Assembly (NCBI RefSeq): GCF_009193185.1
Contig: NZ_VUKF01000035.1
Location: 1 to 50,334 of the forward strand
Direction: 5' to 3'
DNA length: 50,334 bases
Source: Georgenia thermotolerans
GTDB lineage: Bacteria > Actinomycetota > Actinomycetes > Actinomycetales > Actinomycetaceae
Part shown: positions 1-50,334 of the stretch, one piece after another
Layout of the letters: each line of letters starts with the position of its first letter
Position numbering within the stretch: the stretch's first letter is position 1
Notes under the pieces: model-generated
The model's input: only the letters and a program-made list of their open reading frames with translations
Databases searched by the model: none
What the model was told of the DNA's origin: nothing
Position numbers and translations under genes: made by a program

Positions 1-585
1 AGCGGTCGCGGCGGCGCGCCGGTCGGCGACCAGGGCGGCCACCGGGGCGCGCAGCGGCAGGCCGGTGACCTCCGTGCGCCCGCGCGCCGCGCGCAGCGGC
101 GTGGAGGGGAAGGTCAGCGCCACCGCGGCGGCCCACCGGGCGCCGAGCCGGTTGGCCAGGCCGGGGCGGGCGTTCTGCTCGTGGACGACCACCGGCACGC
201 CGCGGCGGCGGGCGGCGAGGTAGGCCGGGGTGGCGACGTAGCCGCCGAAGCCGACGACCACCTGCGCGCCGGTGGCGTCGATGGCCTCCCCCGCCGCGCG
301 GACGGCGGCGGCGAGGTTGGTCGGCAGGCGGAGCAGGTCCAGGGAGGGCCGGCGCGGCAGCGGCACGCGCGGGACGATCCGCAGCGGGTACCCGGCGGCC
401 GGGACGAGGGTGTGCTCGAGCCCGGCGGCGGTGCCCAGGGCGGTGACCTGCGCCCCGCCGGGCCGCGCGGCGAGCGCGGCGGCGGTGGCCAGCAGCGGGT
501 TGACGTGCCCGGCCGTGCCGCCGCCGGCGAGCAGCACGCGCAGCGCGCCGGCCCCGGGCGCCTGGGGCAGGTTCGGCTCAGCCAC
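1..585 (-). CDS. murG: MurG, lipid II synthase (C-terminus outside window)
   Basis: UDP-GlcNAc:undecaprenyl-pyrophosphoryl-MurNAc-pentapeptide transferase, which converts lipid I to lipid II on the inner face of the membrane. Only the first 195 residues are present; the gene continues past base 1. The GTG start gives [23 protein letters not shown] and then TAGH: the glycine-rich GGGTAGH loop near residues 21-27 is the MurG signature that contacts the lipid acceptor. The GTG overlaps the end of ftsW by 8 bases, so translation is probably coupled. Position after ftsW is the usual dcw order; murC would be expected next, beyond the window. The longer reading frame on this strand over 114-1553 is a shadow in another frame. 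Confidence 0.93.
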
Positions 586-1888
586 GACGACGCCCTCCCA
601 CCACGGCCAGGGAGCGGCGCACCACGCCGCGCCGGGAGGCGAGCGCGCGGGCGGCGCCCGGCTCGCTGCGGGCGAAGGCGAGGACCACGCCGACGGCCAT
701 GAGGGTGGAGATCATCGCCGAGCCGCCGGCGGAGACCAGCGGCAGCGGCACCCCGATGACCGGCAGCAGCCCGATGACCACGCCGATGTTGATGAGCGCC
801 TGGGCCAGGATCCAGCAGGCGATCGCGGCGGTGGCGATCTGCGCGAAGGGGTCCTTGTGGCGGCGCACGATGCGGAACATGCCCACGGCGAGCACGGCGA
901 ACAGGCCGAGGACGACCAGGGTGCCGAGCAGGCCCAGCTCCTCGCCCAACACGGCGAAGATGAAGTCGTTCTGGGCCTCGGGCAGGTAGGACCACTTCTC
1001 CCGGGAGGCGCCGAGCCCCACCCCGGAGACCCCGCCGGTGCCCAGGCCCCACAGCCCGTGGCGGGTCTGGAAGCCCACGCCGGTGGGGTCGGCGTCGCCG
1101 GCCCCGAGGAAGCTCATGATGCGGGTGACGCGGCTGGGGGAGATCGCCACGAAGAACGCGGCGGCGCCCGCGCCGGCCACGCCGGCCACCCCGAACCAGC
1201 GCATCGGCAGGCCCGCGACGAAGAACGCGCCGCCGGCCAGGGCGAGCATCACCAGCACGGTGCCCATGTCGTGCCCGGCCAGGACCAGGCCGAGGGCGAG
1301 CAGGCAGCCGATCCCGGCGGGGACGAGCACGTGGCGCCAGTCGGCGAGCAGCCGGCCCTTGCGGGCCAGGACGAGGCCGAGCCACAGGGCCAGGGCGAGC
1401 TTGAGGAACTCCGAGGGCTGGACGGTCTGGCCCACGCCGGGGATGTAGATCCAGTTGACGTTGCCGCCCTGCCCGCGGGCCAGGGGCGTGAAGATGAGCA
1501 GCTGCATGGCCAGGGCCCCGAGCAGCGCCGGCCAGGCGAGGCGGCGGTACCACTCCACCGGCACCCGGGAGGCGGCCAGGCCCAGCGGCAGCCCGACGAC
1601 GACGAACTTCACCTGGCCGAGGAAGTCGGCGTAGGGGTTGCCGTCGTTGGCGCGGATGGACTCGATGGTCGACGCCGAGAGCACCATGACCACGCCGATG
1701 GCCAGCAGCAGCAGCGTGGCGCCGCCGACGAGGTAGTAGCTCAGCGCCGTGACCTCCCGGGCGGCGGTCGCGCCGCGGGTGCCGGCGTCGCCGCGCACGG
1801 CGCGCGCGGCGGTGCGGGCCGCGCGGGCGGCGGGTCGGGCCAGGCCCCGGGCCGGCGCGGGGCGCCGGCTGCCCTCCAGCGTGGTCAT
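578..1888 (-). CDS. ftsW: FtsW, septal peptidoglycan glycosyltransferase (SEDS family)
   Basis: Polytopic membrane protein of 436 residues that polymerises lipid II at the septum together with the FtsI transpeptidase. An Arg/Ala-rich cytoplasmic N-terminus of about 45 residues precedes a run of hydrophobic helices beginning [20 protein letters not shown]. The SEDS family stretch [15 protein letters not shown] and the later loop [11 protein letters not shown] are visible, and the C-terminal part has [20 protein letters not shown], the highly conserved FtsW/RodA end. The ATG at 1888 was chosen because it overlaps the murD stop as ATGA; an upstream in-frame ATG at 1972 lies well inside murD. RodA is the paralogue, but the dcw location supports FtsW. 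Confidence 0.96.
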
Positions 1889-3372
1889 TCCCGGCTCCTC
1901 AGCTCTCGTGCCGCGCGGGCGAACGCCTCGCCCCGCTCGGCGTAGCTGCGGAACTGGTCCATCGACGCGCACGCCGGGGCCAGCAGCACGGTGTCGCCGG
2001 GTTGGGCGAGCCGGGCCGCCTCGGCGACGGCCGTCGGCATCACCCGATCATCGTCGGCGTCGACCTCGATCACGGGGACGTCGGCCGCGTGTCGCGCCAG
2101 CGCCGAGCGCAGCGGCTCGCGGTCCTTGCCGATGAGGACGACGGCGCGCAGGTGCTCGCGCTGCTCGGCCACGAGGGCGTCGAAGCGGGCGCCCTTGGCC
2201 AGCCCGCCGGCGACCCACACGCACGTCCCGGGCGCCACCGCGCGCAGCGAGGCGGCGGCGGCGTGGGCGTTGGTGGCCTTGGAGTCGTCGACGTAGGCCA
2301 CGCCGTCGACCTCTGCGACGCGCTCGATGCGGTGCGCCCCGGCGGGGAAGTCGCGCAGCCCCTGGCGCACGTGCGCCGGGTGCACGCCGTGGGCGCGGGC
2401 CAGCGCGGCGGCGGCCAGGGCGTTGGCGACCACGTGGCGCGGCACCCCGGCCCCGGCGGGGGCGAGGTGGGCGAGGTCGTCGAGGGTGGCCAGCTCGCCG
2501 GCGCCGCCGCGGTGGCGCTCGGGGACGAAGGCCCGGTCGACCAGCAGGTCCTCGACCACCCCGACCTGCCCCACCGCGGGCGTGCCGAGGGTGAAGCCGA
2601 CGGCGCGGGCGCCCTCGACGACGTCGGCCTCCTCGACCATGTGCCGGGTCTGCGGATCGGCCTCGTTGTACACGCACGCCACCCGGGTGCGCTCGTAGAC
2701 GCGGGCCTTGTCCGCCCGGTAGGCCTCGTAGGAGCCGTGCCAGTCGATGTGGTCCGGCGCGACGTTGAGGCAGGCGCTGGCCTCGGGCGAGACGGTGTGG
2801 GTGGAGTGCAGCTGGAAGCTCGACAGCTCCACGGCCAGCACGTCCGGGGCCTCCTCGCCGCGGCGGGTGGCCACGCGCACGATGGGCGTGCCGACGTTGC
2901 CCACCTCGACGGCGCGCTCGCCGGCGGCGGTGAGGATCGAGGCGAGCATGCCCACCGTGGTGGTCTTGCCGTTGGTGCCGGTCAGGGTCAGCCAGGGGGC
3001 GCGGGTGCCGTCGGGGCGCGGGGCCTGCAGCCGCCAGGCGAGCTCGACCTCGCTCCACACGGGCACCCCGGCCGCCGCCGCGCGGGTCAGCAGCGGCGAG
3101 ACGGCCGGGATGCCGGGCGAGACCACGACGACGTCCGGGCGGGCGGCCAGCACGGCGTCGGCCAGCTCGGTGGGGTCGGGGGCGGCGCGCAGCGCGGCGC
3201 GGTCGGGCACCTCGCCGCTGTCGCGGGCGGCGTCCAGGGCGGCGGGGGCCGCGTCGTAGCCGGCCAGCCGGGCGCCGGTGCCGCCCAGGGCCTCCAGGGC
3301 CGCGCGCCCGGAGGTGCCCAGGCCGACGACGGCGACCCGGGCGCCGTCGAGATCCGTGCGCTGCTCGCTCAT
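1885..3372 (-). CDS. murD: MurD, UDP-MurNAc-L-alanine:D-glutamate ligase
   Basis: Cytoplasmic ATP-dependent ligase that adds D-glutamate to UDP-MurNAc-L-Ala. The 495-residue product starts [19 protein letters not shown] with an N-terminal Rossmann-like loop GLGTSG. The Mur ligase P-loop TGTNGKTTT follows the first domain, and the C-terminal domain has [17 protein letters not shown], typical of MurD. The ATG overlaps the mraY stop by 4 bases (ATGA), which decides the start over a much longer in-frame extension into mraY. Length is slightly above the usual ~450, because of actinobacterial insertions. Part of the coupled dcw transcript. Confidence 0.96.
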
Positions 3373-4457
3373 GCCGTCGCCGCCACCCACTCCGCGTAGA
3401 AGAGGCCCACGCCCGCCATGACGAACAGGGCCGCGATGATCCAGAACCGCACGACGATCGTCACCTCGCCCCACCCCTTGAGCTCGAAGTGGTGGTGCAG
3501 CGGGGCCATGCGGAACACCCGCTTGCCGGTGGCCTTGAAGAAGCCGATCTGGATGACGTCGCTCATGACGATGACGACGAACAGCCCGCCGATGATCGCG
3601 GCGAGGACCTCGGTGCGGGTGAGGATCGACAGGCCCGCCAGCGCCCCGCCCAGGGCGAGGGAGCCGGTGTCGCCCATGAAGATCTGCGCCGGGGAGGTGT
3701 TCCACCACAGGAAGCCGAAGCAGGCGCCGACGATCGCGGCGGTGACGATGGCCAGGTCGCGCGGGTCGCGCACCTCGTAGCACTCCGGCCCCGGGGCGGC
3801 GAGGAACTGGCAGGACTGGTTGGCCTGCCAGATGGTGATCGCCGTGTAGGCGCCGAAGACGAGCATCGAGGTGCCGGTGGCCAGCCCGTCCAGGCCGTCG
3901 GTGAGGTTGACGGCGTTGGACCAGGCGGTGATGAGGAAGTTGGCCCACAGCACGAACAGCACCAGGCCCAGCCCCATCCCGGCCCAGGCCAGGTCGATGC
4001 CGGTGTCGCGGATGAAGGACACGTGCGTCGAGGCCGGGGTGCGGTTGTTCTCGTTGGGGAACTGCAGCGCCAGCACCGCCCAGGAGATGCCGATGAGGGC
4101 CTGGCCGATGATCTTGCCCTTGGGGTTGAGCCCGAGGGAGCGCTCCTTGGAGATCTTGATGTAGTCGTCCAGGAAGCCGATGACCCCCAGCCCGACCATG
4201 AGGTAGAGCAGCAGCAGCCCCGAGGCGTTGGGCATCCGGCCGGTGGCGAGGTTGGCGATGGCGTAGCCGAGCACCGTCGCGGCGATGATGACGACCCCGC
4301 CCATGGTGGGCGTGCCGCGCTTGGTGAAGTGCGCCGTCGGGCCGTCCTCGCGGATGAACTGCCCGTAGTTCTTCCTCACGAGCAGCCGGACGAACAGCGG
4401 GGTGCCCAGCAGCGAGAGCACGAGCGCGACGGCGCCCGAGATGAGGACGGCCATCAT
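3369..4457 (-). CDS. mraY: MraY, phospho-MurNAc-pentapeptide transferase
   Basis: Integral membrane enzyme that transfers phospho-MurNAc-pentapeptide to undecaprenyl phosphate, making lipid I. The 362-residue product has about ten hydrophobic segments. Family motifs are visible: [16 protein letters not shown] near the N-terminus, the catalytic FLDDYIK, the [10 protein letters not shown] loop, [10 protein letters not shown], and the cytoplasmic histidine loop [13 protein letters not shown]. Two adjacent ATGs exist at 4457 and 4454. The first overlaps the murF stop as ATGA and was chosen. Confidence 0.97.
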
Positions 4458-5902
4458 GCCGGCATCACCCCGTCGGCCGTGGCCACCGTCAGCAGGTCGT
4501 CGGCCAGGCGCCAGATGCCCGAGCCGTTGGAGCCCTTGAGCAGCACGGTGTCCCCGGGCCGCAGCAGGGCCTCGAGCCGCTCGCGGGCGGCGTCGACGTC
4601 GGGGACCTCGAGGACCTCGGTGCGCGCGCCGGCGCCGCGGGCGCCGTCGGCCAGCGGGGCGGTGCCGGCGCCGACGGCGAGGAGCAGGTCCACGCCCAGC
4701 CGGGCGGCGTCGGCGCCCAGGGCGGCGTGCTCGGCGGCGGAGTCCTCCCCCAGCTCGAGCATCTCCCCGAGCACGGCCACCCGGCGGGCGGCCCCGTCGG
4801 GCGGGCCGGCCAGGGCGACGAGGGCGCGCAGCCCGGCGCGCATGGAGTCGGGGTTGGCGTTGTAGGAGTCGTCGACGATGCGCACCCCGTCGGGGCGCAT
4901 GCGCACGTCCATCCGGTGCGGGCTGGCCGCGCCGGCGCCCGCCAGGGCGGCGGCGACGTCGGGCAGGGCCAGGCCGAGCTCGAGCGCGACGGTCGCGGCG
5001 GCCAGGGCGTTGGTCACGTGGTGCTCCCCCACCAGCGCCAGGCGCACGGCCGCGCGCTCGTCGCCGGCGGCGAGGGTGAAGGCGGCGCGGCCGGCGTCGT
5101 CGAGGGTGACGTCCTCGGCGCGCACGTCCCCGGCGCTGCGCCCGAAGGTGACCACCCGGCCCGGGGCGAGCGGGGCCATGGCCGCCACCCGGGCGTCGTC
5201 GGCGTTGAGCACGGCGGTGCCGGTGGGCAGCAGGCCGGTGACGAGCTCGGACTTCGCGCGGGCGACGTTGTCGATCCCGCCGAACTCCCCCAGGTGCGCG
5301 CGGCCGACGACGAGGACGACGGCGACGTCGGGCGGGGCGACGGAGGTGAGGTAGGCGATGTTGCCGACGTGGTCGGCGCCCATCTCCAGCACCAGGGTGC
5401 GGGTGGTCTCGCTCGCGCGCAGCACGGTCAGCGGCAGCCCGATCTCGTTGTTGAACGACCCGGGCGGGGCGATGCGCTCGCCCAGCGGCTCGAGGAGGCG
5501 GGCGAGGAGGTCCTTGGTGGTGGTCTTGCCCACCGACCCGGTCACCGCGACGACCCGCAGCGGGTCGTCGGGGCCGCGGCGGGCGCGCAGCGCGGCGAGC
5601 ACGTGCCGGGCGAGCGCGCCCAGGGCGGCGGCGACGTCGTCGACGACGACGAGCCGGGCGGGGTCGACGTGGCCGAGCGCCCGGGTGTCGGACACGAGCG
5701 CCCCGGCGGCGCCGGCAGCCAGGGCCGCGGCGACGTAGTCGTGCCCGTCGACGTGCTCGCCGGCGAACGCGGCGAAGAGGGTGCCGGGCCCGGCGGCGCG
5801 GGAGTCGGTGACGACGTCGCCGTCGACGACGACGTCAGCGGCCTCGGCAGCGAGGTGGCCGCCGGTGACGGCGGCCACCTCGGCGAGGGTCATGGTGATC
5901 AT
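4454..5902 (-). CDS. murF: MurF, UDP-MurNAc-tripeptide:D-Ala-D-Ala ligase
   Basis: Cytoplasmic ATP-dependent ligase that adds D-Ala-D-Ala to complete the UDP-MurNAc-pentapeptide. The 482-residue product has the N-terminal MurF domain ([21 protein letters not shown]), the P-loop [14 protein letters not shown] near residues 120-133, and the C-terminal [12 protein letters not shown] motif that distinguishes MurF from the other Mur ligases. The ATG at 5902 overlaps the murE stop by 4 bases; a second ATG three codons in (5893) is possible. Confidence 0.96.
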
Positions 5903-7530
5903 GCGGTGGGTCCTCCGGTGCGCGAGGCCAGCGCGGCGCGCACCTCGTCGCGGTCGTCCAGGTGGTAGGGGATGCCGGCGATCTCCTGGACCGTCTCGTG
6001 GCCACGACCGGCCACGAGGACCGTGTCGTCGTCGCCTGCCCCCAGCACTACCGTACGGATCGCCTCGGCCCGGGAGGGAATCTCGTCCACGGTGGCCCCG
6101 CTCACAGCCCGCGCCCCGGCGAGCACCTCGGCGCGGATCTGGGCGGGCGGCTCGTCGTGGGGGTCGTCGTCGGTGACGACGACGACGTCCGCGGCCTCGG
6201 CGGCCACGCGGCCCATGTCCGGGCGCTTGGAGCGGTCCCGCTCCCCCGCCGCGCCGAAGAGCACGACGAGCCGGCCGGCGGTGGCGGGCCGCAGCGCGGC
6301 GAGGGCCTGGGCCAGGGCGTCGGTGTTGTGCGCGAAGTCGACGATCACCCGGGGGCGCTCGCTCAGCTGCTCCATCCGGCCGGGCACCACCGGGCTGAGC
6401 CCGCCGGCGGCGTCGAGCGCGGCCTGCAGGGCGGCGACGTCCACGCCGCTCTCGAGCACCATGGCCGCGGCGAGCGCGGCGTTGGCGAGGTTGAAGCCGC
6501 CGGGCAGGGCGGTGGCGGTGCGCAGGGTGCGCCCGTCGCGGTGGGTGAGGGTGAAGGCGGTGCCGGTGGCGTCGGCGCGCACGTCCCCGACCCGCCAGTC
6601 GGCCGGGACCTCCGCGGGCGCGGCGACGGCGAGTGCGACCGCGGCGGCGCCGTCGGCCCGGGCCTGCTCGACCAGGCGGCGACCCCAGTCGTCGTCCACG
6701 AGGACCACCCCGCGACGGGAGCGGCGCGGGGTGAACAGGGACGCCTTGGCCTGGAAGTACCCCTCCAGGGTGCCGTGGAAGTCCAGGTGGTCCTGGGTGA
6801 GGTTGGTGAAGCCGGCGACGTCGTAGACCAGCGGGTCGACGCGGCCCAGGGCCAGGGCGTGGGAGGAGACCTCCATGACGAGGTCGTCGGCGCCGGCCTC
6901 GACCATCGCCGCGAGCAGGGCCTGCAGCTCGTCGGGCTGGGGGGTGGTCAGGGTCGCGGGCACCGCCCGGCCGGCCACCCGCACCTCGACGGTGCCCACC
7001 AGCCCGGTGGTGCGGCCCAGGGCGCGCAGGGCGTGGTCGACCATGAACGCCACGGTGGTCTTGCCGTTGGTGCCGGTCACGGCGAAGGTGCCGAGCGCGC
7101 GGCCGGGCTCGCCGTAGAGGGCGGCGGCCAGGCGGCCGAGGACGGCCGGGACGTCGGGGGTCACGAGCACGGGCACGCCCAGGTCCGCGGGGAGCAGCCC
7201 GGCGCCGGCGGGGTCGGTGAGGACCGCGGCGGCGCCGGCGGCGACGGCGGCCGGGGCGAAGCGGGCGCCGTGCACGTGGGCGCCGCCGATCGCGGCGAAC
7301 AGCTCGCCGCCGCGCACCCGGCGGTTGTCGGCCACCACGCCGCGGACCTCGGCCGCGGCCCAGCCGTCGGCGGTCGCCGGCGCGGGGGCGAGGTCGAGGG
7401 TCGCGGCGAGGTCGCCGAGGCGCTGCGGGGAGGGGGCGGCAGGGCGCAGAAGGTCGTTGTCGGGGAGTGCTGTCACCGCTCCATTGTTGCCGCCCGCGAC
7501 GACCCGGCCATCCGACGTGGCGCTGCTCAC
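5899..7530 (-). CDS. murE: MurE, UDP-MurNAc-dipeptide:amino acid ligase, non-DNPR specificity loop
   Basis: ATP-dependent ligase that adds the third, cross-linking amino acid to UDP-MurNAc-L-Ala-D-Glu. Visible are DNRRVRGGELFAAIGG in the first domain, the P-loop [12 protein letters not shown], and the C-terminal FGAAGERDRSKRP. The specificity loop reads TDDDPHDEPP (DDPH about residues 455-458) instead of the DNPR motif that recognises meso-diaminopimelate, so L-lysine or L-ornithine is the more likely substrate (inference). The GTG at 7530 starts 2 bases after the ftsI stop with a GAGG upstream, giving 543 residues. An alternative GTG at 7476 (VTALPDND, 525 residues) has a ribosome binding site that is too close. 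Confidence 0.94.
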   Translation of the reverse strand: MSSATSDGRVVAGGNNGAVTALPDNDLLRPAAPSPQRLGDLAATLDLAPAPATADGWAAAEVRGVVADNRRVRGGELFAAIGGAHVHGARFAPAAVAAGAAAVLTDPAGAGLLPADLGVPVLVTPDVPAVLGRLAAALYGEPGRALGTFAVTGTNGKTTVAFMVDHALRALGRTTGLVGTVEVRVAGRAVPATLTTPQPDELQALLAAMVEAGADDLVMEVSSHALALGRVDPLVYDVAGFTNLTQDHLDFHGTLEGYFQAKASLFTPRRSRRGVVLVDDDWGRRLVEQARADGAAAVALAVAAPAEVPADWRVGDVRADATGTAFTLTHRDGRTLRTATALPGGFNLANAALAAAMVLESGVDVAALQAALDAAGGLSPVVPGRMEQLSERPRVIVDFAHNTDALAQALAALRPATAGRLVVLFGAAGERDRSKRPDMGRVAAEAADVVVVTDDDPHDEPPAQIRAEVLAGARAVSGATVDEIPSRAEAIRTVVLGAGDDDTVLVAGRGHETVQEIAGIPYHLDDRDEVRAALASRTGGPTA

Positions 7531-7532
7531 CC

Positions 7533-9317
7533 CTACCCGGCCTCGCGTGGGAGGTCGGGCGCGGGCGTCGTCGACGGCGGCACGCCCATCTGGCGCAGCC
7601 CGAAACCCATGACGTCGCGGAAGACCGGGGCGGCGGTGACGCCGCCGTAGGACATGCCCGGCGGCTTGTAGATCACCACGCCGACGGCGAGCTTGGGGTC
7701 CTCGGCCGGGGCCAGCCCGACGTAGGAGCCCAGCCGGGAGCTCAGGCCCCCCTGGCCGTCGGCGATCTGGGCGGTGCCGGTCTTGGCGGCCACCCGGTAC
7801 CCCTCGACCCGGCCCAGCACGCCCGTGCCGCCGTCGGCGGTGACGCTCTCCATCATCGCGACGACCTTGTCCGCGGTGGCCTCGCTGACCACGCGGGTGC
7901 CCTCGCCGACCTCGGTGGGGGTGAACGTGCCGTCGCCGTCGGTCAGCCCGTCGACGATGTGGGGGTCCATCCGCACCCCGCCGTTGCCGATGGTGGCCAC
8001 CATCGAGGTGTTCTGCAGCAGGCTCACGCTCATGCCCTGGCCGAACATCGTGGTGTAGCGGGTCCGGGAGTCCCAGCTGTCCGGTGGGCGGAGCTGGCCG
8101 GGGGTCTCCCCGGGCAGCTCGATGCCGGTGCGCTGGCCGAAGCCGAACCCGCGCAGGTACCCGTAGCGCACCTCGTCGGCGATCTTGTCGCCGATCTGCA
8201 CGGTGCCGGTGTTCGACGAGGAGGCAAGCACGCCGGTGGTGGTCAGCCGCTCGGTGGCGTGGTTGTCGTTGTCGGTGAAGGTCTGCCCGTTGGGCATGGT
8301 GAGCCGGTCCGGCACGGTGAAGGGGGTGTCGGTGTCGACCACGCCCTCCTCCAGGGCGGCGGCGAAGGTGGGCAGCTTGCCGGTCGAGCCGGGCTCGTAG
8401 GGCGCCGAGACGGCGCGCGAGCCACGGTCGGCGGCGTCCCACTTCTGGTAGCTGTTCGGGTCGACCGTGCCGGAGTCGGCGATGGCGAGCACCCGGCCGG
8501 TGCCCACCTCCTCGACGACGACGGCGCCCCACTGGGCGCCCCACTTGGCCACGGCCTCGTCGATCTTCTGCTGGGCGACGTACTGCAGGTCCCGCTCGAT
8601 GCTGGTGTGCACGGTGTGGCCGGCGACGGCGGGGACCTCCTCGCGCTGCCCGGTGGGGATGACCTGCCCGGTGGCGCCGATCTCGACGGTGAGCTTGCCG
8701 TCCTTGCCGGTCAGCGCCTCGTTGAAGCTCTGCTCGAGCCCGGCCAGGCCGTGCCCCTCGCGCCCGACGTAGCCGATGAGGTTCCCCGCCGTGGCCCCGT
8801 TGGGGTAGATGCGCGCCGTCGTCTCCTCCGGCTCGATGCCGGGCACCCGCAGGGCGTCGATGGCCCGCCACTGCTCGGGGGTCAGGCCCTTGGCGATGTA
8901 GACGAAGGTGGAGTCGCCCACGAGCTGGGCACCGAGCTCGGCCTTGTCCCGGCCGAGCAGGGGCGCGAGCACCTCGGCCGCCGCCGCCGCGCCGGTGCCC
9001 TCCACCTCCCCGGTGTCGGGGTTCTTGCGCTCGTAGTTGCGCACCAGCCGCTGGTTGACGCCCACGTTGAAGCGCTCGACGGAAGTGGCGAGCACCTCCC
9101 CGTCGCTGTCGAGGATGTCGCCGCGCGGGGCGCGGATGAGAGAGGTGCGGGTGCGGTCGGCCTTGGCCTGCTCGGCGAGGTCCGGGCCCTGCACGGCCTG
9201 GACGTACACGAGCCGGCCGCCGAAGACCATCATGACGGTGAGCAGCAGGATCAGGGCCGCCTGCCGGCGCACCCGGCGGTTCCCGACGGCGGGCGGCGGG
9301 GTGCTCCCCCGGCTCAC
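7533..9317 (-). CDS. ftsI: FtsI/PBP3-type septal transpeptidase
   Basis: Class B penicillin-binding protein that cross-links septal peptidoglycan as partner of FtsW. The 594-residue product has a short cytoplasmic tail, one membrane anchor (AALILLLTVMMVFGGRLVYV, about residues 19-38), a PBP dimerisation domain starting at RAPRGDILDSDG, and the transpeptidase domain. Catalytic motifs are in order: STGK with nucleophile Ser311, SSN (367-369) and KTG (Lys512). The GTG start overlaps the upstream stop as GTGA; the in-frame ATG far upstream lies within the neighbouring gene and was rejected. Confidence 0.95.
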   Translation of the reverse strand: MSRGSTPPPAVGNRRVRRQAALILLLTVMMVFGGRLVYVQAVQGPDLAEQAKADRTRTSLIRAPRGDILDSDGEVLATSVERFNVGVNQRLVRNYERKNPDTGEVEGTGAAAAAEVLAPLLGRDKAELGAQLVGDSTFVYIAKGLTPEQWRAIDALRVPGIEPEETTARIYPNGATAGNLIGYVGREGHGLAGLEQSFNEALTGKDGKLTVEIGATGQVIPTGQREEVPAVAGHTVHTSIERDLQYVAQQKIDEAVAKWGAQWGAVVVEEVGTGRVLAIADSGTVDPNSYQKWDAADRGSRAVSAPYEPGSTGKLPTFAAALEEGVVDTDTPFTVPDRLTMPNGQTFTDNDNHATERLTTTGVLASSSNTGTVQIGDKIADEVRYGYLRGFGFGQRTGIELPGETPGQLRPPDSWDSRTRYTTMFGQGMSVSLLQNTSMVATIGNGGVRMDPHIVDGLTDGDGTFTPTEVGEGTRVVSEATADKVVAMMESVTADGGTGVLGRVEGYRVAAKTGTAQIADGQGGLSSRLGSYVGLAPAEDPKLAVGVVIYKPPGMSYGGVTAAPVFRDVMGFGLRQMGVPPSTTPAPDLPREAG

Positions 9318-9711
9318 CCCGCCTCCCCGCCTCCGAGCAGCGCGCCGTCGGCGAGGCGGATGAAGCGGAGGTGCTCGGCGGGCACCATGCCCAGCTCGGT
9401 GGCCCGGCGCTGCAGCGTGGCCGGCGAGCCGGTCTCCTCCACCTGGGCGCGCAGGGACGCCTCGGCCTCGTCGAGCTTGGTCAGCGCCACCTGCTGGTCG
9501 TGGATCTCGTACGCCGTCGCCGCCATGTGGGTGTTGAGCAGCAGCGCCACCAGCAGCGACGCGGTCAGGATGGCGGTGCACAGCAGCAGGTAGGGCACGA
9601 GGGAGCGGGCCGGCCGCGGGCTGGCGACGACGGCGAGGCGGGGGCGCCACGCCGGTGCCGGGCGCGGCGCCGACGCGGTGGTGGTTCTCGGGGCGCGGGC
9701 GGGCGCGGCGC

Positions 9712-9715
<4 letters not shown>
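9314..9715 (-). CDS. FtsL-like septum protein
   Basis: Small bitopic protein of 133 residues between rsmH and ftsI, the position of ftsL in other dcw clusters. It has a basic, proline/alanine-rich cytoplasmic segment (about 1-38), one strong membrane helix ([20 protein letters not shown], about 38-57), then a charged helix [23 protein letters not shown] that can form a coiled coil, and the pattern [14 protein letters not shown] seen in FtsL/FtsB-type proteins. Family members are poorly conserved in sequence, so the call rests on topology and position. It would bridge FtsQ/FtsB-type proteins to FtsWI at the septum. ATG overlaps the rsmH stop by 4 bases. Confidence 0.82.
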
Positions 9716-10737
<1,022 letters not shown>

Positions 10738-10923
10738 GGGGTCTTCTCTCCTGGTCCGCGGGGGGCGATAAACGGGGCGGGCCGGCCGCCGCCCGGCCAG
10801 GACTCCCTCCGCCTGCTCTGGCGCCGGGGAAGTGCGTCAGAGTCGCGGTGAGAGACCTCGTCGTGCGGGGGTCGGTCGGTGGTGCGGTGGTCGGTGATGG
10901 GTCGGGGAGCCGGCGGGAGCGGT
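10738..10923 (-). ncRNA. mraZ-rsmH leader segment, candidate structured RNA (mraW-type)
   Basis: The 186 bases between mraZ and rsmH hold no gene. On the transcribed strand, bases 10833-10802 can fold into a hairpin: ACTTCC pairs with GGGAGT, and an inner CGCC closes on GGCG over an AGAGCA loop, with an internal CCGG bulge. An alternative pairing of GACTC (10840-10844) with GAGTC (10801-10805) competes with it. A structured 'mraW' RNA motif has been described in this position in actinomycetes; I recall the location but cannot confirm a match to its consensus. No -10 element is convincing here, so the segment is probably part of the mraZ transcript. Confidence 0.35.
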
Positions 10924-11355
10924 TCAGAAGAGGCCGGGGACCACCTCCTCGGCGGTCTCGGCGAAGGCCTCCTCCTGCTCGGCCAGGTAGGTCTGCCAGG
11001 CGATCGCGTCCCAGATCTCGATGCGGGCCCCGGCGCCGATGACGGCGAGGTCGCGGTCGAGGCCGGCGTACTGGCGCAGGTTGGCCGGGATGGTGACGCG
11101 TCCCTGCTTGTCCGGCACCTCGTCGCTGGCGCCGGAGAGGAAGACGCGCAGGTAGTCCCGTGCCTGCTTGCTGGTGACGGGCGCCTGGCGCAGTCGGTCG
11201 TGCATGTTCTCGAACTCGGCGGCCGGGAAGGCGTACAGGCAGCGCTCCTGGCCGCGGGTGAGGACGAGGCCGGGGGCGAGCTGCTCGCGGAACTTGGCGG
11301 GGAGGATGAGTCGCCCCTTGTCGTCAAGACGTGGCTCATACGTCCCCAGGAACAC
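10924..11355 (-). CDS. mraZ: MraZ, DNA-binding regulator of the dcw cluster
   Basis: Nucleoid-associated transcription factor of 143 residues that forms rings of SpoVT/AbrB-like folds and autoregulates the division cluster in E. coli. Two tandem half-domains are visible, [14 protein letters not shown] (about 11-24) and [13 protein letters not shown] (about 82-94), each carrying the conserved D-x-x-GR-x-x-(I/L)P signature; the region after [10 protein letters not shown] matches the family start. The start is GTG at 11355, 7 bases after a strong AGGAGG. Its target would be the TGGNG boxes in the adjacent 646-base upstream region. Confidence 0.96.
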
Positions 11356-11394
11356 ACTGGCACCTCCTCCCTTGCGCCAAACCGGTTCCCCCCC

Positions 11395-11415
11395 GTGCGC
11401 CCCACATTACTCCAC
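11395..11415 (-). promoter_or_regulatory. Proximal MraZ-type double box
   Basis: The minus strand reads GTGGAGTAATGTGGGG and continues CGCAC. The two TGG(A/G)G cores are exactly 10 bases apart, the spacing known for E. coli MraZ boxes (TGGGN repeats). The site covers the mraZ -10. An inverted partner lies at 11488-11508. Confidence 0.6.
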
Positions 11416-11431
11416 TTCCCTCCCCCAGCAA
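11404..11431 (-). promoter_or_regulatory. mraZ promoter
   Basis: On the minus strand, TTGCTG (11431-11426) is followed by a 16-base spacer and TAATGT (11409-11404), a good fit to the TTGACA / TANNNT actinobacterial vegetative pattern. Transcription would begin near 11397 and leave a leader of about 40 bases to the GTG at 11355. The -10 lies inside the proximal TGGNG double box, so a bound MraZ would block it. Confidence 0.6.
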
Positions 11432-11487
11432 TGCGAAATGGGGCGCGCTTGTCCGTCACAACCCGGTAAACCCGCAGGTCGGTGCGG

Positions 11488-11508
11488 TTGGAGCGGAGTG
11501 GGGCGCAC
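11488..11508 (+). promoter_or_regulatory. Distal inverted MraZ-type double box
   Basis: The plus strand reads TTGGAGCGGAGTGGGG and continues CGCAC: again TGGAG and TGGGG with a 10-base period. It matches the proximal site at 16 of 21 positions in inverted orientation, and the 11-mer GTGGGGCGCAC is identical in both. The two sites face each other across about 70 bases upstream of the promoter, an arrangement that could support looping. Confidence 0.5.
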
Positions 11509-11645
11509 CGGTCCGGCGGCGCCGAGCGGGCGCCCAGGTAAACCACGGCAGGGGTCCGCTGAACCCATGGAGACGCGGTTTTCGGCGAATTAGCGCCGTT
11601 TTATGAGGGGGTATTGGGGCGCGGGCGGGCAGGAGCCCGGGCGCG

Positions 11646-11914
11646 TGGAGCGAAGTGGAGGAGGGCGTGGTCCTCGACCCGGTGAGGGGTGGGCGAGGCG
11701 TGGAGGGGGCCCGTCGACACGCCGTTGCGGCGCGGGGAGGACGGTGGAGGGGCTCGTCGGGGCCTGGACGCCTGCCGGGTGGAGGACGGTGGAGGGCCCC
11801 GCTCAGCCCGTGACGCCCGCCGCGTGGAGGACGGTGGAGGGCCCCGCGCGGGCCGCGACGCCCACCCGGTGGAGGACGGTGGAGGGACCGGCGAGCGATC
11901 GGCGCCACCGATGC
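11646..11914 (+). repeat. Tandem array of six ~45-base units with paired TGG boxes
   Basis: Units begin at 11646, 11690, 11735, 11780, 11825 and 11870. The last four starts are exactly 45 bases apart and the first two are 44-45. Each unit opens with two boxes of the form TGGAGG or a one-base variant. Box pairs are 10 bases apart in five units (11646/11656, 11735/11745, 11780/11790, 11825/11835, 11870/11880) and 11 in one (11690/11701). The core TGGAGGACGGTGGAGGG is identical in the units at 11780, 11825 and 11870, and a GACGCC near unit position 33 is shared by three. The 10-base repetition of TGG cores is that expected of MraZ sites. The repeats are adjacent and lack unique spacers or a dyad, so this is not CRISPR. 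Confidence 0.85.
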
Positions 11915-11936
11915 CGGGCCGTGCCAGGAATGCCGA

Positions 11937-11962
11937 CAGCCCACGGCATGGGCCGTGGGCTG
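11937..11962 (-). terminator. Hairpin after DUF3040 gene
   Basis: Perfect 11-base stem CAGCCCACGGC / GCCGTGGGCTG with an ATGG loop, 40 bases beyond the DUF3040 stop on its strand. No T-run follows. It could equally insulate the repeat array from DUF3040 transcription. Confidence 0.55.
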
Positions 11963-11976
11963 CTGGTGATCAGGAC

Positions 11977-11997
11977 GCGCGCACCAAGGGTGCGCGC
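11977..11997 (-). terminator. Hairpin directly after the DUF3040 stop
   Basis: Perfect 9-base stem GCGCGCACC / GGTGCGCGC with an AAG loop, 4 bases after the DUF3040 stop codon. With the hairpin at 11937-11962 it forms a tandem terminator without T-tracts, common in high-GC actinobacteria. Confidence 0.6.
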
Positions 11998-12001
11998 CGG
12001 T

Positions 12002-12385
12002 CTAGCGGCCGCGCTCCTCGTTGCGCCGGTCCCAGCGGTCCTCCTGGCGCTGCATGAAGCCGCCGAAGGAGGAGCTGGAGGTGGCCGGTCCCCCGGTGCG
12101 CTTGCCGCGGCCACGCGCCTTCGCCGTGCCTCGCGGCCCGCTGATCGCGAGCATCACGCCCGCCAGCATGGCCAGGAACCCGAGCACCCCGAGCCAGACG
12201 TAGCCGGTGGCCACGCCGCCCACCAGCCCGCCGAGCCCGAGCAGGAAGAGCAGGACTCCCAGGCTGAGCCGGCGCACGTCCGGACGCGGCTTGTCCGCCA
12301 GTGTGTTGGCGAGCCGGGGGTCGTCAGAACGCAGCTGCTGCTCCATCTGCTGGAGCATGCGCTGCTCGTACTCCGAGAGAGGCAT
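12002..12385 (-). CDS. DUF3040 small membrane protein
   Basis: A 127-residue protein of unknown function, conserved in actinobacteria near dinB and mraZ. The N-terminus MPLSEYEQRMLQQMEQQL and the following LRSDDPRLA are the DUF3040 signature. Two hydrophobic segments follow (LSLGVLLFLLGLGGLVGG and VWLGVLGFLAMLAGVMLAI), then a basic, serine-rich cytoplasmic tail. The ATG at 12385 was preferred over the one at 12400, because GGAGGT sits just before the second ATG and the family begins at MPLSE. The short helical N-terminus could be a small-protein interaction module; no enzymatic motif is visible. Confidence 0.88.
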   Translation of the reverse strand: MPLSEYEQRMLQQMEQQLRSDDPRLANTLADKPRPDVRRLSLGVLLFLLGLGGLVGGVATGYVWLGVLGFLAMLAGVMLAISGPRGTAKARGRGKRTGGPATSSSSFGGFMQRQEDRWDRRNEERGR

Positions 12386-12437
12386 CGGACCTCCAGTCAT
12401 CCCGCCAACCCGTCGCCGATGAGGTGACGCTTCGACA

Positions 12438-13688
12438 TCAGGATAGGTCCCGGGAGGCGCCCGGGAAAGCCGAACCTCGTGTGGTGTCGATCAGTGACGC
12501 GGGTCGCAGCACCGCGGATCCGAACCTCGCCCGCACGCCGTCCATCGCGCGCTCGGCCTTGGCGCGGTGGGGATCCTCGTCGAGCGTCGCCTGCACCCCG
12601 GCGCCGGCGCCGACGAGCCGCTCGGCCCGCACCCCGAGGAGGCGGACGCCGTCGGCCGCGATCGTCACACCCGCGAGGAGCTCGCGCGCGGCCGTGACGA
12701 TGTCATGCGCCAGGTCGGTCGGGGCGGGCAGCGTCCGCGACCGCGTCAGCGTGGTGAAGTCGGCCATGCGGACCTTGATGGACACGGTGGCCGTGAGCAT
12801 GCCGTCGGCCCGCAGCCGGGCGCCGCACTGGTGCGCCTGGTCGAGCAGGACCCGCTCGAGCACCGCCCGGTCGGTCACGTCCTCGGCGAAGGTGGTCTCG
12901 GTGCCGACCGACTTCTCCACCCGGCCGGGGGCCACGCGCCGGGGGTCGATGCCCCAGGCGAGCTCGTGCAGCCGCTGTCCGGCGGCCACCCCGAGCATGC
13001 GGTGCAGCGCCGGCAGCGGGGTGGCGGCGACGTCGGCCACCGTGTCGAGGCCGTGCCGCTCGAGCACGGCGCGGGTCTTCTCCCCCACCCCCCACAGCGC
13101 CCCGGCCGGCAGGGAGTGCAGGAAGGGCACCGTCGCCGCGAGCGGGACGAGCAGCAGGCCGTCCGGCTTGGCGTGGGCCGAGGCGAGCTTGGCCACGTGC
13201 TTGGTGCCGGCGACGCCCACCGACGCCGGCACGCCGGTGCGGGCGCGGACCTCGCGCCGGACCCACCGGGCGATGGTCAGCGGGGACCCCATCCGCCGCA
13301 CCGCCCCGGCGACGTCGAGGAACGCCTCGTCGATGCTGACCTGCTCCATCACCGGGGTCACCTCCCCCAGCACCGCCATGACCTCGCGGGAGACCTCGGC
13401 GTAGCGGCCGTGGCGGCCGGGGAGGAAGACCCCCTGCGGGCACAGCAGCCGGGCCCGGCTGACCGGCATCGCCGAGTGCACGCCGAAGGCGCGGGCCTCG
13501 TAGCTCGCGGCGCTGACGACGCCGCGGTGCTGCCCGCCCACGATCACCGGCCGGCCGCGCAGCTCGGGGCGGTCGAGCAGCTCGACCGAGGCGAAGAAGG
13601 CGTCCATGTCGACGTGGAGGATCGTGCAGCCGCTGTCGTCCTCGCCCCACGACCGGCGGGCGGCAGCGCTGCGTGGGGCTCGGCTCAT
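12438..13688 (-). CDS. dinB: DNA polymerase IV (Y family)
   Basis: Translesion DNA polymerase of 416 residues. The catalytic palm motifs are present: ILHVDMDAFFASVE near residues 23-36 and VSIDEAFLDV with the metal-binding acidic pair about residue 120. A helix-hairpin-helix region (GALWGVGEKTRAVLERHGLDTVADVA) and the little-finger domain follow. The ATG at 13688 has GGAGGAG just upstream; the in-frame ATG at 13739 has none and would overlap the divergent gene. No LexA box was found at its promoter, so SOS induction is not supported here. Confidence 0.93.
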   Translation of the reverse strand: MSRAPRSAAARRSWGEDDSGCTILHVDMDAFFASVELLDRPELRGRPVIVGGQHRGVVSAASYEARAFGVHSAMPVSRARLLCPQGVFLPGRHGRYAEVSREVMAVLGEVTPVMEQVSIDEAFLDVAGAVRRMGSPLTIARWVRREVRARTGVPASVGVAGTKHVAKLASAHAKPDGLLLVPLAATVPFLHSLPAGALWGVGEKTRAVLERHGLDTVADVAATPLPALHRMLGVAAGQRLHELAWGIDPRRVAPGRVEKSVGTETTFAEDVTDRAVLERVLLDQAHQCGARLRADGMLTATVSIKVRMADFTTLTRSRTLPAPTDLAHDIVTAARELLAGVTIAADGVRLLGVRAERLVGAGAGVQATLDEDPHRAKAERAMDGVRARFGSAVLRPASLIDTTRGSAFPGASRDLS

Positions 13689-13720
13689 GTCTCCTCCCCG
13701 TCTCGGCGCCGGCCCCAGGC

Positions 13721-13726
13721 TAACGT
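13721..13726 (+). promoter_or_regulatory. -10 element TAACGT of a leaderless start
   Basis: TAACGT ends 6 bases before the GTG at 13733. There is no ribosome binding site, so the mRNA probably begins at the start codon. Confidence 0.5.
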
Positions 13727-13732
13727 GGCGGG

Positions 13733-14647
13733 GTGACACCCCGCCGTGGGCGCCCGTCCCGCCGCGGCGCCGAACCGCTCCCCACCGAGCCCGTCCCCAC
13801 CTCCCTCGGCACGGCGAGCCTGCGCCGCGAGCCGGGGGCCCCGCACCAGGTGACGCTGCTGCTCGACGGCACCGAGAGCTCCTTCCTCGACCTCGACGAC
13901 CCCGCCCACCTCGAGTTCGAGTACATGCAGCAGATGGTCGTCGTCCTCGACGCCGCCCGGCCGGCCGGGCCCGTGCGCGCCCTGCACCTGGGCGCGGCCG
14001 GGTGCGCGCTGCCCCGGGCGCTGGAGGCGCACCGGCCCGGGTCGACCCAGCTCGCCGTCGAGCTCGACGAGGTGCTGGCGCGGCTGGTGCGCGAGTGGTT
14101 CGACCTGCCGCGCGCGCCGCGGCTGCGCATCCGCACCGGTGACGCCCGCGCCGTCACGGCGGGCCTGCGCGACGGCGCCTGGGAGGTGGTGGTGCGCGAC
14201 GTCTTCGCGGCCGGCCTCGTGCCGGCGCACGTGCGCACCCTGGAGGCGGCCCGGGAGGTGCACCGGGTGCTCGCCCCGGGCGGGCTCTACCTCGTCAACC
14301 TCACCGACCACCCGCCGCTGCCGCGGGCCAAGGCCGAGATTGCCGCGCTGCGGGAGGTCTTCGCCGACGTCGCGCTGGTGGCCGACCCCGCGATCCTGCG
14401 CGGGCGTCGCTACGGCAACCTCGTGCTGGCGGCCTCGGACGCCCCGCTGCCGGTGGACGCGATCGAGCGGGGGCTGCGCCGCCTGCCGCTGCCCGTCCGG
14501 CTCGTCCACGGCGAGGAGCTGACGGCGCTGCGCGGCACCGCCCGACCGGAGCGGGACCCGCCCACGTCCACCGGGCCCCCCGCGGCCCCGGGGACGTCCG
14601 CACCCACCGGGACGCCGGACGCCGGCGAGGACCGGGCGCCGTCGTAG
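13733..14647 (+). CDS. Spermidine synthase-like methyltransferase-fold protein
   Basis: A 304-residue protein with a spermidine synthase/methyltransferase-type Rossmann domain. After a basic leader comes a beta-strand domain (HQVTLLLDGTESSFLDLDDP and HLEFEYMQQMVVVLDAA), then the nucleotide-loop HLGAAGCALPRALEAH, STQLAVELDEVL with the acidic residue that would bind the ribose, and VVVRDVFAAGLVPAHVRT. The spermidine synthase GGGDG loop is degenerate (GAAGC), so polyamine synthesis is doubtful; such fused-family proteins are frequent and uncharacterised in actinobacteria. The Pro/Thr-rich C-terminal 35 residues look disordered. Divergent from dinB with only 44 bases between starts. Confidence 0.72.
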   Translation: MTPRRGRPSRRGAEPLPTEPVPTSLGTASLRREPGAPHQVTLLLDGTESSFLDLDDPAHLEFEYMQQMVVVLDAARPAGPVRALHLGAAGCALPRALEAHRPGSTQLAVELDEVLARLVREWFDLPRAPRLRIRTGDARAVTAGLRDGAWEVVVRDVFAAGLVPAHVRTLEAAREVHRVLAPGGLYLVNLTDHPPLPRAKAEIAALREVFADVALVADPAILRGRRYGNLVLAASDAPLPVDAIERGLRRLPLPVRLVHGEELTALRGTARPERDPPTSTGPPAAPGTSAPTGTPDAGEDRAPS

Positions 14648-14666
14648 CCCGCGTGCGGCAGATCAG

Positions 14667-14726
14667 GCGTCACGCCTGCCGCCACCGCGGCGGGTCGCGT
14701 CACGCCTGCCGCCACCGCGGCGGGTC
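14667..14726 (+). repeat. Two exact tandem copies of a 30-base unit
   Basis: The 30 bases 14667-14696 are repeated without change at 14697-14726. Each begins GCGTCACGCC and ends GCGGCGGGTC. The copies sit between the 3' end of the spermidine synthase-like gene and the shared terminator. The unit contains an internal CCGCCACCGCGGCGG near-palindrome, so each copy could form a small stem. Confidence 0.9.
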
Positions 14727-14731
14727 ACGCC

Positions 14732-14762
14732 GAGGGCCCGTGCCGCCATGGCACGGGCCCTC
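14732..14762. terminator. Shared terminator hairpin
   Basis: Perfect 13-base stem GAGGGCCCGTGCC / GGCACGGGCCCTC with a GCCAT loop. It lies between two convergent genes, 84 bases after the plus-strand stop and 26 bases after the csp stop, and can serve both. Confidence 0.75.
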
Positions 14763-14788
14763 CCCCGCGGCCTAGGGCCGGGCGGGGG

Positions 14789-14995
14789 TCAGATGGCGCG
14801 GACGTTCTCCGCCTGGGGGCCCTTGGGGCCCTGGGTGATCTCGAACTCCACGCGCTGGGCGTCCTCGAGCGAGCGGTAACCGTCGGCCTGGATCGCTGAG
14901 TAGTGGACGAACACGTCGGGGGCGTTGCCCCCGTCCTGCTCGATGAAGCCGTAGCCCTTCTCAGCGTTGAACCACTTCACGGTTCCCTGTGCCAT
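14789..14995 (-). CDS. Cold-shock protein (CspA family)
   Basis: Single-domain OB-fold RNA chaperone of 68 residues that binds single-stranded nucleic acids. The start [20 protein letters not shown] contains RNP1 (KGYGFIEQ), and DVFVHYSAI is RNP2; the sequence matches actinobacterial CspA-type proteins almost throughout. A GGAAGGA ribosome binding site precedes the ATG by about 9 bases. The transcript has a potential hairpin leader. Confidence 0.96.
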
Positions 14996-15023
14996 CGTGC
15001 TGTGTCCTTCCGGGACGTGTTGT

Positions 15024-15044
15024 GGGCCGGCCCCGTGCCGGCCC
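15024..15044 (-). other. Hairpin in the csp leader region
   Basis: Perfect 8-base stem GGGCCGGC / GCCGGCCC with a 5-base loop, 29-49 bases upstream of the csp ATG. Cold-shock mRNAs often have structured leaders; whether this one is transcribed is not known. The rest of the 252 bases between csp and the MFS gene shows no gene and no clear promoter. Confidence 0.45.
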
Positions 15045-15247
15045 TCGGTCGCCGCAATGCCGTCCCACTTCCTTGCTCGAAGAGGACCCGCCGCGCGGCG
15101 GCCACCTCTCCTGGGCCCGGCACCAGGCCGTTCCCGGGTCGCTCGTCAGGGAAACGCAGATGCAACGGGCACAGCATGGCATGAGTCACACGCGCCGATC
15201 CAGCATTCGGTACGCGGGTTTGCCTTCCGGACACCGCGGCGGCCGGT

Positions 15248-16630
15248 TCAGCCCTCGCGGTGGTGGTTGCGCATGCGGGCGATGACCTCCCGCACCGGCG
15301 GGACGACGACCCCACCCTCGGCCATGCGCCGCCGGGTGGCGTGCCGGGCGGTGAGCAGGCCGGTGAGCCCGATGACCCACACGACGCCCTGGGCGGCGAA
15401 CGCGGCGCGGAAGTCGTCGAGGACGTAGTGCCCGTCGGGCCGGACGAGGTCGAGGACGAGGCCGACGAGATAGATGGAGATCAGCGAGGCGACGAAGCCG
15501 CCGACGTTGACGACGCCGGTGGCGGTGCCCAGCCGCGCCGGCGGGACGAAGGTGCGCGCGAAGTCGAACCCGACGTTGGAGGCCGTGGCCGTGGACGTCA
15601 GGGCGAGCACGAGCACGACGAGCTGCCACGTCGGCCGCGGCGTCGTCGGCACGAGCACCATGGTCCACGCGCCGATGGCGAAGGCGGCGGCGCCGAGCAC
15701 GAGCCAGGAGCGGCGCAGCGGGTGGCGGGCCTGCAGCTCCCCGGCGACCGGCCCCATCACCACGCCCGCGAGCGCGCTGACGGTGAGGAACACGCTGGCC
15801 TCCTGGGCGCTGCGGCCCTGGCCGGCGGTGAGGAACGGGACGCCCCACAGCAGCACGAAGGTGTTGGTGGGAAACAGGGAGACGAAGTGGGTGAAGAACC
15901 CCAGCCAGGTGCCCGGCTCCCCCATGACCGCTCGCAGGGAGACCTTCTCACGCCGCGCCGGGACGGCCGCGGGCGGCACCTCGGCGCCGGTGCCGACGGG
16001 CTGGACGGACTCGCGCGCCGGCGCCGGTGCCGGGAGGCGCGGGCGGTCGCGCACCACGATGGCGGCGACGATGCCCATGAACACCCCGAGCGCTGCGAGG
16101 GAGACGAAGGCCGGCGTCCAGCCGAACCGCAGCAGCACGGCCATGAACGGCACCGCGGAGATGATCTGGCCGGTGGACCCGACGATGCCGGTCATCTGGG
16201 TGAGCACGGGCACGCGCCGGGACGGGAACCATGCCGGCACCAGCCGCAGGACCGAGACGAAGGCGGTGGCGTCCCCGACGCCGACGAGGACGCGGGCGGC
16301 CAGGGCCATGGGGAGGGTGTCGACGACGGCGAGCATGAGCTGGCCGGCGGCGAGCACCATCGCGCCGGTGGCGATGAGGCGGCGGCTGCCGATCCGGTCG
16401 AGCAGGAGGCCCACGGGGATCTGCGCGGCGGCGTAGACGGCGAGCTGGACGACGGAGAACAGCGACAGGGTCGCGGCGGAGATCTCGAACCGGTCGACCG
16501 CCTGCAGGCCGGCCACGCCGAGGGACGTGCGCCCGGTGACGGCGACGACGTAGGCCGCCAGCCCGGCACCCCACACTGCGAACGCGAGCCGGGCCGGGGC
16601 CGGATCGCGGAAGGGGGACACGACTGCCAT
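15248..16630 (-). CDS. MFS transporter
   Basis: Major facilitator superfamily permease of 460 residues with about twelve hydrophobic segments. The first half contains the loop LLLDRIGSRRLIATGA (the A-motif region between TM2 and TM3) and LPMALAARVLVGVGDATAFVSV. A long Pro/Ala-rich cytoplasmic loop near residues 195-235 separates the two halves, and the second half has LFPTNTFVLLWGVPFLTAG. Substrate cannot be read from the sequence. The ATG at 16630 (MAVVSPFRDP) begins just before the first helix; upstream in-frame codons run through a terminator hairpin and were rejected. Confidence 0.85.
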   Translation of the reverse strand: MAVVSPFRDPAPARLAFAVWGAGLAAYVVAVTGRTSLGVAGLQAVDRFEISAATLSLFSVVQLAVYAAAQIPVGLLLDRIGSRRLIATGAMVLAAGQLMLAVVDTLPMALAARVLVGVGDATAFVSVLRLVPAWFPSRRVPVLTQMTGIVGSTGQIISAVPFMAVLLRFGWTPAFVSLAALGVFMGIVAAIVVRDRPRLPAPAPARESVQPVGTGAEVPPAAVPARREKVSLRAVMGEPGTWLGFFTHFVSLFPTNTFVLLWGVPFLTAGQGRSAQEASVFLTVSALAGVVMGPVAGELQARHPLRRSWLVLGAAAFAIGAWTMVLVPTTPRPTWQLVVLVLALTSTATASNVGFDFARTFVPPARLGTATGVVNVGGFVASLISIYLVGLVLDLVRPDGHYVLDDFRAAFAAQGVVWVIGLTGLLTARHATRRRMAEGGVVVPPVREVIARMRNHHREG

Positions 16631-16669
16631 TGTCGCAGGCCAGCGGAAAAAGCCCAGGCGGAAGCGCCA

Positions 16670-16701
16670 GGCGCCCCGGTGAGCCTGCTCACCGGGGCGC
16701 C
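16670..16701 (-). terminator. Hairpin between PAC2 gene and MFS gene
   Basis: Perfect 15-base stem GGCGCCCCGGTGAGC / GCTCACCGGGGCGCC with a 2-base central loop. On the minus strand a TTTTT run follows about 18 bases later (plus-strand A-run at 16647-16651). It is the second of two hairpins after the PAC2 gene. Confidence 0.65.
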
Positions 16702-16747
16702 CTGCCCCGACCGCGCTCACACCGGGCGCCCGGGCCCGCCTGGGCAC

Positions 16748-16783
16748 GGCGATGCCCCGGGGCCCGCGCCCCGGGGCATCGCC
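16748..16783 (-). terminator. Hairpin after the PAC2 gene
   Basis: Perfect 16-base stem GGCGATGCCCCGGGGC / GCCCCGGGGCATCGCC with a CCGC loop, 30 bases after the PAC2 stop. It forms a double terminator with the hairpin at 16670-16701. Confidence 0.75.
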
Positions 16784-16813
16784 CGACAGATCAGTCCTGG
16801 GCCTGGATCGGGA

Positions 16814-17842
16814 TCAGGCCTGCGGGCCGGGCTCGGCGTCGCCGGGCCGCTCCTCCGGCCGGCCGGTCCCGCCGTCGCCGGTGCGGTCCTCACCGCCGGT
16901 GCGGTCGTCGCCGCCCTCGTCGCCCTGCCGGCCGGCCGCGCCGGTCTGCTCGGCGAGGAAGGCCTCGAGCTCGGCGGCGATCTGATCGGCGGTGGGCAGC
17001 TCCCGGTCGGCGATCAGCGTCGTCGGGCTGGGCTTGGCGGCCGCCTCCATGTAGGCGTCGTACTGCTGCTCCAGGGCGTGGACCACGGCACCGACCTCCG
17101 GGGAGGTGGACACCTGGGAGTCGATCTGCTGCAGCGTCTCCGCCGCGGCCGCCTCCAGCTCGCCCACCGGCAGGGCCAGCCCGGTGTTCCCGGCGATCTG
17201 GCGCACCAGCTCGGCGGCGGCCTGCGGGTACTCCGCCTGGGCGAGGTAGTGCGGCACGTTCGCGGAGAAGCCGATCGCGTCGTGGCCGGCGCGGCCCAGG
17301 CGCAGCTCGAGCAGGCCGGCGACGTTCCCGGGGACCTGGACGGTGCCCATGATCTGGCGCGGCCGGTCCACGAGCCCGTCGCGGGTGGCGTGCGCCGTGA
17401 CGGTGACGGGGCGGGTGTGCGGCACGGCCATGGGGATGCCGTGCACGCCGATGGTGCGCTGGACCCCGAGCCGCTCGACGAGGTCGAGGACCGCCTCGGT
17501 GAAGGCCTCCCACCGCAGGTCCGGCTCGGGGCCGTGGAGCAGCAGCAGCGGCGTGCCCTCGTCGTCGCGCAGGAGGTCGAGCGCGATGACCGGCTCGTCG
17601 TACTCGGTGTAGCGCCAGTCCTCGAAGACCATCGGGGGGCGCCGGGAGCGGTAGTCGACCAGCTCGTCGGGGTCGAAGGTGGCGACCCGCTCGGCGGGCA
17701 GCGAGTCGAGCAGGTGGCGGGCGACCAAGGACCCCGCGTGGCCGGCGTCGAGCGAGCCGCGCAGCGCGTGCACGAGCACCGGCACCGGAGCGGCGCCGAA
17801 CGCGCTCTCGCTCACGGCGTAGAGGTCCTGCGGATCGCGCAT
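16814..17842 (-). CDS. PAC2 family protein
   Basis: A 342-residue member of the PAC2 (proteasome assembly chaperone 2-like) family, widespread in actinobacteria and of unclear role. Visible family features are VPVLVHALRGSLDAGHAGSL near the N-terminus, ATFDPDELVDYRSRRPPM, VDRPRQIMGTVQVPGN and IGFSANVPHYLAQAEYPQAA. The last 45 residues are a Gly/Asp/Glu-rich disordered tail with short DRTG repeats. GGAG precedes the ATG by about 9 bases, and a CTATATA element lies about 30 bases upstream. It diverges from the HelD-type gene. Confidence 0.85.
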   Translation of the reverse strand: MRDPQDLYAVSESAFGAAPVPVLVHALRGSLDAGHAGSLVARHLLDSLPAERVATFDPDELVDYRSRRPPMVFEDWRYTEYDEPVIALDLLRDDEGTPLLLLHGPEPDLRWEAFTEAVLDLVERLGVQRTIGVHGIPMAVPHTRPVTVTAHATRDGLVDRPRQIMGTVQVPGNVAGLLELRLGRAGHDAIGFSANVPHYLAQAEYPQAAAELVRQIAGNTGLALPVGELEAAAAETLQQIDSQVSTSPEVGAVVHALEQQYDAYMEAAAKPSPTTLIADRELPTADQIAAELEAFLAEQTGAAGRQGDEGGDDRTGGEDRTGDGGTGRPEERPGDAEPGPQA

Positions 17843-18026
17843 GGGTGGGACTCCTCTCACTGGACGGTCAACGTATATAGAGCCCAACACCGCCCGACGG
17901 CGCAACATTCCGCGCCGCGCGCCGGCGCCGCGGCGTCGCGGGCCGTCCGCGGCCGGGGCGCGCCCGGCCCGTCGACGCCCTCCGAATCTCGCGCGGAAGG
18001 TGCCTGCGCGTGGCCGCCCGGTGGCG

Positions 18027-18032
18027 GATAAT
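18027..18032 (+). promoter_or_regulatory. -10 element GATAAT upstream of the HelD-type gene
   Basis: GATAAT at 18027-18032 is the best -10 match in the 250-base divergent interval. A short stem CGTGCC / GGCACG follows in the presumed leader (18040-18054), and AAGGAG lies before the GTG. I looked for the rifampicin-associated inverted repeat known upstream of some HelR genes and did not find it. Confidence 0.4.
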
Positions 18033-18092
18033 GGATGGCCGTGCCGTCGGCACGACCCCTGTACCGGGGCTGAAGGACGAGAAGGAGCCCGC

Positions 18093-20381
18093 GTGCCAGG
18101 ACCGGCCACCACGCCCGAGGACGGCGCCAACGTCGCCACGACGACGCAGGCCGCCGTCGCCGAGGAGCAGGCCTACGTCGACAAGGTCTACGACCGGCTC
18201 GACGCGCTGCGGGCGGCCTACGGCGCCCGCCTGGCCGAGGTGCGCCTGGAGGGCCCGAGCGGGTCCCCCCAGAACCGCTCCGAGCGGGACGCGTTCGCGG
18301 CCCACTACGCCGACACCGTCGCCCGGCTCGACCAGGTGGAGAACCGGCTCGTCTTCGGCCGGCTGGACAGCCGCGGGGAGGAGCCGCGCTACGTCGGCCG
18401 CATCGGGCTGTCCGACGCCGAGCACAACCAGCTCCTGGTGGACTGGCGCGCGCCCAGCGCCCAGCCCTTCTACCAGGCCACCGCCGCCCACCCCGGCGAC
18501 GTCGTGCGCCGCCGCCACCTCATGACCCGGGCCCGCACCGTCGTCGGCGTCGAGGACGAGCTGCTCGACCACGAGCACCTCGACGAGGCGGTCGCCAGCG
18601 GCCTGACCGGCGAGGGGGCGCTCTTCGCCGCGATGTCGGCCGCCCGCGAGGGCCGCATGCACGACATCGTCGCCACCATCCAGGCCGAGCAGGACGCCGT
18701 CATCCGCTCCCCGCTCGACGGCGTCCTCGTGGTCCAGGGCGGGCCGGGCACGGGCAAGACCGCGGTGGCGCTGCACCGCGCGGCCTACCTGCTCTACGCC
18801 CACCGCGAGCGCCTGGAGCGCTCGGGCGTGCTGCTCGTGGGGCCCTCCCGGGTGTTCCTGCGCTACGTCGAGCAGGTGCTGCCCTCCCTGGGCGAGACCG
18901 ACGTGGTGTCCACCACGATGGCCGACCTGCTGCCCGGCACCACCGCCACGGCGGAGGACGCCGAGGACGTCGCCGCGGTCAAGGGCCGCGCCGCCATGGC
19001 ACAGGTGCTCGCCCGCGCCGTGCGCGGCCTGCAGCGGGTGCCCGAGCGGGTCCAGGAGCTCGACGTCGAGGGCAGCACGCTGCACCTGCAGCCCGAGCAG
19101 GTCCGCGCCGCCATGGCCCGCGCCCGCCGCAGCGGTCACCCGCACAACCAGGCGCGCGACACCTTCGTCCTGGCGATGCTCGACCACCTCGTGCGCGAGT
19201 ACGCCGGCGAGAAGGGCATCGAGGACGCCGCCGAGCGCGCCTACCTGACCGAGGACGTGCGCGGCGCCCGGGACGTGCGGGTGGCGCTGAACCTGTGCTG
19301 GATGCCGACGACGCCGCACGGCCTGCTCGAGCGGCTGTACGCCCGCCCGGACCTGCTGGCGCGGTACGCGCCGGGCATGTCGGCGGCGGACCGGGCCCTG
19401 CTGCACCGCCCGAAGGGCTCGCCGTGGACGGTGGCCGACGTGCCCCTGCTCGACGAGCTCGCCGAGCTGCTCGGCCACCACGAGCAGGCCGAGGCCCGCC
19501 GCGCCGACGCCGAGGCCAAGATCCAGGCCGCCGAGGAGCTGCGGTTCGCCCAGGAGGCGATCGCCTCCCAGGGCCTCGGCATGGGGCTGGTCACCGCGGA
19601 GATGCTCGCGGAGCGCTTCGCGGCCACCGGGCCCCGGCTCACCACCGCCGAGCGCGCCGCCGCCGACCGGACGTGGACCTACGGGCACATCGTCGTCGAC
19701 GAGGCCCAGGAGCTCTCCCCCATGGCGTGGCGGGCGCTGCTGCGCCGCTGCCCCGCCCGGTCGATGACCGTCGTCGGCGACCTCGCCCAGCGCAGCGGGC
19801 ACCGCCCCGCCGCCTCCTGGGAGCAGGTGCTCGGCCGCGCCGCCGGGGAGCACGTGCGCGAGGCCGTGCTCACCATCAGCTACCGCACCCCGGCCACCGT
19901 CATGGACACCGCGACCGCGGTGCTGGCCGCGCAGGGGGCGGCCCCCGCCTACCCGGTGCGCGCCGCCCGCGACCTGCCCGACGCGCTGGCCGTGACCCGG
20001 GCGGCGGACCTGCGCGGGCGCGTGGTCGACGTCGTGCGGGCCGAGCTCGAGCGGCTCGACGGCTCCGACGGCGTCGGCGCCGGCCGCGTCGCGGTGCTCA
20101 CCGGCGCCGGGCGCCGGGCCGAGGTGCGCGCCGCCCTGGCCGGCGACGAGGAGCTGCGCCGCGACCTGGCCCCCGCGGGGGCCGACCCGCTCGACGCGCG
20201 GGTCGCCGTCCTCGACACGCTCGAGGCCAAGGGGCTGGAGTTCGACACCGTCGTGCTCGTCGAGCCGGCCGAGGTGCTCGCCGGCGGGCCCGGCGACCTG
20301 TACGTGGCGATGACCCGGCCGACCCGCCGCCTGCACGTGGTGCACCGGGAGGACCTGCCGGCGGGCTTCCCGGCGGCCTGA
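18093..20381 (+). CDS. HelD-type RNA polymerase-associated ATPase / UvrD-like helicase
   Basis: A 762-residue superfamily 1 ATPase. The N-terminus (TTTQAAVAEEQAYVDKVYDR) is a long charged helix, as in HelD proteins, which push it into the RNA polymerase channels to release stalled enzyme. Motif I is VVQGGPGTGKTAVALHRA (about residues 213-230), followed by a long Ala/Glu-rich insertion and VVDEAQELSPMAWR (motif II). Late motifs include DTLEAKGLEFDTVV and DLYVAMTRPTRRL. The YVGRIGLSDAEHNQLLVDWR segment before motif I is typical of HelD and absent from UvrD/PcrA. The GTG start has AAGGAG five bases upstream. Confidence 0.87.
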   Translation: MPGPATTPEDGANVATTTQAAVAEEQAYVDKVYDRLDALRAAYGARLAEVRLEGPSGSPQNRSERDAFAAHYADTVARLDQVENRLVFGRLDSRGEEPRYVGRIGLSDAEHNQLLVDWRAPSAQPFYQATAAHPGDVVRRRHLMTRARTVVGVEDELLDHEHLDEAVASGLTGEGALFAAMSAAREGRMHDIVATIQAEQDAVIRSPLDGVLVVQGGPGTGKTAVALHRAAYLLYAHRERLERSGVLLVGPSRVFLRYVEQVLPSLGETDVVSTTMADLLPGTTATAEDAEDVAAVKGRAAMAQVLARAVRGLQRVPERVQELDVEGSTLHLQPEQVRAAMARARRSGHPHNQARDTFVLAMLDHLVREYAGEKGIEDAAERAYLTEDVRGARDVRVALNLCWMPTTPHGLLERLYARPDLLARYAPGMSAADRALLHRPKGSPWTVADVPLLDELAELLGHHEQAEARRADAEAKIQAAEELRFAQEAIASQGLGMGLVTAEMLAERFAATGPRLTTAERAAADRTWTYGHIVVDEAQELSPMAWRALLRRCPARSMTVVGDLAQRSGHRPAASWEQVLGRAAGEHVREAVLTISYRTPATVMDTATAVLAAQGAAPAYPVRAARDLPDALAVTRAADLRGRVVDVVRAELERLDGSDGVGAGRVAVLTGAGRRAEVRAALAGDEELRRDLAPAGADPLDARVAVLDTLEAKGLEFDTVVLVEPAEVLAGGPGDLYVAMTRPTRRLHVVHREDLPAGFPAA

Positions 20382-20434
20382 CCACCTGGCGGACACGGTT
20401 GCTCCGCATCGCGAGACGGGCGGACGATGGGCCG

Positions 20435-21655
20435 GTGGCACGCGCACTCCTCCTCGAAAATCCGCACACCAACGCCGACCCCGTCCTCGCCGCCGCCGGC
20501 GTCGAGGTCGTCCGGCACCCCGGCGCCATGGACGAGGACGAGCTCATCAAGGCCCTCGACGGCGTCGACATCCTGGGCATCCGCTCCACCACCCACGTGA
20601 CCGAGCGGGTCCTCGCCGCCCACCCGCAGCTGCTCACCATCGGCGCGTTCTGCATCGGGACGAACCAGATCGACCTGCGCGCGGCCGCGCGCCGCGGGGT
20701 CGCCGTCTTCAACGCCCCGTTCTCCAACACCCGCTCCGTCGTCGAGCTCGCCCTCGGCGAGATCATCGCGCTGACCCGGCGCCTCACGGTGCGGGACAAG
20801 GCGCTGCACGACGGCGTCTGGGACAAGTCGGCCGCGGGCTCGCACGAGGTGCGCGGGCGGACCCTGGGCATCGTCGGCTACGGCAACATCGGCACCCAGC
20901 TCTCCGTCGTGGCCGAGGCCCTGGGCCTGCGGGTGGTGTTCTACGACGTCGCCGAGAAGCTCGCGCTGGGCAACGCCCGCCGGATGAGCTCGCTCACCGA
21001 GCTGCTCAACGTCGCCGACATCGTCACGCTGCACGTCGACGGGCGCGCCGGCAACGCCGGGATGTTCGGCCGCGAGCAGTTCGAGCAGATGAAGCACGGC
21101 GCGATCTTCCTCAATCTCTCCCGCGGCTTCCTGGTCGACTACGCGGTGCTGCGCGAGAAGATCCTCGACGGCTCCCTGGCGGGGGCCGCCGTCGACGTCT
21201 TCCCCACCGAGCCCAAGCGCACCGGCGACCCGTTCGACTCCGAGCTGCGCGGCCTGCCCAACGTGATCCTCACCCCCCACGTGGGCGGCTCGACCCAGGA
21301 GGCCCAGGAGAACATCGGGCAGTTCGTCTCGGGCAAGCTCACCAAGTACCTCAGGTCGGGCGCGACCGACCTGTCGGTGAACCTGCCGCGGCTCTCGCTG
21401 CCGCCGTCGGACGCGGCCCGGTACCGCATCGCGTTCGTCCACCGCAACACCCCCGGCGTGCTGGCGCTCGTCAACCAGACCTTCGCCGAGTACGGGGCCA
21501 ACATCGACGGCCAGATCCTCGGCACGCTGGGTGAGATCGGTTACGTGGTCACCGACATCGGCTCCGAGCTGCCGCGTGAGGCCGTCGAGGCGGTGCGCCA
21601 GATGGAGGACACCCTGCGCCTGCGGGTGATGGTCCGTCCCAACCCCGAGGACTGA
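20435..21655 (+). CDS. serA: D-3-phosphoglycerate dehydrogenase
   Basis: Catalyses the first step of serine synthesis, oxidising 3-phosphoglycerate with NAD. The 406-residue product has the length and ACT-domain C-terminus of the E. coli-type enzyme rather than the ~530-residue mycobacterial form. Visible are GIRSTTHVTERVLAAHP, NAPFSNTRSVVELALGE, the NAD loop GIVGYGNIGTQ, NLSRGFLVD with the substrate Arg, and LTPHVGGSTQEAQ with the catalytic His. The last 70 residues (FVHRNTPGVLALVNQ) are the serine-sensing ACT domain. The GTG has no ribosome binding site; GACGAT ends 6 bases before it, suggesting a leaderless mRNA. Confidence 0.93.
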   Translation: MARALLLENPHTNADPVLAAAGVEVVRHPGAMDEDELIKALDGVDILGIRSTTHVTERVLAAHPQLLTIGAFCIGTNQIDLRAAARRGVAVFNAPFSNTRSVVELALGEIIALTRRLTVRDKALHDGVWDKSAAGSHEVRGRTLGIVGYGNIGTQLSVVAEALGLRVVFYDVAEKLALGNARRMSSLTELLNVADIVTLHVDGRAGNAGMFGREQFEQMKHGAIFLNLSRGFLVDYAVLREKILDGSLAGAAVDVFPTEPKRTGDPFDSELRGLPNVILTPHVGGSTQEAQENIGQFVSGKLTKYLRSGATDLSVNLPRLSLPPSDAARYRIAFVHRNTPGVLALVNQTFAEYGANIDGQILGTLGEIGYVVTDIGSELPREAVEAVRQMEDTLRLRVMVRPNPED

Positions 21656-21662
21656 GCGGCAG

Positions 21663-21668
21663 TACGGT
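21663..21668 (+). promoter_or_regulatory. -10 element TACGGT of a leaderless start
   Basis: TACGGT ends 6 bases before the ATG of the aldo/keto reductase gene. It lies within 13 bases of the serA stop. Confidence 0.45.
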
Positions 21669-21674
21669 CGGACC

Positions 21675-22709
<1,035 letters not shown>

Positions 22710-22711
22710 TC

Positions 22712-24394
22712 ATGACCACCGCTCCCGGGTCCCCGGCCCGCCCCCACTACGCCCCCGGCGTCCCGGCCGAGATCGTCGTGCCCGAGCACGGGGTGGACCG
22801 TCTCCTCGGGGAGGCCGCCGACCGCTTCGGGGCCCGGGTGGCGCTGGACTTCCTCGGCGCCGCCACGACGTACGCCGAGCTCGACGCGCAGGTGGCCCGG
22901 GCGGCGGGGATGCTCGCCGCCGCGGGGGTGCGGGCCGGGGACCGGGTGGCCCTCGTGCTGCCCAACTGCCCCCAGCACGTCGTGGCCTTCTACGCGGTGC
23001 TGCGGCTCGGCGCGGTCGTCGCCGAGCACAACCCGCTCGCCCCGCCCGCCGAGATCCAGGAGCAGCTGGACGCCCACGGCGCCACCGTGGTGGTGGCGTG
23101 GGAGAAGGCGCTCGACCGGGTCGCCCCGGGCGGTGACCGTCGCGGCCGCACCGTCTGGGCCGTCGACCTCACCGCCGCGCTGCCGCGCCGCTCCCGCCTG
23201 CTGCTGCGCCTGCCCCTCGCCGCCGCCCGGGCCCAGCGCGACGCGCTGCGCGGCCCGGTGCCGGCCGGGGTGCGCAGCTGGGAGGCGGACGTGCGCCGGG
23301 CCGCCCCGCTGCCGGCCGCGTATCCGCGCCCCGCCGGGTCCGACCTCGCCGTGCTCCTGCACACCGGCGGCACCACCGGCACGCCGAAGGCCGTGGCCCT
23401 CACCCACCGGAACCTGCTGGCCAACGTGGCCCAGGGCCGGGCCTGGGTGCAGGGGCTGCGGGACGGCGCGGAGACGTTCTACGCGGTGCTGCCCTTCTTC
23501 CACGCCTTCGGCCTGACCCTGTCCCTGACGTTCGCCGTGCGGATCGGTGCCACCCAGGTGGTGCTGCCCAAGTTCGACGTCGACATGGTCCTCGCCGCCA
23601 TGCGGCGCCGCCCGGCCAGCTTCTTCCCGGGCGTGCCGCCGATGTTCGACCGGATGGCCGCCGCCGCCGAGGAGCGCGGGGCGGACCTGTCCTCGGTGCG
23701 CTTCGCCATCTCCGGCGCCATGGCGCTGGACCCGGAGGTGGCGCGCCGGTGGGAGGCGGTCACCGGCGGGCTCATCGTCGAGGGCTACGGCATGACCGAG
23801 TGCTCCCCGGTCATCCTCGGCAACCCCTTCGGCCCCGGCCGGCGGCCCGGCGCGCTCGGGCTGCCGTTCCCCTCCACCGAGATCCGCATCGTGGACCCGG
23901 AGAACCCGGCCGCGGAGGTCGCGCCCGGGGAGGTGGGCGAGCTGCTGGTGCGCGGCCCGCAGGTCTTCGCCGGCTACTACGGCCGGCCCGAGGACACCGC
24001 CGAGGTGGTCCTCGACGGCGGGTGGCTGCGCACCGGGGACATCGTCCGCCTCGACGACGGCTTCGTCGTCCTGGCCGACCGGCGCAAGGAGCTGATCATC
24101 TCCGGCGGGTTCAACGTCTACCCCTCCCAGGTCGAGGACGCGGTGCGCTCGATGCCCGGGGTGAGCGACGTGGCCGTCGTCGGCCTGCCCGACGGCGCCC
24201 GCGGGGAATCGGTGGTCGCCGCGCTCGTGCTCGAGCCGGGCGCCCGGGTGGACCTCGAGGCCGTGCGCCGCTGGACCCACGAGCGGCTCTCGCACTACGC
24301 CATGCCGCGGCGCATCGCGGTGCTCGAGGAGCTGCCCCGCTCCCAGCTCGGCAAGGTGCTGCGCCGGAAGGTGCGCGACCAGCTGCTCGACTGA
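22712..24394 (+). CDS. Long-chain fatty acid:CoA ligase (AMP-binding family)
   Basis: ANL-superfamily enzyme of 560 residues that activates a fatty acid as acyl-AMP and transfers it to CoA. The P-loop LLHTGGTTGTPKAVALTH lies near residues 212-229, YGMTECSPVILGNPFG is the A5 motif, GGWLRTGDIVRLDDG the A7 motif, and KELIISGGFNVYPSQVED the hinge with the swivel. The C-terminal catalytic lysine is in RSQLGKVLRRKVRDQ. Substrate chain length is not decided by sequence. It starts 2 bases after the reductase stop and is probably co-transcribed with it. Confidence 0.9.
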   Translation: MTTAPGSPARPHYAPGVPAEIVVPEHGVDRLLGEAADRFGARVALDFLGAATTYAELDAQVARAAGMLAAAGVRAGDRVALVLPNCPQHVVAFYAVLRLGAVVAEHNPLAPPAEIQEQLDAHGATVVVAWEKALDRVAPGGDRRGRTVWAVDLTAALPRRSRLLLRLPLAAARAQRDALRGPVPAGVRSWEADVRRAAPLPAAYPRPAGSDLAVLLHTGGTTGTPKAVALTHRNLLANVAQGRAWVQGLRDGAETFYAVLPFFHAFGLTLSLTFAVRIGATQVVLPKFDVDMVLAAMRRRPASFFPGVPPMFDRMAAAAEERGADLSSVRFAISGAMALDPEVARRWEAVTGGLIVEGYGMTECSPVILGNPFGPGRRPGALGLPFPSTEIRIVDPENPAAEVAPGEVGELLVRGPQVFAGYYGRPEDTAEVVLDGGWLRTGDIVRLDDGFVVLADRRKELIISGGFNVYPSQVEDAVRSMPGVSDVAVVGLPDGARGESVVAALVLEPGARVDLEAVRRWTHERLSHYAMPRRIAVLEELPRSQLGKVLRRKVRDQLLD

Positions 24395-24455
24395 GCGCCC
24401 TGCTCGACCGAGCGCCGGCGGCGCCTCCGCGGCGGCCGGTCGCCTCTCCGCGGAA

Positions 24456-24495
24456 CCGTCGGCGGTGGCGGCTTCCCCTCCGCCACCACCGACGG
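24456..24495. terminator. Shared terminator between fadD-like gene and nrdR
   Basis: Sixteen-base stem with one mismatch (CCGTCGGCGGTGGCGG / CCGCCACCACCGACGG) and an 8-base loop CTTCCCCT. It lies 2 bases beyond the nrdR stop and 61 bases after the convergent plus-strand gene. Confidence 0.75.
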
Positions 24496-24497
24496 CG

Positions 24498-25100
24498 TCA
24501 GTGGGCCGGAGCCTGCGCGGGCTCCTCGGCTGCGCCCAGGCTAGCGGAGCCGGTGCCGGTTTCGGCGCCGGTTGGCGATGCGGTCCCGGCCGGCGCCGTC
24601 GTCGCGCTCGACGCAGCGCCGGGCTCGGCGTCCTCACCCGCCGCGCGGGCGGCGGTGTGCTCGGCCCGCAGGGTGGCGATGGCCGCCTCGAAGTCCTCGA
24701 GGGAGCTGAAGGAGGAGTAGACGCTGGCGAAGCGGAGGTAGGCGACCTCGTCGAGCTGGCGCAGCGGGCCGAGGATGGCCAGGCCGATCTCGTGCGCGTC
24801 GATCTGGGCGGCGCCGCTCGCGCGCACCGCCTCCTCGACCTGCTGGGCCAGCAGGGCGAGGTCGTCGTCGGACACGGGCCGGCCCTGGCACGCCTTGCGC
24901 ACGCCGGCGACCACCTTGTCGCGGCTGAACGGCTCGCTCGCCCCGGAGCGCTTGACCACCGTGAGGCTGGAGGTCTCCAGCGTGGTGAACCGCCGCCCGC
25001 AGCTGGGGCACTGGCGCCGACGCCGGATGGACGCGCCGTCCTCCGCCGTCCGGGAGTCGATCACGCGTGAGTCGGCGTGACGACAGTATGGGCAGTGCAC
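24498..25100 (-). CDS. nrdR: NrdR, ribonucleotide reductase repressor, with long C-terminal tail
   Basis: Zinc-ribbon and ATP-cone repressor that senses dATP/ATP and controls nrd genes. The start [17 protein letters not shown] carries the first zinc cysteine pair, and [13 protein letters not shown] the second. The ATP-cone domain follows ([24 protein letters not shown]). The core ends near ATLRAEH at about residue 150, the usual family length; 50 further Ala/Gly/Thr-rich residues form an extra tail. The GTG at 25100 has GGAGGAG 7 bases upstream; the longer in-frame extension has no family match. Its neighbour order with the LysM gene and lexA is conserved in actinobacteria. Confidence 0.95.
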
Positions 25101-25245
25101 CTCGCAGCTCCTCCCTGCACCCGCGGCTCGCGGCCGCGGTCCCGGCGCGGCCGGTCCGGCCGCACCGGCGGCGCGATCTCGCGTCGCCGGTCTCATCATC
25201 CCACCCCGCCGGGGGCCGGGGCCGCGGTCCGCGCGCCGCCGGCGG

Positions 25246-25707
25246 TCAGCGGGCCGGGACGAGCAGCTGCTGGCCGGCGCGGAGCTGGTGCTCGCCGAGG
25301 TCGTTGAGGGCGGCGATCGTGGCGACGACGTCGCGGACGTCCTCGCCCGGACGCGCCACCTCGCTCGCCACCGCCCACAAGGTGTCCCCCGCCGCGACCG
25401 TCACGGTGGCCACGTCCTCGGCGGCCGGCGCCGCGACCGCCGAGCCGGCCGCGCTGCCGAGCCCGACCGCCACCGCGGCGGCGGCCACCAGCGCGAGCGT
25501 GGCCACCACGCGGCGCCCGAGCGCGGTCAGGCGCAGCGGGGCGGCCGGCGCCGGGCGCGCCGCCGTGGGCGCGGGGACGGGGACGAAGCCGGGGCCGACC
25601 ACCTGCAGGTGGGCGCGGGCGACGGATGCGCGGGGGGTCGGCCGGGCCGGACGGGCCGGGCGGGCGGGGGCGGGCCGCCACGCGGGCTGCGCGACCAGTG
25701 CACTCAT
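25246..25707 (-). CDS. LysM-domain membrane protein, SOS-controlled division inhibitor candidate
   Basis: A 153-residue bitopic protein. An Ala/Pro/Arg-rich cytoplasmic part (about 1-70) is followed by one membrane helix ([20 protein letters not shown]) and an extracellular LysM domain beginning [17 protein letters not shown] and ending [12 protein letters not shown], which binds peptidoglycan glycans. Its divergent position next to lexA and upstream of nrdR is that of ChiZ (Rv2719c) in M. tuberculosis, and functional counterparts of the division suppressors DivS and YneA. Two LexA boxes cover its start region. That it halts division after DNA damage is inference. The ATG has AGGAGGAG five bases upstream. 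Confidence 0.88.
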
Positions 25708-25719
25708 GACCACTCCTCC

Positions 25720-25735
25720 TCGAACGGATGTTCGT
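25720..25735. promoter_or_regulatory. LexA box 1 (LysM gene side)
   Basis: TCGAACGGATGTTCGT differs from the actinobacterial SOS consensus TCGAAC-N4-GTTCGA at one position. It lies 13-28 bases upstream of the LysM ATG and shares one base with box 2, so two LexA dimers could sit side by side on the promoter start region. Confidence 0.8.
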
Positions 25736-25750
25736 CGAACGTCTGTGCGA
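25735..25750. promoter_or_regulatory. LexA box 2
   Basis: TCGAACGTCTGTGCGA has one mismatch to TCGAAC-N4-GTTCGA. It covers the predicted transcription start of the LysM gene (about 25745). Confidence 0.65.
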
Positions 25751-25751
25751 C

Positions 25752-25780
25752 AGAGTAGGGGCACCCGGGCGTCTTGTCGA
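25752..25780 (-). promoter_or_regulatory. LysM gene promoter
   Basis: On the minus strand TCGACA (25780-25775) is followed by a 17-base spacer and TACTCT (25757-25752). LexA boxes 1 and 2 lie immediately downstream, so LexA would block initiation or early elongation. Confidence 0.6.
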
Positions 25781-25788
25781 GACACACC

Positions 25789-25804
25789 TCGAACAATTGT
25801 TTGA
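25789..25804. promoter_or_regulatory. LexA box 3 (lexA autoregulation)
   Basis: TCGAACAATTGTTTGA has one mismatch to TCGAAC-N4-GTTCGA. It overlaps the first four bases of the lexA -35 element. Confidence 0.82.
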
Positions 25805-25829
25805 GATCGTGCCCCGGGGCTTCTACGCT
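25801..25829 (+). promoter_or_regulatory. lexA promoter
   Basis: TTGAGA (25801-25806), a 17-base spacer and TACGCT (25824-25829). Transcription would begin near 25836 and give a leader of about 90 bases before the GTG at 25929. Confidence 0.65.
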
Positions 25830-25928
25830 GACGTCGAGAGCCCATCACCGACCACTGACATCGGCGGATTTCCACAACGATCCGCCGCCGGCCGACACCG
25901 CCGCCGCGGTGCGGGAAGGATCGCCGTC

Positions 25929-26627
25929 GTGAGCACCGTCGAGGAACCGATGCAGAGGCAGTCCGCCGGCGACGGCGGACTCACCGAGCGCCAGCGGCTG
26001 ATCCTGGCCACCATCCGGTCGGCCGTGGCCGAGCGCGGCTACCCGCCGAGCATGCGCGAGATCGGCGAGGCGGTCGGGCTGACCAGCCCGTCGTCGGTCA
26101 AGCACCAGCTCGGCGTGCTCGAGCGCAAGGGCTACGTGCGCCGCGACCCCAACCGGCCGCGGGCCATCGAGCTCATCGACCAGGTCGGCGCCCGGGCCTC
26201 GAGCGTGACCGGCCCCGTGGCGGCGTTCGACGCCGAGGGGCTGCGCACCGGCCCGGCGACCCTGGTGCCGGTGGTCGGCCGCATCGCCGCGGGCGGCCCG
26301 ATCCTGGCCGAGCAGGCGGTGGAGGACGTCTTCCCCCTGCCGCGCCAGCTCGTCGGCGACGGCGAGCTGTTCCTGCTCCGGGTGGTGGGCGAGTCGATGA
26401 TCGACGCCGCCATCTGCGACGGGGACTGGGTGGTGGTCCGCCGTCAGCCGGTGGCCGAGAACGGCGAGATCGTCGCGGCGATGATCGACGGCGAGGCCAC
26501 CGTCAAGACCTTCCAGCGCCGCGACGGCCACGTCTGGCTGCTGCCGCAGAACCCCGCCTTCTCCCCCATCCCGGGCGACGCGGCCCAGGTGCTCGGGCGC
26601 GTGGTGACGGTGCTGCGCAGCCTCTGA
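25929..26627 (+). CDS. lexA: LexA, SOS repressor
   Basis: Self-cleaving repressor of the DNA-damage response, 232 residues. The N-terminal winged helix ([20 protein letters not shown] and [20 protein letters not shown]) binds the SOS boxes. The C-terminal peptidase has the scissile Ala121-Gly122 in [12 protein letters not shown], nucleophile Ser156 in [15 protein letters not shown] and Lys193 in [11 protein letters not shown]. The GTG at 25929 has AAGGA eight bases upstream; ATG at 25950 (MQRQ) is an alternative, and the long upstream extension crosses the LexA boxes. The 3' end meets the convergent ldh gene with 4 bases between stops. Confidence 0.97.
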
Positions 26628-26631
26628 GGAG

Positions 26632-27636
26632 TCAGAAGCCGAACTGGCGGGCCACGGCGCGGATCGCCTCGGCGCTCTGCACCAGCCCGTGCCGCTCCCG
26701 CTCGGTGACCACCGGCACGAGGCGACGGCCCACGCCGTCGTGCCCGACGACGGTCGGCACCGACATGCACACGTCGGAGATCTCCAGGTAGTCCTCGAGC
26801 AGCGAGGAGACCGACAGGACGCGGTGCTCGTTGCGCATGACGGCCTCGATGATGCGCACCACCGCCAGCCCGACGGCGTAGTTCGTCGCGCCCTTGCCGG
26901 CGATGATCTTGTAGGCCGACTGCACCACCTCGGTGGCGATCGCGGCGCGCATCTCCTCGTCGAGCATCCGCCCGTCGCGGGTGGGGCCCCACTGCAGCAG
27001 CGGCACCGCGCCGATCATCGCCGAGCTCCACAGCGGCAGCTCGGAGTCTCCGTGCTCGCCGGCCATGTACGCGTGCACGCTCTGGACCGCGACGCCGCAG
27101 GCCCGGGCGACGAGGTAGCGCAGCCGGGAGGTGTCGAGCACCGTGCCGGAGCCGAAGAACTGGTGCTGGGGCAGCCCGGAGATCTTCAGGCCGGCGTAGG
27201 TGACCACGTCCACCGGGTTGGCCACCATGACGTAGACGGCGTGCGGGGCCACCTCGACCAGCTGGGGCACCAGGGTGCGCATGATGTCGATCGTCGCCCC
27301 GGCGAGGTCGAGGCGGGACTGGCCCGGCTTCTGCCGGGCGCCGGCGGTGATGACGACGACGTCGGCGCCGGCGCAGATGGCGACGTCGTCGGAGCCGCGC
27401 ACCGAGCCCATGGGGGTGAACTGGATGCCGTGGGCGATGTCCATCGCCTGCGCCTCGACCTTGTCCCGGTTGCGGTCGAACAGGACGACCTCCCGGGCCG
27501 CGCCGCGCAGCAGACAGGCGTAGGCGAGCGTCGAGCCGACGGCGCCGGCGCCGACGATGGCGACCTTGCTCGACCGGCGCTCGCCCCGGCTGTCGCCCGC
27601 GAGCTCGTCGCGCCCGACCTCGTCGGCCTCGGTCAT
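26632..27636 (-). CDS. ldh: L-lactate dehydrogenase
   Basis: NAD-dependent L-lactate dehydrogenase of 334 residues that interconverts pyruvate and lactate. The nucleotide loop VAIVGAGAVGSTLAYACLL begins near residue 24, DRNRDKVEAQAMDIAHG follows, TAGARQKPGQSRLDL carries the Gln and Arg that favour pyruvate over oxaloacetate, and MAGEHGDSELPLW contains the catalytic His. The Gln after GAR separates it from malate dehydrogenase, which has Arg there. The ATG has a GGGGGG stretch upstream as a modest ribosome binding site. Confidence 0.93.
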   Translation of the reverse strand: MTEADEVGRDELAGDSRGERRSSKVAIVGAGAVGSTLAYACLLRGAAREVVLFDRNRDKVEAQAMDIAHGIQFTPMGSVRGSDDVAICAGADVVVITAGARQKPGQSRLDLAGATIDIMRTLVPQLVEVAPHAVYVMVANPVDVVTYAGLKISGLPQHQFFGSGTVLDTSRLRYLVARACGVAVQSVHAYMAGEHGDSELPLWSSAMIGAVPLLQWGPTRDGRMLDEEMRAAIATEVVQSAYKIIAGKGATNYAVGLAVVRIIEAVMRNEHRVLSVSSLLEDYLEISDVCMSVPTVVGHDGVGRRLVPVVTERERHGLVQSAEAIRAVARQFGF

Positions 27637-27764
27637 GGATCCCCCCGGGGTGGTTGGCGGACAGTTCTGGCCCCACCCTACGAGGACGGCGCCACCGGCG
27701 GCCCGGCGAGCCGCCGCGACGGCCCCGGCAGCCGCGTCAGGCCGGCTGTGGACGACGCGCCCGC

Positions 27765-29789
27765 TCAGGCCCCGGCGGGAGCGGGGGTGGTGGCCGCCAG
27801 GCGGCGCAGCGCCCCGCGAGTGACCTCGCCGTCGTAGGTGCGCCACAACGGCGGCATGGACCGGGTGAGGAAGGTGCCGTACCGGGCGGTGGCCAGGCGC
27901 GGGTCCAGGACGGCGACGACGCCGCGGTCGCCGGTGGAGCGCACGAGGCGCCCGGCGCCCTGGGCGAGCAGCAGGGCGGCGTGGGTGGCCGCGACGGACA
28001 TGAAGCCGTTGCCGCCGGCGGCGGCCACCACCTCCGAGCGGGCCGAGCGCACCGGGTCGTCCGGGCGGGGGAAGGGGATGCGGTCGATGACCACCAGGCG
28101 GCAGGTCGGCCCCGGCACGTCCACGCCCTGCCACAGCGACAAGGTGCCCATGAGCGAGGTGGCCTCGTCCTCGGCGAAGCGGCGCACCAGGGTGGGCAGC
28201 TGGTCCTCGCCCTGGCACAGCACGGGCGTGTCCAGGTCGGCGCGCAGCCGCTCGGCGGCCGCCTCGGCCGCGCGGCGGGAGGAGAACAGCCCGAGCGTGG
28301 CGCCGCCGGCGGCGCGGACGAGCTCGACCAGCTCGTCGAGCGCCTGCCCGCTGGTGCCGTCGCGCCCCGGGGCGGGCAGGTGCCGCGCGATGTAGAGGAT
28401 GCCCTGGCGCGGGTAGTCGAACGGGGAGCCGACGTCCAGCCCCCGCCAGGACCGGTCCTCGTCGAGGGTGAGCCCGAGGCTGCGCGCCATGGGGTCGAAG
28501 GTGCCGCCGAGGGCGAGGGTGGCCGAGGTCAGCACGACGGCGCGGCCGGCCAGCAGGTGGTCCTTGAGCGGGCCGGCGACGTCGAGCGGGGCGAGGCGCA
28601 GCCGGGGCTGCTCGCTGCCCACCCGGGGGCGCTCGCACCACAGCACGTCGCGGCGCTGCGCCACGCCGTCGCCGAGGAGGCGCTCGGCGACCTCGTGGAG
28701 CACGACCATCGCGGAGCGGGCCATCGCCCGCCCGCCGGCGTCCTCCTGGGCGTTCGCGCCGCTCTCCGGGCGCATCGCGGTGATGGCGGCGCGCGAGCCG
28801 GCCTCGACGAGGACGACGGCGTCGCGCACGCCGGCGGGCAGCCCCTCCGGCAGCCGGCCGTCGGGGACGACCTCGAGCCGCTGGCGCAGCAGGGCCACGG
28901 CCTTCTCCAGCGTCTCGTCGTTGACGCCGGCGTGCCGGCGCGCGAGCCGCGCGGTGCGCTCGACGATCCCGGCGCTGAGCTCCAGGGTCGACTGGGCGGT
29001 GACCCGGTCGGCGAGCTCGTGCGCCTCGTCGACGACGAGGACGTCGTGTTCGGGCAGGACGTTGGGCGACCCGGCGGCGGCGATGCCCAGCATGGCGTGG
29101 TTGGTGACCACGACGTCGGCCTCGCGGGCGGCCTGCCGCGCGGCCTCGGGGAAGCACTCCGCGATCATGGGGCAGCGCTGGCCCAGGCACTCCATCTTGG
29201 TGACGGAGACCTGCCGCCAGGCCCGCTCGCTCACGCCCGGCACGAGGTCGTCGCGGTCGCCCGTGGTGGTCTCCTCGGCCCACTCGCGCAGCCGGAGCAC
29301 CTGCTCGGCCAGCGAGCCGCGCTCCGGCCCCGCCTGGGCGGCGCCGGCCGGCGCCGGGGCGGCCGGGTCCACGCCGGTGGCGGCGGAGACGGAGAACAGG
29401 CCCGGCTCGTCCTCGGCCGGGAAGCCGCCGGCCACCTTGTGCTTGCACAGGTAGTTGTGCCAGCCCTTGAGCAGGGCGACGTCGGGGCGCAGCCCGGTGC
29501 GCTCGGCGACGACGGCGGCCACGCGCGGGGCGTCGTGGACGAGGACCTGCCGCTGGAGGGCGAGGGTGGCCGTGGAGACGACGGCGCGCTGGCCCGCCTC
29601 GACGGCGTGGGCCAGGACCGGCACGAGGTACGCGAGCGACTTGCCGGTGCCCGTGCCGGCCTGGACGAGCAGGTGCGAGCCGTCCCGCAGGGTCTCGGCG
29701 ACGGCGGCGGCCATCCGCTGCTGGCCGGGCCGCGCGGCCCCGCCGACGGCCGCGACCGCGTCGGCCAGCAGCCCGTCGACGTCGGCCAT
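27765..29789 (-). CDS. dinG: DinG-type ATP-dependent DNA helicase
   Basis: XPD-like superfamily 2 helicase of 674 residues. The Q-motif RPGQQRMAAAVAE and the P-loop LVQAGTGTGKSLAYL (about residues 40-54) come first. An iron-sulfur domain is suggested by cysteines in KGWHNYLCKH and KMECLGQRCPMIAEC. The DEAH box is VLVVDEAHELADR, and QGAGRLVRSTGDRG is motif VI. DinG-type enzymes unwind R-loops and damaged substrates. The ATG at 29789 overlaps the hflX stop by one base, so the two are co-transcribed; the in-frame ATG 12 codons upstream lies inside hflX. Confidence 0.9.
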   Translation of the reverse strand: MADVDGLLADAVAAVGGAARPGQQRMAAAVAETLRDGSHLLVQAGTGTGKSLAYLVPVLAHAVEAGQRAVVSTATLALQRQVLVHDAPRVAAVVAERTGLRPDVALLKGWHNYLCKHKVAGGFPAEDEPGLFSVSAATGVDPAAPAPAGAAQAGPERGSLAEQVLRLREWAEETTTGDRDDLVPGVSERAWRQVSVTKMECLGQRCPMIAECFPEAARQAAREADVVVTNHAMLGIAAAGSPNVLPEHDVLVVDEAHELADRVTAQSTLELSAGIVERTARLARRHAGVNDETLEKAVALLRQRLEVVPDGRLPEGLPAGVRDAVVLVEAGSRAAITAMRPESGANAQEDAGGRAMARSAMVVLHEVAERLLGDGVAQRRDVLWCERPRVGSEQPRLRLAPLDVAGPLKDHLLAGRAVVLTSATLALGGTFDPMARSLGLTLDEDRSWRGLDVGSPFDYPRQGILYIARHLPAPGRDGTSGQALDELVELVRAAGGATLGLFSSRRAAEAAAERLRADLDTPVLCQGEDQLPTLVRRFAEDEATSLMGTLSLWQGVDVPGPTCRLVVIDRIPFPRPDDPVRSARSEVVAAAGGNGFMSVAATHAALLLAQGAGRLVRSTGDRGVVAVLDPRLATARYGTFLTRSMPPLWRTYDGEVTRGALRRLAATTPAPAGA

Positions 29790-31360
29790 CAGGACGCGGA
29801 CCGGGCGGCGGGCGTCCCGGTCCACGGGGTGCCCACCGAGCGCACGTCGGCCGCCAGGTCCGGGGCGACCCGGGCGTGCAGCCGCGTGCCGCCCTCGACG
29901 TACTCCTCGGCGAGGATCTCGCCGTCGGTGTGCGCCCGCGAGACCAGGTCGCCGCGGTCGTAGGGGACGACGACGTCGACCAGCTCGGCCGGGCGCGGCA
30001 GCAGCTCGGCGATGCGCCGGGCGAGCTCGTCGACGCCGCGGCCGGTGCGCGCGGACACCGCCACCGCGCCCGGGTACCGGGTGCGCAGCGCGGCGAGGTC
30101 CTCGGGGGCGGCCAGGTCGGCCTTGTTGAGCACGATGAGCTCGGGCACGTCGGCGGCGCCGGGGATGTCGGCGATGACCGCGTGCACGGTGCGCACCTGC
30201 CCCTCGGGGTCGGGGTGGGCGGCGTCGACGACGTGGAGGATCAGGTCGGCGTCGGCGACCTCCTCGAGCGTGGAGCGGAAGGCCTCGACGAGCTCGGTGG
30301 GCAGGGAGCGGACGAAGCCCACCGTGTCGGTGAGCGTGTACTCGCGCCCGTCCGGGGTCCGGGCCCGGCGCACGGTGGGGTCGAGGGTGGCGAACAGCGC
30401 GTTCTCCACCAGGACCCCGGCGCCGGTGAGGCGGTTGAGCAGGGAGGACTTGCCGGCGTTCGTGTACCCGGCGATGGCCACCGACGGGACCTGGTTGTGG
30501 CGCCGCGAGCCGCGCTTGGTCTGGCGGGAGGGGGCCATCTCCCTGATCTGCCGGCGCAGCCGGGCCATGCGGGTGCGGATGCGGCGCCGGTCCAGCTCGA
30601 TCTTCGTCTCACCGGGGCCGCGCGAGCCGATCCCCGCGCCGCCGGCCACCCGGCCGCCGGCCTGCCGGGACATCGACTCGCCCCAGCCGCGCAGGCGCGG
30701 GAGCAGGTACTCGAGCTGGGCCAGCTCGACCTGCGCCTTGCCCTCCCGGGACTTCGCGTGCTGGGCGAAGATGTCGAGGATCAGCGCGGTGCGGTCGATG
30801 ACCTTGACCTTGACGATGTCCTCCAGGCCGCGGCGCTGGGAGGGGGTGAGCTCGCCGTCCGCGATGACCGTGTCGGCGCCCGCCGCCTGCACCATCTCCG
30901 CCAGCTCGGCGGCCTTGCCCGAGCCGAGGTAGGTGCCGGGGTCGGGGGTGGTGCGGCGCTGGAGCAGCCCGTCGAGCACGACCGAGCCGGCCGTCTCGGC
31001 GAGGGCGGCCAGCTCGCGCAGCGAGACCTCGGCCATCTCGGCCGTCCCGGTGGACCACAGGCCGACGAGCACGACGCGCTCGAGGCGCAGCTGCCGGTAC
31101 TCGACCTCGGTGACGTCCTCGAGCTCGGTGGACAGCCCGCCGACACGGCGCAGCGCCGCGCGCTCCTCCCGCTCGAACTGGTCCCCGTCGTACCCGGCGT
31201 CCGCCGGCCCGCCGCCGTCGCCGGACTCCAGGGCCGTGCCCGCGGTGGACCTCAGGGACGTCCCCGCACGGGCCAGGATGCGGGCGACGACGTCCTCGGC
31301 GGCCCGCTGGGCGCCGGCGCCGTCCTGCTGCTCGTCGGGGGTGGGTGAGGTGGGGGTCAT
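29789..31360 (-). CDS. hflX: HflX, ribosome-rescue GTPase
   Basis: GTPase of 523 residues that splits stalled or hibernating ribosomes. The N-terminal HflX domain contains LVGLWSTGTAEMAEVSL, and the two-helix linker has GGAGIGSRGPGETKIELDRR, the family signature. The G domain has SVAIAGYTNAGKSSLLNRL (G1), DTVGFVRSLPTELVEAF (G3) and LNKADLA (G4). An acidic, low-complexity 60-residue N-terminal extension is typical of actinobacterial HflX. AAGGA lies four bases before the ATG at 31360; an in-frame ATG at 31414 has none. Confidence 0.95.
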   Translation of the reverse strand: MTPTSPTPDEQQDGAGAQRAAEDVVARILARAGTSLRSTAGTALESGDGGGPADAGYDGDQFEREERAALRRVGGLSTELEDVTEVEYRQLRLERVVLVGLWSTGTAEMAEVSLRELAALAETAGSVVLDGLLQRRTTPDPGTYLGSGKAAELAEMVQAAGADTVIADGELTPSQRRGLEDIVKVKVIDRTALILDIFAQHAKSREGKAQVELAQLEYLLPRLRGWGESMSRQAGGRVAGGAGIGSRGPGETKIELDRRRIRTRMARLRRQIREMAPSRQTKRGSRRHNQVPSVAIAGYTNAGKSSLLNRLTGAGVLVENALFATLDPTVRRARTPDGREYTLTDTVGFVRSLPTELVEAFRSTLEEVADADLILHVVDAAHPDPEGQVRTVHAVIADIPGAADVPELIVLNKADLAAPEDLAALRTRYPGAVAVSARTGRGVDELARRIAELLPRPAELVDVVVPYDRGDLVSRAHTDGEILAEEYVEGGTRLHARVAPDLAADVRSVGTPWTGTPAARSAS

Positions 31361-31533
31361 CTTGTCCTTCCGTGGGCTCCTCACAGGATCCCACGCGGTG
31401 CGGGGGTGGGCCATCGTTTATCCCCAACGTCGGGCGCGCCACGGATCATCCCGCCGGCGACGGGTGCCGCCGGCCCTCCCCGGTGGTGGGCCGGCCCGGC
31501 CCTCCCCGCTGCGGGGCGTCCCGCCCGCGCCGG

Positions 31534-31539
31534 TAGGTT
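31534..31539 (+). promoter_or_regulatory. -10 element TAGGTT of a leaderless start
   Basis: TAGGTT ends 6 bases before the GTG of the methyltransferase gene; no ribosome binding site is present. Confidence 0.5.
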
Positions 31540-31545
31540 GGCGGC

Positions 31546-32172
31546 GTGAGCACGCCCGACCACTACTTCTCCGCCGAGCCCGCCTCCCCCGCCGAGCTCC
31601 GCCCGCTGCGGGTGCGCCTGCGCGGCCGGGACGTCGCCGTGCAGGCCGCGCCGGGGGTCTTCTCCGGCGACCGCCTGGACCTGGGCACCCGGGTGCTGCT
31701 CGACGCCGTCGACGACCCCCCGGAGACCGGCACGCTGGTCGACGTCGGGTGCGGCTGGGGCCCGATCACGCTGGCGATGGCGCTGGCCTCGCCGGGGGCG
31801 CGGGTGTTCGGCGTCGACGTCAACCACCGGGCGGTGGACCTCACGGCCCGCAACGCGGCGGCCCTGGGGCTGGGCAACGTCACCGCGCTGGACGCCGCCG
31901 CGGCGCTGGCCGCCTTCCGGGCGCAGGGCACGCGCATCGACGAGATCTGGTCGAACCCGCCCATCCGGGTCGGCAAGGCGGCGCTGCACGAGCTCCTCAC
32001 CGCCTGGCTGGGCCTGCTCGCGCCGACCGGCAGGGCGCACCTGGTGGTGCAGAAGAACCTCGGGGCGGACTCGCTGCACCGGTGGCTGGCCGAGGAGCTG
32101 GGCGCCGACGTCAGGCGCACCGCCAGCTCGAAGGGGTTCCGCGTGCTGACCGTCCGGCCGGGACCGGCCTGA
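31546..32172 (+). CDS. Class I SAM methyltransferase, RsmC/RlmG-like (MTS domain)
   Basis: A 208-residue SAM-dependent methyltransferase of the 'methyltransferase small' group. The first strand pair DHYFSAEPASPAELRPL and QAAPGVFSGDRLDLGTRVLL precede motif I, LVDVGCGWGPITLAMAL. GVDVNHRAVDLTARNA is the acidic motif II, and DEIWSNPPIRVGK contains the NPP catalytic motif of N-methylating rRNA enzymes. It corresponds to the C-terminal half of RsmC (16S G1207), so an rRNA guanine target is plausible but not shown. Leaderless by promoter spacing. Confidence 0.86.
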   Translation: MSTPDHYFSAEPASPAELRPLRVRLRGRDVAVQAAPGVFSGDRLDLGTRVLLDAVDDPPETGTLVDVGCGWGPITLAMALASPGARVFGVDVNHRAVDLTARNAAALGLGNVTALDAAAALAAFRAQGTRIDEIWSNPPIRVGKAALHELLTAWLGLLAPTGRAHLVVQKNLGADSLHRWLAEELGADVRRTASSKGFRVLTVRPGPA

Positions 32173-32184
32173 GGACCGGCCTGA
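32161..32184 (+). repeat. 12-base tandem duplication across the methyltransferase stop
   Basis: GGACCGGCCTGA at 32161-32172 is repeated exactly at 32173-32184, duplicating the last codons and the stop. The 67-base interval to the next convergent gene also holds a CCGCGGC / GCCGCGG stem (32191-32217) that could terminate both genes. Confidence 0.7.
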
Positions 32185-32239
32185 GGGCCGCCGCGGCTCG
32201 GCCGAGGACGGCCGCGGGGCGCCTGCGGGACGCCGCGGC

Positions 32240-33400
32240 TCAGTCGCCGCCCAGCATGTGCAGGGCGGCGGGCAGGACCGGGTGCAGCGGCTCGGGGAAG
32301 CGGAAGGTGTCCCCCTCCTGCTCCAGCACGCCCACGCGCGCCAGCAGGTCCAGGTCCGTGCGGAGCAGCGAGATCGTCAGGCCCTCGTCGCCCACGAGCA
32401 CGTCCTCGCCGGGCTCGGTGACCGTCAGCCCGCCGGGCTCGGCGGCGCGCAGGAGCGCGCCGAGGGTGAGGTCCGGCTCGAGGGCGTAGGTGGGCTCGCC
32501 CGGGTTCGCCTCGAGGAAGGCGTGCAGCACCGCGGCGTGCAGGGCGGCCGCGGCGCCGGCGACGGCCTCCGGGGAGGCGTCCGGCGCCGGCAGGGCCTCC
32601 TCGCCGGGTGTCACGCGGCTCGCGCCCACGTGGAGATAGCCGAGCCGGACGAGGGCGACCCAGAGCAGCACCAGCTCGCGGTCCTGCCACATCGAGCGCG
32701 GCGCCACGGCCTCCGGGAACCCCAGCACGTGCAGCACCTCGGCGGTGTCGGCGGGGCGCAGCGCCCCGGTGCTCGTCACGGGCCGGCCGGCCCCGACCCA
32801 GGCCACGAACGCGCGCGCCCTGGGGAGCAGCACCGAGCCCTCGAACCAGGCCGCGACGTCGGCGGCCTCGAACGGCCCCTCGGACAGGGCGTCCAGGTCC
32901 GGCGCGGGGCCGAGCGCGGGCGGCCAGATGTCGGCGAAGGGCTCGCGCTCCTCGCCCTCCGCCCCGCCCTCGAAGGCCTGCGGCACCTGCCCCGCCAGCT
33001 CCTCCATCAGCGCCGTCAGCCTCGCGTCGGTCAGCGGGGAGCGGAAGCGGCCGGTGGAGAGCAGGAAGCTGAAGAACAGCGTCATGGCCGGGACGAGGAG
33101 CCGGGCGTCGTCGCCGGTGGCCGCGACGGCCCGGGGGAACAGCTCGGTGAGCACCGCGCGGATCTCCGGCTCCGTCCACGCGGTGGGGTCGGGCGAGCCG
33201 AGCTGCTCGCGCTTGAGGTCGATCGCGCGCTCGACGAGCCAGGTGCTGTCCTCGATGAGGAGGTCGAGCTCGCGGGCCCACTCCTCCAGCTCGGCGAGCA
33301 GCGCGGGCACGGCCGCGGCCGGGACGTGCCGGGGCGGCGGGCCCTGGTGGCGGCGCCGCTGCGAGGGCGTCTTGCGGGGCTTCGGCTTCTTCTTGGGCAT
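32240..33400 (-). CDS. Conserved hypothetical protein, actinobacterial
   Basis: I do not recognise this 386-residue protein. It opens with a Lys/Arg/Pro-rich segment (MPKKKPKPRKTPSQRRRHQG) that could bind nucleic acid. The rest is soluble and helical, without membrane segments, signal peptide or an evident catalytic motif. One stretch, VAATGDDARLLVPAMTLFFSFLLSTGRFRSP written in parts, resembles a buried helix pair; the C-terminal LLRTDLDLLARVGVLEQEGDTFRFPEP has the rhythm of a winged helix. Overall composition (many Ala, Leu, Glu) fits repeated helical bundles. It is followed 34 bases later by dapF and miaA on the same strand and may be the last gene of that operon. Confidence 0.75.
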   Translation of the reverse strand: MPKKKPKPRKTPSQRRRHQGPPPRHVPAAAVPALLAELEEWARELDLLIEDSTWLVERAIDLKREQLGSPDPTAWTEPEIRAVLTELFPRAVAATGDDARLLVPAMTLFFSFLLSTGRFRSPLTDARLTALMEELAGQVPQAFEGGAEGEEREPFADIWPPALGPAPDLDALSEGPFEAADVAAWFEGSVLLPRARAFVAWVGAGRPVTSTGALRPADTAEVLHVLGFPEAVAPRSMWQDRELVLLWVALVRLGYLHVGASRVTPGEEALPAPDASPEAVAGAAAALHAAVLHAFLEANPGEPTYALEPDLTLGALLRAAEPGGLTVTEPGEDVLVGDEGLTISLLRTDLDLLARVGVLEQEGDTFRFPEPLHPVLPAALHMLGGD

Positions 33401-33434
33401 CGACGTTCCTCTGGGGTGGGTCCGGCGGCGCGGC

Positions 33435-34349
33435 TCAGCCGAGCAGGGTGACGTCGGCGGTGAGCACCGCCGGGCCGGTCAGGGTCACGGTGTCGCCGAG
33501 CACGCGCACGGTGACCTGCCCGCCGGGGACGAGCACCTGCCAGGTGTCGGGGGCGCCGTCGCCGGCCCACGCCCGTACCGCGAGCGCGGCGGCGCAGGTG
33601 CCGGTGCCGCAGGAGCGGGTCTCCCCCACCCCGCGCTCGAGCACGCGCATGCGGATGCGGCCGACCGCCTCGCCGTCGCCGCCGCTCTCGCCGAGCGGGA
33701 CGACGAGCTCGAGGTTGGTGCCCTCGGGCGGGACCGGGTCGTAGGTGGGCCGGGCGGTGAGCACCGCGGCGGCCAGCTCGGCCTCCTCGGGCAGCGCGAC
33801 GACGGTGTGCGGGTTCGGCACGGTCACCCGCAGCCCGCCGCGCGGCCCCTCCAGCCCCGGCACGGCGACGACGACGTCGTAGCCGGCGCTGACGGCCGCC
33901 TGGCCGCCGGGCATGGCCCAGCGGCCCATCTCCACGGTGTACAGGTCGCCGTCGAAGGTGACCCGGCGGGGGCCGCCGCGGGTGCCGACGACCACGGTCT
34001 CGCCGGCGCCGAGGGCGACGAGGCCGCGCTCGCGCAGGTAGTGCACGAACACGCGCACGCCGTTGCCGCACATCTCGGCCAGCGACCCGTCGGCGTTGCG
34101 GTAGTCCATGAACCACTCCGCGGCCGGGTCCTCGGCCAGCACCGCCCGCCCCTCGGGCACCGCGGCGGACCGCACGACGCGGATGAGGCCGTCGGCGCCC
34201 AGGCCGGCGTGCCGGTCGCACACGGCGGCGACCTCGGCCGCGGTGAGGGTGAGGACCCCGTCGGGGTCGGGCACGAGGACGAAGTCGTTCTCGGTGCCGT
34301 GCCCCGTGGTCAGGGCGCGCCCGGCCAGGGCCCCGAAGGTGGTGGTCAT
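33435..34349 (-). CDS. dapF: Diaminopimelate epimerase
   Basis: Converts LL- to meso-diaminopimelate in the lysine pathway. The 304-residue product has both catalytic cysteines: EMCGNGVRVFVHYL in the first domain and TRSCGTGTCAAALAVRA in the second, related by the pseudo-twofold of the family. GTENDFVLV near the start and YRNADGS are further signatures. ATG overlaps the miaA stop as ATGA, so the two are translated together. Given MurE's non-DNPR loop, this enzyme probably serves lysine synthesis more than the cell wall directly. Confidence 0.96.
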   Translation of the reverse strand: MTTTFGALAGRALTTGHGTENDFVLVPDPDGVLTLTAAEVAAVCDRHAGLGADGLIRVVRSAAVPEGRAVLAEDPAAEWFMDYRNADGSLAEMCGNGVRVFVHYLRERGLVALGAGETVVVGTRGGPRRVTFDGDLYTVEMGRWAMPGGQAAVSAGYDVVVAVPGLEGPRGGLRVTVPNPHTVVALPEEAELAAAVLTARPTYDPVPPEGTNLELVVPLGESGGDGEAVGRIRMRVLERGVGETRSCGTGTCAAALAVRAWAGDGAPDTWQVLVPGGQVTVRVLGDTVTLTGPAVLTADVTLLG

Positions 34350-35341
34350 AGGCCCAGGGTACGCAGCGCCTGGTCGCGCAGGTCGGTGGCGTCCGCCACC
34401 GGCAGCCAGGTGATGCGCGGGTCGCGCCGGAACCACTTCTCCTGCCGGCGGGCGAGCTGGCGGGTGGCCACGACGATGGCGGCGGTGGCCTCCTCCCGGC
34501 TCAGGCGCCCGGCGACGACGTCGGCGGCCTGGGCGTAGCCGACGGCGCGGCGAGCGGTGACGCCCTCGGCGAGCCCCTGGGCGAGCAGCGCCTCGGTCTC
34601 CTCGACGAGCCCCTCGCGCATCATCTGCTCGGCCCGCGCCGCGATGCGCGCGTCGAGCTCGGGCCGCGGGACGGCGATGGCGAGCTGGACGGCGGGCACG
34701 GCGTAGACGTGCTCGGGCAGGCGCGCGGAGAACTTCTCCCCGGTCAGGGCGATGACCTCGAGCGCGCGGACCACCCGGCGCGTGTTGCGCGGGTCGATGC
34801 GGGCGGCGGCCTCGGGGTCGACCCGGGCGAGCTCGTCGTGCAGGGGGCGGGTGCCCAGCCGCTCGGCGCGCGCCTCCAGCTCGGCGCGCACGCCGGGGTC
34901 GGTGCCGGGGAAGTCGAGGTGGTCGAGCACGGCGCGCACGTACAGGCCCGAGCCGCCCACCAGCAGCGGCACCCGTCCGCGCCGGCGGATCGCGGCGACG
35001 TCGGCGCGCGCCGCCCGCTGGTAGGCGGCGACGGTGGCCTCCTCGCGCACGTCGAGGACGTCGAGCTGGTGGTGGGCGATGCCGCGCCGCTCGGCCACCG
35101 GCAGCTTGGCGGTGCCGATGTCCATGCCGCGGTAGAGCTGCATCGCGTCGGCGTTGACGACCTCGGCCGCGCCCGGCCCGCCGAGTGCCTCGGCCAGGTC
35201 GAGGGCGAGGGCGGACTTGCCCGTGGCCGTCATGCCCACCACGGCCACGACCGGGCCGTCCCCGGGCGCCGGCGCGCCGGGCCCGGCCCCGGGGCGGGCG
35301 GCGGGGGCGGCGCCCGCCGGCGGGGTCGTGAAGTCGTGCAC
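34346..35341 (-). CDS. miaA: tRNA dimethylallyltransferase
   Basis: Adds a dimethylallyl group to N6 of adenosine 37 in tRNAs reading UNN codons. The 331-residue product has the P-loop VVGMTATGKSALALDLA near residues 32-48, NADAMQLYRGMDIGTAK, and LVGGSGLYVRAVLDHL, all specific to MiaA. The GTG at 35341 follows a TAGGTT -10 by 8 bases and has no ribosome binding site, so the mRNA is probably leaderless. Long in-frame upstream sequence (to 36112) is antisense to the YbjN genes and was rejected. MiaB, which thiomethylates the product, is encoded 3.6 kb away. Confidence 0.95.
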   Translation of the reverse strand: MHDFTTPPAGAAPAARPGAGPGAPAPGDGPVVAVVGMTATGKSALALDLAEALGGPGAAEVVNADAMQLYRGMDIGTAKLPVAERRGIAHHQLDVLDVREEATVAAYQRAARADVAAIRRRGRVPLLVGGSGLYVRAVLDHLDFPGTDPGVRAELEARAERLGTRPLHDELARVDPEAAARIDPRNTRRVVRALEVIALTGEKFSARLPEHVYAVPAVQLAIAVPRPELDARIAARAEQMMREGLVEETEALLAQGLAEGVTARRAVGYAQAADVVAGRLSREEATAAIVVATRQLARRQEKWFRRDPRITWLPVADATDLRDQALRTLGL

Positions 35342-35349
35342 GATCGTCC

Positions 35350-35355
35350 AACCTA
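35350..35355 (-). promoter_or_regulatory. -10 element TAGGTT of miaA
   Basis: TAGGTT on the minus strand ends 8 bases before the miaA GTG. Together with the opposite element at 35385-35390 it makes a 56-base bidirectional promoter. Confidence 0.5.
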
Positions 35356-35384
35356 CCGGCGGGGCGCACGGGGGGCTGCGCGCG

Positions 35385-35390
35385 TACGCT
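35385..35390 (+). promoter_or_regulatory. -10 element TACGCT of the YbjN pair
   Basis: TACGCT ends 7 bases before the ATG at 35398. A GTG at 35392 lies too close to be transcribed, which decides the start. Confidence 0.5.
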
Positions 35391-35397
35391 CGTGAGC

Positions 35398-35922
35398 ATG
35401 GCCAGGCCCGGTTTCGACGACTCGGGGCGACCGGCGGGCGGCCCGGGCGCAGCCACCGGCGCGGCCGCGGCCCGCGACGTCGTCCTCCCCCTGACGCAGG
35501 CGCGCGTGGCCGCCGTCCTCGAGGAGCTCGACTACCCCCTCTTCCAGGACCGCAACGGCGACCTCGGCGCGATGTGGGCGCAGGCCGTCTTCCACATCTA
35601 CCTCCTCGGCCCGGACGAGTCGGTGCTCCAGGTCCGGGGGTCCTGGCACCGCCGCCTCGCCCTGGAGCGGCTGGGCGAGGTGCTCGCGCTGGTCGACGGC
35701 TGGAACCGGGAGTACGTCGGGCCCAAGTGCTACGTGCGGGTGCTCGACGACGGCCGGCTGAGCGTGGTCGCCGAGGTCTCCACACCGCTGGGGGCGGGCG
35801 TGAGCGACAACCAGCTCGCCCGGCTCGTCCAGCGCGGCGTGGGGCAGGGCATGCGGATGATGCGCGACCTGGAGCTGCACTACCCCGACCCGGCCGAGAC
35901 CCCGCCGGGCGGGCTGTCGTGA
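35398..35922 (+). CDS. YbjN domain protein, first of a pair
   Basis: A 174-residue cytoplasmic protein of the YbjN sensory-domain family, which has a type III secretion chaperone-like alpha/beta fold and no known enzyme activity. After a disordered leader of about 28 residues the domain starts VVLPLTQARVAAVLEELDYP. AVFHIYLLGPDESVLQVRG and LVDGWNREYVGPKCYVRVLDDG are family hallmarks (a hydrophobic strand pair and the W-N-R-E motif). Overlaps the next YbjN gene by 4 bases. YbjN proteins bind partner proteins; the partner here may be the neighbour. Confidence 0.87.
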   Translation: MARPGFDDSGRPAGGPGAATGAAAARDVVLPLTQARVAAVLEELDYPLFQDRNGDLGAMWAQAVFHIYLLGPDESVLQVRGSWHRRLALERLGEVLALVDGWNREYVGPKCYVRVLDDGRLSVVAEVSTPLGAGVSDNQLARLVQRGVGQGMRMMRDLELHYPDPAETPPGGLS

Positions 35923-36503
35923 GCCGGTGGGCCTGGTGGCGCCGCGGCGGCGAGAAGCCGGCGGAGGCCGGGCGCCGGGCCGCCGACGCCGCCCAGCGGG
36001 CCGCCGACGAGCAGGACGCCCGGCCGGCGCGCGACGCCGGGCGCCGCTCCCCCGGCCCGGCGCCGGTGCGCACCTCGCCGGTGAGCGCCGCCCGGCTGCT
36101 CGAGATCGTCACCGACCGCGGCTACCACGTGCGCACGGAGCCGGACGGCTCCCTGACCGGGGTGTGGGACGGCTACCAGTTCCACATCCGCCTGGCCGGG
36201 GAGGAGCAGGACTTTCTCAGCGTGCGCGGCCTGTGGGGCCGGCTCGTGCCCGAGGAGCTGCGCGGCGCCGTCGCCCAGGCAGCCAACGACTGGAACCGCG
36301 ACAAGATCTGGCCCACGGTCTTCACCGCCCCGACCCCTGACGGGGTGGGGGTGCGCACCGAGATCATGGCGGACGTCGGCGCCGGCGCGACCGACCGCCA
36401 GCTGCTCGACATCATCGAGGGCGGCCTGTCCGCCGGCGTGCAGTTCTTCCAGGCGCTGGGCCGGTCGATGCCGCCGATCGAGGAGCCCTCGCCCGAGGCG
36501 TGA
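35919..36503 (+). CDS. YbjN domain protein, second of a pair
   Basis: A 194-residue paralogue translated from a GTG that overlaps the previous stop as GTGA, so the two are made in fixed ratio. The Arg/Ala-rich leader (about 1-50) begins with WAWWRRGGEKP. The domain has LLEIVTDRGYHVRTEPDG, YQFHIRLAGEEQDFLSVRG and ANDWNRDKIWPTVF, with the same strand-strand-WNRD order as its partner at low overall identity. Divergent paralogues suggest a heterodimer. Confidence 0.87.
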   Translation: MSRWAWWRRGGEKPAEAGRRAADAAQRAADEQDARPARDAGRRSPGPAPVRTSPVSAARLLEIVTDRGYHVRTEPDGSLTGVWDGYQFHIRLAGEEQDFLSVRGLWGRLVPEELRGAVAQAANDWNRDKIWPTVFTAPTPDGVGVRTEIMADVGAGATDRQLLDIIEGGLSAGVQFFQALGRSMPPIEEPSPEA

Positions 36504-36522
36504 GGCCGGAGCGGGGACAGCG

Positions 36523-37299
36523 ATGACGACGTGGACGCCCGAGCAGGTCCGCGCGGCCGCCGCCGAGTGGGTGTGGGTGCCGCCGGACGCCACCGACCGC
36601 TCCACGGCCGACTACCGCCTCGTCGTCTCCCCCACCTTCCCCGACTGCCCCGCCCAGGTGCTCCGGACCACCTCCGGGCGCCCGGCCGCGGAGCTCGTGA
36701 CGGAGGTCCTCGCCCGGGTGCGGGCGCTGGACCTGACGGTGCTGTGCTGGTGGGTGCCCGACGACGCGCCCGACCTCGCCGCGGCCCTGCGGCAGCGCGG
36801 CGGGACCGTGACCGACGAGGTGGAGGTGCTGGCCTGCGACCTGTCCGACGGCGTGCCCGACCTCGCCGTCCCGCCGGACGTGACCGCCACGACGGTGACC
36901 GAGCCGCGCACCCTGCTCGACTGGCACCGCGTCGCCGCGGCGGTGTGGGGCACCCCCGAGCCCCCGCCCGGGCAGGTCGCGGCGGCGCTGGCCCAGGTGG
37001 CCGCCGAGCGGGCCCGGGGCGAGCTGCGCGTGGTCGGCTACGTCGGGACCGAGCCGACCACGGCGGCCGGGTGCACCCTCGCCGGACCGGTGGTGCGCCT
37101 GTGGGGCGCCGGGACCCGGCGCGACTGGCAGGGGCGGGGCGGGTACCGGGCCGTCCTGGGCGAGCGGCTCGCCCAGGCGCACTGGCGCGGGATCCGGCTC
37201 GCCCTGGTCAAGGCCCGGGTGGCCTCCTCCGGCCCGATCCTGCGATCCGTCGGGTTCGCCGCCTACGGCCGCGAGCGCCGCTACACCCTGCCGGTGTGA
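36523..37299 (+). CDS. GNAT family N-acetyltransferase
   Basis: A 258-residue protein with the C-terminal GNAT fold. The acetyl-CoA loop is visible as GAGTRRDWQGRGGYRAVLGERLAQAH (about residues 205-230), a variant of R-x-x-G-x-G/A, with GGVLRS-like GPILRSVGFAAYGRERRYTL as the terminal strands. The N-terminal 110 residues are a degenerate GNAT-like half without the loop, giving a possible tandem-domain arrangement. Substrate is unknown. GGGGACAG lies before the ATG; it may be co-transcribed with the YbjN pair 20 bases upstream. Confidence 0.8.
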   Translation: MTTWTPEQVRAAAAEWVWVPPDATDRSTADYRLVVSPTFPDCPAQVLRTTSGRPAAELVTEVLARVRALDLTVLCWWVPDDAPDLAAALRQRGGTVTDEVEVLACDLSDGVPDLAVPPDVTATTVTEPRTLLDWHRVAAAVWGTPEPPPGQVAAALAQVAAERARGELRVVGYVGTEPTTAAGCTLAGPVVRLWGAGTRRDWQGRGGYRAVLGERLAQAHWRGIRLALVKARVASSGPILRSVGFAAYGRERRYTLPV

Positions 37300-37366
37300 C
37301 GGCCGCGAGGGGCCCGACGGCGCCGGAGCCGGCGTCGCCGCGCCTGCCGGGCCCGGCGGCGCGGGG

Positions 37367-38935
37367 TCAGCGGCGCAGCGTGGGCATGCCGAGGGTCACC
37401 GGCCCGGCAGCCGCCGCGGCGTGCTCGTGCGGCTCCTCGACCAGCCCGGCGCGCCGCTCCCAGGCGTCGCCGGCGCGGGTGCGCCGCAGCCGGTAGACCC
37501 CGCCGGTCAGCGCCGAGTCCGCCACGAGGTGGTGCGGGGCGCCGTGGGTGACCTCGACGGTGACCATGTCCCCGGGCCGGGGCCGCCCGGCGTCGGGCAG
37601 GTCCGCGGGCAGCGCGACGTGGACGAGCCGGTTGTCGGCGGCACGGCCGGTGATGCGGTGCGTGGCGCCGTCCTTGCGGCCCTCGCCCTCGGCGACGAGG
37701 ACGTCGACGGTGCGCCCGACCTGACGCTCGTTCTCCTCGGTGGAGATGCGCTGCTGGAGGGCCACCAGGCGCTGGTAGCGCTCGGTGACCACCTCGGCGG
37801 GCACCTGGTCCTCGCGGTCCGCCGCCGGGGTGCCCGGGCGCCGGGAGTACTGGAAGGTGAACGCGGACGAGAACCGGCTCGCCTCGACGACGTCGAGGGT
37901 GGCCTGGAAGTCCTCCTCGGTCTCGCCGGGGAAGCCGACGATGATGTCGGTGGTGATCGCGGCGTCGGGGATGGCCGCGCGCACCCGGTCGATGATGCCG
38001 AGGAACTTCGCCTGCCGGTAGGAGCGGCGCATGGCCCGCAGCACCGCGTCGGAGCCGGACTGCAGCGGCATGTGCAGGCTCGGCATGACGTTGGGCGTCT
38101 CGGCCATGGCGTCGATGACGTCGTCGGTGAAGGCGGCCGGGTGCGGGGAGGTGAACCGCACCCGCTCGAGGCCCTCGATCTGCCCGCAGGCGCGCAGCAG
38201 CTTCGCGAACGCGCCGCGGTCGCCGAAGCCGACCCCGTAGCTGTTGACGTTCTGCCCGAGCAGGGTCACCTCGATGGCGCCCTGGGCGACGACGGCCTGC
38301 ACCTCGGCGAGCACGTCGCCGGGCCGCCGGTCGCGCTCCTTGCCGCGCAGGTGCGGCACGATGCAGAACGTGCAGGTGTTGTTGCAGCCCACGGACACCG
38401 ACACGAACGCGGCGTAGGCGGACTCCCGCCGCGTGGGCAGCGTGGAGGGGAAGACCTTGAGCGACTCCTCGATCTCCACCTGCGCCTCGGCGTTGTGCCG
38501 CGCGCGCTCGAGCAGCGCGGGCAGCACGTCGAGGTTGTGCGTGCCCAGGACGACGTCGACCCACGGCGCCTTCGCCACGATGCCGGCGCGCATCTGCTGG
38601 GCCAGGCACCCGCCGACGGCGATCTGCATGCCCGGCCGCTCGCGCTTGACCGAGGCGAGCTGGCCGAGGTTGCCGAACAGGCGGGTGGCGGCGTTCTCGC
38701 GCACCGAGCAGGTGTTGAGGATCACCACGTCCGCGCCGCCGTCGCCGGCCTCGGTGGCCCGCGCGGCCGCCTCGGGGACGGACTCGACCGGCACGTAGCC
38801 GCGCTCCTCGAGCAGCCCGGCGAGGCGCTCGGAGTCGTGGACGTTCATCTGGCAGCCCAGGGTGCGCACGAGGTAGGTGCGCGGGGTGCCGGCGGTGCGG
38901 GCGGGGGCGGCGGAGGCCGGTGGAGCAGCAGTCAT
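37367..38935 (-). CDS. miaB: MiaB, tRNA 2-methylthio-N6-isopentenyladenosine synthase
   Basis: Radical SAM enzyme that inserts a methylthio group at C2 of i6A37 in tRNA, following MiaA. The 522-residue product begins with the UPF0004 domain ([46 protein letters not shown]), whose three cysteines hold the auxiliary cluster. The radical SAM motif is [27 protein letters not shown]-binding domain ([22 protein letters not shown]) lies near the C-terminus. ATG at 38935 follows a TACACT -10 by 9 bases without a ribosome binding site. Confidence 0.95.
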
Positions 38936-38944
38936 CGTGGCAGA

Positions 38945-38950
38945 AGTGTA
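38945..38950 (-). promoter_or_regulatory. -10 element TACACT of miaB
   Basis: TACACT on the minus strand ends 9 bases before the miaB ATG, consistent with a leaderless or 2-3-base leader transcript. Confidence 0.45.
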
Positions 38951-38985
38951 GGTCGCCGCTGCCGGGCGGGCCGCGGCCGGTCCGC

Positions 38986-38991
38986 TAGGTT
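38986..38991 (+). promoter_or_regulatory. -10 element TAGGTT of gcvT
   Basis: TAGGTT is followed by a leader of about 25 bases with a GAGGGAG ribosome binding site before the ATG at 39023, so this copy of the hexamer serves a leadered mRNA. The whole divergent interval is 87 bases; a glycine riboswitch would not fit and none was seen. Confidence 0.45.
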
Positions 38992-39022
38992 GGGGGGCCA
39001 CCGCCGCGAACGAGGGAGTGCG

Positions 39023-40150
<1,128 letters not shown>

Positions 40151-40289
40151 GAGCTCTTGGCCCGGAGCACAGGGACACGTGGCACGACGGCGGCCCCGCC
40201 GCCCGCCGGACCCGGTCGTCACCCTCTCCGTCCGCCTCTGGGTCAACTGGACGCCAAGTCCCGGCTATTGTGTCCACACTGTTACACCG

Positions 40290-40303
40290 GTGACACAGAT
40301 CAC
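40290..40303 (+). promoter_or_regulatory. CRP/GlxR-like operator before gluA
   Basis: GTGACACAGATCAC keeps both half-sites GTGA-N6-TCAC of the CRP/GlxR family consensus TGTGA-N6-TCACA, with one mismatch at each outer base. Its centre is about 35 bases before the predicted start of transcription. A wider dyad TGTGTC / GACACA (40269-40274, 40292-40297) overlaps it. Confidence 0.5.
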
Positions 40304-40318
40304 GAAACATTCGGCAGT

Positions 40319-40324
40319 TAGGTT
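40319..40324 (+). promoter_or_regulatory. -10 element TAGGTT of gluA
   Basis: TAGGTT ends 7 bases before the ATG at 40332. There is no ribosome binding site, so gluA is probably read from a leaderless mRNA, unlike gluB and gluC. Confidence 0.55.
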
Positions 40325-40331
40325 GACGCGC

Positions 40332-41142
<811 letters not shown>

Positions 41143-41144
<2 letters not shown>

Positions 41145-41163
41145 CCGGCCGCGCCGGCCGGTC
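41143..41163 (+). other. Hairpin at the gluA-gluB junction
   Basis: Eight-base stem GACCGGCC / GGCCGGTC with a 5-base loop, overlapping the gluA stop codon. It could pause or trim the transcript, separating gluA from the more highly expressed gluB. Confidence 0.4.
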
Positions 41164-41236
41164 TCCCGACCCCTCCGTTCGACCCAGACAGCACCACCCC
41201 ACTCCCCGCCCCGGGGACCGATCGCAAGGAGAACAC

Positions 41237-42109
41237 ATGCGAAGCGTGCGCAGAGCCGGTCTCGCCCTGACCGCGGCCACCGCCCTGATCCTGGCCGCCT
41301 GCTCGGCCGGCGAGCCCGGCCAGTCCGGCGGCTCCGCCAGCGCGGGCGGGTCCGAGACCGGTTCGGGCGGCGCCGGCGGCGACGGCATCACCATCGGCAT
41401 CAAGTACGACCAGCCCGGCCTCGGCCTGAAGGAGGGCAACGACTTCACCGGCTTCGACGTCGACGTCGCGAAGTACGTGGCCGGCAAGCTGGGCTACTCC
41501 GAGGACAAGATCAAGTTCGTCGAGTCCGTCTCCTCCCAGCGCGAGACGCTGCTGGAGAACGGTTCGGTCGACATGATCTTCGCGACCTACTCCATCACCG
41601 ACGCCCGCAAGGAGCGCGTCTCCTTCGCCGGGCCGTACTTCGTCGCCGGCCAGGACCTCCTCGTCGCCGCCGACAACACCGACATCACCGGTCCCGACTC
41701 CCTCAACGGCAAGGTGCTGTGCTCGGTGGAGGGCTCCACCTCGGCCGAGCGCATCCGCGACGAGCACTCCCAGCAGACCGAGCTGTACCCCGCCCAGACC
41801 TACTCCGAGTGCGTCGAGCTGCTCAGCGCCGGCACCGTCGACGCGGTGACCACGGACGACGTCATCCTCGCCGGCTACGCCGCGCAGTCGCAGTACGAGG
41901 GCAAGTTCAAGCTCGTCGGCAAGCCGTTCTCCGAGGAGAACTACGGCGTGGGCCTGCCCAAGGGCTCCGACAAGTGCGAGGACGTCAACACCGCCATCAC
42001 CACGATGATCGACGACGGCACGTGGGAGGAGCTCATCAAGAAGAACGTCGGCGAGAGCTTCACCCCCAACCCCTCGCAGAACCCGCCGAAGGTCCAGGCC
42101 TGCGCCTGA
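41237..42109 (+). CDS. gluB: Glutamate-binding lipoprotein, GluB-type
   Basis: Extracellular solute-binding lipoprotein of 290 residues. The signal peptide AGLALTAATALILAACSAG ends in the lipobox LAAC with Cys22 as the acylated residue. A Gly/Ser-rich linker (about 23-48) tethers the SBP family 3 domain, which has GITIGIKYDQPGLGLKEGN, FTGFDVDVAKYVAGKLGY, the ligand-binding FVESVSSQRETLLENGSVDMI, and TYSITDARKERVSFAGPYF. A strong AAGGAG ribosome binding site precedes the ATG. Specificity for glutamate is inferred from synteny and family. Confidence 0.92.
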   Translation: MRSVRRAGLALTAATALILAACSAGEPGQSGGSASAGGSETGSGGAGGDGITIGIKYDQPGLGLKEGNDFTGFDVDVAKYVAGKLGYSEDKIKFVESVSSQRETLLENGSVDMIFATYSITDARKERVSFAGPYFVAGQDLLVAADNTDITGPDSLNGKVLCSVEGSTSAERIRDEHSQQTELYPAQTYSECVELLSAGTVDAVTTDDVILAGYAAQSQYEGKFKLVGKPFSEENYGVGLPKGSDKCEDVNTAITTMIDDGTWEELIKKNVGESFTPNPSQNPPKVQACA

Positions 42110-42115
42110 CCCCGA

Positions 42116-42147
42116 CGGTGCCCGGGGCCTGAGGGCCCCGGGCACCG
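42116..42147 (+). other. Intercistronic hairpin gluB-gluC
   Basis: Perfect 14-base stem CGGTGCCCGGGGCC / GGCCCCGGGCACCG with a TGAG loop, 7 bases after the gluB stop. Such hairpins in importer operons protect the binding-protein mRNA from 3' decay and reduce read-through to the permeases. Confidence 0.65.
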
Positions 42148-42207
42148 CGCCCGTCCGCCGGCGGCCCGCGGCCCCGGTCCCCTCCGCACGCCCCCGAAGG
42201 AGCCCAC

Positions 42208-42912
42208 GTGGGTGGCTACCTCGCCGACATGGCCGAGCTGTTCCGCAGCTACGACATCCTCGGTGCCTTCCTCGTCAACATCCGGCTGACGTTCTACTCG
42301 GCGATCCTCGCGTTCGTCATCGGCACCGTCCTGGCGGTGATGCGCGTCTCCCCCGCCCCGAGCCTGCGCTGGGCCGGGGCGACGTACGTCAACCTCGTGC
42401 GCAACACGCCGCTGACGCTGATCATCCTCGCGTGCTCGCTGGGCCTGTGGGGCCAGCTGGGCGTGGTGCTGGCGGGCAAGGACGCCCCCGGCGGGTTCAT
42501 CGCCGCGAACAGCTTCCGGCTGGCCGTGCTCGGCCTGGCCGTGTACACGGCGGCGTTCGTGTGCGAGTCGCTGCGCTCGGGGGTCAACACCGTGCCGGTG
42601 GGTCAGGCGGAGGCGGCGCGCGCGATCGGGCTGTCCTTCGGGCAGTCGATGCGGATGATCATCCTGCCCCAGGCGATCCGCGGCGCCATCGCCCCGCTGG
42701 GCAACACCCTCATCGCGCTGGCGAAGAACTCCACGGTGGCCCAGGCCGCCGGGGTGGTCCAGGCGGCGTCGGTGATGGCGACGATGATCGAGTTCCGCCC
42801 CGACCTGATGGTCGCGATCTTCCTCATCATCGCCCTCGGCTGGGTCGTCATCGTCCTGCCGATCGGCCTGCTGACCACGTACCTGTCCCGCCGTCTGGGG
42901 GTCGCCCGATGA
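42208..42912 (+). CDS. gluC: Glutamate ABC transporter permease, GluC-type
   Basis: Membrane subunit of 234 residues of the His/Glu/Gln/Arg permease family. About five hydrophobic segments include FLVNIRLTFYSAILAFVIGT and NLVRNTPLTLIILACSLGLW. The EAA loop is visible as GQAEAARAIGLSFGQSMRMIILPQAIRGAIAP, the contact for the ATPase. GAAGGAG lies 5 bases before the GTG start. Forms a heterodimer with the overlapping gluD product. Confidence 0.92.
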   Translation: MGGYLADMAELFRSYDILGAFLVNIRLTFYSAILAFVIGTVLAVMRVSPAPSLRWAGATYVNLVRNTPLTLIILACSLGLWGQLGVVLAGKDAPGGFIAANSFRLAVLGLAVYTAAFVCESLRSGVNTVPVGQAEAARAIGLSFGQSMRMIILPQAIRGAIAPLGNTLIALAKNSTVAQAAGVVQAASVMATMIEFRPDLMVAIFLIIALGWVVIVLPIGLLTTYLSRRLGVAR

Positions 42913-43793
42913 GCACCGTCCTGTTCGACGCCCCCGGCCCGCGCGGGCGCCGCCGGATCGCCGTCCTCAACGTCGTCGGCGCCCTGGTCGTCCTCGCCGG
43001 CCTCGTCTGGGTGATCTGGGCGCTGGCCCGCAAGGGCCAGTTCGCCCCCGAGAAGTGGGAGCCGTTCCTCACCGCCTCGGTGTGGACCGACTACCTCCTC
43101 ATCGGGCTGTGGAACACCCTGCGCGCCGCCGCGCTCTCGATCGTCACCTCGGGGATCTTCGGCCTGATCTTCGGTCTCGGCCGGCTCTCTCAGCTGCGGG
43201 TGGTCCGCGCGGTGTGCGGCGTCGTCGTGGAGTTCTTCCGCGCCGTGCCCGTGCTGATCATGATGATCTTCTTCTACTTCCTGTTCTCACGCTCGGGCGT
43301 CGTCGCGCCGCCGCAGGCGCCGTTCTACGGGGTCGTGGTCGGGCTGACGCTGTACAACGGCTCGGTCATGGCCGAGCTGGTCCGCTCCGGGGTGCACAAC
43401 CTCCCGCGCGGCCAGCGCGAGGCGGGGCTGGCGATCGGCCTCACGCCCGGGCAGAGCCTGCGCCTGGTCGAGCTGCCCCAGGCGCTCATCGCGATGCTGC
43501 CGTCGATGATCAGCCAGCTGGTGGTCATCCTCAAGGACACCGCGCTCGGTTACATCATCTCCTACAGCGAGCTGCTCCGGTCGGCGCGGCTGGTCGGCTC
43601 CACCTTCGCCAACTACGTGCCGGCGCTCATCGTCGCCGCCGTGATCTTCATCGTCGTCAACTACACCCTCACCTGGGTGGCCGAGCGGGTGGCCCGCCGG
43701 CTCAGCGTGCGCACCACCGGCACCGCCGGGGCCGTGGCGCAGGACAGCGGGGTGGCCGCGGTCGGGGTCCCCACCGGGGCCGGCGCGGAGTAG
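42909..43793 (+). CDS. gluD: Glutamate ABC transporter permease, GluD-type
   Basis: Second permease subunit, 294 residues, starting at an ATG that overlaps the gluC stop by 4 bases. The first helix VLNVVGALVVLAGLVWVIWA follows a basic N-terminus. FFRAVPVLIMMIFFYFLF is a core segment, and the EAA loop reads GQREAGLAIGLTPGQSLRLVELPQALIAMLP. A 60-residue N-terminal extension and an Ala/Gly-rich C-terminal tail are longer than in GluC. Fixed stoichiometry with GluC is expected from the overlap. Confidence 0.92.
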   Translation: MSTVLFDAPGPRGRRRIAVLNVVGALVVLAGLVWVIWALARKGQFAPEKWEPFLTASVWTDYLLIGLWNTLRAAALSIVTSGIFGLIFGLGRLSQLRVVRAVCGVVVEFFRAVPVLIMMIFFYFLFSRSGVVAPPQAPFYGVVVGLTLYNGSVMAELVRSGVHNLPRGQREAGLAIGLTPGQSLRLVELPQALIAMLPSMISQLVVILKDTALGYIISYSELLRSARLVGSTFANYVPALIVAAVIFIVVNYTLTWVAERVARRLSVRTTGTAGAVAQDSGVAAVGVPTGAGAE

Positions 43794-43804
43794 CCCGGCG
43801 CACA

Positions 43805-43846
43805 ACGCCGCCTCGGCCGCCGGTGCACCGGCGGCCGAGGCGGCGT
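43805..43846. terminator. Perfect 42-base palindrome, terminator of gluABCD and recX-recA
   Basis: Twenty-one bases on each side of the 43825/43826 axis are fully complementary (arm begins ACGCCGCCTCGG and ends CCGGTG). It lies 11 bases after the gluD stop and 115 bases beyond the convergent recX stop. No T-run flanks it. It is the longest perfect inverted repeat noticed in the window. Confidence 0.85.
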
Positions 43847-43961
43847 CCTGCTGGGTGACCCCCGCCAAGGGGGCGCGCCCGGTAGTCACGGCCCGGGTGC
43901 GAGAGGCGCCGGTCCGTCCAGGCCCGGGCGCGGGGCGCCGCCGATCGGTCCGGGCCGCGCG

Positions 43962-44564
43962 TCACTCCAGGGCCCAGTCGGCGACGTCGTCGCCCGGGTC
44001 CTCCCCCTCCGCGGCCAGCACCTCGTCGACGACCCGCATGGCCACGCCGGGACCGAACCCCTTGCGGCCGAGCATGGCGGCCAGCCGGCGCCGGCGGACC
44101 TGCCGATCCAGGCCGGCGGTGCTGCGGGCCTTCTTCTCGACGAGGCGCCGGGCGGCGGCCTCCTCGTCGGCGTCGTCCACCTGGGCGAGCGCCGCGCCGG
44201 CCACCTCGGGGTCGATGCCCTTCTTGTGCAGCTCGGCCGCCAGCGCCCGCCGCGCCAGCCCGCGCTCGGCGTGCCGGGTGCGCACGAGCATCTCCGCGTA
44301 CGCGGCGTCGTCGACCAGCCCGACCTCGGTGAACCGGTCGAGCACCCGGGCGGCGACGTCCTCGGGCACGTCCCGCTTGGCGAGCGCGGCCTCGAGCTGG
44401 GCGCGGCTGCGCGGCGCGGCGGTCAGCTGGCGCAGCGCGATGGTGCGGGCCACCTCCTCGGCGTCCGGCTCGCGGTCCACCGCCGCGGCGCCGGCCGACG
44501 GCGGCTCGAGGTCGTCGCGTCGACGTCCCGGCCGCCGTCGGCGCGATGCCTCGGGCTGTCCCAC
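43962..44564 (-). CDS. recX: RecX, RecA modulator
   Basis: Regulatory protein of 200 residues that caps RecA filaments and restrains recombinase activity. It is built of three-helix repeats: IALRQLTAAPRSRAQLEAAL, VLDRFTEVGLVDDAAYAEMLVRTR, and LAAELHKKGIDPEVAGAAL. An Arg-rich N-terminal 30 residues precede the fold. The GTG start lies 2 bases after the recA stop; transcription with recA keeps the two in proportion. Confidence 0.93.
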   Translation of the reverse strand: MGQPEASRRRRPGRRRDDLEPPSAGAAAVDREPDAEEVARTIALRQLTAAPRSRAQLEAALAKRDVPEDVAARVLDRFTEVGLVDDAAYAEMLVRTRHAERGLARRALAAELHKKGIDPEVAGAALAQVDDADEEAAARRLVEKKARSTAGLDRQVRRRRLAAMLGRKGFGPGVAMRVVDEVLAAEGEDPGDDVADWALE

Positions 44565-44566
44565 GG

Positions 44567-45616
44567 TCAGAACTCGACCGGGACCTCACCGGCGGGGGCG
44601 CCGTCGGCCGGGACCTCCACGCCGATGCCGAGCTTGGTGAGGATCTTCTTCTCGATCTCGTCGGCCAGCTCGGGGTTGTCCTTGAGGAACTGGCGGGCCT
44701 TCTCCTTGCCCTGGCCGAGCTGGTCGCCCTCGTAGGTGTACCAGGCGCCGGACTTGCGCACGATGCCGTTCTCCACGCCGAGGTCGATGAGGCCGCCCTG
44801 GCGGGAGATGCCCTCGCCGTAGAGGATGTCGAACTCGGCCTGCTTGAAGGGCGGGGCCATCTTGTTCTTGACGACCTTGACCCGGGTGCGGTTGCCCACC
44901 GCGTCGCCGCCCTCCTTGAGGGTCTCGATGCGGCGGATGTCCAGACGGACCGAGGCGTAGAACTTCAGCGCCTTGCCGCCGGTGGTCGTCTCCGGCGAGC
45001 CGAAGAAGACGCCGATCTTCTCGCGCAGCTGGTTGATGAAGATGGCCGTGGTGCCGGACGCCGACAGGGCGCCGGTGACCTTGCGCAGCGCCTGGGACAT
45101 CAGGCGGGCCTGCAGGCCGACGTGGGAGTCGCCCATCTCGCCCTCGATCTCGGCCTTGGGCACGAGGGCCGCGACGGAGTCGATGACGACGATGTCCAGC
45201 GCCCCGGACCGGATGAGCATGTCCATGATCTCCAGCGCCTGCTCGCCGGTGTCCGGCTGGGAGACGAGGAGTGCGTCGGTGTCCACGCCCAGCTTCCGGG
45301 CGTACTCGGGGTCCAGGGCGTGCTCGGCGTCGATGAAGGCCGCGATGCCGCCCTTCTTCTGGGCGTTGGCCACCGCGTGCAGGGCGACGGTCGTCTTGCC
45401 GGAGGACTCCGGGCCGTAGATCTCGATGATGCGGCCGCGCGGGAGGCCGCCGACGCCGAGGGCGACGTCCAGGGCGACCGAGCCGGTGGGGATGACCTCC
45501 ACCTTGGGGCGGGTGTCGTCCCCCAGGCGCATGATCGACCCCTTGCCGAACTGGCGGTCGATCTGGCTGAGTGCGGCCTCCAGGGCCTTGCTGCGGTCTG
45601 CGACGGGAGCGGGCAT
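44567..45616 (-). CDS. recA: RecA recombinase
   Basis: Central recombinase and SOS co-protease, 349 residues. Walker A is GPESSGKTT (68-76), the L2/Walker B region [20 protein letters not shown], and the loop [20 protein letters not shown]. The C-terminal [19 protein letters not shown] is the usual acidic end. No intein is present, unlike M. tuberculosis. Controlled by a LexA box about 190 bases upstream; the ATG has an AGAGGTGAACC stretch just before it as ribosome binding site. Confidence 0.98.
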
Positions 45617-45795
45617 GGTGGTTCACCTCTCGGCGGGGGCCGCTCGGGCGGCCCGGGGGCGGTCAGGGCTGGTCTGTGGCAGGGCCCGCCCTCTCCGGAC
45701 GGCTACCTGCTGGCGACGCTATGCCCGACCACTGACATCCGGCCGGAGGCCCCCGTGGGACTGTGGAGATCGCCGGTCGTCGTCGCCTGGGCACG

Positions 45796-45801
45796 AGATT
45801 A
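45796..45801 (-). promoter_or_regulatory. recA -10 element TAATCT
   Basis: TAATCT on the minus strand lies 2 bases downstream of the LexA box; the -35 position (about 45819-45824) is weak. Transcription would start near 45789 and give a leader of about 170 bases before recA. Confidence 0.5.
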
Positions 45802-45803
45802 CG

Positions 45804-45819
45804 CCGAACGGCTGTTCGA
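45804..45819. promoter_or_regulatory. LexA box of recA
   Basis: CCGAACGGCTGTTCGA has one mismatch to TCGAAC-N4-GTTCGA and covers the -35 to -10 region of the recA promoter. Confidence 0.8.
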
Positions 45820-45846
45820 AGCCACGCTCCGACACGCGGGAGTTTC

Positions 45847-46080
45847 TCAGCGGCCGGGGCGGTCCTTCGGGTCCCGGCGGTAGCGCCAGCGCGCGGCGTC
45901 GTCGAGCTGCATCTCGTCGCACATCGCGTCCCACACGGCCTTGGGGGCGACCCCGGCGGACAGCGCGGCCGCGGCGGTGCGCCCCCCGACGCCGGGCAGG
46001 ACGAGGTCCTCGGCGAGAGAGCGGCCGTACCCCGCGCCGAAGGTCTCCTCGACCACCTGCCAGAACTCCGAGTGCCTCAC
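45847..46080 (-). CDS. DUF3046 small protein
   Basis: A 77-residue protein of unknown function, conserved upstream of recA in actinobacteria. VRHSEFWQVVEETFGAGYGRSLAEDLVLPGVGGRTAAAAL and AVWDAMCDEMQLDDAARW are the DUF3046 signature, shown here in parts. It looks helical and soluble, and has no catalytic motif. GTG at 46080 was chosen from the family start (RHSEFW); in-frame extension to 46233 is low-complexity. Its stop is 27 bases from the LexA box of recA, so its transcript reads into the recA promoter. Confidence 0.87.
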   Translation of the reverse strand: MRHSEFWQVVEETFGAGYGRSLAEDLVLPGVGGRTAAAALSAGVAPKAVWDAMCDEMQLDDAARWRYRRDPKDRPGR

Positions 46081-46156
46081 CCCACCAGCCTGCCACGCCC
46101 GGGGGCGGCCGCCGCACGCCGGGGCCCGGCGCGGGCGCGGTGTCACCCCCGGGCGG

Positions 46157-46162
46157 CACAAT
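46157..46162 (+). promoter_or_regulatory. Possible -10 CACAAT of lhr
   Basis: CACAAT ends 7 bases before a GTG at 46170, the spacing of a leaderless start, but overlaps the ATG at 46161. It is a weaker match (no TA), so the lhr start is uncertain. Confidence 0.25.
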
Positions 46163-49100
46163 GACGTGCGTGCCGTTCTCCGAGCCCACCCGCGCGTGGT
46201 TCGACGGCGCCTTCGCGGCCCCGACGCCGGCACAGGAGGGCGCCTGGGACGCCATCGCGTCCGGGCAGCACGCCCTCGTCGTCGCCCCCACCGGGTCGGG
46301 CAAGACCCTCGCGGCGTTCTTGTGGGCGATCGACCAGATGCTCACCGGTGAGGTGCCCGAGGACGCCGAGCGCTGCCGGGTGCTGTACGTCTCCCCGCTC
46401 AAGGCGCTGGCGGCCGACGTCGAGCGCAACCTGCGCTCCCCGCTGGTCGGCATCTCGGCCGCCGCGGCCCGGCTGGGGCAGGCGGTCAACGACGTCCGGG
46501 TCGGCATGCGCACCGGCGACACCCCGGCCGGCGAGCGGCGGCGGATGGCGACCCACCCGCCCGACATCCTCATCACCACCCCCGAGTCCCTCTACCTCGT
46601 GCTCACCTCCGCGGCGCGCGAGGGGCTGCGCGGGGTGCGCACGGTGATCGTCGACGAGATCCACGCCCTGGCCGGCACCAAGCGCGGCGCGCACCTGGCG
46701 TTGTCCCTCGAGCGCCTCGACGCCCTGCTGCCGGCGCCGGCCCAGCGGGTCGGGCTCTCGGCGACCGTGCGCCCGGTGCCCACCGTGGCCACGTTCCTCG
46801 CCGGGCACCGCACGCTGCCCGAGGGCGGCCGCACGGTCCGCGTGGTGGAGCCGGCCAGCAGCAAGGAGCTGCGCATCGACGTCGTCGTGCCTGTCGAGGA
46901 TCTCGCCGACCCCTCCGCCACCCCGCTGCGCACCCCCGCCCACGGCGGTCTGGAGGACGAGGGCCCGGACCTCTCCGGCGCCGCGGCCGGCGCGCCGCCC
47001 GAGCAGCGCCACCCCTCCGTCTGGCCGCACCTGACCGAGCGGGTGGTGGACCTGGTCGCGGCCCACCGCTCGACGATCATCTTCACGAACTCCCGCCGCT
47101 CCGCCGAGCGGCTCACCGCCCGCCTCAACGAGGAGTGGCAGGCCCGCGCCGACGGGGTCGGGGCGGGCGACGCCGCGCGGGCCGCCGGGGCGGCCTGGGC
47201 CGCCGCCACGCCCGGGCAGTCGGGCACCGCGCTGGCCACCGCCCAGGTGGTCGCCCGGGCCCACCACGGCTCGATGAGCCGGGAGGAGCGGGTGCGCACC
47301 GAGACCGAGCTGAAGTCCGGGCGCCTGCGCGCCGTCGTGTCGACCTCCAGCCTCGAGCTCGGCATCGACATGGGCGCGGTGGACCTCGTCGTCCAGGTGG
47401 GCGCCCCGCCGTCGGTGGCCTCGGCGCTGCAGCGCATCGGCCGGGCCGGCCACCAGGTGGGTGCCGTCTCGCACGGCGTCGTGCTGCCCACTCACCGCGG
47501 GGAGCTGCTGCCCGCGGCGGTCTCGGCGGCCCGCGCCCGGGCCGGGCTCATCGAGGAGATCCACGTCCCGGCCAACCCGCTGGACGTCCTCGCCCAGCAG
47601 ATCGTGGCGATGCTCGCCCTCGACGAGCGCACCGTCGAGGAGGTGGCCACGCTCGTGCACCGCGCCGCCCCCTTCGCCACCCTCGGCGAGCGCTCCCTCA
47701 CCGCCGTGCTCGACATGCTCGCCGGGCGCTACCCCAGCGAGGACTTCGCCGAGCTGCGCCCCCGCATCGTGTGGGACCGCACCGCCGGGGTGCTGCGGGG
47801 GCGCCCGGGGGCGCTGCGCCTGGCCGTCACCTCCGGCGGCACCATCCCTGACCGCGGCCTGTACGGGGTGTACCTGGCCACCGGCCCGGTCGCCGAGGGC
47901 GGCCGGACGGCGGCCGACGTCACCTCCGGCGCCCGCGGCACCGGGCGGCGGGTCGGCGAGCTCGACGAGGAGATGGTCTACGAGTCCCGGGTGGGCGACG
48001 TGTTCACCCTCGGCACCAGCACCTGGCGCATCGAGGCCATCACCCCCGACCGGGTGCTCGTCTCCCCCGCCCCCGGGCAGGCCGGCCGCCTGCCGTTCTG
48101 GAAGGGCGACACCCCCGGCCGGCCCGCCGAGCTCGGCCGGGCGCTGGGCGCCACCACCCGGGAGCTGGCCGGCCACCTCGCGGACGGCACCGCGGCCGAG
48201 CGGCTCGCGCGCGCCGGCCTGGACGCCTGGGCCACCGACAACGTCGTCGCCTACCTCGACGCCCAGCGCGAGGCCACCGGCCGGCTGCCGGACGACCGCA
48301 CCATCCTCGTCGAGCGCTTCCGCGACGAGCTCGGGGACTGGCGGGTGGTCATCCACTCCCCCTACGGCGCCCGCGTGCACGCCCCCTGGGCCATGGTGCT
48401 GGCCGGGCGGCTGCACGAGGCCACCGGCATGGACGTCAACGCCGCGCCGAGCGACGACGGCATCGTGCTGCGCCTGCCCGACGTCGACACCACCGCCTCC
48501 GGCCCCCTCGACCTCGCCCAGCTGCTCCTCGACCCCGAGGAGGTCTCCGGCCTGGTCGTGGGGGCGCTGACCGGCTCGGCCCACTTCGCGGCCCGCTTCC
48601 GCGAGGCGGCCGCCCGCTCCCTGCTGCTCCCCCGCCGGCGCCCGGACCGGCGCCAGCCCCTGTGGCAGCAGCGCCAGCGCAGCGCCCAGCTGCTCGCCGT
48701 CGCCGCCCGCTACCCGGACTTCCCGGTCGTGCTCGAGGCGGTGCGCGAATGCCTCCAGGACGACTTCGACGTCCCCGCGCTCACCGAGCTCATGCGCCGC
48801 GTCGCTGCCCGGGACGTGCGGGTGGTGGAGGTGACCACCCAGCTGCCCTCGCCCTTCGCCCGCTCGCTGCTCATGGGCTACATGGCGCAGTTCCTCTACG
48901 GCGACGACGCCCCCCTCGCCGAGCGGCGCGCCGCGGCCCTCACCCTGGACCCCACGCTGCTCGCCGAGCTCGTCGGCTCGGACCTCGGGGACCTCGCGGA
49001 CCTGCTCGACCCCGAGGCGGTGGCGCAGGTGGCGGCCGAGGTGGGGCTGCGGACCGCGGCCGCGCGCGCCAAGGACGCCGAGGGCCTGGTGGACCTCGTG

Positions 49101-50334
49101 CGCCGGCTGGGCCCGCTGACGACGGCGGACCTCGCCGCCCGCGCCGTCGCGCCCGAGGAGGTGCCCGCCTGGCTCGCCGACCTGCAGGGACAGCGCCGCG
49201 TCATGGCGGTGCGGGTGGCCGGCGTGGACCAGTGGGCGGTGGTCGAGGACGCCGGCCGGCTCCGCGACGCCCTCGGGACCGCGCTCCCCCTCGGGCTCCC
49301 GGCCTCGGTGCTCGAGCCGGTGCCGGACCCCCTCGGGGACCTGGTGCGCCGCCACGCCCGCACGCACGGGCCGTTCACCGCCCGCGACGTCGCGGCCCGC
49401 CTCGGCCTCGCCCCCGGGGCGGTGCAGCCGGTGCTGGCCGACCTCGTGCGCACCGGCGCCCTGATCGAGGGCCGGCTCAGCCCGGCCCCGGGGGCCGACG
49501 GCCTGCCGCGGGGCGACGGCGAACCGACGGGCGCCGGCGCGCCGGCGGCCGACGGGAGGCCTGCCGGCGACGGCGCCCCGGCCGGCGACGGCGTCCTCAC
49601 CCTCGTCGCGCCGGACGGCGTGGGCGTGCTCACCGCCCCGCCGGTGGAGTACTGCGACGCCGAGGTCATGCGCCGCATCCGCCGCCGCTCGCTGGCCCGG
49701 CTGCGCAGCGAGGTCGAGCCGGTCATGCCGCAGACGCTCGGGGTGTTCACGCCGCGCTGGCAGCACGTCGCCCCGGTCGGCGCCCGGCCGGACCTGCGCG
49801 GCGCCGACGGCGTCCTCACCGTGGTCGACCAGCTGGCCGGCGCCCTCGTGCCCGCCTCCGCGCTCGAGTCGCTCGTGCTGCCCGCCCGGGTGCGCGACTA
49901 CTCCCCCACCCTGCTCGACGAGCTGACGAGCTCGGGCGAGGTGGTCTGGGTCGGCGGCGGGGCGCTGCCCGGCGTCGACGGCCTGCTCACCCTCCTGCCC
50001 GCCGACGCCGTCGACGAGCTGGCGCCGACGCCGGCCGCCCCCACCCTCACCGAGCTGCACCACCACCTGCTCGCCGCCCTCGCCGGCGGCGGGGGCCGCT
50101 TCTTCCGCGACCTGCTGCCGCCGGACGAGCTCGGCCCCGACGGCCACGCCGCGAGCGCCCGCCCGGCCGAGGTGCTCGAGGCGCTGTGGGACCTGGTGTG
50201 GGCGGGCCGGGTCACCAACGACACCCTCGCCCCCGTCCGCGCCCGCCTCGGCGGCGGGCGCCCCACCCACGCCGCCCCGCGCACCCCCGCGCGCGCCCGG
50301 TCCCTGCGCCCCGGCGCCGGGCTGCGCCGCGCGG
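46161..50334 (+). CDS. lhr: Lhr, large superfamily 2 DNA helicase (C-terminus outside window)
   Basis: ATP-dependent 3'-5' helicase of the Lhr family, involved in DNA repair. 1391 codons are present, out of about 1500 usual. The Q-motif region WFDGAFAAPTPAQEGAWDAI leads to Walker A VVAPTGSGKTLAAFLWAI, VLYVSPLKALAADVERNL, TPESLYLVLTS and DEIH (VIVDEIHALAGTKRG). The second RecA domain has IIFTNSRRSAERLTARLNEEW, STSSLELGIDMGAVDLVVQ and ALQRIGRAGHQVG. The rest is the Lhr core with winged helices, including HSPYGARVHAPWAM. Starts at ATG 46161 or GTG 46170, without a ribosome binding site. Confidence 0.92.
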   Translation, partial: MTCVPFSEPTRAWFDGAFAAPTPAQEGAWDAIASGQHALVVAPTGSGKTLAAFLWAIDQMLTGEVPEDAERCRVLYVSPLKALAADVERNLRSPLVGISAAAARLGQAVNDVRVGMRTGDTPAGERRRMATHPPDILITTPESLYLVLTSAAREGLRGVRTVIVDEIHALAGTKRGAHLALSLERLDALLPAPAQRVGLSATVRPVPTVATFLAGHRTLPEGGRTVRVVEPASSKELRIDVVVPVEDLADPSATPLRTPAHGGLEDEGPDLSGAAAGAPPEQRHPSVWPHLTERVVDLVAAHRSTIIFTNSRRSAERLTARLNEEWQARADGVGAGDAARAAGAAWAAATPGQSGTALATAQVVARAHHGSMSREERVRTETELKSGRLRAVVSTSSLELGIDMGAVDLVVQVGAPPSVASALQRIGRAGHQVGAVSHGVVLPTHRGELLPAAVSAARARAGLIEEIHVPANPLDVLAQQIVAMLALDERTVEEVATLVHRAAPFATLGERSLTAVLDMLAGRYPSEDFAELRPRIVWDRTAGVLRGRPGALRLAVTSGGTIPDRGLYGVYLATGPVAEGGRTAADVTSGARGTGRRVGELDEEMVYESRVGDVFTLGTSTWRIEAITPDRVLVSPAPGQAGRLPFWKGDTPGRPAELGRALGATTRELAGHLADGTAAERLARAGLDAWATDNVVAYLDAQREATGRLPDDRTILVERFRDELGDWRVVIHSPYGARVHAPWAMVLAGRLHEATGMDVNAAPSDDGIVLRLPDVDTTASGPLDLAQLLLDPEEVSGLVVGALTGSAHFAARFREAAARSLLLPRRRPDRRQPLWQQRQRSAQLLAVAARYPDFPVVLEAVRECLQDDFDVPALTELMRRVAARDVRVVEVTTQLPSPFARSLLMGYMAQFLYGDDAPLAERRAAALTLDPTLLAELVGSDLGDLADLLDPEAVAQVAAEVGLRTAAARAKDAEGLVDLVRRLGPLTTADLAARAVAPEEVPAWLADLQGQRRVMAVRVAGVDQWAVVEDAGRLRDALGTALPLGLPASVLEPVPDPLGDLVRRHARTHGPFTARDVAARLGLAPGAVQPVLADLVRTGALIEGRLSPAPGADGLPRGDGEPTGAGAPAADGRPAGDGAPAGDGVLTLVAPDGVGVLTAPPVEYCDAEVMRRIRRRSLARLRSEVEPVMPQTLGVFTPRWQHVAPVGARPDLRGADGVLTVVDQLAGALVPASALESLVLPARVRDYSPTLLDELTSSGEVVWVGGGALPGVDGLLTLLPADAVDELAPTPAAPTLTELHHHLLAALAGGGGRFFRDLLPPDELGPDGHAASARPAEVLEALWDLVWAGRVTNDTLAPVRARLGGGRPTHAAPRTPARARSLRPGAGLRRA

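Follow-up and report, generated by a model that had tools for sequence, protein, structure and literature searches.

Inverted box pairs upstream of mraZ in Georgenia and its relatives: candidate auxiliary operators of MraZ at helically phased distances

MraZ is a widely conserved regulator of bacterial division, and why it forms rings is, to our knowledge, an open question. Its sites in distant bacteria are GTG repeats with a 10-nt period, bound by an octameric toroid, and in the descriptions that these two sources give of them they consist of a few boxes at the promoter, (AAAGTGKN3)3 in Mollicutes and four repeats in Burkholderia (PMC5282649, PMC7761207). E. coli K-12 carries TGGG at -43, -33 and -23 upstream of mraZ, and its 601-bp gap upstream of the gene contains no CCCA and no inverted pairs. 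Auxiliary operators that act through DNA loops are familiar from lac-type systems, with ara and gal as further cases. For loops in living E. coli, the helical repeat has been put at 11 bp per turn (PMC8501960). Among the papers listed in a search of the open-licence literature, none reports distal inverted MraZ operators or MraZ looping; the repressor and its box are known, and it is the operator architecture that would be new.

The window analyzed here is a stretch of 50,334 nucleotides from Georgenia thermotolerans (contig NZ_VUKF01000035.1), which includes mraZ and its neighbours (Table 1). The mraZ product is a convincing MraZ: its match to PF02381 scores 130 bits and falls in two stretches, corresponding to two MraZ domains, the translation contains two copies (DDKGR and DKQGR) of the DxxxR motif that is the DNA-binding signature of MraZ, and four of the five sequences matched in the PDB are MraZ, the fifth being a weak and unrelated match. 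On the strand opposite mraZ, and 290-529 nt upstream of its start (11355, minus strand), lie six GTGGAG-like box pairs (11645-11884) at a unit pitch of 44-45 bp. An original prediction made from the letters alone had described such an array of paired boxes, shaped like MraZ operators, far upstream and on the other strand, with the two boxes 10 nt apart in five units and 11 nt apart in one, and this description is borne out by the sequence: all six units are present, box starts are 10 nt apart in five of them and 11 nt apart in the unit at 11689, and a 45-bp array at 11736-11886 is independently reported by TRF, with a score of 193, the top of 129 rows for the window. Two other elements had been overlooked, namely three sense boxes at the mraZ promoter and a degenerate inverted pair between promoter and array. 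As in the MraZ operators described for E. coli, Mollicutes and Burkholderia, the promoter boxes and five of the six array units are direct repeats of a GTG/TGG core with a 10-nt period, and those at 11400-11425 stand at the mraZ promoter itself; unlike those operators, which as published are in sense orientation and at the promoter, the present locus has inverted distal pairs in addition, and its array lies upstream of the promoter. Because both the promoter sense boxes and the near inverted pair are present, the array is best read as the distal part of a larger operator system at mraZ.

Table 1. Features of the mraZ region in the window. D is the distance from promoter box 1.
Feature	Position	Strand	Remarks
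mraZ coding sequence (143 aa), at the head of the dcw cluster	10924-11355	-	Pfam PF02381, E 3.3e-38
Promoter operator, three sense boxes, GGGGAG-ggaa-GTGGAG-taat-GTGGGG	11400-11425	-	Boxes 10 nt apart
-10-like TAATGT between promoter boxes 2 and 3	11404-11409	-	Assigned by eye
-35-like TTGCTG just before promoter box 1	11426-11431	-	Assigned by eye
Near inverted pair TTGGAGCGGAGTGGGG, first box degenerate	11488-11503	+	78 bp upstream of promoter box 1
Array unit 1 (far inverted pair) GTGGAGCGAAGTGGAG	11645-11660	+	D=235; identical at D=235 in G. ruanii (locus L032)
Array unit 2 GTGGGCGAGGCGTGGAG	11689-11705	+	Boxes 11 nt apart; D=280
Array unit 3 GGGGAGGACGGTGGAG	11734-11749	+	D=324
Array unit 4 GTGGAGGACGGTGGAG	11779-11794	+	D=369
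Array unit 5 GTGGAGGACGGTGGAG	11824-11839	+	D=414
Array unit 6 GTGGAGGACGGTGGAG	11869-11884	+	D=459
GC-rich hairpin between the DUF3040 gene and the array	11933-11966	-	Fold -28.4 kcal/mol, z -3.9
DUF3040 protein gene, upstream neighbour, same direction as mraZ	12002-12400	-	PF11239, E 1.9e-26

A consensus promoter scan gave no sigma-70 site at the mraZ promoter boxes. The hairpin in front of the array is possibly the end of the upstream transcript; it was not called by a terminator scan, in which the sole listed site is on the plus strand at 11583-11598. Another cis element of the actinobacterial mraZ-rsmH region, the mraW RNA motif (RF01746), is an RNA hairpin between these two genes and unrelated to the array; a match to it lies between mraZ and rsmH at 10779-10874 on the minus strand (43.2 bits, gathering score 50). 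An RNA element was considered as an explanation of the array and rejected: a search of 9500-14000 gave this sub-threshold match and a miRNA match at chance level, and the array lies upstream of the inferred promoter.

The pattern GTGGAG-N4-GTGGAG occurs exactly four times in the 4.64-Mb Georgenia genome, each time inside the array. When one mismatch is allowed, there are 36 matches genome-wide as against 57 for the same pattern read backward, so the looser matches are common by chance. Between -620 and -110 the window contains five strict 10-nt inverted pairs, made up of four array units and the near pair, whereas 5000 dinucleotide shuffles of the same region give 0.17 on average and never more than 4. 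Unit 1 occupies a far position that is common among relatives; G. ruanii also has pairs at D 278 and 322, and none in its upstream region at D 369, 414 or 459. Elsewhere in the genus, one genome (G002) has 15 inverted pairs at an exact 24-bp pitch (C4:652752-653103, locus L037), the longest such array seen, and others have five pairs at 24 bp (G001), three at 48 bp (G006) and four at 46-56 bp (G004). As pitch and copy number differ in this way between Georgenia, the array is a lineage-level amplification of the far operator, in which the 10-nt box spacing is kept and pitch and linkers vary.

For a wider comparison, two sets of mraZ upstream regions were assembled. The first consists of 104 regions (110 loci, comprising 30 loci and the best 80 of 542 relatives, minus six duplicates); it leans to MraZ proteins resembling that of the window, and it counts L120, a member whose upstream DNA is only 119 nt long, too short for a distal pair to be seen. 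The first survey of relatives covered 58 mraZ places; 30 of them gave loci of the first set, and a further 15 were retrieved afterwards. The 73 added regions (90 loci minus three that were too short, L165, L188 and L217, and minus 14 duplicates) divide into 19 from the window's order and 54 from its class, the latter chosen by hand, with one to four regions taken from each family out of the listed places of 174 genomes with mraZ, and supplemented with the 30 best matches of the search. The named records we take, from GTDB, to belong to the window's order, and the 104 and the 19 together are the 123 nearer relatives referred to below.

Sense GTGG pairs 10 nt apart and less than 130 nt from mraZ are nearly universal (103/104, 19/19 and 50/54 genomes). 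Inverted GTGG pairs at exactly 10 nt, between -700 and -110, are present in 77/104, 19/19 and 22/54 genomes, and at any other spacing from 4 to 30 nt in at most 22, 6 and 11 of them. When scored pairs are sought at D 60-330, inverted ones are found in 101 of the 123 nearer relatives and in 26 of the 54 other class members, where dinucleotide shuffles lead one to expect 5.1 and 1.5, and the same search for sense pairs finds them in 2/123 and 3/54; inverted boxes spaced by other distances of 6-16 nt occur in 6-32 of the 123, the most at 12 nt (32/123), with 13 nt in 23/123. The inverted modules stand at a near position, ~77 or 88 bp, and at a far position, mostly ~180-245 bp, and are almost never in sense orientation. 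At D 60-300, a strict pair is missing from 22 of the 123 nearer relatives; L120 is one of these, and so is every one of the four Rothia in the set. From 28 of the 54 class genomes it is missing at D 60-330. The original prediction had proposed a comparison of mraZ upstream regions from related genera as a check; across relatives the 10-nt box spacing turns out to be kept, with differing linkers and a pitch of 24, 45 or 46-56 bp.

Several observations tie the inverted boxes to those at the promoter. Logos were drawn from 70 near pairs and 69 far ones, all inverted, and give GTGGAGgGaaGTGGAG. Their spacer GGAA, which did not enter the scoring, is the spacer between promoter boxes 1 and 2, and there is no -10-like TAaa after the second box, so that the inverted pairs do not look like promoters. 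The fifth base of the box varies in parallel at the two places: in family f22 it is G in 23/24 promoter boxes 1-2 and in 36/40 inverted boxes, and among the 123 nearer relatives it is mostly A, in 216/328 promoter boxes and 227/362 inverted boxes. Across 128 genomes, the share of A at this base in promoter boxes correlates with that in inverted boxes (rho 0.49, p 3e-9, relatedness not removed). This co-variation suggests that promoter and inverted boxes co-evolve with one protein, and because 10-nt GTG repeats mark the MraZ sites of distant bacteria, MraZ is the natural candidate for the role.

The placement of the exact pairs points in the same direction. In 59 genomes there are 102 of them, and reading the pattern backward as a control gives 74 matches there; what is special is therefore their place rather than their total number. 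Within 1 kb upstream of mraZ lie 81, of which 40 are in sense orientation, all within 110 nt of the gene, and 41 are inverted, all beyond 110 nt (10 of these come from G002 and four from the window). The other 21 are elsewhere; five relatives contribute one each at 8.2-9.1 kb downstream of mraZ. That these five mark a further MraZ target was considered and rejected: the window's one-mismatch match at 3043-3058 (minus strand) reads WSEVE in a MurD-like frame, this copy of the box pair is likely a coding coincidence, and the five exact copies are probably coding too. In 12 of 12 genomes that have no mraZ, all of one genus (family f37) and hence representing one loss, no inverted pair is found in the 1.5 kb before rsmH; one stray sense pair occurs at -1357. 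We also note that G075, which has no PF02381 match, carries at C1:4226999-4227024, far from rsmH, three copies of GTGGAG that follow one another at 10-nt intervals and are separated by GGAA; these are possibly the operator of a diverged MraZ-like protein.

Taking the best strict pair at D 60-130, the near distances of 70 genomes fall into five clusters, 75-79 (31 genomes, and where the window's near pair also falls), 85-90 (28), 97-101 (6), 107-110 (3) and 119-120 bp (2), with none in between; the best period is 10.9 bp with R 0.80, or R 0.81 when one value is taken per genus (n=42, a genome without a genus name counting as its own genus). The far distances (D 131-300, n=69) have a period of 11.15 bp and R 0.45, which becomes 0.47 when each genus supplies a single value (n=45), and in neither case was the phasing matched in 2000 runs of a jitter null on unique genus-distance sets (n=54 for near and 67 for far). 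The difference between far and near distances is itself periodic (11.05 bp, R 0.62, n=38), as are the 19 pair distances from 12 genomes of family f22 (11.45 bp, R 0.79); over the class as a whole the phasing is weak (R 0.34, n=40, p about 0.009). Of 21 genome-spacing counts, 16 put neighbouring inverted pairs on a ladder of multiples of ~11.2 bp, at 22-24, 33-34, 45-46 or 56 bp; the values off the ladder are 19, 48 (twice) and 50 bp, and up to 70 bp there are no others. It had been proposed that a unit of 45 bp, taken as 4.3 turns, would cause successive pairs to rotate around the helix; the ladder, which agrees better with ~11.2 than with 10.5 bp per turn, speaks against this, as 45 bp is then about four turns in vivo.

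Relatedness inflates the raw p-values for phasing, and independent contrasts, which are the fairer test, lend it modest support. The near quantum underwent at least 13 changes along a tree of MraZ. At 10.5 bp the 25 near contrasts reach z 4.2, and at periods of 9.5, 12 and 13 bp they still reach 3.3-3.9; 16 of them are 4 bp or less, which is why other periods score nearly as high, and only nine inform on the period (9, 10, 10, 10, 11, 12, 18, 18 and 23 bp). For the far distances, 30 contrasts reach z 2.2-2.8 at periods of 11-11.5 bp and drop to 1.0 at 10.5 bp. One trivial origin of the quanta, a 10-bp slip within triple boxes, was rejected: such triple boxes exist (G. ruanii has them at D 78 and 88), but the centres of the first two quanta, ~77 and 88.5, lie more than 11 bp apart, which a slip by one box would not give.

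Our preferred reading, which we consider quite probable, is that the array consists of auxiliary MraZ operators, and that the promoter and an inverted upstream pair are joined over a phased loop that strengthens autorepression. MraZ, known from other bacteria to bind such repeats, would here bind direct repeats of about GTGGAG 10 bp apart; in the sequence, the three sense boxes cover the inferred -10 region and follow closely on the inferred -35. The inverted two-box modules upstream, which resemble promoter boxes 1-2 and recur near and far in quanta of ~11 bp, could then be held together with the promoter boxes by one ring-shaped MraZ assembly, or by two that touch, and the loop would make the autorepression of mraZ and of the dcw operon stronger. 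The far module is multiplied in Georgenia, from the three positions in common with G. ruanii to six in the window and 15 in G002, and the additional copies might supply more loop partners and more capacity for MraZ. Since a flexible loop could form with the pairs in either orientation, their near-constant inversion favours a rigid geometry, and repression may run through either a loop or a stiff assembly of MraZ side by side. The likeness to lac-type loops lies in distant operators at phased distances (R 0.80 near and 0.45 far) with a repeat near the 11 bp per turn given for living cells (PMC8501960); unlike those loops, this one would be formed by MraZ on asymmetric direct-repeat operators whose inversion is nearly obligatory, and we infer both the binding and the looping from sequence. 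The weak points in the window itself are the degenerate near pair and the one array unit with an 11-nt spacing. Whether, beyond this, some Georgenia have turned the upstream operator of a loop-repression architecture, built from direct-repeat operators and a ring protein, into long arrays is a proposition that we find evenly balanced.

Phased distances would also fit side-by-side binding in which MraZ on the promoter and on the inverted pairs forms a single wrapped nucleoprotein with its rings touching and no true loop, the phasing reflecting a need to stand on one face of the DNA. At 77-89 bp the near distances are short, face-to-face contacts would fit the phasing and the neighbour ladder (22-24, 33-34 and 45-46 bp), and a nearly invariable inversion fits a rigid assembly. 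The distances of far pairs from the promoter are phased too, however, and among the 69 genomes that have a far pair, 31 lack a strict near pair between it and the promoter; on the whole we think this arrangement rather unlikely. Much the same evidence bears on the suggestion, present in the original prediction, that the array titrates MraZ as a sponge that buffers the free protein, for which position and phase would be irrelevant. The 15 tightly pitched pairs of G002 and a copy number that varies between species are in keeping with a sponge, which nevertheless has no need of phased distances or of a single orientation, and two or more strict pairs are found in only 37 of the 104 relatives; we regard it as improbable. 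Control of an antisense or divergent promoter, also raised at the outset, has lost still more ground and is now hard to credit at all: the inverted boxes are indeed oriented as promoter boxes would be for transcription away from mraZ, but no divergent gene was seen in the region upstream of mraZ in the window, the near and far logos lack the TAaa noted above, and there is no consensus promoter-like site, in a scan that also misses the mraZ promoter.

It might be argued that the array is simply a product of recent replication slippage or duplication that has no function. Units 4-6 have the same 16-mer at an exact 45-bp pitch and are missing from G. ruanii, and to this extent the caution in the original prediction that the repeats could be strain-specific was justified, as these last three units look like recent tandem copies and slippage may hold for such extra copies only. 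It does not extend to the system as a whole, in which relatives with different linkers share the pair sequence and the 10-nt spacing, and which has no inverted counterpart before rsmH in the 12 genomes lacking mraZ; as a general account slippage is very improbable. We give equally little credence to the idea that the boxes are bound by a regulator other than MraZ. Binding of MtrA to the mraZ promoter has been reported for Dietzia (PMC9602371), but the 10-nt GTG repeats match the MraZ sites of other phyla, 81 of the 102 exact pairs lie at mraZ, and the 12 genomes lacking mraZ, all of one genus, have none inverted before rsmH.

Were auxiliary MraZ operators joined to the promoter in this way, conserved, inverted and phased operators would give a direct reason for a multivalent MraZ ring, and the question of the ring would become testable with short reporter constructs. 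The distances in 101 genomes could also be read as an evolutionary record of loop geometry, as they keep a repeat of ~11 bp, near that of loops in living E. coli.

Two observations lie outside these counts. In the window, a perfect 30-bp tandem duplication (two copies, 100% match) at 14667-14726 directly precedes a small ORF (14789-14995) that resembles a cold-shock protein, a name given by eye. At the level of the phylum, inspection of loci L244-L269 found full inverted pairs in L253, L254, L257, L258 and L262, which belong to the same phylum and lie outside the class; in L262 the inverted boxes read GTGGCG, as does one promoter box of that genome.
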